Assembly: GCF_023716665.1 (NCBI RefSeq)
Contig: NZ_CP071859.1
Span: forward strand, 2,170,001 to 2,234,000
Length of the DNA stretch: 64,000 nucleotides
Direction: 5' to 3'
Source: Vibrio sp. SCSIO 43135
GTDB taxonomy: Bacteria > Pseudomonadota > Gammaproteobacteria > Enterobacterales > Vibrionaceae
Shown here piece by piece: positions 1 to 64,000 of this stretch (positions are counted from its first letter, which is position 1; the number at the start of each line of letters is the position of its first letter). Both the position numbers and the translations under genes were made by a program. The notes below the pieces were generated by a model. The model searched no databases. It had not been told where the DNA came from and saw only the letters and a list, made by a program, of their open reading frames with translations.

Positions 1-433
1 TTAATGCCTCGCCCTGTGGCGACATTAACTTTTTAGACAAAGCAGGTAAGTTATTGCTCACTTCTTGCCAGCTTTTTACTTGATCTGCTGCACCAAACTT
101 AGCGTACATACCGTAAGAAAGGCCAACCACAAGAAGCACAGAAGGGATTAATACCATAGCCGGAGAAATGTGTGACTTCTCAGTTTTTGTATCATCGGCA
201 GGAATGTCATCCAATAGAGACTGTTTCAAATCTGAAATCAGCTCTTGCTGGTTATCGACTAGACCTTCGTCTGTTTCTTCTTCCAATTCTGATAAGCGAT
301 CTTTGTAAAACGCTTTGTTGAGTTCATCACGCAACATTTCATCATTGTTGGCTTTCTTCTTGATCACTGGTAGCGCGATAAGAACACATGCAAATGCGAC
401 AAGCGCAATTGAAGCTATCCAGAATAATCCCAT
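1..433 (-). CDS. ccmI: CcmI, cytochrome c maturation TPR protein (partial, 3' end outside window)
   Basis: Only the N-terminal 144 codons are present; the gene runs off the left edge. CcmI is the apocytochrome c chaperone of the haem-ligation complex, binding the C-terminus of apocytochromes and presenting them to CcmF/CcmH. Visible are an N-terminal membrane helix (starts MGLFWIASIALVAF), a charged cytoplasmic loop rich in Asp/Glu, and a second membrane helix (about residues 97-113, PAMVLIPSVLLVVG). The periplasmic TPR part would follow outside. The ATG shares one base with the ccmH stop (TAATG), implying translational coupling. It is a separate gene from ccmH, unlike the fused E. coli CcmH. 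Confidence 0.93.
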   Translation of the reverse strand, partial: MGLFWIASIALVAFACVLIALPVIKKKANNDEMLRDELNKAFYKDRLSELEEETDEGLVDNQQELISDLKQSLLDDIPADDTKTEKSHISPAMVLIPSVLLVVGLSYGMYAKFGAADQVKSWQEVSNNLPALSKKLMSPQGEAL

Positions 434-912
434 TACTGCTTGTCTCCGTTATTCTTCTCGTCAAGTAACGCTTTGAGTCTTGCTTCTTTATCTTTGTCCC
501 AATCATCTCCGCTTGCGGTTTTTTTCTTAGTCGTTCGAGTACGAAGTACGATCAAACCGAAGCCTAAAACAAGCACTGCAATTGGACCAGCCCATAGAAC
601 GGCTGTACCAAGAGTCAGTGGCGGATTGTAAGTCACAAAGTTGCCGTAACGAGCAATCATGTAATCGACGATTTCTTTCTCAGATTTACCTTCTTTTGTC
701 ATCTCATAGACTTTTTGACGCAAGTCCTGAGCGAGCTCGGCGTTTGAATCGCCAATGGTATTGTTCTGACATTTAGGGCATCGCAACGTATGGCTTAGAT
801 CCTTGAATTGAAGCTCTTGCTCCAAGGTATCAAATTCATACACATCGATCGCTGCACTCGCAGCCATAGAAAGTGAGAAAGCTGCCACTATAGCGAGGAG
901 GAATTTTTTCAT
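433..912 (-). CDS. ccmH: CcmH, cytochrome c maturation thiol-disulfide protein
   Basis: A 159-residue CcmH/CycL-type protein that reduces the haem-binding cysteines of apocytochrome c in the periplasm and works with CcmF and CcmI in haem ligation. The sequence has a signal peptide (first about 20 residues, ending ASAA), the family motif LRCPKCQ near residue 43 with the redox CXXC, and a C-terminal membrane helix (about residues 105-123) followed by a lysine-rich tail. It is the short form without the TPR half, which is the next gene, ccmI. The start overlaps the end of ccmG by four bases (ATGA). Confidence 0.96.
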   Translation of the reverse strand: MKKFLLAIVAAFSLSMAASAAIDVYEFDTLEQELQFKDLSHTLRCPKCQNNTIGDSNAELAQDLRQKVYEMTKEGKSEKEIVDYMIARYGNFVTYNPPLTLGTAVLWAGPIAVLVLGFGLIVLRTRTTKKKTASGDDWDKDKEARLKALLDEKNNGDKQ

Positions 913-1463
913 TGCTTCGCCTCCGCCAACATTTCGTCATACATTGGTTTTAGCTTCTCATTCCAGTTGCGGGTATTGACATCGCCAACATGACGGTATC
1001 GGATGATACCGTTTGCATCGATTAGGAACGTTTCAGGTGCACCGTATACACCTAAGTCTAGTCCCAGCATGCCGTCACCATCGAATAAGCTAATCAGGTA
1101 AGGGTTGCCTAATTCATTTAACCAACGTACCGCTTTATTACGCTCATCTTTGTAGTTCAAGCCAATGATTTTAACGCCTTGGCTTGCAAGCTCATTAAGG
1201 TAAGTGTGCTCTGCGTAACACGTTGGACACCATGTTGCCCAAACGTTTAGTAGCAGAGGCTCACCTTTGAAAATAGCTTGGTCGTAAATTTTGCCAGGTT
1301 CTGCTAAATCTTCTAGATGGAACTCTGGGACGTCTTTACCAACCAGAACGGATTCCAGTTTGGTTGGATCATCACCCGCAGAATTACGTACCAACTGAGT
1401 AGCAAACACGGCTGCCAAAGCCATGAACGCGACTAGTGGGATAAAGAGTATCTTCTTATTCAT
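909..1463 (-). CDS. ccmG: CcmG/DsbE, periplasmic thioredoxin-like protein for cytochrome c maturation
   Basis: A membrane-anchored thioredoxin-fold protein of 184 residues that keeps apocytochrome c thiols reduced, fed by DsbD. There is one N-terminal membrane anchor (residues 5-24), then a periplasmic thioredoxin domain with active site WCPTC (WATWCPTCYAEH) around residue 80 and the typical cis-proline segment YGAPETFLID. Length is normal for DsbE. It begins directly after the ccmF stop and overlaps ccmH by four bases, so it is an inner gene of one operon. Confidence 0.96.
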   Translation of the reverse strand: MNKKILFIPLVAFMALAAVFATQLVRNSAGDDPTKLESVLVGKDVPEFHLEDLAEPGKIYDQAIFKGEPLLLNVWATWCPTCYAEHTYLNELASQGVKIIGLNYKDERNKAVRWLNELGNPYLISLFDGDGMLGLDLGVYGAPETFLIDANGIIRYRHVGDVNTRNWNEKLKPMYDEMLAEAKQ

Positions 1464-3422
1464 TTACGCCTCCTTGGCCTTCGGCTGCTTACGGAAGCGG
1501 TATCGCTTATCGCTAATTGCAATCGCGCCACCTAGAGCCATCAGTAATGAACCGGCCCAAATCCAACGGACAAACGGTTTATGATAGATACGAACTGCCC
1601 ACGACTCACCATCATCAAGACGTTCACCCATCGCAATGTAAAGGTCACGAGTAATACCTCTGTCGATCGCCGCTTCTGTCATCATCGAGCGGGCGGTACG
1701 GTAGAAACGTTTCTCTGCGTGCAGTGTATTTACGTATTTACCATCTAGCGTGATTTCAAAGTCAGCAATGTAACCATCGTAGTTAGGTCCATCTTTGTCA
1801 CGTAGACCTTGGAAGTAGAAATCGTAACCTTGGATCTGGTAGTGCTCACCAGGAGCTAAACGTACATCACGCTCGATACTGTAGTTTTGCACCATCGCAA
1901 TACCAATAACGGTGACGGCCATACCAACGTGAGCACACATCATTGCCCAGTGGCTACGTTGCAGTTTACGTACACCCTCTGAGAATTTATGACGGTGCGT
2001 AGCACGCTCATAAAGTTCAAATGCATGCAGCAAAATGATCCAGAACGCCATCACCCAGCCCATAAATGCCATGCCAGTGTAGTGCTCGGCAAGGGAGAAC
2101 ACGGCCAAAGCAGCTAAGCCAAGTGAAAGGACACCGGAGATAACCATAGGCTTAATAAGCTTAGATAGGTTATCGCGTTTCCAGCGGATCAGTGGACCAA
2201 TACCTAACAGAAACGAGAAAGGAATCATCAGCCAAGCAAACAGCATATCGAAGAATGGTGCACCGATAGATACCGAGCCCAAGCCAATTTGCTTATGAAC
2301 TAGAGGTAACAGCGTACCCACTAAGACAACAGCCAGTGCTGCCATCAGTAATACGTTGTTTGCTAATAGTGCATTTTCACGAGATACCAGATCGAAGTTA
2401 CCGCGAACTCGCACTGCAGCACCTTTCAGTGCGAACAATAATAGCGAACCACCAATAACAAAGACCAAGAAGCCCAGAATGAACATACCGCGCGACGGGT
2501 CAGATGCAAATGCGTGCACTGATACCAAAATACCCGAACGGACTAGGAATGTACCTAATAAGCTTAGTGAGAAAGCAGAGATCGCTAACAATACTGTCCA
2601 TGCTTTAAATGTGCCGCGTTTTTCGGTCACCGCTAACGAGTGCATTAAGGCGGTACCCGCCAGCCAAGGCATGAATGATGCATTTTCTACTGGATCCCAG
2701 AACCACCAGCCACCCCAACCAAGTTCGTAATACGCCCACCAAGAACCTAGTGCGATACCTAGTGTTAGGAATAGCCATGCGGCAGTTGTCCAAGGACGAG
2801 ACCAACGAGCCCAAGCAGTATCCAATCGACCAGACATGAGAGAGGCAATTGCAAACGAGAACGCTACAGAGAAACCTACATACCCCATGTACAGCATTGG
2901 CGGGTGAATGATCAAACCCGGATCTTGCAGCAGTGGGTTTAGATCGCGACCATCAACAGGGAAGAATGGCAATGTACGCAAAAACGGGTTAGAAGTAATG
3001 ATGATGAACAGCAAGAAGCCGACAGTAATCATACCCATAACAGCCAGCACTCTTGCTACCGATTCTTGAGGCATCCCACGGCTAAACATAGCAACGGCTA
3101 CAGTCCAAGCTGCTTGGATTAATACCCAAAGAAGTAGCGAGCCTTCATGAGCCCCCCAGACTGCAGTTAGCCTGTAGTACCAAGGCAACTGAGTATTTGA
3201 GTTTGTGGCTACGTAGTTTAACGTGAAATCATTGGTATAAAACGCCCATAGCAAAGCGATAAAAGACACCAACAGTAATAAGAACATCCCCCAAGACAAA
3301 GGCCTTGCTGTGTTCATTAACATTGTATTATTTCGAGACGCACCAACCAATGGCAGTATGCTTAATAGCACCGCCATACCGAGAGAGACGATCAGTGCAA
3401 AGTGACCTATTTCAGCAATCAT
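1464..3422 (-). CDS. ccmF: CcmF, haem lyase core subunit
   Basis: A 652-residue polytopic inner-membrane protein that takes haem from holo-CcmE and ligates it to apocytochrome c. The haem-handling tryptophan-rich WWD motif is clear ([19 protein letters not shown], about residues 235-253), with conserved histidines before and after it ([12 protein letters not shown]) and about 14-15 hydrophobic helices. A large periplasmic domain precedes the last helix (from about residue 510). Length matches full-size CcmF. Its ATG overlaps the ccmE stop by four bases. Confidence 0.97.
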
Positions 3423-3904
3423 TGACCGCTTCCTTGTTTTTGCTCTTGTGTGTATTGAAGAGGTTCGTGAGTTTTCTTCATTGCTTCAGCAACTTCTGCT
3501 GGCATGTACTCTTCATCGTGTTTTGCCAACACTTCAAATGCTTCGATGGTAGTTGCATCCGTTAAAACGCCTTGTGCAACAATCCCCTGACCTTCGCGGA
3601 ACAAGTCAGGAAGAATACCGTCGTATACGACAGTGACTTTTGGACCAACGTCGTGTAACTCAAAGCTTACGCGTAGTGACTCAGGATCGCGTTTGACAGA
3701 CCCAACCACAACCATGCCACCAATACGTAAACGTTGACCTACTTCTGGTTTAGTGCCGTCAGGCTTGCCGTTAACTAGCTCAGTAGGCGTGTAAAATAAA
3801 TCCATATTCTGGTTCAGCGCGTAGAGCATTAAACCAACAGTTGCACCGATGCCCACTAGGATTGCGAGAACAATACCGAGCCTCTTTTTACGTCTTGGGT
3901 TCAT
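3419..3904 (-). CDS. ccmE: CcmE, periplasmic haem chaperone
   Basis: CcmE covalently carries haem on a histidine between CcmABCD and CcmF. The 161-residue protein has a basic N-terminus (MNPRRKKRL), a single membrane anchor (about residues 10-28), an OB-fold beta domain, and the haem-binding H-x-x-x-Y site (KHDEEYMP, His near residue 130) followed by a flexible Lys/Gln-rich tail. All expected features are intact. Four-base overlaps with both ccmD and ccmF indicate tight coupling. Confidence 0.97.
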
Positions 3905-4107
3905 AATGTATTCTCCATATTCTTAGCTGCATCGATACGCGCCTGACGGTCGACCTTAGCTTGAACTTCGCTTAGAAGTTTCTTGCCACGACGGATGCTA
4001 GTAACCAGTAAAATCAACATAGATAAAAAGGTGATGCCAAAAGCACTCCACACATACGCGGCATAACCGCCCATGAAGAAGAAATCACTCATCGATTCAA
4101 AATACAT
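3901..4107 (-). CDS. ccmD: CcmD, small membrane subunit of the haem exporter
   Basis: A 68-residue one-helix membrane protein that stabilises the CcmABC-CcmE complex and is needed to release holo-CcmE. I start it at [20 protein letters not shown]: this ATG lies one base past the ccmC stop and is preceded by GGGAG. An upstream in-frame start at 4140 lies inside ccmC and would give an atypical leader. The motif [12 protein letters not shown] and the short basic coiled tail after the helix are typical of CcmD. Confidence 0.92.
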
Positions 4108-4108
4108 G

Positions 4109-4861
4109 CTATTTGGCTCCCTGAGATTGGTTTGTCGCAAGTTTAATCACCCAAGGGCGATGGCTCTCTTTACTGATGATTTCATTGCGAAGACGGATCA
4201 TTGTGACCGCCCCGAAGAAGAACGCGAAGCCGAAGATACTCAGAAGAAGTGGCCATAGCATGTCGTTAGAAATCGACGGTTTGGCAAACTTGGTGATCGT
4301 TGCGCCTTGGTGAAGCGTGTTCCACCACTCTACTGAGAAGTGAATAATTGGTAGGTTTACGACGCCAACAATAGCCAAAATTCCGGCCGCTTTTGAAGCC
4401 GTTTTTTGATCGTCAAATGCGTGGTAAAGAGCAATAACGCCCAAATATAGAAACAGTAGAATCAGTTCAGATGTTAAGCGAGCATCCCAAACCCACCACG
4501 CGCCCCACATAGGTTTTCCCCAAACCGCACCAGTAAGCAGAGCGATAAAAGTAAACACAGCTCCGATTGGCGCCATAGCGGAAGCTGCCATATCGGATAG
4601 CTTAACTTGCCACACTAAGCCGATAAATGCGGCAATCGCCATCGACATGTAAACACCCATAGACCAAATAGCAGATGGTACGTGAATGTATATAATTCTA
4701 AAGCTATCGCCTTGCTGATAGTCCGATGGGGCAAATGCTAGGCCCCAGACTGTACCGACAGACAGACAAAGGAGGGCTAATACTGAAAACCAGGGAAGTA
4801 ACTTACCGCATAGTTGGTAAGCGGATTCAGGCTTTGCATAGGGATGGAGCCATTTCCACAT
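4109..4861 (-). CDS. ccmC: CcmC, haem-delivery membrane protein
   Basis: A 250-residue protein with six membrane helices that binds haem with the WWD motif and loads it on CcmE. The motif appears as GAWWVWDARLTSELIL near residue 120, flanked by conserved histidines (IIYIHVPSAIW and PIIHFSVEWW). The family length is normal. A 91-base gap separates it from ccmB, the largest gap within the ccm cluster, so a secondary promoter or RNA-processing site there is possible. Confidence 0.97.
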   Translation of the reverse strand: MWKWLHPYAKPESAYQLCGKLLPWFSVLALLCLSVGTVWGLAFAPSDYQQGDSFRIIYIHVPSAIWSMGVYMSMAIAAFIGLVWQVKLSDMAASAMAPIGAVFTFIALLTGAVWGKPMWGAWWVWDARLTSELILLFLYLGVIALYHAFDDQKTASKAAGILAIVGVVNLPIIHFSVEWWNTLHQGATITKFAKPSISNDMLWPLLLSIFGFAFFFGAVTMIRLRNEIISKESHRPWVIKLATNQSQGAK

Positions 4862-4952
4862 GTTTGTTCTCGCTCTTACTTCTGTTTAGACGAACTTAAT
4901 GTTCGTTCTGTAATTTATATAAAGGGAAAATTTCGTGCTTGATCAAAAACAA

Positions 4953-5621
4953 TTAATGCACACTTACTCGTAATGCGGCGCTAATTGCAAACGGTGTTAA
5001 CGTCATAGCCCCCATAAACATGGCTCCAAGTATGGCTAACTGACCATTGTAAGGCATACCGAGAGACGCAGCATCGATTGCTGATGTAGCAAAAATAAGT
5101 ATTGGAATATACAAAGGCAGTACAAGAAGACTTAATAGTACCCCTCCCTTTTGCAATCCAACGGTAAGCGCTACACCAATAGCACCTATAAAGCTCAAAG
5201 TGGGCGTCCCTATCAGTAAGGTCAACACAACTGCGAGCCAAGTGTTGAAGTCCAAAGACAACAAAATTGATAATAATGGGCTGATCATAATCAGTGGCAA
5301 CCCAGTCAAAATCCAATGCGATATGACTTTTGATATCACAACTAATGGCAATGGTACGGGCATCAGCATCATTTGCTCTAACGCACCGTCTTGGAAGTCA
5401 TCACGAAACAGCCGTTCAAGTGACAATAACGCTGACAAAAGTGCTGCAACCCATACGATTCCAGCGGCAATGCGGGCTAACAGGTTTGGCTCAGGACCAA
5501 TACTCAATGGGAACAAAGTAATAACGATAATGAAGAACCAAAGAGGATTAAAAATATCGGCCTGTCTACGATATGCAATCAGTAGTTCTCGGTGAACAAT
5601 TGTGGACATTGTAGAAATCAT
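4953..5621 (-). CDS. ccmB: CcmB, ABC-type haem exporter permease
   Basis: The 222-residue membrane subunit of the CcmAB ATPase that drives release of holo-CcmE from CcmC/CcmD. Six hydrophobic segments are visible, and the N-terminus (HRELLIAYRRQADIFNPLWFF) is characteristic of CcmB. The ATG at 5621 has an AGGTG ribosome-binding site inside the 3' end of ccmA; an internal ATG at 5609 is a possible alternative. It follows ccmA after only three bases. Confidence 0.96.
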   Translation of the reverse strand: MISTMSTIVHRELLIAYRRQADIFNPLWFFIIVITLFPLSIGPEPNLLARIAAGIVWVAALLSALLSLERLFRDDFQDGALEQMMLMPVPLPLVVISKVISHWILTGLPLIMISPLLSILLSLDFNTWLAVVLTLLIGTPTLSFIGAIGVALTVGLQKGGVLLSLLVLPLYIPILIFATSAIDAASLGMPYNGQLAILGAMFMGAMTLTPFAISAALRVSVH

Positions 5622-5624
5622 TGC

Positions 5625-6251
5625 TTATTCACCTAGTTTGATCTTTCTTAGCTTAGGGTTATCTGCAAACATGTCTTGGTGAGTTGTCAGCATAACAATC
5701 CCACCTTCTTCAGCGTGTTTGAGGAACAATGCCTCTAGTACTTTCACGCCTTGCTTGTCGATGGCGGTAAGAGGTTCATCTAAAATCCACAACTTTTGTT
5801 CACTTAGCCAGAGCCTCGCTAACGCCACACGACGTTGTTGACCTGCAGACAACTGCGCAACAGGCACATCCTCTCGGCCGGCTAGCCCTACCGTAGTAAG
5901 CGCTTGATATAGTGTCTCTTTCGTAACGTTATTTTTTGAGTGAATTGTTTGATAAAAGTTCAAGTTCTCATAGGCTGTAAGCTCTCGCTTTACACCAGTT
6001 TGGTGCCCTAAAAACAGTAAATCTTGATGGAAAGCGTCTCGATTAGATTCGATGTCTTCGCCATTCCAATAGATTGTACCCTCGTCACGATCACCTAAAC
6101 CGGTAATGATACGGAGCAATGTCGTTTTTCCCGTACCATTACGACCTTCAATCTGAACAAGTTCGCCGGATTCTATCGTAAAGGTGAGTGATTCGAACAA
6201 GATTCGTTCATCACGAATGGCGGTAAGCTGTTTTACTTCTAGCATGGGCAT
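5625..6251 (-). CDS. ccmA: CcmA, ABC transporter ATPase for cytochrome c maturation
   Basis: A cytoplasmic ABC ATPase of about 208 residues partnering CcmB. The Walker A ([11 protein letters not shown], near residue 36), the signature ([14 protein letters not shown]), the Walker B ([12 protein letters not shown]) and the switch His (LTTHQD) are all present. Two ATGs two codons apart (6251 and 6245) could both start it; neither has a strong Shine-Dalgarno, and MLEVKQL at 6245 is the form usual in the family. It is the first gene of the ccm operon; about 200 bases separate it from the chemotaxis operon. Confidence 0.96.
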
Positions 6252-6410
6252 TCATCGAGCTAATTCAAGACGGTTATATTACCACAGCCGGATTTAGACA
6301 AAACAGATTAACCCGCTTTTGAATCACGAAACTACGTAAGAAACTGTTAATTTTTAATCACTTTTTGTCGCAATTAATACTTTAGAGTTATATCAGTAAA
6401 TATTAGATAC

Positions 6411-6434
6411 AAAAAAGGAGAGCTACAGCTCTCC
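6411..6434 (-). terminator. Rho-independent terminator of the flhA-che operon
   Basis: The stem GGAGAGCT/AGCTCTCC (6417-6424 and 6427-6434) is perfect with a minimal loop and is followed on the minus strand by six T. It lies about 20 bases past the stop of the DUF2802 gene and upstream of ccmA, so it separates the chemotaxis operon from the ccm operon. Confidence 0.85.
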
Positions 6435-6452
6435 TTTATCAACCAGCATACG

Positions 6453-6938
6453 CTAACTTCTTTTCCGCACCGGTTTAGATGCCTTATCTGGATTTGTTTC
6501 CAACGGCGGAATTTTCTCTTGCCCTGCTAACTTTTTCTGGAGTGACATCATCAGTTCAGCTTCGGCTTTAGGTAGCTCACACTCTTCAATAAGTTCATGA
6601 AGCCCAGCCCCAAGCTGAACCATTTTGCTCGCTCGTGTATATAAGCGACCATCGTTGTCAGCATGTTCTAATTCGGCAATTCTTTCATTCAGGTGTTGAA
6701 TAATGTCTTTCTGCTCGCCAACTTGTTGACCTAGACCGACAACAACTGACCTTACTTCCAGCAATTGCTTGTTAGCTTTTTGTAACTCTTTTTCCAGTAC
6801 GCGGTACTGCTGGCGTTGGTGTGCACTTTGCTTCGAAAACTGACCTTTAAGGCGTATTAACCCAATAATCAGCACTAATACAACAAAAGTACTAACGCCA
6901 ACGATGACTGGTGTACTAAGCAAAGATTCCATCGCCAT
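6453..6938 (-). CDS. DUF2802 domain membrane-anchored protein at the end of the che operon
   Basis: A 161-residue protein with one N-terminal membrane helix (about residues 10-29), a cytoplasmic coiled coil (about residues 35-92, heptad-like with many Glu/Gln/Lys) and a C-terminal helical DUF2802 segment (MVQLGAGLHELIEECELPKAEAELMMSL). Its function is not established. It shares a base with the cheW stop (TAATG), so it is co-translated with cheW. Gene order equals the end of the Vibrio cholerae chemotaxis cluster II (after cheW), suggesting a role in array placement or motility, but that is inference. Confidence 0.85.
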   Translation of the reverse strand: MAMESLLSTPVIVGVSTFVVLVLIIGLIRLKGQFSKQSAHQRQQYRVLEKELQKANKQLLEVRSVVVGLGQQVGEQKDIIQHLNERIAELEHADNDGRLYTRASKMVQLGAGLHELIEECELPKAEAELMMSLQKKLAGQEKIPPLETNPDKASKPVRKRS

Positions 6939-7432
6939 TATAGGTGAGCCATTTCATCCCATTCTTCTTCAGAAAGAAGCTTATTCAGATCAACCAAGAT
7001 GAGTAACTTACCGTCACGGTTACTTACACCTTGGATAAACTTAGCACTTTCATCTGTACCAACACTTGGAGTGGTGTCGATCTCTGAAGAGCGCAGATAA
7101 ACAACTTCAGCTACACTGTCGACCAAGATACCAATAACTTGGCGTTCAGATTCAATCACAATGATACGCGTGTTATCAGTGATTTCACCTTCCATTAACC
7201 CAAAGCGAGAGCGAGTGTCGATTACCGTTACAACATTACCACGCAGGTTGATGATACCCAATACGTAATCAGGCGCACCAGGAACTGGGGCAATTTCAGT
7301 ATAGCGAAGTACTTCACGTACCTGCATTACGTTAATGCCGTACGTTTCTTCTTCAAGTTGGAACGTCACCCACTGAAGCACTTCGTCATTAGTTTGTTCT
7401 TTTCTTACTTCGACTTCATTAGATTGAGACAT
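6938..7432 (-). CDS. cheW: CheW, chemotaxis coupling protein
   Basis: A 164-residue single CheW domain that links receptors and CheA in the polar array. The core motifs are present (TFQLEEETYGINVMQVREVLR, then PVPGAPDYVLGIINLRGNVVTVIDTR). A short N-terminal extension precedes the domain. The ATG has a strong AGAGGAAAAGGT ribosome-binding site. It lies between parP, which itself ends in a CheW-like domain, and the DUF2802 gene. Confidence 0.97.
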   Translation of the reverse strand: MSQSNEVEVRKEQTNDEVLQWVTFQLEEETYGINVMQVREVLRYTEIAPVPGAPDYVLGIINLRGNVVTVIDTRSRFGLMEGEITDNTRIIVIESERQVIGILVDSVAEVVYLRSSEIDTTPSVGTDESAKFIQGVSNRDGKLLILVDLNKLLSEEEWDEMAHL

Positions 7433-7472
7433 ACCTTTTCCTCTCTAAGTCGTTTCCGACTAAATCTGTTTG

Positions 7473-8523
<1,051 letters not shown>

Positions 8524-8531
<8 letters not shown>

Positions 8532-9300
8532 CGATACTCAACCTCTCCAAGAAGAGTAACAACTGTTTGTATGCAAAGACCCCCCGACTCCCCGCAGCAA
8601 AGTGCGACACTGGGAGGTGCTTTAAACTTGCGTCTCTAAATTTGGTGTCAATTGGTACAGCCGAACTCCAAACTTGGTTTGGATAATCTTTTTTAAGCTG
8701 ATTCAAGGTTTGCAAGGAAGCATTAGTTCGCTTGTCGTACATTGTTGGAACGATCGTGACTTTAAACGCACGGTTGCGAGACTTCTGCATAATAGCCAAA
8801 GTCCGAACCATTCGCTCCAAGCCTTTCATCGCCAAGAACTCAGTTTGTACTGGGATCAATATACGGTCGCTTGCCGCTAGTGCGTTTACCATCATCACAC
8901 CAAGTATTGGAGGACAATCAATCAACACATAATCATAGCGTTCTTTTAGTGCGGACAACGCACGCTTTAGAATCAGCCCCATCCCACTGCGATTGCCCAT
9001 GACTCTGTCTAATGTCGCAAGAGACATGTGCGCCGGAACTATGTCAATGCCTTCAATTTCTGTTTTTAAGATGAGAGGCGACACAGTTTGCGGGGTGTAT
9101 TCTTTTAGCTGGAACAGGTCGAACAAACTCGCTGGTACATTATCAGAATCGTAGCCGAGGTAAGTGGTCAAGGAAGCATGCGGGTCAGTATCCACTAACA
9201 ACACCCGTTTCCCTTGCTTGCTAAGCAAACCCGCTAAGGTAACAGTCGTAGTCGTCTTGCCAACTCCTCCTTTCTGGTTTGCTACACTCCAAACAATCAT
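8524..9300 (-). CDS. parC: ParC, ParA/MinD-like ATPase for polar chemotaxis arrays
   Basis: A ParA-family ATPase of 258 residues that recruits ParP and chemotaxis arrays to the cell pole in vibrios and is itself anchored through HubP. The deviant Walker A is NQKGGVGKTTTTVTLAG near residue 8, with VLLVDTDPH and VLIDCPPILGV as the other nucleotide motifs. I place the start at MIVWSVANQ (9300): an upstream in-frame start at 9330 would overlap cheB, whereas 9300 follows AGAGGTAAGG and lies 10 bases past the cheB stop. Genetic context (cheB, parP, cheW) separates it from chromosome-partitioning ParA. Confidence 0.93.
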
Positions 9301-9310
9301 GCCCTTACCT

Positions 9311-10429
9311 CTATGCCATTCCGACTTCAACTAGCATACGCTCAGCAATTCGGTCGAGTGGCAAGTCTTCTGTGGACAACCCCGCTTTCGCGACTGCTTG
9401 TGGCATTCCGTACACAACACAACTGTCTTCATCTTGCGCCCAAATCGTCGCACCTGCAGTTTTCAACATACGAGCACCTTCACGACCATCTGCCCCCATA
9501 CCGGTAAGTACCATCGAAAGTACCTTATCGGCATATATTTTTGCAGCAGAACCAAAAGTGACGTCAACACATGGTTTATAGTTCATGCGTTCACCGCCAT
9601 CAATGACTCGCAGCTTCGCTGATCCAGGACGTCCATCAACCATCATTTGCTTACCACCTGGCGCTAAATAAGCGACACCAGGTTTCAAAATATCACCGTC
9701 TTGTGCTTCTTTAACTTGAATCCGACAAAGCGAATTCAAGCGACTCGCAAACGCTGCTGTAAATGTCGCAGGCATGTGCTGGATCAACACAATCGGATGT
9801 GGGTAATTCGCTGGAAGCTTAGTTAGAATTTTTTGCAGTGCAACAGGCCCACCAGTAGAAGTACCTATTGCCGTCAATTGGTATTTTTTACCTGTTGCCT
9901 TGAAACGCGTTGCAGCTGGAGCACTTGCCGTGGTTTTTGCAGCCGGCTTAGCACCTAGTGGAGCTCGCGTTGAGGTAGCTGGCTTAGCCGCTGGTGTAGG
10001 ACGTGGTGTAACAGGTCTTCGCATCATTCCGCGACGCGAGGCGATTTGAATCACACGTTGCTGTAAAAGGCTCACTGCTTCATCACGGTTACGCGCGATA
10101 TCTTCAAACTTTTTCGGTAAGAAATCCAAAGCCCCTGCATCAAGCGCATCTAATGTCGCTTTAGCACCATCGTGTGTCAGGGACGAAAACATCAAAATCG
10201 GAGTTGGAGACGCTGCCATTATCTCTCTGACAGCGGTGATTCCATCCATAACTGGCATTTCGATGTCCATCGTAATGACATCAGGCTTCAAGCGCTTGGC
10301 TTTTTCAACCGCTTCCTTACCATTTACTGCAACATCAATGACTTCTAAACGCGATTCTGAGTTGATGATCTCACTCACCCGACGACGGAAGAAACTTGAA
10401 TCATCAACAACTAATACTTTAATCGCCAT
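9311..10429 (-). CDS. cheB: CheB, protein-glutamate methylesterase
   Basis: The adaptation enzyme that removes methyl groups from receptors. It has a receiver domain (residues 1-120, phospho-acceptor in [13 protein letters not shown]), a Pro/Ala linker (about residues 135-175), and a catalytic methylesterase domain with the serine in [11 protein letters not shown], the histidine in IQHMPATF and the aspartate in LTGMGADG. The start at [10 protein letters not shown] (10429) is preceded by AAAGGGAAAAT; an upstream in-frame start at 10504 would overlap cheA. The 372-residue length is normal. Confidence 0.96.
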
Positions 10430-10457
10430 ATTTTCCCTTTTTAATAGCGTGTAACGC

Positions 10458-12683
10458 TTAGATTCGCGATGCCGCAGCGTACTGCTTAAGCAAATCTGGT
10501 ACATCCAAAATCAGCGCGATGTGGCCGTCACTTGTAATTGTCGCACCCGCCATGCCAGGCGTACCTTGTAACAAGTTATCTAATGGTTTGATTACCACCT
10601 CTTCTTGGCCGATCAATGTGTCAACAACAAAGCCTACACGTTGACTACCAATTTGAACGATAACGACATGCCCATGCCCTTTACGCAGTTCAACTTGACC
10701 AGCTTGAGGGGCGAGCCAGTTTTGCAAGTAGAATAGCGGAATGGATTTCTCGCGAACAATAATAGTCAATTGACCATCAACAACGTTCGTACGACTTAAG
10801 TCAAGGTGGAAAATCTCATTCACACTTGCAAGAGGAAGAGCAAATGGGTGGCCTGCAACACCAACCATTAGTGTTGGTAAGATTGCTAAAGTAAGAGGCA
10901 CTTTGATGGTGATCTTAGTGCCTTTACCCATTTCAGAGTCAATATCAATCGAACCATTTAGTGTATTGATCGCTGTTTTCACAACGTCCATACCTACACC
11001 ACGGCCCGAAATATCAGAAATCTGCTCTTTACTTGAGAAACCAGGCATGAAGATCAAATTGAAACATTCTTTATCAGAAAGTCGCGAAGCCGCATCTTCA
11101 TCCATCACTCCGCGCTTCACCGCGATACCACGCAATTTATCCGGATCCATACCGCCGCCATCATCGACGATAGCCAGTTCGATATGATCACCCTCTTGCG
11201 AAGCAGACAGGATTACCTTACCGGTGCGAGCCTTACCAGCTGCAACACGGTCTTCAGGCATCTCGATACCATGGTCAACAGAGTTTCGCACCAAGTGAAT
11301 CAATGGATCCGCTAGAGCTTCAACTAAGTTTTTATCTAAGTCGGTATCTTCACCACGCATTTCCAGTGAGATATCTTTATTCAAACTACGAGCAAGGTCG
11401 CGTACAACTCGAGGGAAGCGGCCAAACACTTTCTTAATTGGCTGCATTCTGGTTTTCATCACCGCACCCTGCAGGTCAGCGGTGACAACATCTAGATTCG
11501 AAACCGCTTTAGACATTTCTTCGTCGTTGCTGTTTAAACCAAGACTCAATAAACGGTTACGAACCAATACAAGCTCACCGACCATATTCATAATGGTATC
11601 AAGTGTTGAAGTATCGACACGGACGGTCGCATCAGCTTGTGGCTTCTTAGTTTGTGTCGCTGGTGTCGCGGCTTCTTTTTTCGCTGGTGGCTTACTCTCT
11701 GCTTTAGGTGCTGGTTTAGGAGCCGCAGGCTTAGGAGCAGAAGCAACCGGTGTGGGAGCAGCCACAGGTGGTGGCGCAGCATTAGCCGAAACAGGTTTCG
11801 TTGCAGCATCCAGTTCTTCTGGTGAAGGGCCTTTCCCTGAACCGTGGAGTTCATCGAGTAGTTTCTCGAACTCCGCGTCAGTCATAAGATCATCACCACC
11901 TGCAGCAGGTGATGCTGCAACAGGAGGAGGTGTTGGTGCTGCTGGAGGTGGCATCGTTGATGTTTCAGCGCCAGGTGCTTTACCAGAACCATGAAGCTCA
12001 TCTAACAATTTTTCAAATTCATCGTCAGTGATGTCACCACTTAAATCCGCTGCAGGTGCAGCAGGCTCTGGAGCTGGTGGTGGAGTAGCCGCGGCGCTAG
12101 ATTGTCCAGGAGCACTACCCTGTCCATGTAACTCGTCTAGAAGCTTCTCAAATTCATCTTGAGTAATATCATCCACGGACCCCGCGTTCACCTGTGTTTC
12201 CACGGGTGCTTCTTCTACAACAGGCTCAGCTTCAACAACTGGCTCTGGGGTAGGTACTTCAGCTACAGGTTCAGGGGCGGCTTCATCTTCTGATTCTGGT
12301 TTACACAAACGATGAAGTTCATCAAGTAAGTCTTGATCCGCTGGTGTCATTTCTTCGCGTTCTTGTACTGCTTGGAACTGTTCATTGACAGTATCTAAAG
12401 CACGTAACATGGTATCCATTAAACCAGCCGTCACAGAACGCTGGCCATTTCTTAAGATATCAAACACATTCTCGGCACCATGACAGGTATCGACAAGTTC
12501 TGAAAGTGACAGGAAGCCCGCACCACCTTTAACGGTATGGAAGCCGCGGAAAATGGCATTGAGAAGGTCTCGGTCTTCTGGGTTGTTTTCAAGTTCAACT
12601 AACTGCTCAGAAAGAAGCTCAAGTATTTCACCTGCTTCAACTAAAAAGTCCTGAAGAATTTCTTCGTCTAATTCGTAGCTCAT
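10458..12683 (-). CDS. cheA: CheA, chemotaxis histidine kinase
   Basis: A 741-residue kinase phosphorylating CheY and CheB. P1 carries the phospho-His in [11 protein letters not shown] (about residue 49). A long Pro/Ala/Glu linker (about 130-340) holds three repeats of [12 protein letters not shown] (DNA 11838-12175) where a folded P2 domain would be. Dimerisation P3 starts near [19 protein letters not shown]. The P4 ATPase has [12 protein letters not shown] (N box), DDGGGMD and GRGVGMDVV (G boxes). P5 is CheW-like. In vibrios the linker also contains the LID region that binds ParP. The three repeats resemble CheY-docking peptides; see findings. Confidence 0.97.
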
Positions 12684-12692
12684 ACGTTACCC

Positions 12693-13412
12693 CTAAAACC
12701 CAAGACTCGAGAGTAGATCGTCTACTTCATCTTGAGATGAAACTGCGTCGGTTCGCTCGTGAGGGTTCAAAATTGGACCTTCAGGATCGACTGATGCTTT
12801 TTTCTTGTTATCGGATGCTTCTTCGGTTTGGTTAGTACCGAAAACGGTTAGGATTTCAACCAAACGACCTTCAACTTCATTCACTAAGGTGATGACACGG
12901 CGAATAATTTGACCTGTTAGGTCTTGGAAGTCTTGCGCCATCAATATCTCAGTAAGTTGCCCGCGCAACTCTGAACTGTCGCCTTCAACTTGTGATAGAA
13001 GCTCATCAATGCGATGGCAAAGCGCTTTAAACTCAGCTAATTCAATTCTGCCATGCATCAGTTCATTCCACTGTGGACGAACTTTTAACAACCCTTCATG
13101 TAGATCGTCGGCAATTGGCATACAGCGATCCACTGCGTCCATCGTTTTGTTTGCAGCAACTTCTGTTTTTTCGATCACGTATTGAAGTCGATCCCTCGCA
13201 TCGGGGATTTCGTCTTTTGCAATCTCATTCATACGCTCATCGAGATTAAAATTCTTGAGCGAATCATGTAAGTCGCGGGTAAGAGTACCTATTTCTTGAA
13301 GCATGGCGTTTTCACCACCCTCGTAGATATTCTTAACTAGCAGGTCGGCTTCTTGCTGCTGCTCTTGTTCGAGCAATTCGACAAGTTGTTTTGCCTGGTC
13401 TAATGAAATCAT
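12693..13412 (-). CDS. cheZ: CheZ, CheY-P phosphatase
   Basis: A 239-residue helical protein that dephosphorylates CheY-P. The catalytic segment MAQDFQDLTGQIIRRV (Gln near residue 172) is intact and the long helical hairpin precedes it. The last residues (SSQDEVDDLLSSLGF) are the CheY-binding tail, nearly as in E. coli. It sits between cheA (9 bases away) and cheY in the operon. Confidence 0.97.
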   Translation of the reverse strand: MISLDQAKQLVELLEQEQQQEADLLVKNIYEGGENAMLQEIGTLTRDLHDSLKNFNLDERMNEIAKDEIPDARDRLQYVIEKTEVAANKTMDAVDRCMPIADDLHEGLLKVRPQWNELMHGRIELAEFKALCHRIDELLSQVEGDSSELRGQLTEILMAQDFQDLTGQIIRRVITLVNEVEGRLVEILTVFGTNQTEEASDNKKKASVDPEGPILNPHERTDAVSSQDEVDDLLSSLGF

Positions 13413-13459
13413 CCTAATATTGGCCTTTTTGCGTTTAACTAAACGCCATAAAAACTGGC

Positions 13460-13840
13460 TTATAAGCGCTCAAAAATTTTGTCTAGTTTTTCTTTAAGAG
13501 TAGCTGCGGTAAACGGTTTAACAATGTAGCCATTTACACCAGCTTGAGCAGCTTCAATGATTTGTTCGCGTTTAGCTTCTGCTGTAATCATCAGTACAGG
13601 CAGGTGCTTAAGCTCATCATCAGCACGAATGTTCTTCAGCAAATCGATTCCTTGCATCCCTGGCATGTTCCAGTCAGTCACGACAAAATCGAAATCACCT
13701 TTCTTCAACATAGGCAATGCAGTCAGGCCGTCATCCGCTTCTTGGGTATTATTGAAGCCCAAATCGCGAAGTAGATTTTTAACGATACGGCGCATTGTTG
13801 AAAAATCGTCAACAATAAGAATTTTCATATTTTTATTCAA
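13460..13840 (-). CDS. cheY: CheY, chemotaxis response regulator
   Basis: A single receiver domain; phospho-CheY binds FliM to switch flagellar rotation. The acidic pocket (VDD), phospho-Asp ([14 protein letters not shown]), Thr (MITAEA) and Lys (VKPF) are present, and the sequence is the main CheY (CheY3-type) of vibrios. Start choice: the only good ribosome-binding site, GGAGG at 13846-13850, lies five bases before a TTG at 13840 ([12 protein letters not shown]). The first ATG is at 13828, 17 bases from it, and a GTG at 13852 overlaps the site itself. About 126 residues. Confidence 0.95.
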
Positions 13841-13873
13841 AATTGCCTCCACTGAGTTTGATATCAGTGATTG

Positions 13874-14605
13874 TTATTCATGTTCCGTCCAAGCACTTAA
13901 TTTGGTACGTAGACGCTGCATTGATTGGCTGAGTATTTGGCTAACGCGAGACTCGCTAACACCAATAACTTCACCAATTTCTTTTAAGTTTAACTCTTCA
14001 TCATAATAGAGCGAAAGTACTAAGGCTTCACGCTCTGGTAGAGATTTTATTGATTCTATCAATGCTTTGCGGAAAGATTCGTCTGCCACACCCTTAAACG
14101 GTGTATTATCATCATCTTCCGTTGGTGCAATTGCATCATCAGAAACACCTAGATCTTCAATTCCCACTAACCGAGAACAATTAATGTCTGTTAATGCAGT
14201 GTGGTACTGATCTATCGACATATCTAGGTATTTCGCTACTTCAGCATCCGTTGGATCGCGATTTAACTCACTTTCCAAGGTCGAAATCGCCTGGCTAATT
14301 TCTCGATTATGCTTATGCACGGAGCGAGGAACCCAGTCTCCGCGCCTGATATCATCGAGCATAGCGCCACGAATACGAATGCCAGCATATGTTTCAAAGC
14401 TGGCACCTTTGCTTCCGTCGTAATTTTTTTGGGCTTCAAGCAAGCCGATCATGCCGGCTTGGATCAGGTCGTCAACCTGAACACTTGGTGGTAAGCGGCC
14501 GAGTAAATGGTGCGCAATACGTTTGACCAATACAGAGTACTTCTCCAAAAAAATCTTTTGGCTATTTTGATTAGCATATTGGTCGTAAGTCAGCGCTTTA
14601 TTCAC
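13874..14605 (-). CDS. fliA: FliA, sigma-28 flagellar sigma factor
   Basis: The sigma factor for late flagellar and chemotaxis genes, held by FlgM until hook completion. The 243-residue protein has region 2 (LLGRLPPSVQVDDLIQAGMIGLLEA, GASFETYAGIRIRGAMLDDIR), region 3 and a region 4 helix-turn-helix (LNLKEIGEVIGVSESRVSQILSQSMQRLR). Its start overlaps the flhG stop by eight bases. The operon order flhF-flhG-fliA matches other polar flagellates. Confidence 0.97.
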   Translation of the reverse strand: MNKALTYDQYANQNSQKIFLEKYSVLVKRIAHHLLGRLPPSVQVDDLIQAGMIGLLEAQKNYDGSKGASFETYAGIRIRGAMLDDIRRGDWVPRSVHKHNREISQAISTLESELNRDPTDAEVAKYLDMSIDQYHTALTDINCSRLVGIEDLGVSDDAIAPTEDDDNTPFKGVADESFRKALIESIKSLPEREALVLSLYYDEELNLKEIGEVIGVSESRVSQILSQSMQRLRTKLSAWTEHE

Positions 14606-15485
14606 TGAATGTTTCCCCTAAAATGTCTGTTCGATTTAATAATCGCTCTACAAAGAATTCTAGATGACCACTCGGAGTTTTGGGAATTGGCCAAGTAAGT
14701 GCTTTATTTGCCAACGAGCTAATTGCCAAAGCTGCTGGAGAGCGAGGAAACGCATCCACAACAATTTTTTGTTTTTTAACCGCTTGGCGTACTTTGTCAT
14801 CTAATGGAATACATGCTACGAGTTCAAGGCTCACATTCAAGAACCTCTCTGTGACCAAAGTCAACTTTGCAAATAATTCTCTACCTTCACGGTAGCTTCT
14901 GACCATATTTGCAACAACTTTGAAGCGCTGAACCTGATGTTCTTTGCTCAAAAGTTTGATCAGAGCATATGCATCAGTGATCGACGTTGGCTCATCACAT
15001 ACCACAACAACAACATCCTGAGCGGCACGTGAGAAACTGATAACCATATCAGAAATACCAGCTGCCGTATCAATTAGCAACACATCCATTTCTTCTTCGA
15101 GACTACCGAACGCTCGAATCAACCCTACATGCTGTGCATGTGAGAGTTCAGTCATACTTTGCGTGCCTGAGGTCGCTGGAATAATCTTAATTCCATGCGG
15201 TCCTTCTACAATGGTATCTTTAAGCTCGCACTCACCGGCTAAAACATGGCCCAAATTAAGTTTTGGGCGAATCCCTAGCATCACATCGATGTTAGCTAAG
15301 CCTAGATCTGCATCTAGTACCATGACGTTTTTACCTTGGCGCGCCATACTAATGGCAAGGCCTAAGGTGACATTTGATTTACCTACACCACCCTTACCGC
15401 CAGTTACGGTAATAACCTTGGTTAATGATGGTTGCGTTAAGCGGCGTAAGCCACTTGCTTGGTCATGTATCATTTTATTTGTCAT
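14598..15485 (-). CDS. flhG: FlhG (FleN/YlxH), MinD-like regulator of flagellar number
   Basis: A 295-residue MinD-type ATPase that limits polar flagellar number by acting on FlhF and on the master regulator FlrA. The N-terminal DQASGLRRL motif that stimulates the FlhF GTPase is present, followed by the Walker A (GGKGGVGKSNVTLGLA), VLDADLGLANIDVMLG and LIDTAAGISD. I start it at MTNKMIHDQ (15485), preceded by AGGCGG just past the flhF stop; an in-frame start at 15560 would lie in flhF. In vibrios FlhG is also a HubP client. Confidence 0.95.
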   Translation of the reverse strand: MTNKMIHDQASGLRRLTQPSLTKVITVTGGKGGVGKSNVTLGLAISMARQGKNVMVLDADLGLANIDVMLGIRPKLNLGHVLAGECELKDTIVEGPHGIKIIPATSGTQSMTELSHAQHVGLIRAFGSLEEEMDVLLIDTAAGISDMVISFSRAAQDVVVVVCDEPTSITDAYALIKLLSKEHQVQRFKVVANMVRSYREGRELFAKLTLVTERFLNVSLELVACIPLDDKVRQAVKKQKIVVDAFPRSPAALAISSLANKALTWPIPKTPSGHLEFFVERLLNRTDILGETFSE

Positions 15486-15498
15486 AATTTTTCGCCGC

Positions 15499-16974
15499 CT
15501 AGAGCCTCTCGTCTGAGTCACTATTCCAGTAGTGAGGCTCATTATCTGTCGACTTTTCAAGTAATTCGTTCGCTTTGGCTACCATGTATTTTGGCTGTGC
15601 TAAGACGATGTCCTCAGGTACACGCTGTCCATTTGCTATGTAAGCGACTGGCAAAGCATTTTGTACAACAACACTCACAAATTCCCCCAAGCTAAGCGAT
15701 TCATCGAGCTTGGTCATAATACAACCAGAGAGCGGGATACGTCTGAAATGCTCTATGGTTTCTTGTAGCACTTTCCTTTGCGCTGTAGCTGGCAATACAA
15801 GATAGCTATGAATCACTTCTCCACTCTCTTGCATTAACGTATCTAGTTGCTCAGACAAGCGAACATCTCGCTGTCCCATACCTGCTGTATCGACTAAGAT
15901 CAGGCGGCGATTCCGTAACTGATAAATTACATCGGCTAACTCGTTGGAATCTTTAGCAACTTTTACAGGGCATCCCATAATTCTTCCATAAATGGACAGT
16001 TGCTCATGTGCACCGATACGGTAAGTATCCGTTGTTACCAGTGCGACATTGTCTGCACCGTACTCCATCGCAGCTCTCGCGGCCAGTTTAGCAATAGTGG
16101 TCGTCTTACCTACACCAGTAGGACCAAGCAAGGCTACAATCCCACCGCGCTTTAAAATATCTTGTTTAGAGACTGGGATTTGGTCGGCAACCAAACCTAG
16201 CAACGCCTTCCAAGCTTTCGTTGGTGGCGTATCTTCGGGAATATAACAAGCCAACTGATCTGCAAGCTCAGATGACACTCCCATTCGCTCTAAACGTTTA
16301 ATAAGCATAGCTCTTAGCGGCTCACGACGTTCGACTTCTTGCCACATTAACCCTGATACTTGGTGCTCTAGAAGGCGACGAATCGAAGTCATCTCTTCTT
16401 TCATTCCTTCGAGCTCTTCATTAGGTAACGATTTATCGTTTTGGCGCTGTCTGTCGTACCTCGAAGGATCTAGGCGTGGAGGTGCTTTCTCAACTCTGCG
16501 GTCTTCTGCAATCAAGCGCGCTAAAGGAGAATCCGCCTTTGGCATGATGCTGTCGCGATCATTTTGGTCATTCTGACGTTTAAGCAGGGCAGACAGTGAA
16601 TCCTCGTTCTCGGATTTACGTACCGGCTCAGGTTCTTGTCCGTTACTGTACTGCTTAAGCATGTTGGCAAACCGTTTAGTCATTGAGTGACCGTTGTCTG
16701 CTCCAGCTTTGAGGCTTACTTTATCATCCTCGAGCTGCCGCTGAGCGGGCTTATGAGAAGCCACAGATGATGCCTGAGTGTAGTTATTTCTCGGACGAGA
16801 GCTATAGGCATTTGCTGAACGTTCATTGGCTTGCTCACCATCAACTGCGGCAACAATTTCAACGCCACCTGCGACTTTTTTGTTAGACATGATCACGGCA
16901 TCAGCACCAAGTTCTTCTTTGACTTGGAGCAAAGCGGTACGCATATCTTTGGCAAAAAATCGTTTAATCTTCAA
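15499..16974 (-). CDS. flhF: FlhF, SRP-type GTPase for polar flagellum placement
   Basis: A 491-residue SRP/FtsY-family GTPase that marks the pole and recruits the first basal-body parts. It has a basic N-terminal B domain (MKIKRFFAKDMRTALLQVKEELG), a charged linker (about residues 60-210), then N and G domains with the P-loop (LLGPTGVGKTTTIAKLAA), ALVTTDTYRIGAHEQL, LVDTAGMGQRD and CIMTKLDES. It lies downstream of flhA and overlaps nothing; flhG follows after 13 bases. Confidence 0.96.
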   Translation of the reverse strand: MKIKRFFAKDMRTALLQVKEELGADAVIMSNKKVAGGVEIVAAVDGEQANERSANAYSSRPRNNYTQASSVASHKPAQRQLEDDKVSLKAGADNGHSMTKRFANMLKQYSNGQEPEPVRKSENEDSLSALLKRQNDQNDRDSIMPKADSPLARLIAEDRRVEKAPPRLDPSRYDRQRQNDKSLPNEELEGMKEEMTSIRRLLEHQVSGLMWQEVERREPLRAMLIKRLERMGVSSELADQLACYIPEDTPPTKAWKALLGLVADQIPVSKQDILKRGGIVALLGPTGVGKTTTIAKLAARAAMEYGADNVALVTTDTYRIGAHEQLSIYGRIMGCPVKVAKDSNELADVIYQLRNRRLILVDTAGMGQRDVRLSEQLDTLMQESGEVIHSYLVLPATAQRKVLQETIEHFRRIPLSGCIMTKLDESLSLGEFVSVVVQNALPVAYIANGQRVPEDIVLAQPKYMVAKANELLEKSTDNEPHYWNSDSDERL

Positions 16975-17005
16975 AGTAGATGTCCATTTAAGAATTGGTT
17001 AACAA

Positions 17006-19099
17006 TCAATTTCCAACTGCCTGTACAATTCGTATTTGTTTCTCATCTGGAATTTCTTGGTAAGACAGAACCCGAAGCGATGGGATCGTGTTCTTAACAA
17101 ATTTCGCGAGTGTCGAGCGCAATACCCCAGAAGTAAGGAGTACAGCAGGCTCACCTTTAAGTTCTTGATCTTGAGTTGCTTGACTCAAAGAAGACTGCAG
17201 TCTTTCCGCTAAACCAGGTTCAATGCCTGCCGATTCTCCACCGGATGCTTGCATGGTCTGATGCAATATTTGTTCCAGCTCAGGAATCAAGGTAATAACA
17301 GGTAATTCTGGCTCTATCCCATTGATTTCCTGAACGATCAGGCGTTTCAAGGAAATACGGACTGCTGCGGTCAAAATGTCGGGTTCTTGACTCTTCGTTG
17401 AGTATTCGGACAAAGTTTGAACAATGGTACGAATATCACGAATCGGAATCGCTTCGTTAAGTAAGTTCTGCAGTACTTTAACCACCACACCAAGCTGGAG
17501 TTGATCAGGTACAAAGTTCTCCACCAACTTCGGTGCGCTGCGCGATAGCATTTCAAGTAGATTTTGAACTTCTTCATGTCCAATAAGCTGAGATGCGTTG
17601 TTGGTCAGTAACTGACTCAAGTGTGTAGCAAGTACCGTTGACGAATCGACTACGGTATAGCCCAATGCCTGAGCGTGTTCTCGTTGCTCTTCTTTAATCC
17701 AAACAGCTTCTAAGCCAAAAGCAGGGTCAATAGTTGGCTCACCCTCAATCATTCCATACACTTGCCCCGGGTTAATCGCAAGCTCTTGGTCTGGGCGAAT
17801 TTCAGCTTCACCGACTGCCACGCCCATTAAAGTGATTCGATAACTATTTGGGGTTAACTCAAGGTTGTCGCGAATATGTACCGCTGGAATGAGAAAACCG
17901 AAATCTTGCGACAGTTTTTTACGAACGCCTTTAACGCGTTCAAGTAGTTCCCCACCTTGGTCACGATCCACCAAAGGAATCAATCGGTACCCCACTTCTA
18001 GGCCAATAACATCGACGGGTTGAACATCATCCCAAGACAGTTCTTTTTGAGTAGGTGCTTCGGCTTCTTTTTTAACCGGAAGTTTGGCTTCTTCTGCTTC
18101 TTTTTTCTGCTTACGCGTTATCCAGTACGCCCAACCACCAGCCATCGCAGCAAGCAGCAAGAACGCAAAGTGCGGCATGCCAGGAACAATCCCCATGACA
18201 CCCAAAATACCTGCCGTAATCATCAGCGCTTTAGGGTTGTCGAACATCTGGAATACGACCTGTTGCCCCATGTCCTCGTCCGTGTTCTGACGAGTCACCA
18301 TAATCGCAGCACCAATAGAAAGAAGTAGTGATGGTATTTGCGCCACTAGACCATCACCGATAGTCAATAGCGTGTAGATTTCAATCGCGTCACCGAAACC
18401 TAGCCCGTATTGAGCCATACCAATCGATAGACCACCGATGATGTTGATAAATAGGATCAAGATACCGGCTATCGCGTCACCTTTAACAAACTTAGAGGCA
18501 CCATCCATAGAGCCGTAGAAATCCGCTTCTTTTGTCACTTCAAATCGACGTGTTCGCGCCTGCTCTTGATCAATCAACCCCGCGTTTAGGTCGGCATCAA
18601 TCGCCATTTGTTTACCCGGTAAGGCGTCCAACGTGAATCGCGCGCTTACCTCGGAAATACGCCCTGCACCTTTTGTTACAACCATGAAGTTGATGATCAT
18701 TAAGATAAGGAAGACCACTAGACCAACGGCGTAATTACCACCAATAACAACGTTACCAAATGCCTCGATCACGCTACCCGCAGCCCCTGGCCCCTCGTGG
18801 CCATGCAGCAAAACTACACGAGTTGAAGCAACGTTGAGCGCTAGACGCAGCAGAGTCGCAATAAGTAGTACTGTCGGAAATGCAGCAAAATCTAGTGGAC
18901 GCCTGGTGTACACAGTCACCAATAGCACCACCATCGCTAGTGCAATATTAAAGGTAAAAGACAGATCGAGAACAAATGCAGGTATTGGCAGGACAACCAT
19001 CGCCAATGTAGCGAGAACCATGACTGGCGCGCCAATAGCCGGCATCGCTCGCTGTGGAATTGAAGGCAGTTTATCCGCAAATGGAAGTGAAAATTTCAT
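17006..19099 (-). CDS. flhA: FlhA, flagellar type III export gate protein
   Basis: A 697-residue export-gate component: eight N-terminal membrane helices (residues about 20-330) with the conserved FHIPEP-type segment (GRISEVSARFTLDALPGKQMAIDADLNAG region), then a cytoplasmic domain that binds chaperone-substrate complexes and forms a nonameric ring. The length is standard. It is the first gene of the operon that runs through cheW; a candidate sigma-54 promoter lies 60-75 bases upstream. Confidence 0.97.
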   Translation of the reverse strand: MKFSLPFADKLPSIPQRAMPAIGAPVMVLATLAMVVLPIPAFVLDLSFTFNIALAMVVLLVTVYTRRPLDFAAFPTVLLIATLLRLALNVASTRVVLLHGHEGPGAAGSVIEAFGNVVIGGNYAVGLVVFLILMIINFMVVTKGAGRISEVSARFTLDALPGKQMAIDADLNAGLIDQEQARTRRFEVTKEADFYGSMDGASKFVKGDAIAGILILFINIIGGLSIGMAQYGLGFGDAIEIYTLLTIGDGLVAQIPSLLLSIGAAIMVTRQNTDEDMGQQVVFQMFDNPKALMITAGILGVMGIVPGMPHFAFLLLAAMAGGWAYWITRKQKKEAEEAKLPVKKEAEAPTQKELSWDDVQPVDVIGLEVGYRLIPLVDRDQGGELLERVKGVRKKLSQDFGFLIPAVHIRDNLELTPNSYRITLMGVAVGEAEIRPDQELAINPGQVYGMIEGEPTIDPAFGLEAVWIKEEQREHAQALGYTVVDSSTVLATHLSQLLTNNASQLIGHEEVQNLLEMLSRSAPKLVENFVPDQLQLGVVVKVLQNLLNEAIPIRDIRTIVQTLSEYSTKSQEPDILTAAVRISLKRLIVQEINGIEPELPVITLIPELEQILHQTMQASGGESAGIEPGLAERLQSSLSQATQDQELKGEPAVLLTSGVLRSTLAKFVKNTIPSLRVLSYQEIPDEKQIRIVQAVGN

Positions 19100-19160
19100 A
19101 GCTCAGCTGGCGGTCTCGATTGAAAATATTGATTAGTATTGAATTACTTAAATCAGGAAT

Positions 19161-19174
19161 GCAAAAATTAGTCC
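19161..19174 (-). promoter_or_regulatory. Candidate sigma-54 promoter for flhA operon
   Basis: On the minus strand GG-N10-GC (GGACTAATTTTTGC) fits the minimal -24/-12 spacing with TTTGC at -12; the -24 box matches poorly beyond GG. It would place the start of transcription near 19150, about 50 bases before flhA. In Vibrio this operon is known to be sigma-54 dependent; the site assignment is inference. Confidence 0.4.
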
Positions 19175-19273
19175 GCTTTACATCGTCAAAATAATGGCTG
19201 GCTAGGTTTTGTACCAGAGTAAGATAAATTAGCCGAAACCTAAGCAACGACTAACCAAATCTAAAGCACTGTC

Positions 19274-19292
19274 AGAGAACTGGCTGTTCTCT
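19274..19292 (-). terminator. Weak hairpin after sixA
   Basis: AGAGAAC/GTTCTCT (7 bp, 5-base loop) ten bases after the sixA stop. No clear T tract follows on the minus strand, so termination is uncertain. Confidence 0.35.
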
Positions 19293-19301
19293 ACCGCTCT
19301 A

Positions 19302-19766
19302 TTAAGGATGGATATGCCAACTTTGTTGACCAGACTGACTTGCCGGTTCGAAGTCAATACACATGAGGCCGGACGTTGGGAACATTGGAGGAACCATGTC
19401 AGTCACGAACTCTGCAGAGAGATATCCAACAAGTGGTAGATGGGACACTAGCAGCACCGATTGTAAGTTTTCAACTTCAATCAAAGCGGAAACATAGTCA
19501 AACACTTGTTCAGATTGACCATAGGGAGTGATATCTTCACTGGTTTCTACACTTTTGGCTGTAAAGTGTTGCCCAATAGCTTCCCAAGTTTGCTGTGCTC
19601 TTAGGTAGGGACTGACAAGTACCTTGTCAAACTCATGAAAACCTTGCTCGCGACAAGCACGGGCTACTGAGATCGATGCATCTCGACCTCGTTCAGTAAG
19701 AGGGCGCTCAGCATCAGAGGAAGCAAAATGCTCCGCTTCTCCGTGGCGCATAATGAATATTTTCAT
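19302..19766 (-). CDS. sixA: SixA, phosphohistidine phosphatase
   Basis: A 154-residue histidine phosphatase related to E. coli SixA, which removes phosphate from histidines of phosphorelay or PTS proteins. The RHG motif (MRHGEAEHFA) opens the protein, with the second catalytic His in LLVSHLPLVGYL near residue 107. The gene stands alone between flhA and the divergent peptidase gene. Confidence 0.92.
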   Translation of the reverse strand: MKIFIMRHGEAEHFASSDAERPLTERGRDASISVARACREQGFHEFDKVLVSPYLRAQQTWEAIGQHFTAKSVETSEDITPYGQSEQVFDYVSALIEVENLQSVLLVSHLPLVGYLSAEFVTDMVPPMFPTSGLMCIDFEPASQSGQQSWHIHP

Positions 19767-20126
19767 TCTTGGTTCCTAAACTACTTGTATTTATATCTGG
19801 CAGTCTTTTGCTGCTCTTTCTATTCCGACGGATTCTTAGCTACGCAAAGCAGTTCGATCCAATACACGCAGTCACCCTCATAATAAACCGCTAAAGAGAC
19901 TCGGTTTTGGGGTGTGTGGGTATAACAATAATTATATCAACAACCTTGCTAATTACGCTGACTTTTTTAACAATCTATTAAAACGCTATGACCTACGTAG
20001 CGTTTATGATTATTTAACCCTGCCCTATATTTGCAGCTCTCTGTTTCATAGTCATAATTGAACAATAACTGATAATTACGCGTTATGCCTTTTGAGTCAT
20101 AAAAAGGCACTTTTCGGAGAATTGCT
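19767..20126. other. 360-base divergent intergenic region, sixA / M16 peptidase
   Basis: No coding sequence is credible here. It must hold promoters for both neighbours, but no strong -35/-10 pair stands out. An inverted repeat AAACGCTA/TAGCGTTT (19982-19989 and 19999-20006, 9-base loop) is followed by AT-rich DNA and could be an operator or an RNA hairpin; I cannot decide. Confidence 0.5.
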
Positions 20127-22904
20127 GTGCACGTAAGCCCAAATGATACTAATCAATACCGCTACATTACGTTGGCTAATGGTTTACGAACCTTGTTGGT
20201 TCACGATCCCGATGCACAGAAGTCCGCAGCTGCTCTCGCGGTCAATGTTGGGCATTTTGATGATCCAAGTGACAGAGAAGGATTGGCGCATTACTTGGAA
20301 CACATGCTTTTTCTTGGCACAGAAAAGTACCCGAAGGTGGGCGAGTTTCAAAGCTTTATTAATCAACATGGTGGTAGCAACAACGCTTGGACCGGGACAG
20401 AGCATACCTGCTTCTTTTTCGATGTTTCTCCAAACGCTTTTTATAAAGCCCTAGATCGTTTTAGCCAATTCTTTACCGCGCCCCTGTTCAATGAAGAAGC
20501 GCTTGATAAAGAGCGTCAAGCCGTAGAGTCCGAATACAAACTTAAGCTCAATGACGACTCTCGACGTCTATACCAGGTTCATAAAGAACTGATTAATCCG
20601 TCTCACCCATTTTCTAAATTTTCAGTCGGCAACCTCGAAACACTAGGTGACCGTGACGGGCAGTCGATTCGAAGTGAAATCGTCCAGTTTCATCAGCAGC
20701 AATATTCTGCCGATTTAATGACACTAACATTAGTCGGAGAGCAACAACTTGATGAGCTAGAGCAATGGGCTAGCGAGCACTTCTCTTCCGTGGTCAACAA
20801 TCAGTTAGCAGGTAAGTCGATCGATGTAGAGTATTCTGCGCCATCCAGTACGGGTATCACTGTACATGTCGAGCCAGTCAAAGAGATCAGAAAACTCATC
20901 CTCGCATTCGCGATGCCAAGCGTCGACGACTACTACCAAACTAAACCACTCTCTTATTTAGCTAATCTACTAGGCTATGAAGGTGAAGGTAGCCTGATGC
21001 TCGCCTTGAAAGATCAAGGCTGGGTAACCTCTCTGTCTGCAGGCGGTGGGGTAAGCGGCAGTAATTACCGAGAATTTACCGTCAGCTGCGCGCTCACGGA
21101 GCAAGGGCTTGAGCACACCGACACCATTATTCAATCCGTATTCCATTATTTAGAGCTGATAAAGCAGCAGGGAATGGATGAGTGGCGATACAATGAGAAG
21201 CAAGCTGTGCTCGAGTCCGCTTTCCGTTTTCAGGAGCCAACACGACCGCTAGACCTTGCCAGCCACCTTGTTATTAACATGCAACATTACGCCAGTGAAG
21301 ACGTGGTATACGGCGACTACATGATGATCGAGTATGAAGAAGCGACCATTCGACGCTTCATGGATTACATGACAATTGATAATCTGCGTACAACCATCAT
21401 TGCTAAACATCAGCATTTTGACCAAATCGCTAAGTGGTATTCGACTCCCTATTCGGTCGCTCCGTTTAGCCAGCAACAAATTGACATTTATCGTAGCGAA
21501 AATAGTGACTTCCCATTAGCGCTGCCTCCAAAAAACCCATTTATTTGCTACGACCTCGATCCCCAGCCACTCGAATCTAACAGCGAGCTGCCAGAAGTGA
21601 TTGAAGAATTGGATGGTTTTACGCTTTGGCATCTACAAGATCATCAATTCAGGGTGCCTAAAGGCGTTATTTACGTTGCCATAGACAGCCCCCATTCTGT
21701 AGCAAACCCTCGAAACATAGTGAAGACGCGCCTGTGCGTAGAAATGTTCTTAGATTCTTTAATTAAGGAAACCTATCAGGCCGAAATCGCTGGGATGGGT
21801 TACAACATGTACGCCCATCAAGGTGGTGTGACTTTAACGATTTCTGGCTTTAGTCAGAAACAACCTGAGTTGATGAAAATGATTTTGCAGCGTTTCGCTG
21901 CACGCGAATTCAACAGCCAGCGTTTCGACTCAATAAAGCAACAGTTGTTACGCAGTTGGAATAATTCTGCGCAAGATCGTCCTATATCGCAGCTGTTCAA
22001 TGCTATGACCGGGATTTTACAACCCAATAACCCACCTTACCAAGACTTAATAGCCGCACTTGAAAGCATCGAAGTGAATGAACTCGCGGAGTTTGTAGAG
22101 AAGATCCTAGCTGAATTGCACGTCGAAATGTTCGTCTATGGTGATTGGCGTAAAGAAGACGCGCTTCAATTGGCTACGACTCTTAAGGACGCGCTACGAG
22201 TAAGTAATCAAAGTTACGAAGAGTCGCTACGCCCACTTGTCATGCTTGGCGAGAACGGTACTTTCCAGCGTGAAGTTCATTGCGATCAAGAAGATTCTGC
22301 TATTGTAGTCTACTACCAGTGTGAAGACATCGAGCCCAAAAGCATCGCGTTGTATTCACTGGCAAATCACCTCATGTCTGCGACGTTTTTCCACGAAATT
22401 CGTACCAAGCAGCAACTGGGTTATATGGTGGGAACTGGCAACATGCCGCTAAATCGCCACCCTGGTATTGTGCTTTATGTTCAGTCTCCAAATGCCGCGC
22501 CTTCAGATTTGATCAGCTCCATCGATGAGTTTCTCAATGCCTTCTATATGGTGCTGTTAGAGCTGAACGAATATCAGTGGCACAGCAGTAAGCGAGGACT
22601 GTGGAACCAGATTGCAACACCTGACTCGACGTTACGCGGTCGAGCTCAAAGGTTGTGGGTAGCAATCGGTAATAAAGACCACACTTTCGACCAGAAAGAA
22701 CGCGTTTTGGAAGAACTAAAACAACTCAGTCGTACAGACATGATCCGTTTCGTCGTCAACCAACTTAAACCTCGGACTGCTAACCGTTTGATCATGCATA
22801 CCCAAGGTAACGCACATCATGAATCGGCAGCCCTAGACCTAGGCCTAGAGATCGGTTCGATTGAAGAGTTCCAGCTCAGGCCAAAAGACGTTGACCTTGG
22901 TTAA
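20127..22904 (+). CDS. M16 (insulinase/pitrilysin) family zinc metallopeptidase
   Basis: A 925-residue protein of the pitrilysin/insulin-degrading enzyme class. The inverted zinc motif HxxEH (HYLEHMLFLGTEKYP) is near residue 58, with the downstream glutamate in AVESEYKLKLNDDSRR. Two active-like and inactive-like halves follow, as in pitrilysin. No signal peptide is seen, so it is probably cytoplasmic, unlike periplasmic E. coli PtrA. It starts at GTG 20127, six bases after CGGAGA. The substrate is unknown. A weak hairpin follows the stop. Confidence 0.92.
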   Translation: MHVSPNDTNQYRYITLANGLRTLLVHDPDAQKSAAALAVNVGHFDDPSDREGLAHYLEHMLFLGTEKYPKVGEFQSFINQHGGSNNAWTGTEHTCFFFDVSPNAFYKALDRFSQFFTAPLFNEEALDKERQAVESEYKLKLNDDSRRLYQVHKELINPSHPFSKFSVGNLETLGDRDGQSIRSEIVQFHQQQYSADLMTLTLVGEQQLDELEQWASEHFSSVVNNQLAGKSIDVEYSAPSSTGITVHVEPVKEIRKLILAFAMPSVDDYYQTKPLSYLANLLGYEGEGSLMLALKDQGWVTSLSAGGGVSGSNYREFTVSCALTEQGLEHTDTIIQSVFHYLELIKQQGMDEWRYNEKQAVLESAFRFQEPTRPLDLASHLVINMQHYASEDVVYGDYMMIEYEEATIRRFMDYMTIDNLRTTIIAKHQHFDQIAKWYSTPYSVAPFSQQQIDIYRSENSDFPLALPPKNPFICYDLDPQPLESNSELPEVIEELDGFTLWHLQDHQFRVPKGVIYVAIDSPHSVANPRNIVKTRLCVEMFLDSLIKETYQAEIAGMGYNMYAHQGGVTLTISGFSQKQPELMKMILQRFAAREFNSQRFDSIKQQLLRSWNNSAQDRPISQLFNAMTGILQPNNPPYQDLIAALESIEVNELAEFVEKILAELHVEMFVYGDWRKEDALQLATTLKDALRVSNQSYEESLRPLVMLGENGTFQREVHCDQEDSAIVVYYQCEDIEPKSIALYSLANHLMSATFFHEIRTKQQLGYMVGTGNMPLNRHPGIVLYVQSPNAAPSDLISSIDEFLNAFYMVLLELNEYQWHSSKRGLWNQIATPDSTLRGRAQRLWVAIGNKDHTFDQKERVLEELKQLSRTDMIRFVVNQLKPRTANRLIMHTQGNAHHESAALDLGLEIGSIEEFQLRPKDVDLG

Positions 22905-22969
22905 AAACAAACACGAGAACTAGGACAAGCAGCTTGAACTAAAACATTCCGTTTAATTTAAAAATAACA

Positions 22970-22990
22970 AAGGGAGTCGTTGGCTCCCTT
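22970..22990 (+). terminator. Possible terminator after the M16 peptidase gene
   Basis: AAGGGAG/CTCCCTT with a 7-base loop between two convergent genes. The following ATGCTTTT is a poor T tract, so efficiency is doubtful. Confidence 0.5.
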
Positions 22991-23033
22991 ATGCTTTTCC
23001 TAAACTCAAGTGATCAAACTAGACCGTCAACTT

Positions 23034-23630
23034 TTAGCCTTGTTCTGATTCCACAATGCGCTTTAAGCTATGAGGATGCAGTTTGATACATATTCCCTGC
23101 CACTTAAACGCAACAGTTGGGTTATTCAGCCGCTCCCCCTCTCCTTTAGGGCTAGACAGTTTCACTTTAACGCCCTGATCCGCCAAGTGATCCCAATGGG
23201 CATCAAGTTTAGGAAACTGAGCGCGAATTTCTGCTGAAAACTCTTCAGCAGTTGTAGCTTGGCTCGGAATAACAAATTCAACATGCTCCCAGCTCTGTTC
23301 TGGGTAGGTTTTTCCAGCCGCTGGGTAAGGTAGCTCTAAGCACTCTATCGACCACTTTCCCCAATGGAGCGGCTTATCAAAGGCCATCACAATGATCGGG
23401 CGGCCATTAATCGTTGCTTGCGATATCACCTCCCCCTCTTTTTGCCACTCTTGATGCGCCAGTTTCGCCAACTCAGAATCATTAATTCTCAAAGCAATAT
23501 GATCGGCTTGAAAATCGGTCAGATTAATATGCAAGAGTTCGGTTAAAGCTTGAATTTTATGCATAAAGCTATCAAGTTGAAGCTTCATCTGAGAAGGCAT
23601 AAGGTTAGCGTTGAGAAGTGCTTGAGGCAT
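23034..23630 (-). CDS. YecM family protein (VOC-fold)
   Basis: A 198-residue protein of the YecM family, a VOC-like fold of unknown biochemical role with a likely metal-binding pocket (FQADHIALRIND and WEHVEFVIPS supply conserved His/Glu). I start it at MPQALLNANL (23630); an in-frame start at 23702 would add a hydrophobic leader unlike the family. It is divergent from argS, a proximity also found in enterobacteria. No function is inferred. Confidence 0.82.
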   Translation of the reverse strand: MPQALLNANLMPSQMKLQLDSFMHKIQALTELLHINLTDFQADHIALRINDSELAKLAHQEWQKEGEVISQATINGRPIIVMAFDKPLHWGKWSIECLELPYPAAGKTYPEQSWEHVEFVIPSQATTAEEFSAEIRAQFPKLDAHWDHLADQGVKVKLSSPKGEGERLNNPTVAFKWQGICIKLHPHSLKRIVESEQG

Positions 23631-23854
23631 TTTTGATAATCCAAAACATTGATTTTTCCGCAATACTAACAAGATTAGGGTGAAAAGTAGAAAAATTCCC
23701 AATTAACTCCCTACAAGCATGTCGATAAAGTTGGTATTATGTGCGCCAATTTATGAACAAAATTCAGATATGCATATCGCTCTATGAGTGAATAAAATGC
23801 ATAGCTAACATTTCCCTAGTAATAAACAATTCCCAAGAATTGAAGGAAACGCGT

Positions 23855-25588
23855 GTGAATATCCAAGCACTTATTAATGACAAAGTATCTCAGGCTCTTG
23901 AAGCCGCCGGCGCACCAGCAGGAAGTCCTGCTGCAGTCCGACAATCTGCAAAGCCACAGTTTGGTGATTACCAAGCAAATGGAGTAATGGGTGTTGCTAA
24001 GAAGCTAGGTACAAATCCACGCGAGTTCGCACAAAAGGTATTGGACGTTCTAAACCTAGAAGGCATTGCAAGCAAAACTGAAATCGCTGGCCCTGGTTTT
24101 ATCAACATCTTCCTTAGCGAAGAGTTCCTGGCAAAGCAAGCCGATGCTGCACTTGCAGACTCACGTCTAGGCGTGGCGAAAGAGTCTGAAAAGACTATCG
24201 TTGCGGATTACTCTGCGCCTAACGTAGCGAAAGAAATGCACGTGGGCCACCTACGTTCTACTATCATCGGTGATGCCGTTGTTCGTACCCTTGAATTCCT
24301 TGGCCATAAAGTGATTCGTGCTAACCATATTGGTGACTGGGGTACTCAATTCGGCATGCTAATCGCTAACCTTGAGCGCGTACAACAAGAGTCTGGCGAA
24401 GTTTCAATGGAGCTATCAGACCTTGAAGCGTTTTACCGCGAATCTAAGAAGCTTTACGACGAAGATGAAGAGTTCGCAGTAAAAGCACGTGGCTACGTAG
24501 TAAAACTTCAAAGTGGTGACGAATACTGCGCAGAAATGTGGAAGAAGCTTGTCGATGTCACTATGGTTCAAAACCAGCGTAACTACGACCGCCTAAACGT
24601 ATCACTGACGCGTGATGATGTGATGGGTGAAAGCATGTACAACGACATGTTGCCAGGTATTGTTGCCGATCTTAAAGAAAAAGGTCTGGCACAAGAAGAT
24701 GATGGCGCACAAGTTGTTTTCCTAGATGAATACAAAAACAAAGACGGCGACCCTATGGGCGTTATCATCCAAAAACGTGATGGTGGCTTCCTATACACAA
24801 CCACTGATATTGCATGTGCGAAGTACCGCTACGAGCAATTTGGCGCAGACCGCGTATTGTACTTCATCGACTCTCGTCAACATCAACACCTAATGCAAGC
24901 TTGGACAATCGTTCGCAAAGCTGAGTACATCCCAGAGTCAGTCTCGCTTGAACACCATGCGTTCGGCATGATGCTAGGTAAAGATGGCAAACCATTTAAG
25001 ACTCGTGCAGGTGGTACGGTTCGCCTAGCGGATCTTCTAGATGAAGCAGAAGAGCGTGCAGCTAAGTTGATCGAATCTAAGAATTCATCACTTGATGCGG
25101 AAGAGAAAGCTAAGATTGCAAACACAGTAGCAATGGCAGCGGTTAAGTACGCGGATCTATCTAAGCACCGCACTACTGACTACGTGTTCGATTGGGATAA
25201 TATGCTAGCTTTTGAAGGCAACACCGCGCCTTACATGCAGTATGCATTCACTCGTGTATCTTCTATTTTCGCTAAAGCAGGCGTGTCTATGGACGAACTG
25301 CAAGGCGAAATTAAGATCACGGATGAAAAAGAGAAAGCACTTATCGCTAAACTGATGCAGTTCGAAGAAGCAGTTCAGTCTGTTGCTCGTGAAGGTCAAC
25401 CACACATCATGTGTAGCTACCTATTCGAACTAGCAGGTCAGTTCTCTAGCTTCTACGAAGCTTGTCCAATCCTAGTCGCTGAGGACGAAAGCGTTAAGCA
25501 AAGCCGCTTGAAACTGGCGGCATTAACCGCGAAGACGATTAAACAAGGCCTTTCTCTACTTGGTATTGATACGCTAGAGCGTATGTAA
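23855..25588 (+). CDS. argS: Arginyl-tRNA synthetase
   Basis: A class I synthetase of 577 residues charging tRNA-Arg. The N-terminal additional domain is present ([19 protein letters not shown]), followed by the HIGH-type motif ([16 protein letters not shown]) near residue 125, the region [12 protein letters not shown] in place of KMSKS, and a C-terminal helical anticodon-binding domain ending [10 protein letters not shown]. The start is GTG 23855, seven bases after AAGGAA; a TTG further upstream has no such site. It is a single gene with its own terminator. Confidence 0.97.
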
Positions 25589-25609
25589 AGTGAGTCTGGA
25601 GCGATAAAG

Positions 25610-25645
25610 AAGGGTTGGCGTGAGAGCGTCAACCTTTTGTTTTAT
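25610..25645 (+). terminator. argS terminator
   Basis: An 11-bp stem, AAGGGTTGGCG with CGTCAACCTTT (two G-U pairs), 6-base loop, followed by TTGTTTTATT, 20 bases after the argS stop. Confidence 0.75.
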
Positions 25646-25686
25646 TGGGATATATACCCTGCACAATAATAGAATGGATTAGCACT

Positions 25687-26115
25687 ATGAGTTTTGAACT
25701 GCATCCGCAATTAGCAAAAGATACCAGTGTGATTGGTGAGTTTCCGCTATCCCTTGCTCTGCTGCATAAAGATAACGCCGTCCCTTGGGTTATTTTGGTA
25801 CCTAAACGTACTAACCTAAAAGAGCTTCACCATCTGCCAATGAAAGAGCAGCAGCAGTTTTTGATTGAATCTCAAGCCGTTAGCCAAGCATTGGAAGCCA
25901 CCTTCCGCCCAGATAAGCTAAACCTAGGTGCTCTTGGCAACATGGTGCCTCAACTGCACATTCACCACATAGCGCGCTTTACAGATGACGTCGCGTGGCC
26001 AGGGCCGGTTTGGGGAAATACTAACGGAGTATTCCGCTCTGAAGAAGAACAACGCGAAGTACTAACGCGAATTCAGAACGTACTTTCACTGAGCTCTCAA
26101 TTCCGTAAGCTCTAA
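25687..26115 (+). CDS. HIT domain protein
   Basis: A 142-residue histidine-triad nucleotide hydrolase/transferase family protein. The triad appears as PQLHIHHIARF near residue 90, with family segments VPWVILVPKRTNLKELHHL and LGALGNMVPQ. It starts at MSFELHPQL (25687), the form typical of the vibrio protein; the in-frame extension to 25645 overlaps the argS terminator. The cellular substrate is unknown. Confidence 0.88.
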   Translation: MSFELHPQLAKDTSVIGEFPLSLALLHKDNAVPWVILVPKRTNLKELHHLPMKEQQQFLIESQAVSQALEATFRPDKLNLGALGNMVPQLHIHHIARFTDDVAWPGPVWGNTNGVFRSEEEQREVLTRIQNVLSLSSQFRKL

Positions 26116-26136
26116 CCACCAAAAGATTAAGACGAC

Positions 26137-26167
26137 AAAAAGCCGCTGTTAAAACAGCGGCTTTTTT
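26137..26167. terminator. Bidirectional terminator between HIT gene and feoC
   Basis: AAAAAGCCGCTG...CAGCGGCTTTTTT forms a perfect stem with T tracts on both strands; it ends the plus-strand HIT gene and the minus-strand feo operon. Confidence 0.92.
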
Positions 26168-26186
26168 AAGCTAAGAGCCTAGGCGG

Positions 26187-26417
26187 CTACATTCTGACCG
26201 TAAGCGAAATAGCACCTGCGTGATTCACACAATACCTTATTCTCGTAATATGGTCGGATTTATTGGTATCAACCATTTTCGAGATAACACCTTTACGAAT
26301 CCATACCGACAGCATTGCATCCACGCCATCTTCACTAAGCGAAAATTTCTTCGCTAGCTCTTTTCTCGAAACAAATCCAGAGTGTTCAATGTAGCGCTTT
26401 AGCTCATTTAAGATCAT
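26187..26417 (-). CDS. feoC: FeoC, ferrous iron transport accessory protein
   Basis: A 76-residue winged-helix protein encoded after feoB. The helix-turn-helix segment is FVSRKELAKKFSLSEDGVDAMLSVWIRKG. It has a single cysteine (near residue 64), so it lacks the Cys cluster that binds an Fe-S centre in enterobacterial FeoC; Vibrio cholerae FeoC also lacks it and acts by binding FeoB. Overlaps the feoB stop by four bases. Confidence 0.92.
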   Translation of the reverse strand: MILNELKRYIEHSGFVSRKELAKKFSLSEDGVDAMLSVWIRKGVISKMVDTNKSDHITRIRYCVNHAGAISLTVRM

Positions 26418-28687
26418 GCCGTTTGTACCTCCAAGTCAGGCGCATTTTTCTTACCCGCGACTTTTAACATGCGAAGAACCACAAAGCCCGTACCAATCAC
26501 TGTCACAATGCATACCGAACTATAGATAGGATGTTCAGTGAAGTGAGTTACTTGGTTGTAAAGCGTTGCAGAACCATACGCTAACCCCATGGTCCAAGCG
26601 GCAATAAAACGCGCATACATTTGTCCAAACTCACGAACATATGCCCCCATTGCGGCTACACAAGGAGTGTATAGCAAGATAAAGATAAGATAAGCAAATG
26701 CTGCATTACCTGAGGCAAAATACCCTTTTAAGTTACCAAAAATTGACTCATCCACTTCAGACTCTTCAGCGAAAGCAGACTTATCTGTTAAATCACCAAC
26801 TTCTATCCCTAGAGGATCTGAGTAGCTTAAACCCGCTAGATTATCTGGAATCGTCATTACGGCTTCTTCTAAGCTCGCCATTAAGTCAAATTCAGCTTCT
26901 TCGCTTTCACTTGGTGCATATAGGCTGTTTAGCGTACCTACAACTGCTTCTTTAGCAAAAATACCTGTAATAATCCCTACTGTCGCTGGCCAGTTATCTC
27001 CATTTACACCAATCGGCTCAAACACAGGAGTCACAACTTGAGCAGCTTTAGACAATACTGAGTTTTCACTGTCTTCATTGCCAAATGAGCCATCTGTCCC
27101 GATTGAGTTGAAGAAGCTCAAAATTGCTACGACCACAACAATCGTTTTACCGGCACCAAGTACAAATCGTTTAAGTTTCTGCCAAGTCTTGATCATCACG
27201 TTTTGCAGTGTAGGTAACTCATAATCAGGCATCTCCATGATCAGGTGTTCACTAGAGCCAGGGTAAAGCGTGCTTTTCAAGATGAGGCCAGTGAAAACCG
27301 CAGCTAGGATTCCAAGTACATACAATGCGAAAACAACATTTTGCCCACTTTCAGGAAAGAACGCGGCAGCAAACAGGGCGTATACTGGAAGGCGAGCACC
27401 ACATGACATAAACGGCGCCATTGAGGCAGCGAGTTTACGCTCTCTTTCTTGATCCAATGTACGCGTTGCCATGATAGAAGGCACGTTACATCCAAAGCCG
27501 AGTACCAAAGGAACAAACGCCTTACCTGGCAAACCAATTTTTTGCATTACTTTATCCAGAACGAATGCCGCACGAGACATATAGCCTGAACTTTCTAGCA
27601 CTGCTAGGAATAGATATAAGCAAGCGATCACAGGGATAAAGGTCGCGACCGTTTGAACACCACCACCAATACCGTCTGCAATTAATGTTGATAGCCAAAT
27701 CGGCAAATGATCATCTAAAAGGTAGTGCCCGCCATCCACAAATACTGCACCAAAACTGATGTCAAAGAAGTCAATAAACGCGCCACCGACGTTTATGGCG
27801 AACATAAACATCAAGTACATGACAACAAAAAAGAAAGGAACACCAACCCACTTGTTTAAAATGACATTGTCTATTTTCTCAGACAATTTGTGAGTCAGCT
27901 TGCCTTCCATGCGACGAACTGCTTTACACTGTTCGTGTAGCAGCGTGTACTTGGTATCAGCTACTAATAGATCGACATCTATTCCCAGTTCATTAATTTG
28001 CTTTGACACCAATTCTCTTTCAGCTGATTTGAGTGCGTTGATGACTAGTCGATCATTTTCCAAAGCTCGAATTGCTAACGCACGCTCAGACGATTCTTGT
28101 CCTGCAAATAAAGGGGTAATTACTTCAAGCGCTCGTTCAAAAGCTTCACCATAGTCGAGAGAGAGTTCATCAAGCGTCACCCCTTGCACAATAGTCTTAT
28201 GCAATTGATCTTTGAAAGCGTTAACTTCTGCTTTTTTGTTTGCAGAAATGGCAAAGACTGGGCAACCGAGCAGTTTCTGTAGTGCTTTGATATCCAATAC
28301 TTGTCGGTCACGTTTCAGCGCATCCATCTTGTTGACCACCACAACCATTGGGCGACCAAGCTCGCGCAGCTGCAAAGTCATATATAGAGAGCGCTCAAGG
28401 CACGTAGCATCTACAACATTGACGATAAGATCTGCCGGGTGAGTTAAAACCGCTCTAGAAGCAATGGACTCATCAATACTGTTCGCATCGTTGCCACTGT
28501 CTAAGGCATAGATACCAGGCAGGTCTGTCAACGAGAAGTGATCGCCAGCATGAGTAAATGCACCTGTTTTCTTTTCAACCGTTACACCTGCCCAGTTACC
28601 TACTTGCTGCTTAGCGCCGGTGAGACCGTTGAATAAGGTCGTTTTTCCGCTGTTCGGGTTTCCTACCGTCAGTACTGTGTAGTTCAT
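26414..28687 (-). CDS. feoB: FeoB, ferrous iron transporter GTPase
   Basis: A 757-residue inner-membrane Fe2+ transporter. The N-terminal G domain has GNPNSGKTTLFN (G1), DLPGIYAL (G3) and VVNKMDAL (G4), then a GDI-like helical domain, and two Gate regions with conserved cysteines (VLGFGCNVPSIMATRT and PFMSCGARLPVYALFAAAFF). About ten membrane helices follow from residue 280. The length is standard. It overlaps feoA and feoC by four bases each. Confidence 0.97.
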   Translation of the reverse strand: MNYTVLTVGNPNSGKTTLFNGLTGAKQQVGNWAGVTVEKKTGAFTHAGDHFSLTDLPGIYALDSGNDANSIDESIASRAVLTHPADLIVNVVDATCLERSLYMTLQLRELGRPMVVVVNKMDALKRDRQVLDIKALQKLLGCPVFAISANKKAEVNAFKDQLHKTIVQGVTLDELSLDYGEAFERALEVITPLFAGQESSERALAIRALENDRLVINALKSAERELVSKQINELGIDVDLLVADTKYTLLHEQCKAVRRMEGKLTHKLSEKIDNVILNKWVGVPFFFVVMYLMFMFAINVGGAFIDFFDISFGAVFVDGGHYLLDDHLPIWLSTLIADGIGGGVQTVATFIPVIACLYLFLAVLESSGYMSRAAFVLDKVMQKIGLPGKAFVPLVLGFGCNVPSIMATRTLDQERERKLAASMAPFMSCGARLPVYALFAAAFFPESGQNVVFALYVLGILAAVFTGLILKSTLYPGSSEHLIMEMPDYELPTLQNVMIKTWQKLKRFVLGAGKTIVVVVAILSFFNSIGTDGSFGNEDSENSVLSKAAQVVTPVFEPIGVNGDNWPATVGIITGIFAKEAVVGTLNSLYAPSESEEAEFDLMASLEEAVMTIPDNLAGLSYSDPLGIEVGDLTDKSAFAEESEVDESIFGNLKGYFASGNAAFAYLIFILLYTPCVAAMGAYVREFGQMYARFIAAWTMGLAYGSATLYNQVTHFTEHPIYSSVCIVTVIGTGFVVLRMLKVAGKKNAPDLEVQTA

Positions 28688-28914
28688 GCTAACTTCTCCA
28701 CGTTCACTGCAGCTGCAATAGCTTCGCGTAAAGCCAGCGATACCCCACGTACTTCAAATTGCATCGGGTCCCCCATCGGAGCTCGTCGAATAAAGGTTAC
28801 TGAAGTATTAGGTAGAATCCCCATAACCATGAGTTTCTTTCTAACATCGCTTGCTAAGTTGTCGAATGAACGCACGACGGCGACATCTCCTGGGTTCAAC
28901 TCTGATAACTTCAT
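28684..28914 (-). CDS. feoA: FeoA, SH3-like partner of FeoB
   Basis: A 76-residue cytoplasmic protein with the FeoA SH3-like fold (LSELNPGDVAVVRSF, RRAPMGDPMQFEVRGVSLALR). It is first in the feoABC operon and needed for FeoB activity in Vibrio. Expected regulation is by iron (Fur) and oxygen, but no convincing operator is visible upstream. Confidence 0.95.
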   Translation of the reverse strand: MKLSELNPGDVAVVRSFDNLASDVRKKLMVMGILPNTSVTFIRRAPMGDPMQFEVRGVSLALREAIAAAVNVEKLA

Positions 28915-29177
28915 AAGTCCCTGCTCAAATCAAAAGTGGTAATGAGAAATATTTTTATTAACAATTGTGATTGTATCGATAAATACCCCTTCTAAATTTG
29001 TGTGAAATCAAAGTTTGCATAAATGAACACGTTGCTTTCGTAAAAATAAAGCTCGTTAAAAACGTCAATTAAACCAATAGACCCGACAATTACCTCCGCA
29101 TGGACATATACTTAAACCCAATCAAATATCGTGATTATCATTCCAAAACAGTAGGTTACGGGCAACTTCCAAAAACT
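28915..29177. other. feoA upstream region
   Basis: About 260 non-coding, AT-rich bases between feoA and the tfoR promoter. Partial Fur-like matches (TGAGAAATATTTTTA at 28943 and TGATTATCATT at 29132) reach only about 10 of 14 positions, so I do not assign a Fur box. No coding sequence is supported. Confidence 0.5.
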
Positions 29178-29213
29178 GTCGCTTTTCTTATGGGGATTTG
29201 TCGTTAATTTTAT
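29178..29213 (+). promoter_or_regulatory. Candidate TfoS operator: direct repeat upstream of tfoR
   Basis: GTCGCTTTTCTTAT (29178-29191) and GTCGTTAATTTTAT (29200-29213) match at 10 of 14 bases and start 22 bases apart, about two helical turns, as AraC-family half-sites usually do. They sit just upstream of where -35 would be for the -10 TATAGT at 29236-29241. Assignment to TfoS is inference from position. Confidence 0.4.
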
Positions 29214-29235
29214 AAGTAAAATAAGTCCAATATTT

Positions 29236-29241
29236 TATAGT
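29236..29241 (+). promoter_or_regulatory. Candidate -10 element of tfoR
   Basis: TATAGT with no good -35 hexamer 17 bases upstream, as expected for an activator-dependent promoter. It would start transcription near 29249. Confidence 0.45.
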
Positions 29242-29248
29242 TAATCAC

Positions 29249-29379
29249 GTCGAGAGGGTCATCCCCTCAAAACAGAATTCCAGAGGTGATATAGCAATGC
29301 TATATCACTCCGGCAGCAAGCGAAGGTGTCATTGGCACCCGTGGTATAGTCCCCCCGGCTATACCACGATATTTTTTTT
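29249..29379 (+). ncRNA. tfoR: TfoR-like chitin-induced small RNA
   Basis: A strongly structured transcript ending in a canonical terminator. Hairpins in order: GAG(A)GGG/CCCCTC near 29251-29268, a perfect 10-bp stem GTGATATAGC/GCTATATCAC at about 29287-29309, GGTG/CACC near 29325-29339, and a terminal 10-bp stem CGTGGTATAG/CTATACCACG (29340-29368) with loop TCCCCCCGG followed by eight T (29372-29379). In V. cholerae the 102-nt TfoR lies at this position, between feoA and tfoS, and activates tfoX translation under TfoS control. Identity rests on synteny and structure; the 5' end is uncertain by about 30 bases. Confidence 0.72.
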
Positions 29380-29755
29380 CTTATTCCCCACCCATCTAAG
29401 TAATCTCTCAATCACACCCTGTACAACCAAATTGAACTTTACTCTCTGCGTTTATCGAAGCGTTCACGTTGTTTCCATTTAAATCTGTACTTACCAAATA
29501 CAAATAGCCAGGTTTGCCATACAACGAGTGGTTGCTAGCACATCGAATGTTTAGCAGGTTCTAGCGAGCTATTACGTGTAGGGCTGTGAGTCGTTGTCGC
29601 ATCCGCAAACAATGTACCTAAAAGCGGCACAGACATCATAAGGATATCCGGGTATGAACAAGCCCAATATAAAAAGAGCGCGATAATCGTGCCGTTTTGG
29701 AGAGCAAGTAAATAAGAGAAGCGCTTTAGGACAAAGCGCTAGCATAAGGTAGAGT
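29380..29755. other. Intergenic region between tfoR and tfoS
   Basis: About 375 bases, non-coding as far as I can tell. A perfect 8-bp stem AGCGCTTT/AAAGCGCT with a 5-base loop (29720-29740) lies 16 bases after the tfoS stop and may end tfoS, though the minus strand has only a broken T tract after it. A 103-codon open frame on the minus strand overlapping the tfoS end has no family features and was not accepted. Confidence 0.5.
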
Positions 29756-32700
29756 TCAATCTGCCTCGTATGTTTCAATGAACTGAGTAGGCGGCACGCC
29801 AAAATGATGCTTAAAACGCTGGCTGAAATAGGATGGATCATTAAAGCCACAATCAAAAGCAACATCAGAGACCTTTTCACCATTAAGAAGCTTTTGGCAT
29901 GCGCGTTCTAAGCGAACTTCATTAAGGTACTCTTTGAACGTTTTTTCGGTTGCCGACTTAAATCTACGCTGAAGACTGCGTTCCGACATAAATAGAAGCT
30001 TAGCAGCACTCGCCGTTCCAAAGTCAGGATCAGAATAATGATTAGAGACTAACCCTTCGACTTTCTGTAGCCACTCTTGTTCTGGTCCAATTGTACTTTG
30101 CTGAACCTCTAAAGGCGCTGTAGTAGGCTCATGCTGATTGTCAGTTTCTAACTCGGTACGCTTCCAACTGAGTTCGATCAGATTGCGCTCTTGTGAAATA
30201 TAAGTATTAAAACTGCCATCATTTAGCTGAACTAGCTCGGCTAAATTGACAGAGCTAACTTCATCTTCATTGACACTAGGAGACTCACCAAAAGGTTTTC
30301 CACCATCAATCAGCTTTAGAACGGCTCGGCCATCTTTACTTGTCAGTTCAAGTCTAACAATCTGAGACTTGAAACAGCGCTTCAAAGCACTATCAAACAA
30401 GGTATTAAGCACTACATCCAAATTGAAATTCATCAATTCGATATGTATATCATCCTGCTCTGAGAAAAATTCAAGTTCAATATCTGCTTTAGCAAACTCA
30501 TTCCTCCACCCATCAATAATGGTTTGGATTAGTACCGGTAGATTATGAATTTGCTTCGTTCCCGTGCCATCGCTTTTAACATCACGAAGAATGTTAAGCT
30601 CGCTAGAGACTTGGGTAAGCGCAGAGCTCTCTACCATTCCATTCTTCGTTGCGGCAGACTGGAGCAAAGAAGTGATTTTAGACTGAATCGAACCAACAAA
30701 CTGATCATAAATGAGCTGTCTGATTTCAAGCTGCTTGCGAAGCTGCTGGTTATTGGTCAGCAAAATGCGACTTTGATGCCTAAGCTGGTTAGTTTTCAAC
30801 GCTACCTGCGCCTTTAACATTTTGTTCGTGGCAACAATAATCCTTGATCGCCAAATAATAACGATTGAAATGAACAGCAGCACTACCATTACCATGACAG
30901 ATACAGCGAGATTTGTTAAATACCAAGGTTCCTTTACGGTAAAACTTTGTTCTATTGTTTCAAAATCTAAGTTCACCAAAGAGGCACGCTTGACTCTAAT
31001 GGTGTAGTCCCCGGGCAATAGGTGGTCTAACGTTAATTGGCGGCCTTCCAGCTCAGTCCAACGGTCATCACCTTCCACTTGGTACAGTAGTTTTTGAGTA
31101 TTGCTCTCGGGCAGTATTCCCAACAAAAAACTGATCGAATCCCCGTAGCTCAATACGATATTCTCAGCAGGCTTATTACCCGTGGAAAGTACCTGATGGT
31201 TGACGCTTATTTGGCTAAATAAAGTCTGCTGCTCAGGAAGAGGATCCACTAACAATTCGTCAGCATTTACTTTAATTAACCCCTTCCTTACCCCCAAAAT
31301 CAGTTCGTTCGCCCCATCGAAAGAGCGGTCACACAGGCCGGCAACAAATTCGTTGTTCAGAAGACCAAACGGCTCGCCAAAGTGTTTTCTTAGATGACCG
31401 GATTCGTTGTAATGGGAAAGCCCAGTGGAAGAGGTAAGCCAAATGCCGCTGTCGTCATGAAGTAAACAGCGTGGGCTCAAGTTCTGCTCGTTAAGCTCAA
31501 TCGCTTGTATCGCATCCCGATTGTTTTCAAAGCGATAAACACCATAAGCACCTGCGACCCAAACACCACTGCGGCTAGAAAGAATATCGATAACTTGGCC
31601 AAAGTTGTGGCTTTCGCGTACAAACCTAACTTCGCGATCTTTCAGCTGATAAACGCCATGGTCGGTGCCGATAAGCAATCCATGCTCTTCGCTTGAACGC
31701 AGTTTCGTCACCTTGGCAGGTAGATACTTATCAATAAGCCACGCTTCACCATAATCTTTAAAAGCATTGATTTTAGGGTCAAACGACCAAAGCTGCTCAC
31801 CCTTGGTTCCCCATAGTACCCCATCAGCACTGATTTCTATTTGTTCTACCGGTTGGGTCCTTATTGCTTTAGGTAGGTGTCCACCAATGACTTTACCTGT
31901 CAACGCATCTAGGCAGACAATGCCAATATCCGTCGCAAGCCACAATATGCCGTCTCTCATGACTAAATCATGGACCTGGCGTCTATAAACAACCTTTTTG
32001 GTAGGACGTTGACCTAAAGTAACTTGATAAAGAGCTCGGTTACTCACTAACCAATACCCTTCTTGCTGCTCATTTTTTAGAATTTTGGTGATGGATTCAT
32101 TGCTCGAAACTGAAGTAAGAAGATGATTGGGAATACGCTGAAACTTCTTACTATACAGTGAGTAATATCGAATTCCTCGGTCAGTAGCAATCCATACACC
32201 ACCCACTCCATCATTGATTAGCGAATAGACCTTTCTCCCTTTGAGCGAAAAGTCATTCACATTATTGCTTTGCAGTTCAGTCAGTTCGCCGCTCAGAAAT
32301 GAATATACGAACAAGCCTCTTTCGGTGCCTACCCAATATTCGGATTCTGTTTCTGTAAACGAAAGAACGTGACCTTTACCAATAAGTTCAATCGGCTTGT
32401 CTGGCTGTGCGAGATCAATAATGATCATCCCTTTCAGTGTTCCAACCAATATTTCTCTTCTGGCTTTGGAGAAGTACAGTTTCTCTACGAAGTGCTTGTT
32501 GGAAAGCCCAATATGGCTAAACGTCGAGTTATCAGACAAATAAACGCCTGAGTTGGTCGCCAATACCCATTTAGACAACACTCTCTGTGCATCATTGATA
32601 GTCACATGGCTCGACTGATTGTATTGATAAAGCTCCATCAAGGAGTACGATTTAAAGTCTCTCGTATCAACTTGATAGGTATAAAAATATTTGTCATCTG

Positions 32701-33100
32701 TAACCCAAATATACCGGCCAGAACTTCCTATTTTTTGGATGCTGCTGCCTGGGGTTAAGCTAAAAATGAGCTCGCGCTCTTGGTTTGGATAAGTACGATA
32801 AATTTCGTTGTCGACAAATGACCAGAACGCGTTATTGAGAAAAGCCAGTTGCTCGTTAGTGTTGTCGAGCACAGAACCGGTTCTTGGTAGGATATTTTGC
32901 CCGTCAAAAAACACTAAACGGCCATGGACATCATGAATCCAGATCCCTCCTTGATCGCCTAAATAGAGGTTTTTAGACGCAAAAACCTTCCCTTCCGCTT
33001 GGGTGGGTAACGGGTATAAGACTGTAGAAGACGTATCTTCAGCAATGCTCGCGACTGAAAACAGAAGCGAGCACAGCAAGAGAATCGTTCGGAAAAGCAA
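29756..33100 (-). CDS. tfoS: TfoS, chitin-responsive transmembrane AraC-family regulator of competence
   Basis: A 1114-residue one-component hybrid. Signal peptide, then a periplasmic sensor with two-component-propeller repeats (WVGTERGLFVYS, VWIATDRGIRYY and others), a Y_Y_Y immunoglobulin-like domain (about residues 650-710), one membrane helix (about 727-752, LAVSVMVMVVLLFISIVIIW), a coiled coil and kinase-like region without clear catalytic His, and a C-terminal AraC helix-turn-helix (ASAAKLLFMSERSLQRRFK; FDCGFNDPSYFSQRFKHHFG). TfoS senses chitin oligosaccharides and turns on tfoR. Start: TTG 33100, six bases after AAAAGGA, gives a clean signal peptide; no ATG is available. Confidence 0.9.
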   Translation of the reverse strand: MLFRTILLLCSLLFSVASIAEDTSSTVLYPLPTQAEGKVFASKNLYLGDQGGIWIHDVHGRLVFFDGQNILPRTGSVLDNTNEQLAFLNNAFWSFVDNEIYRTYPNQERELIFSLTPGSSIQKIGSSGRYIWVTDDKYFYTYQVDTRDFKSYSLMELYQYNQSSHVTINDAQRVLSKWVLATNSGVYLSDNSTFSHIGLSNKHFVEKLYFSKARREILVGTLKGMIIIDLAQPDKPIELIGKGHVLSFTETESEYWVGTERGLFVYSFLSGELTELQSNNVNDFSLKGRKVYSLINDGVGGVWIATDRGIRYYSLYSKKFQRIPNHLLTSVSSNESITKILKNEQQEGYWLVSNRALYQVTLGQRPTKKVVYRRQVHDLVMRDGILWLATDIGIVCLDALTGKVIGGHLPKAIRTQPVEQIEISADGVLWGTKGEQLWSFDPKINAFKDYGEAWLIDKYLPAKVTKLRSSEEHGLLIGTDHGVYQLKDREVRFVRESHNFGQVIDILSSRSGVWVAGAYGVYRFENNRDAIQAIELNEQNLSPRCLLHDDSGIWLTSSTGLSHYNESGHLRKHFGEPFGLLNNEFVAGLCDRSFDGANELILGVRKGLIKVNADELLVDPLPEQQTLFSQISVNHQVLSTGNKPAENIVLSYGDSISFLLGILPESNTQKLLYQVEGDDRWTELEGRQLTLDHLLPGDYTIRVKRASLVNLDFETIEQSFTVKEPWYLTNLAVSVMVMVVLLFISIVIIWRSRIIVATNKMLKAQVALKTNQLRHQSRILLTNNQQLRKQLEIRQLIYDQFVGSIQSKITSLLQSAATKNGMVESSALTQVSSELNILRDVKSDGTGTKQIHNLPVLIQTIIDGWRNEFAKADIELEFFSEQDDIHIELMNFNLDVVLNTLFDSALKRCFKSQIVRLELTSKDGRAVLKLIDGGKPFGESPSVNEDEVSSVNLAELVQLNDGSFNTYISQERNLIELSWKRTELETDNQHEPTTAPLEVQQSTIGPEQEWLQKVEGLVSNHYSDPDFGTASAAKLLFMSERSLQRRFKSATEKTFKEYLNEVRLERACQKLLNGEKVSDVAFDCGFNDPSYFSQRFKHHFGVPPTQFIETYEAD

Positions 33101-33314
33101 ACCAAGTCCTTTTAGCAACAATGCATATCAAGCCACCGCGCCAACCGACATCACTTGCCTTCCCATTCTGAGGAGAAGTACAAATACTAAGTATCGTTAT
33201 CGTACATTATTTTGCGGCGCTAATTATCCCAATTCTATATCAATCGCTTGATAATGAAAGTGTTATAGAGCACCGGTTCTACAAAATCTCCCTCAGGTCA
33301 AAGAATTTTCTTGA

Positions 33315-34196
33315 TTACTTACTCAGGCAATCGGAGAAATCTGACGCCATCGAGGTTAAGAACGTAAAGTAGCTACCAGACTGTACTGGGATTTCTGAAC
33401 CGATCGGATCTAAAACACCCACATCAACAGAACTTCCACGTGTAACAGATTCGATAACTGCCGGAGTAAACTGTGGCTCAGAAAACACACATTTTACTTC
33501 ATCATTTTTTAAAGCTGTTCGGATGGAAATTAGCGTTTTAGCACCCGGTTTTCGCTCAGGAGAGACCGTGAAGTAACCAAGATGGTTCAAGCCGTAGTCA
33601 GACTCAAAGTAACCGTAAGCATCATGGAAAACATAGTACCCTTGCTCTTTTATTGGGAATAATTGGGTGTCGATGTCTTTCTTCACTTTGGCCATTTCAG
33701 CTAAGAAGGCCGCGAGGTTCGCTTCGTAGGTAGCCTTATTTTCTGGATCAATGTTCGCAAGTTTTGCAGCAATAGCTTGCGCGACTTGTACCGTGGTCTC
33801 GTTACCTAACCAGAAATGAGGGTCGTGGCTACCATGGTCGTGGCCTTCATGAGCATGTGCCCCACCCGCGTATTCTCTTAGCTTAAGGTTTGGGATATCA
33901 CTCAAAGTTAGAACTTTCGGCTGAGATTCCAATACCTTGTCAAGAAACGGCTCAAGATCATGTCCAAACCAAATCACCAAATCCGCTTGTCGAATACGTT
34001 TAACGTCTGACGGTTTTAACGCATAGTCGTGAGGAGAAGTGTTAGTACTAAGGAGTACCTCTGGCTCAGATACTCCTTCGGTTAATTCGTAGGTAATCAT
34101 TTGTATTGGTTTAATACTGGTTAAGACAGTTTTTGCCGACGTAACAGTTGGAGCAATGGCTAGCGGTAACAATAGTAGTGGTAGTAATTTCTTCAT
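33315..34196 (-). CDS. znuA: ZnuA, zinc ABC transporter substrate-binding protein
   Basis: A 293-residue periplasmic cluster A-I metal-binding protein. Signal peptide (residues 1-21, ending TSA), a His-rich loop (AHAHEGHDHGSHDPHFW, near residues 113-129), and the metal histidines in SPHDYALKPSD, DPHFWLG and FHDAYGYFE. Divergent from znuCB across a Zur palindrome. Length is normal. Confidence 0.96.
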   Translation of the reverse strand: MKKLLPLLLLPLAIAPTVTSAKTVLTSIKPIQMITYELTEGVSEPEVLLSTNTSPHDYALKPSDVKRIRQADLVIWFGHDLEPFLDKVLESQPKVLTLSDIPNLKLREYAGGAHAHEGHDHGSHDPHFWLGNETTVQVAQAIAAKLANIDPENKATYEANLAAFLAEMAKVKKDIDTQLFPIKEQGYYVFHDAYGYFESDYGLNHLGYFTVSPERKPGAKTLISIRTALKNDEVKCVFSEPQFTPAVIESVTRGSSVDVGVLDPIGSEIPVQSGSYFTFLTSMASDFSDCLSK

Positions 34197-34230
34197 GAGC
34201 TTATGAGTTGAGGCTGTGGCTTTAATTGGG

Positions 34231-34257
34231 AACTAATGTTACATTATAACATTAGTT
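34231..34257. promoter_or_regulatory. Zur box between znuA and znuCB
   Basis: Perfect inverted repeat AACTAATGTTA / TAACATTAGTT with a 5-base spacer, containing the GTTA...TAAC core of gammaproteobacterial Zur operators. It lies in the 82-base divergent promoter region and would repress both transcripts when zinc is sufficient. Confidence 0.85.
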
Positions 34258-34278
34258 ATTTGCAAATGAGTTCCATTC

Positions 34279-35064
34279 ATGTCTTCTTTAGTTGAGCTGC
34301 ATAATATCCAAGTGCGCTTTGGGCAAAAAAACGTTCTTGATAATGTCAGTCTTAGTCTAGAAAAAGGGAAAATCACGACCCTTATTGGGCCTAACGGAGC
34401 AGGCAAGTCGACCCTTGTCAAAGTTTTACTCGGATTACAAAGTGTTCATTCTGGTCACATATCTAAGCCCGCTAAATTGCGGATTGGCTATGTGCCCCAA
34501 AAGCTAAAGCTCAATGACTCACTTCCACTTGACGTAAAACGCTTTCTTAAACTTGCTGGTCGTTTCAGCGATCAAGAGCTACTCGATGCACTCAAACTCG
34601 TCGGTGCTGAGCATTTGATTCGCAACAACATGCATCAATTGTCCGGAGGTGAAAACCAACGTGTTTTACTTGCTAGAGCATTGCTACAAAGACCAGACTT
34701 ACTTGTATTGGATGAACCTGCTCAAGGAGTTGACGTTCAAGGACAAATTGACCTCTACGAATTAATTGATAATATTCGCCATCGATTTGGGTGTGCTGTA
34801 TTTATGGTCTCACACGATTTGCATTTAGTCATGGCAAAAACTGACGACGTCATTTGTTTGCACCACCATGTGTGCTGTTCAGGTGCGCCGGCAAGTATTG
34901 CGAAACACCCAAAGTACATTGCCCTATTCGGCAGCGCTGAGCGCGAAAGTTTGGCTTTTTACCACCATGAGCACAGCCATCACCACCACGATTTGGCAGG
35001 TCAGCCAGTAAAAGGGGACGCAGCAGGCTGTGCTAACCACCAACACGGTCACACCCATGATTGA
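34279..35064 (+). CDS. znuC: ZnuC, zinc ABC transporter ATPase
   Basis: A 261-residue ABC ATPase energising zinc uptake. Walker A ([16 protein letters not shown], near residue 38), signature ([16 protein letters not shown]), Walker B ([12 protein letters not shown]) and switch His ([10 protein letters not shown]). The C-terminus is His-rich ([10 protein letters not shown] and later HQHGHTHD), a common metal-handling tail of ZnuC. The stop overlaps znuB by eight bases. Confidence 0.96.
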
Positions 35065-35842
35065 GTTTTTATTGCCTTCAATACTTGCAGGCCTAGGCAT
35101 TGCGCTTATCGCCGGCCCATTGGGCTCTTTTGTTGTATGGCGACGAATGGCCTATTTCGGCGACACTCTGGCACATGCATCGCTTATGGGCTTAGCGCTC
35201 GGCTTTCTATTCGATATTAATATCTACTTCGCACTGCTGATATGTAGTATGTCTTTAGCCGTTGTGTTGGTGACATTGCAAAAGCAGAAGCTCGTGGCTA
35301 CTGATACATTGCTTGGTATTCTCGCGCATAGCGCATTGTCGTTAGGCTTAGTCGCAGTGAGCTTCTTGGATAATGTTCGCGTCGATCTTATGAGCTATCT
35401 GTTTGGTGATCTACTCGCTGTCTCACCTTCGGATTTACTGGTTATCTATGCTGGCGTCGTCGCTGTTGCCGCGACACTATTTATTTTTTGGCGACCGCTG
35501 CTATCTACTACGGTTAATGAAGATTTAGCGTCAGTTGAAGGACACAATGTTGACTTGATGCGTCTCGTCTTAATGCTGATGGTTGGCTTGGTGATAGCAG
35601 TTGGCATGAAGTTTGTGGGCGCGTTGATCATGACATCGCTATTGATCATTCCTGCTGCGACAGCTCGTAGATTTGCTCGAACACCAGAACAGATGGCGCT
35701 CATAGCCTCAATGCTTGGCGTAGTGAGTGTCTTATGTGGCCTTTCATTATCTTGGCATTTAGATACACCTGCTGGGCCATCTGTCGTTATTAGCGCGACG
35801 TTCTTATTTGTCCTTAGCCAAGCAGCTAAGATCCGTCATTAA
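35057..35842 (+). CDS. znuB: ZnuB, zinc ABC transporter permease
   Basis: A 261-residue permease with about eight membrane helices of the ABC-3 family ([48 protein letters not shown]). It starts at [10 protein letters not shown] (35057) inside the end of znuC; the frame is open upstream but MLTTNTVTP is not a plausible N-terminus. It completes the znuCB operon. Confidence 0.96.
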
Positions 35843-35900
35843 GAAAATGATTCGCCAGTAGCAAAGTGTCGTTTTTTACAACGTTAGTTCACACATAAAA

Positions 35901-35930
35901 AGAAAGGCTTCCATTTGGAAGCCTTTCTTT
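35901..35930. terminator. Bidirectional terminator between znuB and purF
   Basis: AGAAAGGCTTCC/GGAAGCCTTTCT with a 4-base loop ATTT, flanked by A- and T-rich ends, between two convergent genes. Confidence 0.9.
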
Positions 35931-35935
35931 ATGCA

Positions 35936-37450
35936 TTAAGCCCCTTCGTTATGAAGGTCGATGTTTGCGAGCTCTTGCAAAATCTCGGCTTGAATCTTTG
36001 CATCGTCACTTCTTAGTGACTCAAGGTAATCTAAATACTCTTGATTAATATCACCCGTAACGTATTCACCGCTAAATACAGACGTTTCAAACTGAGCAAT
36101 ATCACGATTACCTAAGCCGACTGCATCAACAAGGTCTTCCAAGCTTTGGAAGATTAACTCATCAGCGCCGATTTGCTTACAGATTGCATCATTATCACGA
36201 CCATGAGCAATAAGTTCGTTGGCGGTCGGCATATCAATACCGTATACGTTAGGGAAACGAATTTCAGGTGCGGCTGATACCATAAATACTTGTTTCGCAC
36301 CTGAGTCACGAGCCATTTCAATGATTTGCTCAGATGTTGTACCGCGCACAATTGAATCATCAACTAGCAGGACATTCTTGCCTTTAAATTCAGAGCGAAT
36401 TGCGTTGAGCTTGCGACGCACTGATTTCTTGCGTTGCTGCTGACCCGGCATAATAAAGGTACGGCCAACATAGCGGTTCTTAACAAAACCTTGGCGGTAT
36501 GGCTTATCGATCGCTTGTGCGATTTGAAGTGCAATATCGCACGACGTTTCTGGAATTGGGATAACCACATCAATATCGAGGTGCGCGTACTCATCTTTAA
36601 TACGCTGACCTAGTTTTTTACCCATTTCTACTCGAGCACTGTACACCGAAATTTTATCGATAAACGAGTCAGGTCGAGCAAAGTAGACAAATTCGAAGAT
36701 ACAAGGGTTAAGCGTCGGGTTGTCAGCACACTGCTGTGTGTGTAGTTCACCGTCAAATGTCGCATAGATAGCTTCACCTGGCGCTACGTCACGTACAAAG
36801 TCAAAACCTACCGCATCCAATGCAACAGATTCAGACGCTACCATGTACTCTACGCGCCCTTCTACTTCTCGTTTACCCAAGCAAAGTGGTCGAATACCAT
36901 TTGGGTCACGAAATGCAATCAAGCCATGTCCGATGATCATCGCAACCACAGCGTACGCGCCACGAATAGTACGATGAACATTTGTCACTGCACGAAAGAC
37001 ATCTTCAGAAGTAACATTTCCTTTCACCATGTCAATTTCATGAGCTAATACGTTCAGCAATACTTCTGAGTCAGAAGTAGTATTGATATGACGACGGTCT
37101 TTCTCGCAAATTTTGTCACGCACTTTGTGCGCATTGGTTAAGTTACCGTTGTGAGCGAGTGTAATACCAAAAGGAGAGTTAACATAGAATGGTTGAGCTT
37201 CTGAAGCACTTGAACTACCTGCTGTTGGGTAACGAACATGGCCAATACCAACGTTGCCCTGTAGGCGCTGCATGTGTTTTGCTTCAAAAACATCTTTCAC
37301 TAAACCGTTCGCCTTACGCAGACGAAAACGATTGCTTTCTATGGTACAAATACCAGCGGCATCTTGGCCACGATGCTGTAATACCGTTAACGCGTCATAA
37401 ATTGACTGGTTTACAGGCGTTGTACCCACGATTCCAACAATACCACACAT
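35936..37450 (-). CDS. purF: PurF, amidophosphoribosyltransferase
   Basis: The first committed enzyme of purine synthesis, making phosphoribosylamine from PRPP and glutamine. The 504-residue protein has the N-terminal nucleophile Cys2 (MCGIVGIVG), glutaminase motifs ([21 protein letters not shown]) and the PRTase site ([18 protein letters not shown]). It lies directly downstream of cvpA, as in E. coli, and is expected to share its PurR control. Confidence 0.97.
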
Positions 37451-37482
37451 GTCTTAACCCTCGATTGCGACAATGACTGGCG

Positions 37483-37974
37483 CTAAAGCGCGCCAGATAA
37501 GAAACTTGATGTTGCTTGTATATGTTCAAAGAACGGTTCGATGATTCGCTTAAATTCAGGCACTAACACTGAGGTTTTAAACCATTCAGAGTTATTAGCT
37601 GTCGTAAAGACATCCATAAAAAACAGAGCAGCGGAAACAATCAAAACACCTCTTAATGCACCGAATACGATGCCTAAGATGCGATCCGTTCCAGACAGCC
37701 CCGTTTTTTCCACCAGCTGGCCAATCACGTAATTCACCAATGCCCCTACAATAAGGGTAGAAACAAATAGTGCCGCAATAGCCGTTCCGTTGCGGAACAT
37801 GTCATCTTCGATATTGGTGAAGTACACTGCGAGTTTCGCGTAATACTGACTGGCGATAAAAAACGCGCCAAACCAAATAACTAATGACAAAGCTTCTTTA
37901 GCGAAACCTCGAACTAAACTGATCAAAGCCGATAGCCCGATCACACCTAAAATGACAAAATCTAACCAATTCAT
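37483..37974 (-). CDS. cvpA: CvpA family membrane protein
   Basis: A 163-residue protein with four membrane helices (LDFVILGVIGLSALISLVRGF at the N-terminus), family CvpA, named for colicin V production; its biochemical function is unsettled, with links to membrane integrity and stress. It is the first gene of the PurR-controlled cvpA-purF operon; 32 bases separate it from purF. Confidence 0.95.
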   Translation of the reverse strand: MNWLDFVILGVIGLSALISLVRGFAKEALSLVIWFGAFFIASQYYAKLAVYFTNIEDDMFRNGTAIAALFVSTLIVGALVNYVIGQLVEKTGLSGTDRILGIVFGALRGVLIVSAALFFMDVFTTANNSEWFKTSVLVPEFKRIIEPFFEHIQATSSFLSGAL

Positions 37975-38022
37975 GAGTTCTTACATCTTAAGTTGGCGCG
38001 CATTTTAACAGAAAAAATAGCG

Positions 38023-38038
38023 ACGCAAACGTTTTCTT
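38023..38038 (-). promoter_or_regulatory. PurR box of cvpA-purF
   Basis: ACGCAAACGTTTTCTT on the plus strand matches the palindromic PurR consensus ACGCAAACGTTTGCGT at 14 of 16 bases. It lies 49 bases upstream of cvpA, overlaps the dedD stop, and covers a possible -35 (TTTGCG) for a TAAAAT -10 about 16 bases on. E. coli cvpA-purF is controlled the same way. Confidence 0.75.
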
Positions 38039-38585
38039 ATGGATTTAGTGGTTTAAATTTAAGCAAACGACCTTTTGAACCGGTTATTTTTTCCAATTCA
38101 ATTATCTGACGCTCAAGTTTACTTTTTGATACATCTGGACCAACAATGACTCGAGTAAATGAGTTTTCTTGCTTAGTATGAGCTTGATAACCACGCTTCT
38201 GTAAATCTTTAACAAGGTTTGCTGCATTGTCAGCATTTTTCAATGCCATCAACTGAATGATCCAAGCGCTGTCTTGATATTCATTCTTCTCCGCAACAGT
38301 TTTTACTTCTACCGGTAAAGGGGCTTTGTTCGCTGTTTCCACTTGAGCCGCTAAGACTTCTTCAGTCACAGAAACGGGGGACTCAGGTAATGCTACTTGA
38401 TCTTCAATGGGGTCGAGCATTTCAAACGTTTCTACTTCACCATCAAGTTCGGGTTTTATTGGAATACTCGCGATCTCTTCTTTGTAATGAAGCTTCTTTC
38501 CATCAAGTAGATCAGGAAGGACGATAACACCAATGGCAACCAAAATAATGGTGCCGACTAATCGGCTTTGGAACTTACTTGCCAT
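38037..38585 (-). CDS. dedD: DedD, SPOR-domain cell division protein
   Basis: A 182-residue bitopic protein that binds denuded peptidoglycan at the septum. N-terminal cytoplasmic stub, one membrane helix (residues 9-25, LVGTIILVAIGVIVLPDLL), a Pro/Glu-rich periplasmic linker, and a C-terminal SPOR domain (WIIQLMALKNADNAANLVKDL ... TRVIVGPDVSKSKLERQ). It abuts folC with no spacer. Confidence 0.93.
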   Translation of the reverse strand: MASKFQSRLVGTIILVAIGVIVLPDLLDGKKLHYKEEIASIPIKPELDGEVETFEMLDPIEDQVALPESPVSVTEEVLAAQVETANKAPLPVEVKTVAEKNEYQDSAWIIQLMALKNADNAANLVKDLQKRGYQAHTKQENSFTRVIVGPDVSKSKLERQIIELEKITGSKGRLLKFKPLNP

Positions 38586-39851
38586 TTATTCTCCTTTTTT
38601 CTGCCAGTGTTCTAAAACTTCACCAACAGTATGAAATGAACCAACAACCAGTATCACATCTTCTCTATTTGCTGATGTCAGCGCGGCTTCAAATGCAGCA
38701 ACTGGCGATTCGTATGAGGTAACAGGGCTATCGATGTACTGGCAAAGTTCAGAAGCGGTTGCAGCTCTAGGGCCAGTGAGAGAGGCTGGATACCAATCCC
38801 CACAGATAGTTGCGAGTACATTAAGCGTAGCTTCGATATCTTTATCATGAAGCATCGCTACGACGACATGTACTTTACGCCCCGAAAATTGCTTATTCAC
38901 TTGCTCGACTAGGTACTGCGCCGAATGAGGGTTATGTGCAACGTCCAAAAGAACCGTTGGCGTTTCCGCTAGTACCTGCATTCTTCCAGGCAATGCGGCT
39001 TGCTTTAAGCCATTCACAATATTGACATCACTTAAATCAAGCTCAGCACATCCCAGCGCCATTAGGGCGGTTGCGGCATTTTGTAAAGGCAAACTAGGCA
39101 CAGGTAAATCATCTAGCCTAAAGGCGCCGCTAGACCACTTCCAAGAGTCTTCTCCAGTAAGGCTGTACTCGTATTGAATGCCTACTTGATGAAACTCAGA
39201 GCCAATGTCATCAGCATGCGCAGCAACGGTTGCTGGAGGCTTAGGCTGACCACAAATAGCGGGCTTACCTGGGCGATAGATACCCGCTTTCTCAAACCCA
39301 ATCACGTTTATGTCGTCACCTAACCAATCAACGTGGTCGACCGCTAAACTAGTGATGACCGACACGTCATGGTCAACGACGTTAGTTGCGTCTAAGCGCC
39401 CGCCTAGTCCAACTTCGAGCAGAACTATCTCAACTTGTTCAGTTTGAAATAAACGAAGTGCAGCCAGTGTCGCGTACTCAAAAAAGCTCAGGCTGATATC
39501 GCCACGTTGCTTTTCAATATAGTCAAAGGCTTGGGTATGCTTATCATCACTGAGCTCATATCCATTGATACGAACACGTTCGTTGTAACGAATTAGGTGC
39601 GGAGAGCTATAAACGCCCACTGAGTATCCAGCATCAAGTAGAATAGCTTCCATCAGGGCGCAGGTTGAACCTTTACCATTGGTGCCAGCTACAGTGATGA
39701 CTTTTGGAGCGGGTTTGGTGAGGTTGGCTTTCTTAGCGACCGCGTCTACACGCTCAAGGCCAAGGTCGATTGCCGAAGTATGGATGTTTGTTAAATAATC
39801 AAGCCACATCGTAAGAGGAGATGTGGCTTGAGGAATAGGGTTTTGACTCAT
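38586..39851 (-). CDS. folC: FolC, dihydrofolate synthase / folylpolyglutamate synthase
   Basis: A 421-residue Mur-ligase-like enzyme that adds glutamate to dihydropteroate and to folates. The P-loop (VAGTNGKGSTCALMEAIL, near residue 55), the folate/metal site SPHLIRYNERVRING, and DVAHNPHSAQYLVEQ in the C-terminal domain are all there. It sits between accD and dedD as in E. coli and Pseudomonas. Confidence 0.96.
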   Translation of the reverse strand: MSQNPIPQATSPLTMWLDYLTNIHTSAIDLGLERVDAVAKKANLTKPAPKVITVAGTNGKGSTCALMEAILLDAGYSVGVYSSPHLIRYNERVRINGYELSDDKHTQAFDYIEKQRGDISLSFFEYATLAALRLFQTEQVEIVLLEVGLGGRLDATNVVDHDVSVITSLAVDHVDWLGDDINVIGFEKAGIYRPGKPAICGQPKPPATVAAHADDIGSEFHQVGIQYEYSLTGEDSWKWSSGAFRLDDLPVPSLPLQNAATALMALGCAELDLSDVNIVNGLKQAALPGRMQVLAETPTVLLDVAHNPHSAQYLVEQVNKQFSGRKVHVVVAMLHDKDIEATLNVLATICGDWYPASLTGPRAATASELCQYIDSPVTSYESPVAAFEAALTSANREDVILVVGSFHTVGEVLEHWQKKGE

Positions 39852-39893
39852 CTAACTTTAACCGATAATTAAGGTCTGTTGTTAGTGTCTACT

Positions 39894-40820
39894 TTACCCT
39901 TTTTCGCCTGCTTCTGGTACTTGATATGCAGGTTCATTTGGTGAATCGTTCACAGAAACTACCATTGGCGATTCTTTACGAGTCATTTTGGCAATAAGGC
40001 TACCAACACGTTGGCGCATCTCACGACGGTCAACAATCATATCGATAGCACCGTGTTCTAGTAAGAATTCACTGCGCTGAAAACCTTCAGGCAAATCTTC
40101 ACGTACCGTTTGCTCAATAACACGACGACCAGCAAAGCCAATCAGGGCTTTAGGTTCACCAATATTTACGTCACCTAGCATTGCCAAACTCGCTGAAACA
40201 CCGCCCATTGTCGGATCTGTCATCACTGAGATAAACGGCAAGCCTTTGTTAGATAGACGCTCAAGAGCAGCACTGGTTTTCGCCATTTGCATTAGAGACA
40301 TTAATGCTTCTTGCATACGAGCACCGCCACTTGCGCTGAAACACACAAGACCACAGTTATTTTCGATTGCAGCTTCGACTGCACGTACGAAACGAGCACC
40401 TACAACAGAGCCCATTGAACCGCCCATGAAAGAAAACTCAAATGCACAAGCCACTAGAGGCATGCCTAGAAGTTCACCTTTCATTACGATCAATGCGTCT
40501 TTCTCGCCACTGCTCTTCTGAGCAGCTGAAATACGGTCTTTGTATTTCTTGGAATCTTTGAACTTTAGCTTATCTTGAGGCTCAAGGTCGTTTGCGATTT
40601 CTTCACGGTTATTTTCGTCAAGGAAAGTTTCAAGACGACGACGAGCTTTCATGCGCATGTGATGATCACACTTAGGGCACACTTCTAAATTTCTTTCTAG
40701 TTCCGCGTGGTATAGCACCTGCTCACAAGAGGTACATTTTGTCCAAACACCTTCAGGGATTGATGCTTTGCGTGAACTTACGATGTTGCTTTTTTCTAAA
40801 ATCTTTTCAAGCCAACTCAT
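39894..40820 (-). CDS. accD: AccD, acetyl-CoA carboxylase carboxyltransferase beta subunit
   Basis: The 308-residue beta subunit of carboxyltransferase, which with AccA makes malonyl-CoA for fatty-acid synthesis. The N-terminal zinc ribbon ([14 protein letters not shown] ... [11 protein letters not shown], four cysteines) and the crotonase-like core ([38 protein letters not shown]) are intact. Precedes folC by about 40 bases. Confidence 0.97.
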
Positions 40821-40994
40821 GGAAGACCTTTCTCTCTACTCCCCCGCTTTATTGCGAGAGATACAAATTCGGAATTTATGCGTGATGGATTAAAGCATAT
40901 AAAATGCCAACTGTAGACAAAAAACTGGTTGTACCTATTTCCTGTATGGATATCTCACGCACAAGCTAATGAAACCAGAGCATATTTTCGCCGC

Positions 40995-41789
40995 TTAGTT
41001 TAATTCATCGGGGAAAAACAGCGGCCCAATTGGTACCCTTGGTAATTCAAAACTACTTGGGTAATCTACATCAACAAGATAGAGCCCTTCAGCCTTGGCC
41101 GTTGCCCCCGCAAGCTTTCTATCTTTTTCAGCCAATAGCCATTTGATCCATTCTGGAGATTGTTCTCCTCGCCCTACGGCGATCAAGCTACCGGTAATAT
41201 TTCGGACCATATGGTGAACAAAAGCGTTAGCCTTGATATCGATAACAACGTAATCGCCGTGACGGCTCACGTTTAAGTGCATAATATTACGCCAAGGGCT
41301 ACGTGACTGGCAATGAACGGCTCTAAAGGACGTGAAGTCATTCTCACCTAAAAGGTACTGCCCTGCTTGATGCATTTTTTCGACATCAAGGTCTCCATGA
41401 TAATGACTCACCCCCGATGACAGGATCCCCGGACGATAAGCGTGATTATATATCACGTAGCGATAGCGCCTTGCTGTGGCTGTAAATCGTGCATGAAAGT
41501 CTTCAGGTACTTCTTTTGCCCAGCGAACAGCAATATCACGTGGCATATTTGCATTGACTCCCATAGTCCACGCTGCCACTTTTCGTACTGATGTGGTATC
41601 AAAGTGGACAACTTGCCCTGTCCCATGAACACCCGCATCCGTACGCCCAGCGCATTGAACTTCGACCGGATGGTTCGCAACAATACTTAAAGATTTCTCC
41701 AGTTCTTCCTGAACACTTTTGACATCTCTTTGACGCTGCCAGCCATAATACTTTGTGCCGTCATATTCGATACCTAGGGCAATTCTCAT
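40995..41789 (-). CDS. truA: TruA, tRNA pseudouridine synthase A
   Basis: Makes pseudouridine at positions 38-40 of many tRNAs. 264 residues; catalytic Asp in [20 protein letters not shown], and [15 protein letters not shown] and [10 protein letters not shown] near the end. Start at [20 protein letters not shown] (41789), the standard N-terminus; an in-frame extension to 41861 would run through the hubP terminator. It lies downstream of hubP in the asd-hubP-truA-accD order shared with Pseudomonas asd-fimV-truA. Confidence 0.95.
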
Positions 41790-41861
41790 GTTCGCTTTAC
41801 TCTTGAAATTGGGGCGAGCAGTATAATAGGAATTGTTACTGATTTCTAACCGACAAAACAA

Positions 41862-41887
41862 AAATAGGCAGCCTAAGCTGCCTATTT
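41862..41887 (-). terminator. hubP terminator
   Basis: AAATAGGCAGC/GCTGCCTATTT with a 4-base loop, then TTTTGTTTTG on the minus strand, 14 bases after the hubP stop and before truA. Confidence 0.88.
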
Positions 41888-41900
41888 GGTTTACTTTAAC

Positions 41901-46919
<5,019 letters not shown>

Positions 46920-47171
46920 ATAAGGCTCAGCTATGTGCTTAATAAGAATAAAATTATAGAGATCTGTTAAATATATCGGATTAGGCGAGCAAAACTATAG
47001 GCCTCAAGGCAAAAAATGTGTTGCTGGCGCAATAATCGCAGTAATCTCACATTAAAGTTAGGCCAATTGGATGATTTGTGTACCTAGCTCTGCTCAAGTT
47101 GTGAATTACAACGACTTATGGCTAAAGTCTTACTGATTTGAACCAGAATTGATTTTTGTCTTACCTAGTAC
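46920..47171. other. Region upstream of hubP
   Basis: About 250 non-coding bases between asd and hubP. On the minus strand TATAAT (46953-46958) may be a -10 for hubP, but no good -35 accompanies it. Nothing else is identified. Confidence 0.4.
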
Positions 47172-47200
47172 AAAAAAACCTCGCATATTGGCGAGGTTTT
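47172..47200 (-). terminator. asd terminator
   Basis: AAAACCTCGC/GCGAGGTTTT with a 6-base loop, then seven T on the minus strand, just after the asd stop. Confidence 0.9.
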
Positions 47201-47227
47201 GAAGCTAAATCAGATGAGATTCAATAC

Positions 47228-48241
47228 TTAGAAGTAGTCTCGAATCAACACTTCTGCAATTTGTACCGCGTTAGTCGCAGCACCTTTACGTACGTTATCA
47301 GCTACTACCCAAAGGTTAACACCACTATGGTGGCTAATATCATTGCGGATACGGCCAACTTGAACGTGGTCTTTACCACCAGCATCACGTACTTGGGTAG
47401 GGAAATCGTCACCGAAAAATACTTCGATTCCATCTGTTTGATCTAGCAGACGTGTAACTTCTTCAGCATCAATTGGAGAACGTGTTTCGATATGAATCGC
47501 TTCCGCATGGCCGTAAAACACAGGCACACGAACACAGGTTGGGTTGACCATAATCGATGGATCATTGAAGATTTTCTGCGTTTCCCACACCATTTTCATT
47601 TCTTCTTTGGTGTAACCGTTTTCCATAAACTTATCGATTTGAGGAATACAGTTAAACGCAATTTGCTGAGAGAAGTTTTCCGCTTCTGCAGGCATACCAT
47701 TTAGCAGCTTGGCCGTCTGGCCTGCTAGTTCATCAATACCCGACTTTCCAGCACCCGAGACTGACTGATAGGTTGATACGTTGATACGCTCAATACCCAC
47801 TGCGTCATGAATTGGCTTCAGCGCTACTAACATCTGAATCGTAGAGCAATTAGGGTTAGCGATGATATTGCGGTTACGAAACTCTGCAATAGCTTCTGGG
47901 TTTACTTCCGGTACAACAAGCGGAATGTCGTACTCGTAGCGGTAGTGTGAAGTGTTATCAATCACCACAACACCTTCGTCAGCAGCAACCGGTGCCCACT
48001 TTTCAGAAAGCGCACCACCCGCTGAAAATAGCGCGATGTGAACTTGAGACCAATCAAACTCTTCTACATTCTGAACTTTGATGGTTTTACCATTGAAACG
48101 GTAAGTCTTACCTTCGCTGCGCTCGCTCGCAAGCAAGTGCAGTTCGCCAATCGGGAATTTGCGTTCTTGCAACACTTCTAGGATGGTTTCGCCGACTGCT
48201 CCAGTCGCACCCAAAACCGCAATATTAAACTCTTGGCTCAT
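47228..48241 (-). CDS. asd: Aspartate-semialdehyde dehydrogenase (second paralogue, Usg position)
   Basis: A 337-residue ASADH converting aspartyl phosphate to aspartate semialdehyde for lysine, threonine, methionine and cell-wall diaminopimelate. NADP motif [12 protein letters not shown], active-site Cys in [10 protein letters not shown], and [16 protein letters not shown]. It lies where E. coli has usg, a homologue that lost the Cys; here the residue is kept, so activity is likely. The ATG 48241, after GAGGTAAGTG, is preferred over a GTG one codon earlier. Overlaps pdxB by 17 bases. Confidence 0.93.
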
Positions 48242-49370
48242 CACTTACCTCGATTTGAAAACCTAATTTTTCCAGTGGGGCTAAATTACACGATGGTGTC
48301 CCAGTCACTGTTACTGCACTGTATTCACGCCTATCCCAATACTGCTTACGCATCAGGTCGAAAGAACCAGGAGTGGCAATTTCGCGACGGAATAAGGCAT
48401 CGTCTTTACGCACATCATAGATTAATTGCGTTATGTTGTGCAGACTCGCTTCATCCCATGCTCGATCTAAGACCAAATTCGGCACTGGAGCCGTTGGTAA
48501 CAAGTCGGAGGCTTGGGCACGTAAATCTCGGCCAATGAACTCACAATAACTATTAAAAATCATTGTCGTCCCTCTGGCTTTCCCCTCTAAACCATAGCCT
48601 GCAACGTGAGGGGTGGCGAATGCTAACAGAGGTAAGAGCTCCATATCAACTTCTGGCTCATATTCGAATACATCTAGCGCCGCAACAAAGCCATCATTTT
48701 TTAGCAAGCGATGTTTCAAAGCCGTGTTATCAACAATTGGACCACGAGCAGCATTAATCAGTATTTGATCGCTACGTAAGTTAGACAACACTTGCTCATC
48801 GATCAGGTGGTGGGTAGGAAAATCTCCGTCTTTAGTCAATGGAGTGTGCACGGTAATCACGTCCGCTTGCTCGAGCAGCTGGTCTAGAGGAGTAAATTCA
48901 CGGCTATCGCCTTGTTGCTGCTTAGGTGGATCGTTGATCAATACTTTCAAGCCAATGCCGCCTAACGCTTTCGCTAAATACGAACCAACTTGGCCAGCAC
49001 CGATAATGCCCACCGTTTTATCAAATACCGAAAAGCCTTTTTGCTGGGCCAACACCATCAATACGCTGAACGCGTATTCCGCAACACCCACTTTGTTACA
49101 CCCAGGAGCAGCTGTGAAGAAGATACCTTTTTCCTTCAGCAAGGCTTGGTCAACGTGATCCATACCTGCGGTCGCAGTGCCAACAAACTTCAACTTGTTG
49201 GCTTTCGATAATAACTGCTCATTCACTTTGGTTACCGAACGAATCATTAATGCGTCTACATCAATCAAGTCATCGGCGGTAAGCGTTCTACCAGGTTTAA
49301 GCACTACTTCGCCCAACTGGCTGAATAACTGCTCAGCATAAGGCATGTTTTCGTCAATAATAATTTTCAT
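48225..49370 (-). CDS. pdxB: PdxB, erythronate-4-phosphate dehydrogenase
   Basis: Second enzyme of pyridoxal-phosphate synthesis. 381 residues; NAD-binding [17 protein letters not shown], the arginine region [11 protein letters not shown], and catalytic His in ATPHVAGYG, with the extra C-terminal dimerisation domain of PdxB. Start at [16 protein letters not shown] (49370); the in-frame extension to 49529 passes through the FarS-like terminator. The pdxB-asd(usg) order is also that of E. coli. Confidence 0.96.
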
Positions 49371-49463
49371 ATCGGTAATCGAGTAAGAATAGTTCGAAAA
49401 GATTGCTTGGATTGTGCAAAAAAGCACAAGTGGTGTCGAGCATATAATGAGTAGAGCAGGTAT

Positions 49464-49536
49464 AAAAATGCCCGGCTCACTCGAGCCGGGCAAACATCCA
49501 GAACAAAAGGATCTTGTCCCGCTCTCCATGGGACAA
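49464..49536 (-). ncRNA. farS: FarS-like sRNA from the fabB 3' UTR
   Basis: A 73-base candidate ending in the fabB terminator. Two stem-loops: TTGTCCC/GGGACAA (49514-49520, 49530-49536) at the 5' side and a perfect 10-bp TGCCCGGCTC/GAGCCGGGCA terminator (49469-49492, loop 4) followed by five T. In V. cholerae FarS is an RNase E-processed fatty-acid-regulated sRNA from the fabB 3' UTR that represses fadE genes. The position, the two-hairpin shape and terminator fit that; the exact 5' end is inferred. It is also the terminator of fabB. Confidence 0.68.
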
Positions 49537-49623
49537 AGTCTGCGTCTGTTCGATTAACTAGATACAACACTAGCCAATCAAGCTCTGGAAACTGGCGTGC
49601 TCTGTTCGAGCATCATTCAGTTT

Positions 49624-50835
49624 TTAGCCTTGGTACTTCTTGATTACTAGTGTCGCGTTTGTACCACCAAAACCAAAGCTGTTAGACATAACCGTTGTTA
49701 GCTCTTGATCGCGCTTTTCAGTCACGATATCTAGGCCTTCAGCCGCTTCGTCTAGGTTTTCTACGTTAATGCTTGGTGCGATAAAGTTGTTATCTAGCAT
49801 TAGCGCTGAGTAAATTGCTTCATGAACACCTGCAGCACCCAATGCGTGACCAGTCATCGCTTTAGTTGCTGAGATTGCAGGGCTCTTACCAGCGAAGACC
49901 TCTTGGATTGCACCAAGTTCTTTCACGTCACCGACAGGTGTTGATGTACCGTGCGTGTTTACATAATCAACAGAGTCAACGTCTTGCATTGCCATCTTCA
50001 TACAACGCACAGCACCTTCACCAGATGGTGCTACCATGTCGTAGCCGTCTGAAGTTGCGCCGTAACCAACGATTTCACCGTAAATTTTCGCGCCACGAGC
50101 TAGTGCGTGCTCTAATTCTTCAACCACTAGCATACCGCCGCCACCAGAGATAACGAAACCGTCACGATCTGCATCGTAAGTACGTGATGCTTTATCTGGA
50201 GTTTCGTTGTACTTAGTAGATAGCGCGCCCATCGCATCGAACATCATGGTCAGAGACCAATCTAGTTCTTCACCACCACCTGCGAATACAACGTCTTGCT
50301 TACCAAGTTGGATAAGCTCCATTGCGTGCCCGATACAGTGTGCTGAAGTTGCACATGCAGAACTCATTGAGTAGTTCACACCGCGGATTTTAAATGGAGT
50401 TGCCAAACATGCTGAAACTGTAGAAGCCATCGTACGTGGAACCATGTAAGGGCCTACACGCTTTACGCCTTTCTCACGAAGAATATCCACTGCGTTCACT
50501 TGGTTTAGTGAAGACGCACCGCCCGAACCTGCCACAATACCAGTGCGCTCGTTCGATACTTGTTCTTCAGTTAGGCCAGAGTCTGCAATCGCCTGTTCCA
50601 TCGATAGGTAAGCAAACGCTGCTGCGTCGCCCATAAAGCGCATTTTTTTGCGATCAATATGGTCAGCAGGGTTCATTTTTAGGTTACCCCAAACTTGAGA
50701 ACGCAGGCCATTTTCTTTGAACTGCTCTGAAGCTGTGATACCTGACTTCCCTTCTTTAAGAGACGCTAAAACTTCTTCGACGTTGTTACCGATACTTGAA
50801 ACAATACCCATACCGGTGATTACGACTCGTTTCAT
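49624..50835 (-). CDS. fabB: FabB, beta-ketoacyl-ACP synthase I
   Basis: Elongates saturated and the key unsaturated acyl-ACP intermediates. 403 residues, thiolase fold; catalytic Cys in [15 protein letters not shown], His in [12 protein letters not shown] and [13 protein letters not shown], and the phenylalanine loop FGFGGTN. Monocistronic, divergent from mnmC. In vibrios fabB is fatty-acid controlled (FadR); the region between fabB and mnmC has only half-site-like TGGTC sequences, so I do not assign an operator. Confidence 0.97.
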
Positions 50836-50963
50836 GTGACAATCCTAATAATTCAAAATTCCGCTAGATAATAACTAAGAAGACCAACAAAAGTGGTCAG
50901 CTTTCCCATAAATTCGTACAATCTCACCTTATATACCGCAGTTTCTCACAGAATTCACACATT

Positions 50964-52982
50964 ATGACTTCTATAACCAATGCACAGCTCGATTGGAATG
51001 AATCAGGAACACCTGTATCCGATCAATTTGACGATGTTTATTTTTCCAATGTAAACGGCCTCGAAGAGACCCGATACGTTTTTCTCACTCAGAATCATCT
51101 ACCGCAAAGATGGCAAGAATATGACCAACGTCGATTTACCATTGGGGAAACGGGGTTTGGGACTGGCTTAAATTTCCTTGCGACTTGGCAATGGTTCGAC
51201 GCATTCAGACAAGCCAATCCAGACGCTAAGCTCCAAGAGCTGCATTTCATTAGCTTTGAAAAGTATCCGCTCAGTATCGAAGATTTAGCAAAAGCTCATG
51301 AGGCATGGCCTGAATTAGCCGAGTACGCAAAAAAGCTGCAACGCCACTACCCTATCGCCGTTCCCGAGTGCCATCGAATTGTGCTTGAAGACGGCGCCAT
51401 CACTTTGGATCTGTGGTTCGGTGACATCAAAGACTGTATGCCACTAGTTCCAACAACCCAACGTGGCTTAATTGATGCGTGGTTCTTGGATGGCTTTGCA
51501 CCAAGTAAAAACCCTGAAATGTGGAACCAAACCTTATTCAATAACATGGCGAAACTGGCAAAGCCAGAAGGCACCTGCGCCACATTTACCGCGGCTGGTT
51601 TTGTCCGTCGAGGACTAATCGAAGCTGGCTTTGAGATGAAAAAAGTCAAAGGTTTTGGCACTAAACGAGAAATGATCGCAGGCTCAATGAAACAAGCCTT
51701 ACAGTTTAGCAATATTGCGCCCTACTATGATCGAACCGCAACCGAGCATCTTAAGGATGTCGCAATCATTGGTGGGGGTATTGCCAGCGCAACTCTGGCT
51801 AAGACGCTAGCACGAAGAGGCATAAATGTTAGCCTCTATTGCGCCGATAAAAAACCAGCACTAGGCGCATCGGGCAACAAGCAAGGGGCGGTATACCCAC
51901 TACTTAACGGTACTCATACCGGCGTGTCTCGTTTGTTTGCGCCGGGAATGCTATTCGCACGCCAATTCGTAGAGCAGTGCGCAGATACCATTGAATTCGA
52001 CCATGATTGGTGCGGTGTAACCCAATTAATGTGGGATGACAAAACCAAAACAAAACTCAGCAAAATGATGGAAGGAAACTTTCCAGCATCTCTCATTGAA
52101 AAACTGTCGGCTGAAGAGACGAATCAAATACTGGGTTTACCTGTCGATATGGACAGCATCCACTATCCACTTGGCGGCTGGCTTTGCCCAGCCCAGCTAA
52201 CCCAGAACCTCATTGCCGAATTAGAAAACACTCAAAAGCTCAGCGTTCACTACCAACATGAAGTTGAGTCACTAAACTTCGACCAAGACTCACAACGCTG
52301 GTCACTATCGACTCAACAAGGTCACTTTGAGCATCAAGCAGTCGTCATCGCAAACGGTCATCAGTTCGACCAATTTGTGCAGAGCCAGCATCTACCGCTT
52401 GGTAAAGTGAAAGGACAAGTGAGCCACATACCTACCTCAAACAACCTCCAACAGCTCAAAACTGTATTGTGTTACGACGGATACATGACACCGCATAATC
52501 CGAATAATCATCAGCATTGTATCGGTGCAAGTTACGACAGAAGCCATATTGACCAAGAATTCGATCCGCAGGCGCAAGTCGATAACGCAGCAAAACTCAA
52601 AAGTTGCTTACCAAAACAAGCTTGGGTTGACGATGTAGACACCAGCGGCAACCAATCGCGCCAAGGCGTAAGGTGTGTAAGCCGAGATCACTTACCCTTC
52701 GTAGGAAATGTCGGTGACTTCGAGCAGATCAAACGTCAATACGCTGATCTGTCTCAGCAAACCGAAGAGCATATTAAGCCTATTGCCCAATATGATAATT
52801 TGTACTGTTTCGTAGGATTAGGCTCTCGTGGCCTTAGTTCTGCACCTTTGATGGCTGAAGTGTTAGCGTCGCAAATGTGTGGCGACCCGCTGCCACTACC
52901 TGTTGATATGCTCGAAGGGATCCACCCGAGCAAGATGTGGGTAAGAAAGCTGAAAAAAGGCAAGGCTCTGACCGAGCTGTAA
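50964..52982 (+). CDS. mnmC: MnmC, bifunctional tRNA mnm5s2U biosynthesis enzyme
   Basis: Converts cmnm5(s2)U34 of tRNA to mnm5(s2)U34. 672 residues: an N-terminal SAM methyltransferase (MnmC2) with [15 protein letters not shown] near residue 63, and a C-terminal FAD oxidoreductase (MnmC1) with [21 protein letters not shown] near residue 268. Both halves look complete. Divergent from fabB, as in E. coli. Confidence 0.96.
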
Positions 52983-52989
52983 AATTGAA

Positions 52990-53013
52990 AACGCCTCGAT
53001 TCATCGAGGCGTT
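52990..53013. terminator. Terminator after mnmC
   Basis: AACGCCTCGAT/ATCGAGGCGTT with a 2-base loop. The T tract is weak on both strands. Confidence 0.65.
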
Positions 53014-53091
53014 AATTCGTCAAGGTATTATAGCATCTAACCATTTCTAATTTAGCGTTAATTCATAAATGGCGCTAAATTGGAAAGCCTA

Positions 53092-53616
53092 CTAAGCAAG
53101 TTTAGCCACTGCCTGTTTAAGCTCCGCTGCAATTTCGTCGTTGCTCACCGCACCTGTTTCGAAATTGAAGTTGTCGTAGAAGCTTGGTACTGAAACCGAT
53201 GCTTTTACGTTGCCACCAAAATAAGGTGCGGAACCCACTGCAGCAGCCAATACATTTTGAGCTCCGCCTGGGCCTGGTGATGTAGCTAGGTAAACCGCTG
53301 GTTTGTTCTTAAACACTTCACGGTCAATACGGGTCGCCCAATCGAATAGGTTTTTGTACGCCGCAGGGTAATGGCCATTGTGCTCTGCAAACGAGATAAC
53401 AAACGCATCCGCCTCAGCCAAATCATTCAAGAAACCTAGCGCACCTTCCGCCTGGCCAATTTCTTTTTCCAGATCTTCACTAAACATTGGCACTTGATAG
53501 TTATTGATATCTAATACAACTACTTCAGCACCTTCGACTAAGTTTGCTGCATAAGTAGCCAAGGCTTTATTAATAGAAGTTGAACTGGTTGATGCTCCAA
53601 ATGCGATAACTTTCAT
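53092..53616 (-). CDS. NADPH-dependent FMN reductase family protein
   Basis: A 174-residue flavodoxin-like oxidoreductase. The phosphate-binding start (AFGASTSSTSINKALATYA), the PAAYKNLFDWATRI segment and LATSPGPGGAQNVLAAA are the FMN_red signatures. Likely FMN- and NAD(P)H-dependent reduction of quinones or azo/nitro compounds; the true substrate is unknown. Stands alone. Confidence 0.85.
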   Translation of the reverse strand: MKVIAFGASTSSTSINKALATYAANLVEGAEVVVLDINNYQVPMFSEDLEKEIGQAEGALGFLNDLAEADAFVISFAEHNGHYPAAYKNLFDWATRIDREVFKNKPAVYLATSPGPGGAQNVLAAAVGSAPYFGGNVKASVSVPSFYDNFNFETGAVSNDEIAAELKQAVAKLA

Positions 53617-53733
53617 GGTGTTGCTCCTGTTGACTCGTTTCTTGTTATCTAGAATAACGGAGTACAGATTTTCAACAACCGTAATTTTCGCATCAAGTTA
53701 TTCAATATTTTCGAACAAGAGTTAGCGCGCTCT

Positions 53734-53997
53734 TTAGGCTTGGCTTTGCAGCTCTTGCCATAAATCTTGAACAATGATGCGATCCGCTGGAGTCAACTCA
53801 CTGCGTGCGTCTTCAAGGCTTTGTTCAATTCGCTGCTTTAGTACATCTAGCTCTGCAATACCATCCTCTTCACAAGAAGCGGCAGAAAGAGAGATATGAC
53901 CACGCAGATAACCACCGGCAAACAACTCATCATCTGAAGCGCTCTGTATGCGCGCATCAATCATATCCAGTAGTTTTTCTTCAAATTCAATAATCAT
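53734..53997 (-). CDS. YfcL family protein
   Basis: An 87-residue acidic, mostly helical protein of the YfcL family with no known function. Conserved segments are FEEKLLDMIDARI and a central FAGGYLRGHISL. The neighbourhood fabB-mnmC-yfcL-epmC matches E. coli. Confidence 0.88.
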   Translation of the reverse strand: MIIEFEEKLLDMIDARIQSASDDELFAGGYLRGHISLSAASCEEDGIAELDVLKQRIEQSLEDARSELTPADRIIVQDLWQELQSQA

Positions 53998-54045
53998 TGT
54001 CGTCTCTTTATATTTTTAGATTGGGTATCCGTAACATCATAGCGT

Positions 54046-54576
54046 TCAAGCAACCTTGAAGTGGCTAATATCGAGTTCAGGAACCTCGTAATACTGGCGC
54101 AAAGCATCTGAAAGCATTTTAACTCTTGGCGGGATGCCCTGCTCAAATATACTTTCAACTTCACGATAGACCTTATTCATAAAGCCCAATCGATCTGGCT
54201 CAAAATCGCCGTGTAGGTTGTCACAACTTACGTTAAAAGGAAAGCCAGCGCTCGTGGCTAATATCCACTCATAAGCCTGAGGACGAATTTCTACTTTCTC
54301 GAACTCGGCTTGTACTGCTTCTGTCCTTCCATCTGGCTCATACCAGTACCCAAAATCTTCCATTAGCCTTCTTTCCGGACCTGCTACACACCAATGCGCA
54401 ATTTCGTGTAACGCAGATGCATAAAAACCACGAGCAAAAATAATGCGATGGTGTGGCACTTTCTCGTCGGCAGGCAGATAGATAGGCTCATCCCCACCCA
54501 ACTCCAACTTAGTGTTGAACTGGGGGTAAAATGTGTCGTTAAAGATTGTCACTAAGTCTTGGTATTCGTGGCTCAT
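54046..54576 (-). CDS. epmC: EpmC, elongation factor P hydroxylase
   Basis: Hydroxylates the beta-lysylated lysine of EF-P (EpmA/EpmB pathway). 176 residues; conserved metal-binding-like HEIAHWCVAGPERR near residue 60, and GDFEPDRLGFMNKVY. Fits YfcM family length and sits after yfcL as in E. coli. epmA and epmB are not in the window. Confidence 0.92.
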   Translation of the reverse strand: MSHEYQDLVTIFNDTFYPQFNTKLELGGDEPIYLPADEKVPHHRIIFARGFYASALHEIAHWCVAGPERRLMEDFGYWYEPDGRTEAVQAEFEKVEIRPQAYEWILATSAGFPFNVSCDNLHGDFEPDRLGFMNKVYREVESIFEQGIPPRVKMLSDALRQYYEVPELDISHFKVA

Positions 54577-54791
54577 AGCATGTCTAGCGTAGTGAATGAC
54601 AGCAAAAACGCATTTTCCCTTTTTTAGCTGATAAGGTAAAGCTATTGTATGGGGTATAACATTAGATTATGTAATCTGAAAAACGATTTCGTCAGTATAA
54701 AATCTCATTCGTCTAAAAACGTATTTACCACTACACTCTCGCCTTTCTTATTCCCTTTACTGGTTTGCCAGTAAGTTTTGAGTACCTCATT

Positions 54792-55415
54792 ATGCTACTA
54801 AGTGTTTTGTATATCATTGGCATCACGGCAGAAGCCATGACAGGCGCATTGAGCGCTGGTCGACGCAAAATGGACTGGTTCGGAGTTATGCTGGTTGCAA
54901 GTGCAACAGCTATAGGTGGTGGTACAGTACGAGATATTCTGCTGGGGCACTATCCACTTGGTTGGGTCGAAAACCCACAGTTTTTGGTGATTACCTGTAT
55001 TGCAGGCGTTTTGACCACAGGGTTTGCAAAATGGGTAATTAAACTGAAAGGCCTATTTATTCGCCTTGATGCACTTGGGCTGATCGTATTCAGTATCATT
55101 GGTACTAAAGTCGCTATGGGAATGGGCCATCACGCGCTGATCTGTATGGTGGCAGCTCTCGTCACCGGTGTGTTTGGTGGATTACTGCGAGATTTGATCT
55201 GCCGCCAAACTCCTCTTGTACTGCACGAAGAGCTGTATGCGTCTGTTGCATTGATTGCTTCAGGACTCTACTTGGGTCTATTGGAGTTGGGGGTAAATGA
55301 CGTTACCGCGACCATCTCTACCCTTGTTGTGGGCTACGCACTTCGTATGGCAGCAGTGCGATTTAAATGGCGCCTACCTTCATTTCAACTAGAAGCGGAA
55401 AGCTCTATTCACTAA
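54792..55415 (+). CDS. Trimeric intracellular cation channel (TRIC/UPF0126) family membrane protein
   Basis: A 207-residue protein with about seven membrane helices and the duplicated glycine-rich motif typical of UPF0126/YadS-type proteins (AIGGGTVRDILLG; VTGVFGGLLRDLI). Bacterial TRIC homologues conduct cations. I start at MLLSVLYIIGITAEAMTG (54792); the TTG at 54765 is only an in-frame alternative. It lies between epmC and aroC. Confidence 0.85.
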   Translation: MLLSVLYIIGITAEAMTGALSAGRRKMDWFGVMLVASATAIGGGTVRDILLGHYPLGWVENPQFLVITCIAGVLTTGFAKWVIKLKGLFIRLDALGLIVFSIIGTKVAMGMGHHALICMVAALVTGVFGGLLRDLICRQTPLVLHEELYASVALIASGLYLGLLELGVNDVTATISTLVVGYALRMAAVRFKWRLPSFQLEAESSIH

Positions 55416-55463
55416 CTGAATAGACAACCCCACGGCTCAGCGAAACTCAGGCACATAAATGCA

Positions 55464-55499
55464 AAAAAGCGCTACTATAAAGTAGCGCTTTTTCTTTTA
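55464..55499. terminator. Bidirectional terminator between the TRIC gene and aroC
   Basis: AAAAAGCGCTACT/AGTAGCGCTTTTT with a 4-base loop and T tracts on both strands between convergent genes. Confidence 0.93.
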
Positions 55500-55507
55500 G
55501 CTGGAGA

Positions 55508-56593
55508 TTAAATCTTTGGCGTTTCCGTGGTCACACCAAAGTTTTGACCTCGGTGGCGCAGCAAGTGATCCAACAACACAATTGCTAGCATAGCTTCCGC
55601 GATTGGCACAGCTCGAATACCGACACAAGGATCATGACGACCTTTAGTAATCAGCTGAGTCGGTTCACCTGTTTTGGTAATCGTCTCACCTGGTACAGTG
55701 ATACTTGACGTTGGCTTCAACGCAATGTTTGCGACAATTTCTTGACCAGTAGAAATACCGCCGAGAATTCCGCCAGCATGGTTACTTGCGAAACCTTCTG
55801 GTGTAAGCGGATCACGGTGTTCGCTGCCTTTTTGCTTAACCACATCAAAGCCGTCACCAATTTCAACACCTTTTACCGCATTAATGCTCATCAACGCATG
55901 GGCGATATCTGCATCTAAACGGTCAAAGATTGGCTCACCTAAACCAACAGGGACGTTGGTCGCAACAACCTGCAGTTTGGCACCAATTGAATCGCCTTCC
56001 TTTTTCAGGTCGCGGATCAGTTGGTCAAACGCATCTACTTTATCCGCATCTGGGCAAAAGAACGCATTGTTCTCAATCTCATCCCAATCAACTTTGTCGA
56101 TGGATACGTCACCCATTTGAGACAAGTACGCACGCACCTGAACGCCGAACTCTTGCTCAAGATATTTCTTAGCGATGGCACCTGCCGCCACTCGCATTGC
56201 GGTTTCGCGTGCAGAAGAGCGACCACCACCACGGTAATCACGGACGCCGTATTTCTGGTGGTAAGTATAATCGGCGTGACCTGGGCGGAACTTGTCTTTG
56301 ATTTCCGAGTAATCTTTTGAGCGTTGGTCGGTATTTTCGATCAGTAGGCCAATCGATGTACCTGTTGTTTGACCTTCAAAAACACCGGAAAGGATTTTTA
56401 CTTCATCAGGTTCACGACGCTGCGTTGTGTAGCGTGATGTGCCAGGACGACGACGGTCGAGATCTTTTTGAAGATCTGCTTCTGTAATTTCAAGCCCTGG
56501 TGGGCACCCGTCGACGATACATCCTAGTGCGATACCGTGACTTTCTCCGAACGTGGTCACTCGGAAATGTTGTCCGATACTGTTTCCTGCCAT
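55508..56593 (-). CDS. aroC: AroC, chorismate synthase
   Basis: Last enzyme of the shikimate pathway, making chorismate with reduced FMN. 361 residues; all three signatures are visible: [37 protein letters not shown], and [18 protein letters not shown]. prmB lies upstream; an in-between terminator separates them, so aroC has its own promoter. Confidence 0.97.
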
Positions 56594-56735
56594 TACTTCC
56601 TCAATTGCTGCCAGTATTCATTGCCACAGTGAGCATATGCCTACTGACGTTACTCTCTATTCTTCGTGATTTCATAGTGGCTTTATTGCCCAATGATGTA
56701 AACCCCTAATGAGGTACAAAAGTGGCTTTTGCCGC

Positions 56736-56770
56736 AATAAAAAACGCCAGCATTACAATGCTGGCGTTTT
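56736..56770 (-). terminator. prmB terminator
   Basis: AAAACGCCAGCATT/AATGCTGGCGTTTT with a 2-base loop, then TTTTATT on the minus strand, about 18 bases after the prmB stop. Confidence 0.88.
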
Positions 56771-56787
56771 CGATTCACTATGAATAA

Positions 56788-57720
56788 TCAATCTTTGTAG
56801 AGTGCAAACTCTTCTGCATGCTCAACAATCTGGTCACGAGTTAGCATAAACACGCCATGGCCACCGTTTTCGAATTCAATCCAAGTGAATGGAATCTGCG
56901 GGTATTGCTCCATCATATGTACCATTGAGTTACCTACTTCACAGATAAGAATACCTTGTTCAGTCAAATAATCAGGGGCATTAGCCAGAATACGACGTAC
57001 CAGTTTCAGGCCATCAGTACCCGCAGCAAGACCTAGCTCTGGCTCATGAGTAAACTCATCAGGCAAGCTGTTCATATCTTCCTCATCCACGTATGGCGGG
57101 TTAGACACGATTAGGTTGTACTTCTCTTTTGGCAGATCGCGGAACAAATCGGAACGAATCGGGAACACTTGCTGCTCCATACCATGATCTTGAACGTTTT
57201 GTTCTGCAACCTGAAGCGCGTCGGTCGAAATATCGATAGCATCCACTTCGGCTTCAGGAAATGCATGCGCACAAGCGATCGCAATACAACCACTGCCAGT
57301 ACATAAATCCATGATGCGCACTGGCTCTTCTACCAGCCAAGGTTGGAACTGAGCTTCAATCAGTTCACCAATTGGCGAACGTGGCACAAGCACTCGCTCA
57401 TCAACGAAGAACTCAAGTCCACAGAACCACGCCTTGTTAGTTAGGTAAGACGTTGGCGTACGCTCATTAATACGTTTTACCACTCGCTCAACAATACGCA
57501 GACGCTCGCTGCTGGTTAATCGGGAGTTCAATACGTGTGGAGGCACATCAATAGGCAGATATAGAGTTGGCAAGATTAATTGCACTGCTTCATCCCACGC
57601 GTTGTCCGTACCATGACCATAAAAAAGGTTTGCGGCATTAAAGCGGCTTACCGTCCAACGAATCATGTCTTGAAGGGTATGAAGCTCAGATACCGCTTCT
57701 TCTACAAAAATCTTATCCAA
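56788..57720 (-). CDS. prmB: PrmB, ribosomal protein L3 glutamine methyltransferase
   Basis: Methylates Gln150 of ribosomal protein uL3. 310 residues; SAM motif [18 protein letters not shown] near residue 140, catalytic NPPY ([12 protein letters not shown]) and the helical N-terminal domain. It is divergent from smrB, as in other gammaproteobacteria. Confidence 0.95.
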
Positions 57721-57781
57721 AATTGCCTCCGAAAAGCGCTACAATACTGCTAATTGAGTTTTACTATAAATTTTGAACCCT

Positions 57782-58312
57782 ATGAGCAAAAAAGACACCG
57801 ATCACGATGATGATTTCGCCTTATTTAAGGATGCAGTAGAGGGCGTTAAAAAGTTGCGACAGGATACCATAATCCACCAACCAAAAAAAAACCCTAAGCA
57901 AAAAGAAATCAAGCGCAGTGCCCGTGAAGCCAGCGATACAGAGTTTTATTTCTCCGATGAGTTTGTCCCGATCCTAAGCGAAGACGGCCCAACGCGTTAC
58001 GCTCGTGATGATGTATCCACCTACGAGGTAAAACGCCTGCGTCGCGGGGTATATGTTCCAGATGTGTTTTTAGATATGCATGGTATGACACAGCAAGAAG
58101 CTAAACGTGAGTTAGGGGCGATGATTGCATACTGCATCAAGAATGATGTTCACTGTGCATGTGTGCAACACGGAATCGGTAAACATATCCTCAAGCAAAA
58201 AACGCCACTTTGGCTTGCACAACACCCCGATGTGATGGCATTCCACCAAGCCCCTCTAGAATTTGGCGGCGACGGAGCATTGTTAGTTCTACTATCCATT
58301 CCTGAAAAGTAA
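57782..58312 (+). CDS. smrB: SmrB, ribosome-rescue endonuclease
   Basis: Cuts mRNA between collided ribosomes. 176 residues with a basic, disordered N-terminal arm and a C-terminal Smr domain. The first catalytic motif is FLDMHGMTQQEAKREL (DMHG where many members have DLHG); the second is VQHGIGKHILKQKTPLWL (HGxGKHxLK). I start at ATG 57782; a TTG nine bases earlier is in frame but less likely. The stop codon is inside the start of the terminator. Confidence 0.93.
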   Translation: MSKKDTDHDDDFALFKDAVEGVKKLRQDTIIHQPKKNPKQKEIKRSAREASDTEFYFSDEFVPILSEDGPTRYARDDVSTYEVKRLRRGVYVPDVFLDMHGMTQQEAKRELGAMIAYCIKNDVHCACVQHGIGKHILKQKTPLWLAQHPDVMAFHQAPLEFGGDGALLVLLSIPEK

Positions 58313-58334
58313 AAAAGCCGCATATGCGGCTTTT
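58313..58334. terminator. Compact bidirectional terminator between smrB and flhB
   Basis: A 22-base perfect palindrome AAAAGCCGCAT/ATGCGGCTTTT that abuts the smrB stop and reaches the flhB stop; A/T ends serve as T tracts both ways. Confidence 0.9.
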
Positions 58335-59463
58335 AATGTCTAAGCTCTGGTGGAATTGGTACGTCTTCAGCTTGAAACTTAGGCCTTTCGCCACCGCGCT
58401 TACGGTATTGCTTAAGCTGGAACACATACGCTAACACTTGAGCTACCGCGGTAAATAGCCCATCTGGGATTTCCTGTTCCAGCTCTGTTGTATGGTATAA
58501 CGCCCTTGCCAATGGCGGAGCCGGCACCACATAAATATCATGCTCTCTCGCCACTTCACGTATTTTCATCGCCATATGGTCAATACCTTTTGCGACAACA
58601 ACAGGGGCTTTATCGGTGTTTTGTTTATACCTTAGTGCAACTGAAAAGTGCTCTGGGTTAGTAATAATAACATCGGCTTGCGGTACTTCTGCCATCATAC
58701 GACGCTGTGCGGCTTCCCTTTGGAGCATACGAATTCGGCCTTTCACTTCAGGCTTACCTTCAGTGTCCTTATATTCGTCTTTAACTTCCTGCTTGGTCAT
58801 TTTTAACTGGTTGGCGTGTTGCCAAATCTGGAAAGGAATATCAATCGCGACAACCACAAGTAATGAGCAGCTGATCAACAAGACGAAATTCAGCAGGATG
58901 TCCAATGCATGGAAGATATTCTGCGGATAAACATCCATGCTTAACTGAAACAAGTCTTCTTTGGATGCATTGATTAGGTAGAAAGCAACGCCAGACACTA
59001 GAGAGACTTTTAGAATCGACTTGACCAACTCTACCCAGCTCTGCATGCCGACCATACGTTTTACGCCGCTCAATGGATTCATTTTGGACCACTTAGGCAT
59101 TGCGGCCTCAACTGAAAAGCTGATACCTCCAACACCCGCGGAACCAATCAAGGCAGCGATAAAGAGCATGATCAAAACCAGAATCAAAGGCCCAAGTAGG
59201 CTACCAATCGCACCAAGTGCAATATCGCCTAATTTGGCAAAGTCGAACACCTCTTCTCGACTCAAGTCGAATAAACGACTCATCGATAAAAACAGTTCTT
59301 TGCCGAGCGCTTCGCCGAACCACATCAACGCAATCGCGCCAACCACTAATACCGATACGGACGCGAGTTCTTTAGACCTTGCAACCTGCCCTTTCTCTCG
59401 AGCCTGTTGCAAGCGCCTGGGCGTGGCGTCTTCTGTGCGTTCTTGGCCGTCTGATTCTGCCAA
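58333..59463 (-). CDS. flhB: FlhB, flagellar type III export switch protein
   Basis: Switches export from hook to filament substrates. 376 residues: four membrane helices (about residues 30-210) and a cytoplasmic domain. The autocleavage site reads IITNPEHFSVALRYK, i.e. NPEH in place of the usual NPTH; the Asn-Pro bond that is cut is kept. The C-terminus is short. Last gene of the fliK-fliLMNOPQR-flhB operon as seen here. Confidence 0.96.
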   Translation of the reverse strand: MAESDGQERTEDATPRRLQQAREKGQVARSKELASVSVLVVGAIALMWFGEALGKELFLSMSRLFDLSREEVFDFAKLGDIALGAIGSLLGPLILVLIMLFIAALIGSAGVGGISFSVEAAMPKWSKMNPLSGVKRMVGMQSWVELVKSILKVSLVSGVAFYLINASKEDLFQLSMDVYPQNIFHALDILLNFVLLISCSLLVVVAIDIPFQIWQHANQLKMTKQEVKDEYKDTEGKPEVKGRIRMLQREAAQRRMMAEVPQADVIITNPEHFSVALRYKQNTDKAPVVVAKGIDHMAMKIREVAREHDIYVVPAPPLARALYHTTELEQEIPDGLFTAVAQVLAYVFQLKQYRKRGGERPKFQAEDVPIPPELRH

Positions 59464-59514
59464 TTCAGCCTCCTAACACATTATTTAGCGTGTAACGTAA
59501 CTTCGTTTTGCATG

Positions 59515-60297
59515 CTAACAATTCAATCGGATCATGCGACATAACTGCTGCTCGCCTTGTTCCCATAGTAGTTCATAGTGGCTATACAAGCCGCCTAAAA
59601 TATACCAACAAATCAATAGGCCGACCAAAAGTGCGAACGCAAAACCCAGCGAGAAAATGTTTAGCTGCGGAGCGGCACGTGTCATTACGCCAAATGACAT
59701 ATTGATGGTGAGTAGCGCGATGATCCCTGATAAAGACATGCTCAGTGCAAACTTGAACATGATACCGAGCCACAATGCAATTTCGCGAAAGTCGACCGCA
59801 GTCAAGGAACCAGACCCAATCGGCAGCGAGTGAAAACTCATCACCACTAATTGAATCATTTTAAGATGGCCGTCAGTCGCGAGGAAAAACATTGTCGCAA
59901 GAAACATAAATAGCTGACCAAGTAGCGGCGTGTTTTGCCCGTTCGCGGGGTCAACCATTGAGGCGAAACCTAAGCTAGCCTGCATACCTAAGATCTGACC
60001 GAGAATAACAAACGTCTGGATCATAAACTGGGTGATTGTGCCCATCGCGACGCCAATCACGATTTGCTCGAGCAATACCATAAAGCCTTCAAAAGACACC
60101 AGTTCAATTGTATTAGGAACAGCTGGAACAGCCGGGCTCACCGCAAAAGTGATGGCTAACCCAAGGTATAGGCGTACTCGTGTTGGAACAAAACGCGCAC
60201 CAGTGACCGTCATAACCATTAACATGGCCGCAATACGCGTATAGGGCCAAAAGTAGTTCGCAATCCAATCTAAAACGACACTGGTTGGATATTCCAT
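59515..60297 (-). CDS. fliR: FliR, flagellar export gate protein
   Basis: A 260-residue export gate component with about six hydrophobic segments, forming the gate with FliP and FliQ. Conserved features include FVPTRVRLYLGLAITFAVSPAV and the region SLGFASMVDPANGQNTPLLGQLF. flhB follows after about 50 bases. Confidence 0.96.
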   Translation of the reverse strand: MEYPTSVVLDWIANYFWPYTRIAAMLMVMTVTGARFVPTRVRLYLGLAITFAVSPAVPAVPNTIELVSFEGFMVLLEQIVIGVAMGTITQFMIQTFVILGQILGMQASLGFASMVDPANGQNTPLLGQLFMFLATMFFLATDGHLKMIQLVVMSFHSLPIGSGSLTAVDFREIALWLGIMFKFALSMSLSGIIALLTINMSFGVMTRAAPQLNIFSLGFAFALLVGLLICWYILGGLYSHYELLWEQGEQQLCRMIRLNC

Positions 60298-60306
60298 AAG
60301 AGGCCT

Positions 60307-60576
60307 TTAGTACAAGACCTGTGGGAGACGCTCGATAATGCCGAAGAAGAATTCCATAAGCATTTGCGTCATCCAGTGAGCAAACAACATAAGTGCAAGC
60401 AACGTCACTACAAGACGAGGCAAGAAACTCAATGTTTGTTCGTTGATAGACGTGGCCGCCTGAAAGATGGCCACGACTAAACCAACCAATAAGCTTGGAA
60501 TGATGATGGCACACACCATAATGAGTACCATCCAAAGCGCATCTCTAAAAAGTTCGACGAATAACTCAGGAGTCAT
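60307..60576 (-). CDS. fliQ: FliQ, flagellar export gate protein
   Basis: An 89-residue protein with two membrane helices (ALWMVLIMVCAIIIPSLLVGLVVAIFQAATSINEQTL region) typical of FliQ, four of which wrap the FliP5-FliR1 core. It lies 9 bases before fliR and 12 after fliP. Confidence 0.96.
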   Translation of the reverse strand: MTPELFVELFRDALWMVLIMVCAIIIPSLLVGLVVAIFQAATSINEQTLSFLPRLVVTLLALMLFAHWMTQMLMEFFFGIIERLPQVLY

Positions 60577-60588
60577 AGTATCCTCCCG

Positions 60589-61476
60589 CTACAAGGCGAA
60601 GCTGCCGGCGAGCGTCGACAAGATCAAGTTCCAACCATCGACCAGCACAAACAACATCAGTTTAAACGGCAACGATACGATCATCGGTGATAGCATCATC
60701 ATACCCATTGCCATCAGAACCGATGCCACTACCAGGTCAATGATCAAAAAAGGTAAGAACAGCATAAAACCAATTTGGAACGCCGTTTTCAGCTCTGAGG
60801 TGATAAATGCAGGTATCAAAACCGCCATCGACACATCTTCTGGGTTAGTCACCTCTGCACCAGCAATATTGACGAAAGTTTCTAAATCTTTCACACGAGT
60901 CTGCTTCAGCATAAATGCTTTCATCGGCTCTTGGGCAGTATCAAACGCTTCACGAGCAGTAATTTGTTCATTGAGATAAGGCTGAACCGCCTGATCGTTT
61001 ATCTTGCTCAATACCGGAGACATGATGAAAAAGGTGAGGAAAATTGCGATACCGATAATCACCTGATTCGATGGTGTCTGCTGCAAACCCATCGCCTGAC
61101 GTAATATCGACATCACGACCACGATTCGTGTAAATGAGGTCATCAAAATAACCATGGCAGGCAAAAAGCCCAACATGGTCATCAGCGCTAGAATTTGTAA
61201 GTTAATCGAATAGTCTTCACTACCATCAGGGTTACTGGTCATAGTAAAGGCAGGAATCCCACCGCCACTCGAGCTTCCCGAAGCAGCCGTACGAGCAGCA
61301 CCCTGCTCTTTCTCCATTGCCGTAACTGTGACACTCGATGCACCTGCAGCATTTTGAGGGATAGGTGTTTCTAACTCTTCTTGCGCATAAGTCAACGATG
61401 AAAAAGAAAAGAAGATTAAAGTAACCGCTAGGCTAAGTACGCCACTTAGTTTTTTGAATATGAACAGATAATTCAT
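60589..61476 (-). CDS. fliP: FliP, flagellar export gate protein
   Basis: A 295-residue gate subunit with a cleavable signal peptide (residues 1-31, ending LTYA), a periplasmic Gln/Ala/Ser segment and four membrane helices. The motif [23 protein letters not shown] and [21 protein letters not shown] are FliP signatures. The ATG overlaps the fliO stop by four bases. Confidence 0.96.
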
Positions 61477-61868
61477 CCTTTTTCACTCGCTCCATTCTTT
61501 TTCAATAGTTGAGCTAGCTGGTTCGAAAACGGGACAGTTTCCGCATCTTCCTGAGAAATGGGATTATCGAGCTTAGAAATGAGCTGAATAGATTGAGCGG
61601 TCACACCAACTAAAAACTGTTCCTCTCCTGCCTGAACAATCATGATCCGCTCTTTGGTACCAACCGGCAATTGGCGTACGACACTAAGGCCCTTTTGATT
61701 CATCAAAGTAGGCACTCGCATTCGCTTTAACAGCCAAGCTAAAAATAGAATGAAGGCTATAACGAACAAAAGCGACCCAAGGGTGGTCGCTAAATCAAGT
61801 TGGCTCGCAGGATTTGCAGCCAACGCACTAGACGGCATAAGAACAAGCCATAAAACGCTTCGTTGCAT
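61473..61868 (-). CDS. fliO: FliO, flagellar export assembly protein
   Basis: A 131-residue protein helping assemble the FliP ring. It has an N-terminal signal-like segment (ending ALA), one membrane helix (about residues 30-48, [20 protein letters not shown]) and a cytoplasmic beta-rich domain ([27 protein letters not shown]). It follows fliN. Confidence 0.93.
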
Positions 61869-61903
61869 ATATTACCCGTGGCTTCCAGCCAGTTAAGGGA
61901 TAA

Positions 61904-62314
61904 CTATCTAAGTTTCTTAATACGCTCGGTCTGGCTGATAACATCAGTCAGACGAATACCAAACTTATCGTTGACCACAACAACTTCACCGTGTGCAATC
62001 AAAGTACCATTCACCAAGACGTCAAGAGACTCACCAGCCACACGCTCTAGCTCAACCACCGAACCTTGGTTCAATTGCAGCAAGTTACGGATACTGATTT
62101 GAGAACGCCCAACTTCCATTGAAATAGTCACTGGGATATCTAGGATCGTATCAAGTTTACGTCGCTCATCTTCTGAAATTGGAGATGAAGTATCTTTTAG
62201 TTCATCTAACGGCGCGGCAAGAATATCGTCTACATCCACTTCCGGAGCAGCAGGGTCTTCACCTAAGGCAGCAGCCCATTCGTCCGCTAGTTTTTGGTCG
62301 TCACTTGGTTCCAT
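61904..62314 (-). CDS. fliN: FliN, flagellar C-ring switch protein
   Basis: A 136-residue C-ring protein with the SpoA/SurA-type domain at the end (LDIPVTISMEVGRSQISIRNLLQLNQGSVVELE, GEVVVVNDKFGIRLTDVIS). The N-terminal arm is acidic. It works with FliM and FliG and docks the FliH-FliI export ATPase. Confidence 0.96.
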   Translation of the reverse strand: MEPSDDQKLADEWAAALGEDPAAPEVDVDDILAAPLDELKDTSSPISEDERRKLDTILDIPVTISMEVGRSQISIRNLLQLNQGSVVELERVAGESLDVLVNGTLIAHGEVVVVNDKFGIRLTDVISQTERIKKLR

Positions 62315-62328
62315 TTTTCATTACCTAC

Positions 62329-63384
62329 TTAATATTCTTCTTCATCATCGCCAGTCTCTTCTTCGAATTCAGACATGATGTCTTTTCCGAAGAATGCGAG
62401 GTCCGTTTTAACGACATCTGGGCGTTTAATTTTCTCGGATACTTGCACCGCCATGTTCTCGCCTGCTCGTCCCATCTTCACACGGAATGTCGGCAATTCT
62501 TCAACAAACATGGTGGCATGTTCAGGCATAGTGATTGGGATAATATCGCCAGCTTGAAGCTCCATTAGGTCGCGCAGCGAAATGTCTTGCTCGAGCAGAT
62601 TAACTCGGAAATTCACCGGCACGTCCATAATTTCTTCACGCAGCGCAGAACTCCAACGGATATCGGTTTCCATCTTGTCCGATTGGACACCTGCATCGAG
62701 CAGTTCACGAATCGGCTCAACCATGGAGTACGGCATAACGACATGGAAATCCCCGCCGCCACCATCGACTTCAATGTGGAAAGAGCTGACTACAATCACT
62801 TCCGTCGGGCTGACGATATTCGCCATACTTGGGTTCACTTCAGAATCAAGATATTCGAACTCGACACCCATCACCGGCGACCAAGCCTCTTTGTAATCTT
62901 CAAACACTATTTTTAATAGTAGTTGAACAATTCGTCTTTCCGTTGGAGTGAACTCGCGACCTTCAATACGGGCATGGAATCGACCATCACCGCCAAAGAA
63001 ATTTTCGACCAGAATAAAGACCAAACGCGCTTCCATAGTCACCAAGGCCGTACCTTTTAACGGCCTAAAGCGCACCATGTTCAAACTGGTTGGAACATAA
63101 AGGGTGTTCTGATATTCGCCAAACTTCATCATTTGAACGCCGTTTATCGACACTTCAGCAGTTTTGCGAAGCATGTTAAACAGGCTGATGCGTAAATGTC
63201 GTGCAAAACGCTCGTTGATTAGCTCGAGCGTTGGCATTCGACCACGAACTATTCGGTCTTGTGAGGAGAAGTCAAAATTGACGGCGGCGCCACTTTCGTC
63301 TTCTATTTCCTCTTCGACCTCTTCGACATCATCTACCCCGTGGAGTAGCGCATCAATTTCGTCTTGGCTTAATAAATCGGTCAC
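62329..63384 (-). CDS. fliM: FliM, flagellar C-ring switch protein
   Basis: The CheY-P receptor of the motor switch. 351 residues; N-terminal CheY-docking peptide LLSQDEIDALLHGVDD, a linker, a CheC-like middle domain, and a C-terminal FliN-like SpoA domain (INFRVNLLEQDISLRDLMELQAGDII region). The peptide belongs to the same motif family that recurs in CheA and HubP in this window. Confidence 0.97.
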   Translation of the reverse strand: MTDLLSQDEIDALLHGVDDVEEVEEEIEDESGAAVNFDFSSQDRIVRGRMPTLELINERFARHLRISLFNMLRKTAEVSINGVQMMKFGEYQNTLYVPTSLNMVRFRPLKGTALVTMEARLVFILVENFFGGDGRFHARIEGREFTPTERRIVQLLLKIVFEDYKEAWSPVMGVEFEYLDSEVNPSMANIVSPTEVIVVSSFHIEVDGGGGDFHVVMPYSMVEPIRELLDAGVQSDKMETDIRWSSALREEIMDVPVNFRVNLLEQDISLRDLMELQAGDIIPITMPEHATMFVEELPTFRVKMGRAGENMAVQVSEKIKRPDVVKTDLAFFGKDIMSEFEEETGDDEEEY

Positions 63385-63391
63385 TCTGCAC

Positions 63392-63889
63392 CTACTGAAT
63401 TACAAAATCGGTAAACAAGACACGTTCAATAACGGGCTGTCCTACCGCTCGAGTTAGGCTGGCTTTAATATCTTCCGTTGCCTTATCTCTCAGCTCTACT
63501 CGTCCATTGGCACTGCGAAGTTGGTCAACGGTGGCAGAGGCAAAAGTGCCCAATAATGAACTTTCAATCAACGGCGAATGATAACGAGCTAAGTTTTCGT
63601 TCTCACTACCTCTTACCATTAACTGCACTTTGATCTGTACAAGCCTGTCTCGCTTATCGCCTGTTACGTTAAACAAGAAAGGCTGAGGAATGTTGACATA
63701 AGCAACTGGGTCGGCCGGCGTCACTGTTTGGGTATTCACCGTTTCTGCTGCAGGAGCAGGTTCATCGGAACCCATCAAAAAGAAAGCCGCACCACCGCCA
63801 CCTGCTATCAATACAACGACTGCAATAATGATGATAAGCAGTTTACTTTTCCCTTTGGGCGCATCTTGTTCTAGATCTTCGTCAGCCAT
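63392..63889 (-). CDS. fliL: FliL, flagellar basal-body associated protein
   Basis: A 165-residue single-pass membrane protein around the stators, stabilising torque at high load. Short cytoplasmic N-terminus, membrane helix (about residues 17-39, LLIIIIAVVVLIAGGGGAAFFL) and periplasmic stomatin-like domain (YVNIPQPFLFNVTGDKRDRLVQI; REVxF-like ERVLFTDFVIQ at the end). It starts the fliLMNOPQR run, 32 bases after fliK. Confidence 0.95.
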   Translation of the reverse strand: MADEDLEQDAPKGKSKLLIIIIAVVVLIAGGGGAAFFLMGSDEPAPAAETVNTQTVTPADPVAYVNIPQPFLFNVTGDKRDRLVQIKVQLMVRGSENENLARYHSPLIESSLLGTFASATVDQLRSANGRVELRDKATEDIKASLTRAVGQPVIERVLFTDFVIQ

Positions 63890-63921
63890 AACTTTCTCTA
63901 AACATGTAGTTTTTATATAGT

Positions 63922-64000
63922 TTATGCGTAATAACTAATTCCATCACGCTTTGTTGCGACATTCAAATCAAGATTGACGTCTGTATCAAGGTTTTCTTCC
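63922..64000 (-). CDS. fliK: FliK, flagellar hook-length control protein (partial, C-terminal end)
   Basis: Only the last 25 codons or so lie in the window; the rest is beyond the right edge. The visible tail reads ENLDTDVNLDLNVATKRDGI followed by SYYA and TAA. Identity rests mainly on position upstream of fliL, plus the short Tyr-Tyr-Ala end common in polar FliK proteins; I cannot test the core from this piece. Confidence 0.7.
   Translation of the reverse strand, partial: EENLDTDVNLDLNVATKRDGISYYA

Follow-up and report, generated by a model that had tools for sequence, protein, structure and literature searches.

The alpha4-beta5-alpha5 face of CheY is used by the N terminus of FliM, by the tail of CheZ, and by the folded P2 domain of Escherichia coli CheA. 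In FliM, it is the EIDALL peptide that CheY-P binds (PMC9126983), and the same N terminus is reported to interact with FlhG (PMC12826062). E. coli P2 is needed only for the speed of phosphotransfer, not for phosphotransfer itself, and nearly 52% of CheA proteins have no P2, models showing an extended unstructured region in its place (PMC10782961). Also described from this part of the kinase is the LID of Vibrio CheA, a ParP-AIF-binding part that lies between P2 and P3 and for which occurrence outside species with ParC/ParP is not reported (PMC7534058, PMC5706961).

Results

Anatomy of the kinase and its linker

The window (the whole 64,000-nucleotide stretch of DNA that was analyzed) comes from a genome of two contigs and 4.98 Mb whose closest named loci are those of Vibrio. 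Its cheA gene (10458..12683, reverse strand) encodes 741 amino acids arranged as P1, a disordered linker with three motifs, P3, P4, and P5, with Pfam placing P1 at residues 8 to 100, P3 at 352 to 411, P4 at 459 to 598, and P5 at 605 to 734. The single P1 with P3-P4-P5, together with the gene order cheY-cheZ-cheA-cheB-parC-parP-cheW (cheW called by resemblance), which we take to be a mark of the F6 class, assigns this CheA to that class.

The motifs are near-identical acidic LL peptides of 14 residues with the consensus [ST]-x-[DE]-E-F-[ED]-x-L-L-D-x-L-H-G, and they occupy residues 174 to 187 (repeat 1; 12123..12164), 219 to 232 (repeat 2; 11988..12029), and 268 to 281 (repeat 3; 11841..11882), all on the reverse strand and each coinciding with a helix in the AlphaFold2 model (175 to 186, 220 to 230, and 269 to 280, respectively). 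The sequence-only reading had described three such peptides within 11838-12175; peptides and stretch are real, although the end at 12175 is out of frame, the in-frame interval being 11838-12179. Outside the motifs, the linker is 23% alanine and 22% proline. Between copies, 7 to 10 of the 14 codons show synonymous differences and 1 or 2 show nonsynonymous ones, which rules out recent duplication as the source of the repeats; this pattern, taken with the conservation of the motif described below, indicates that the repeats are old and have been kept by selection on the protein.

Used as a protein query against its own genome, the repeat stretch returned CheA twice and one other match at E 0.72; it missed FliM and CheZ, so this search is blind to single short peptides. 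No solved structure matched the repeat region beyond a single Ala/Pro-rich alignment at E 0.33.

Search for a folded P2 domain

The Pfam P2 model was found neither in the window CheA nor in any of 23 aligned CheA proteins, and the corresponding CheY-binding domain was recognized at 8e-17 in the E. coli K-12 CheA used as a control. A P2-like segment in the second CheA of the window's own genome also escapes Pfam, however, so a missing Pfam P2 model is weak on its own. The AlphaFold2 model, built from a 54-row CheA alignment, leaves residues 127 to 357 without a folded domain: its linker helices are limited to residues 175 to 186, 220 to 230, 269 to 280, and 288 to 295, of which the first three coincide with the motifs. 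Block-mean pLDDT exceeds 90 at residues 11 to 130, and pLDDT falls mostly below 50 over residues 131 to 357, the exceptions being the helices at the motifs, where block means reach as much as 79; with a mean pLDDT of 72 and a pTM of 0.39, domain placement in this model is not interpretable.

A profile of the linker from 54 CheA proteins aligned with E. coli P2 over 16 columns, at a probability of 0.8 percent. The segment of the second CheA, entered as a single sequence, aligned over 69 of 85 columns with 25 percent identity at a probability of 4.9 percent, and at that value we do not claim a proven P2 in that protein. The model and the linker profile together agree with the earlier statement that no folded P2 is obvious between P1 and P3, and nothing there in the window CheA qualifies as a folded CheY-binding domain related to E. 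coli P2.

Conservation of the motif among CheA proteins

Within the family, 95 of 101 genomes (own included) match CheA at 1e-60, and the best 30 family CheA loci (own included) have exactly three motifs in each. The motif recurs in all 80 named relatives, among them Vibrio, Photobacterium, Shewanella, and Pseudomonas, with between two and five copies each (two in 4 loci, three in 53, four in 22, and five in 1) by a simple pattern that also takes in degenerate first copies; when the final HG is demanded, the counts become three copies in 66 loci, two in 12, one in 1, and none in 1.

Across the class, 149 of 369 genomes match CheA at 1e-100, one of them the window's own, and our class sample consists of CheA loci from 117 of the other 148 (L039 to L155), picked without a fixed rule. 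Three second CheA loci serving as contrasts (L156 to L158) bring the set to 120 loci, from which 118 linkers were parsed and 107 had the motif; without the contrasts, 107 of 115 parsed linkers contain at least one motif above 16.3 bits, a threshold that equals the maximum over 2,360 shuffled linkers. The profile used here was seeded from L162 to L241 only, without L009 to L038. In this sample the motif occurs once in 7 linkers, twice in 46, three times in 45, four times in 8, and seven times in 1, with motifs spaced 24 to 87 residues apart, mostly 30 to 55. The eight linkers without a match belong to a masked and frameshifted locus (L114), a core variant (L141), a divergent locus (L149), and five loci that are only distantly like that of the window (L151 to L155); two unparsed linkers, L145 and L146, contain SDAEFEALLDRLHG.

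Averaged over the motif columns, identity to the window residue reaches 0.79, close to the value for P1 (0.80) and P3 (0.81), against 0.26 in the linker spacers. Chance or low complexity as an origin of the motif is ruled out by the shuffled controls, by this conservation, and by the synonymous divergence of the copies. The survey of CheA families that had been proposed as a check came out positive in 80 of 80 named relatives and in 107 of 115 class linkers, and the combination of FliM/CheZ-like peptides with no visible P2 is strongly conserved across a large CheA group. Among the other proteins of the che loci, 2 of 1,401,802 non-CheA frame positions exceed 16.3 bits, namely a frameshifted piece of CheA (L113) and the N terminus of a ParP (L174).

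The largest arrays seen include those of L117, whose CheA linker has seven copies, and L125, with four or five. One contrast locus (L158, the second CheA of genome G448) has in its P1-P3 linker five copies of a different short repeat, each GFGFF or SFGFF plus two acidic residues, and its sequence suggests that other types of CheA may likewise use repeated short peptides.

Resemblance to the FliM and CheZ peptides

The window also encodes FliM (62329-63384, reverse strand; Pfam FliM, 2e-82), which begins MTDLLSQDEIDALLHG, and CheZ (12693-13412, reverse strand; Pfam CheZ, 1.1e-78). We built a profile from 155 distinct CheA repeats, excluding those of the window locus, and scored the window with it in all six reading frames. 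On its nine-residue core, the three CheA repeats rank first (27.0, 21.7, and 16.9 bits), followed by SQDEIDALL of FliM (8.7 bits) and then SQDEVDDLL of CheZ (5.7 bits), against a background over 60,014 window positions with a mean of -49 and a standard deviation of 9.6. The corresponding peptides are SQDEIDALLHGVDD at the FliM N terminus (63328..63369, reverse strand) and SQDEVDDLLSSLGF at the CheZ C terminus (12696..12737, reverse strand). With a second profile of twelve positions, FliM scores 0.4 bits and CheZ 6.7, both under the 16.3-bit threshold, so their kinship with the CheA motif lies in the core and they are not full members. To that extent, the likeness to the FliM N terminus and the CheZ tail on which the sequence-only reading was built holds, and the CheA repeats conform in sequence to the FliM/CheZ type of acidic amphipathic helix, with the core E-[IVF]-[DE]-x-L-L.

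In the named loci, position 5 of the CheA copies is F in 259 of 260, and LL is present in 248 of 260. FliM N termini were sought in 29 loci and could be read in 26, all of which have [DE]E[IV]DALL, and CheZ tails end in VDDLLSSLGF in all 80 named loci. The CheA of E. coli K-12 contains no motif (best score, 4.1 bits), though FliM and CheZ of E. coli have their peptides. We considered whether CheA and CheZ vary together at the LL position and dropped the idea: only G110 (CheA VL, CheZ IL; FliM N terminus ordinary) speaks in favor of it, two other loci have changed CheZ tails with unchanged CheA, and five have changed CheA with unchanged CheZ.

Next after CheZ in the core ranking is a FliM-like peptide, SQDDIEALL (4.6 bits; 45519-45560, reverse strand), in a 1672-aa acidic protein on which Pfam is silent and which is presumably HubP/FimV-like (41901-46919, reverse strand). 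This protein has a long series of near-identical acidic repeats. Among 10 same-genus loci (L261 to L270, own included), the strict form SQ-x-[DE]-[IL]-[DE] occurs in 5 and a looser form such as SADDIEALL in 4; the strict form was found in none of 20 loci outside the genus (L271 to L290). An interaction between HubP and FlhG has been reported (PMC8789113), so the peptide of the HubP-like protein could be a site for FlhG or for CheY.

ParP as a possible partner of the linker

Downstream of cheB in the window lie genes for a ParC-like ParA-family ATPase (8524..9330, reverse strand) and a ParP-like protein with a C-terminal CheW-like domain (7473..8531, reverse strand), both identified by neighborhood and domain. 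The main rival to CheY docking is that the repeats are the LID of CheA, binding the CheW-like AIF domain of ParP and tethering the kinase to polar arrays while CheY is phosphorylated undocked. The repeats do lie in the linker before P3, where the LID is located and where binding of ParP-AIF is reported (PMC7534058, PMC5706961); in many aligned CheA proteins GKGP comes after repeat 3; and motif and ParP occur together in 77 of the 80 named loci, the other three being a locus with only the first part of ParP on its contig (L174) and two with short stretches (L221 and L231).

In the class, a ParP profile was run at 1e-8 on 80 of 122 listed genomes and matched in 62, and the region after cheA was read in 17 of the 18 without a match. 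Six genomes of four families (G110, G122, G270, G156, G292, and G397) retain the motif or its core, although the genome-wide search at 1e-8 gave them no ParP match and no ParP was recognized within 10 kb after cheA. In five of them neither ParC nor ParP is recognized in those 10 kb, the exception being G156, in which ParC adjoins CheW with nothing between. The copies kept number two in G110, one each in G122, G270, and G156, three in G292, and two in G397, the last two genomes having the core only. Three more genomes in which ParC seemingly stands next to CheW without ParP (G256, with two CheA copies of the motif; G367, with one; and G211) were left out of the six, as were G414, G112, and G125, whose ParP status is ambiguous. 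The 1e-8 search does let divergent ParPs escape, since those of L248, L252, and L256 were found by reading between ParC and CheW, and it also missed ParP-like N termini visible by eye in L258 and L260; the six genomes may therefore hide one.

Motif and LID thus differ in distribution, the motif or core not being confined to genomes in which ParC and ParP are found, and its retention in these six genomes makes ParP binding unlikely as the only function. Nor does ParP binding explain the likeness to FliM and CheZ. Yet where ParP went undetected, the copies are few or the motif tail is changed, which leaves room for a role of ParP. On balance, we consider the identification of the repeats with the LID unlikely.

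In two genomes without a detected ParP (L096 and L141, from G292 and G397), the core reads ITDDEFEALL or nearly so, NQRD or QMRE replaces DELHG, and the motifs sit in longer repeats that start LPEGVDPD or similarly. The Pseudomonas loci in our set show ParP-like genes, contrary to the statement that P. aeruginosa has no ParC/ParP-related genes (PMC12410967). ParP proteins themselves have at their start an acidic peptide, [AV][LMI]x[DE]Y[FL]xxLL (8454-8495, reverse strand, in the window), which in the Salinivibrio locus L174 reaches 20.5 bits with the CheA motif profile; binding of ParC has been reported for an N-terminal part of ParP (PMC5706961).

Other candidate partners

The repeats might instead bind a MinD/ParA-type ATPase, either FlhG or ParC, as the FliM N terminus, a reported FlhG partner, does (PMC12826062), and in this way contribute to polar placement of the array. 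FlhG-like matches in each of the same 80 class genomes, with MinD-like relatives left undistinguished, and the related acidic LL peptide of the ParP N terminus, above threshold in L174, would agree with this, but no ParC is recognized within 10 kb after cheA in G110, G122, G270, G292, and G397, and G134 keeps three copies of the motif with a best FlhG-like match that is partial (residues 47 to 247 of 320, 44 percent). The FliM peptide, moreover, is retained in E. coli, which to our knowledge is without FlhG. We give this explanation little credence.

The same G134 (L048), a single contig, retains cheY, cheZ, and ParP beside the three copies; searches of this genome for FliM (sought in 30 genomes in all), FlhA, and flagellin returned no match. 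The persistence of the repeats there together with CheY and CheZ speaks for CheY docking. Its cheB is split into two frames, and with cheB broken the loss of flagella there may be recent.

Similarly improbable, in our estimation, are a target for the repeats inside the kinase dimer or its array (P1, P4, P5, or CheW) and a role as assembly segments like SHOCT. A short amphipathic helix on a flexible tether would be able to act in this way, and 16 of 23 CheA proteins have a SHOCT match at E 0.01 or better (best, 5.8e-8), but the SHOCT score of the window CheA is 16.9 bits against a cutoff of 27, and the likeness to FliM and CheZ is left without an account. Homology of the window CheA to SHOCT or to GemA was rejected, both matches being below their cutoffs.

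The CheY of motif-bearing kinases

The candidate common partner, CheY, is encoded at 13460..13852 (reverse strand) and is identical to E. coli CheY at 83 of 127 aligned residues. Nine residues that we take to be the face by which E. coli CheY holds FliM and CheZ (K91, I95, A99, G105, Y106, F111, L116, K119, and K122) are present in 79 of 79 named CheY proteins. Around them, Q94, V103, and N104 are found in 79 of 79 (N, A, and S in E. coli), R92 in 61 of 79, and K117 in 73 of 79 (K and E in E. coli). In CheY proteins adapted to F7 kinases, residues 92, 94, and 103 are reported to have changed on the P2 side and residue 117 at the FliM helix (PMC7184735, where these changes are described without reference to the motif). 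The differences of the named CheY proteins at 92, 94, 103, and 117 would fit a docking mode that changed between kinases with the motif and kinases with P2.

Discussion

We think that the CheA repeats probably substitute for P2, docking CheY through repeated peptides of the CheZ/FliM type. The P1-P3 linker would be a disordered tether that holds several short acidic amphipathic helices, each of which would dock CheY at its alpha4-beta5-alpha5 face; docking would raise the local concentration of CheY beside phospho-P1, several copies would supply avidity, and the CheA peptide would pass CheY-P on to CheZ and FliM, themselves users of related peptides. CheY binding, the face used, avidity, and competition we infer from the anatomy, conservation, and distribution of the motif and from the likeness of its core. 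The anatomical part of the sequence-only reading (three peptides that resemble those of FliM and CheZ, and no visible P2) stands as observed, and the docking of CheY that it proposed appears to be the best explanation. That reading took into account neither the ParP-binding LID, which published work puts in this linker (PMC7534058), nor the interaction of FlhG with the same end of FliM (PMC12826062).

Outside support for recruitment of CheY by such a kinase comes from P. aeruginosa, in which CheY-eYFP colocalizes with CheA-CFP (PMC12410967); the Pseudomonas CheA loci examined here have three or four motifs, and the P. aeruginosa CheA lies outside these loci. Counting against docking, as judged from sequence, are the FliM and CheZ scores below the CheA motif threshold and the F of CheA versus I or V at position 5. 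Since E. coli P2 is not essential for phosphotransfer (PMC10782961), a CheA without docking is also possible.

A more general proposition, on which we are evenly balanced, is that in a large set of gammaproteobacterial kinases, those of the F6 type, tandem CheZ/FliM-type motifs replace the folded P2, that kinase, phosphatase, and motor would recognize a single face of CheY by a shared peptide code, that copy number, from one to seven in our sample, would set avidity, and that F at position 5 would mark the kinase version. In the literature searched, which covers few subscription papers, neither the motif strings (DEFEALLD among them) nor a description of repeated CheY-docking peptides in CheA was found. 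If docking is true, the repeats explain how F6 kinases without P2 recruit CheY, they offer a model of multivalent competition among kinase, phosphatase, and motor, and the avidity of the kinase becomes testable by adding or removing 14-residue units.

Set beside the known systems, the repeats share with the P2/CheY-binding domain their position between P1 and P3 and, putatively, the role of docking CheY; P2 is a folded domain, whereas the window CheA has in its place a low-confidence linker with isolated helices. With the LID, as compared by its published description, they share the linker and the neighborhood (ParC-like and ParP-like genes after cheB), but the LID is reported only with ParC/ParP, whereas the motif or its core occurs also in the six genomes without detected ParP. 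The CheZ C-terminal peptide has the core and the LL-x-x-L spacing in common with CheA (LLDELHG versus LLSSLGF), but it is present once, at the extreme C terminus, and its position 5 is V throughout the 80 named loci. The EIDALL peptide of FliM, the site of CheY-P at the motor, has the same acidic helix core, S/T-x-D-E-[I/F]-[D/E]-x-L-L; FliM carries it once, near the N terminus, with I or V at position 5 (26 of 26 read), whereas CheA of the named relatives carries two to five copies with F at that position and usually DxLHG after LL.
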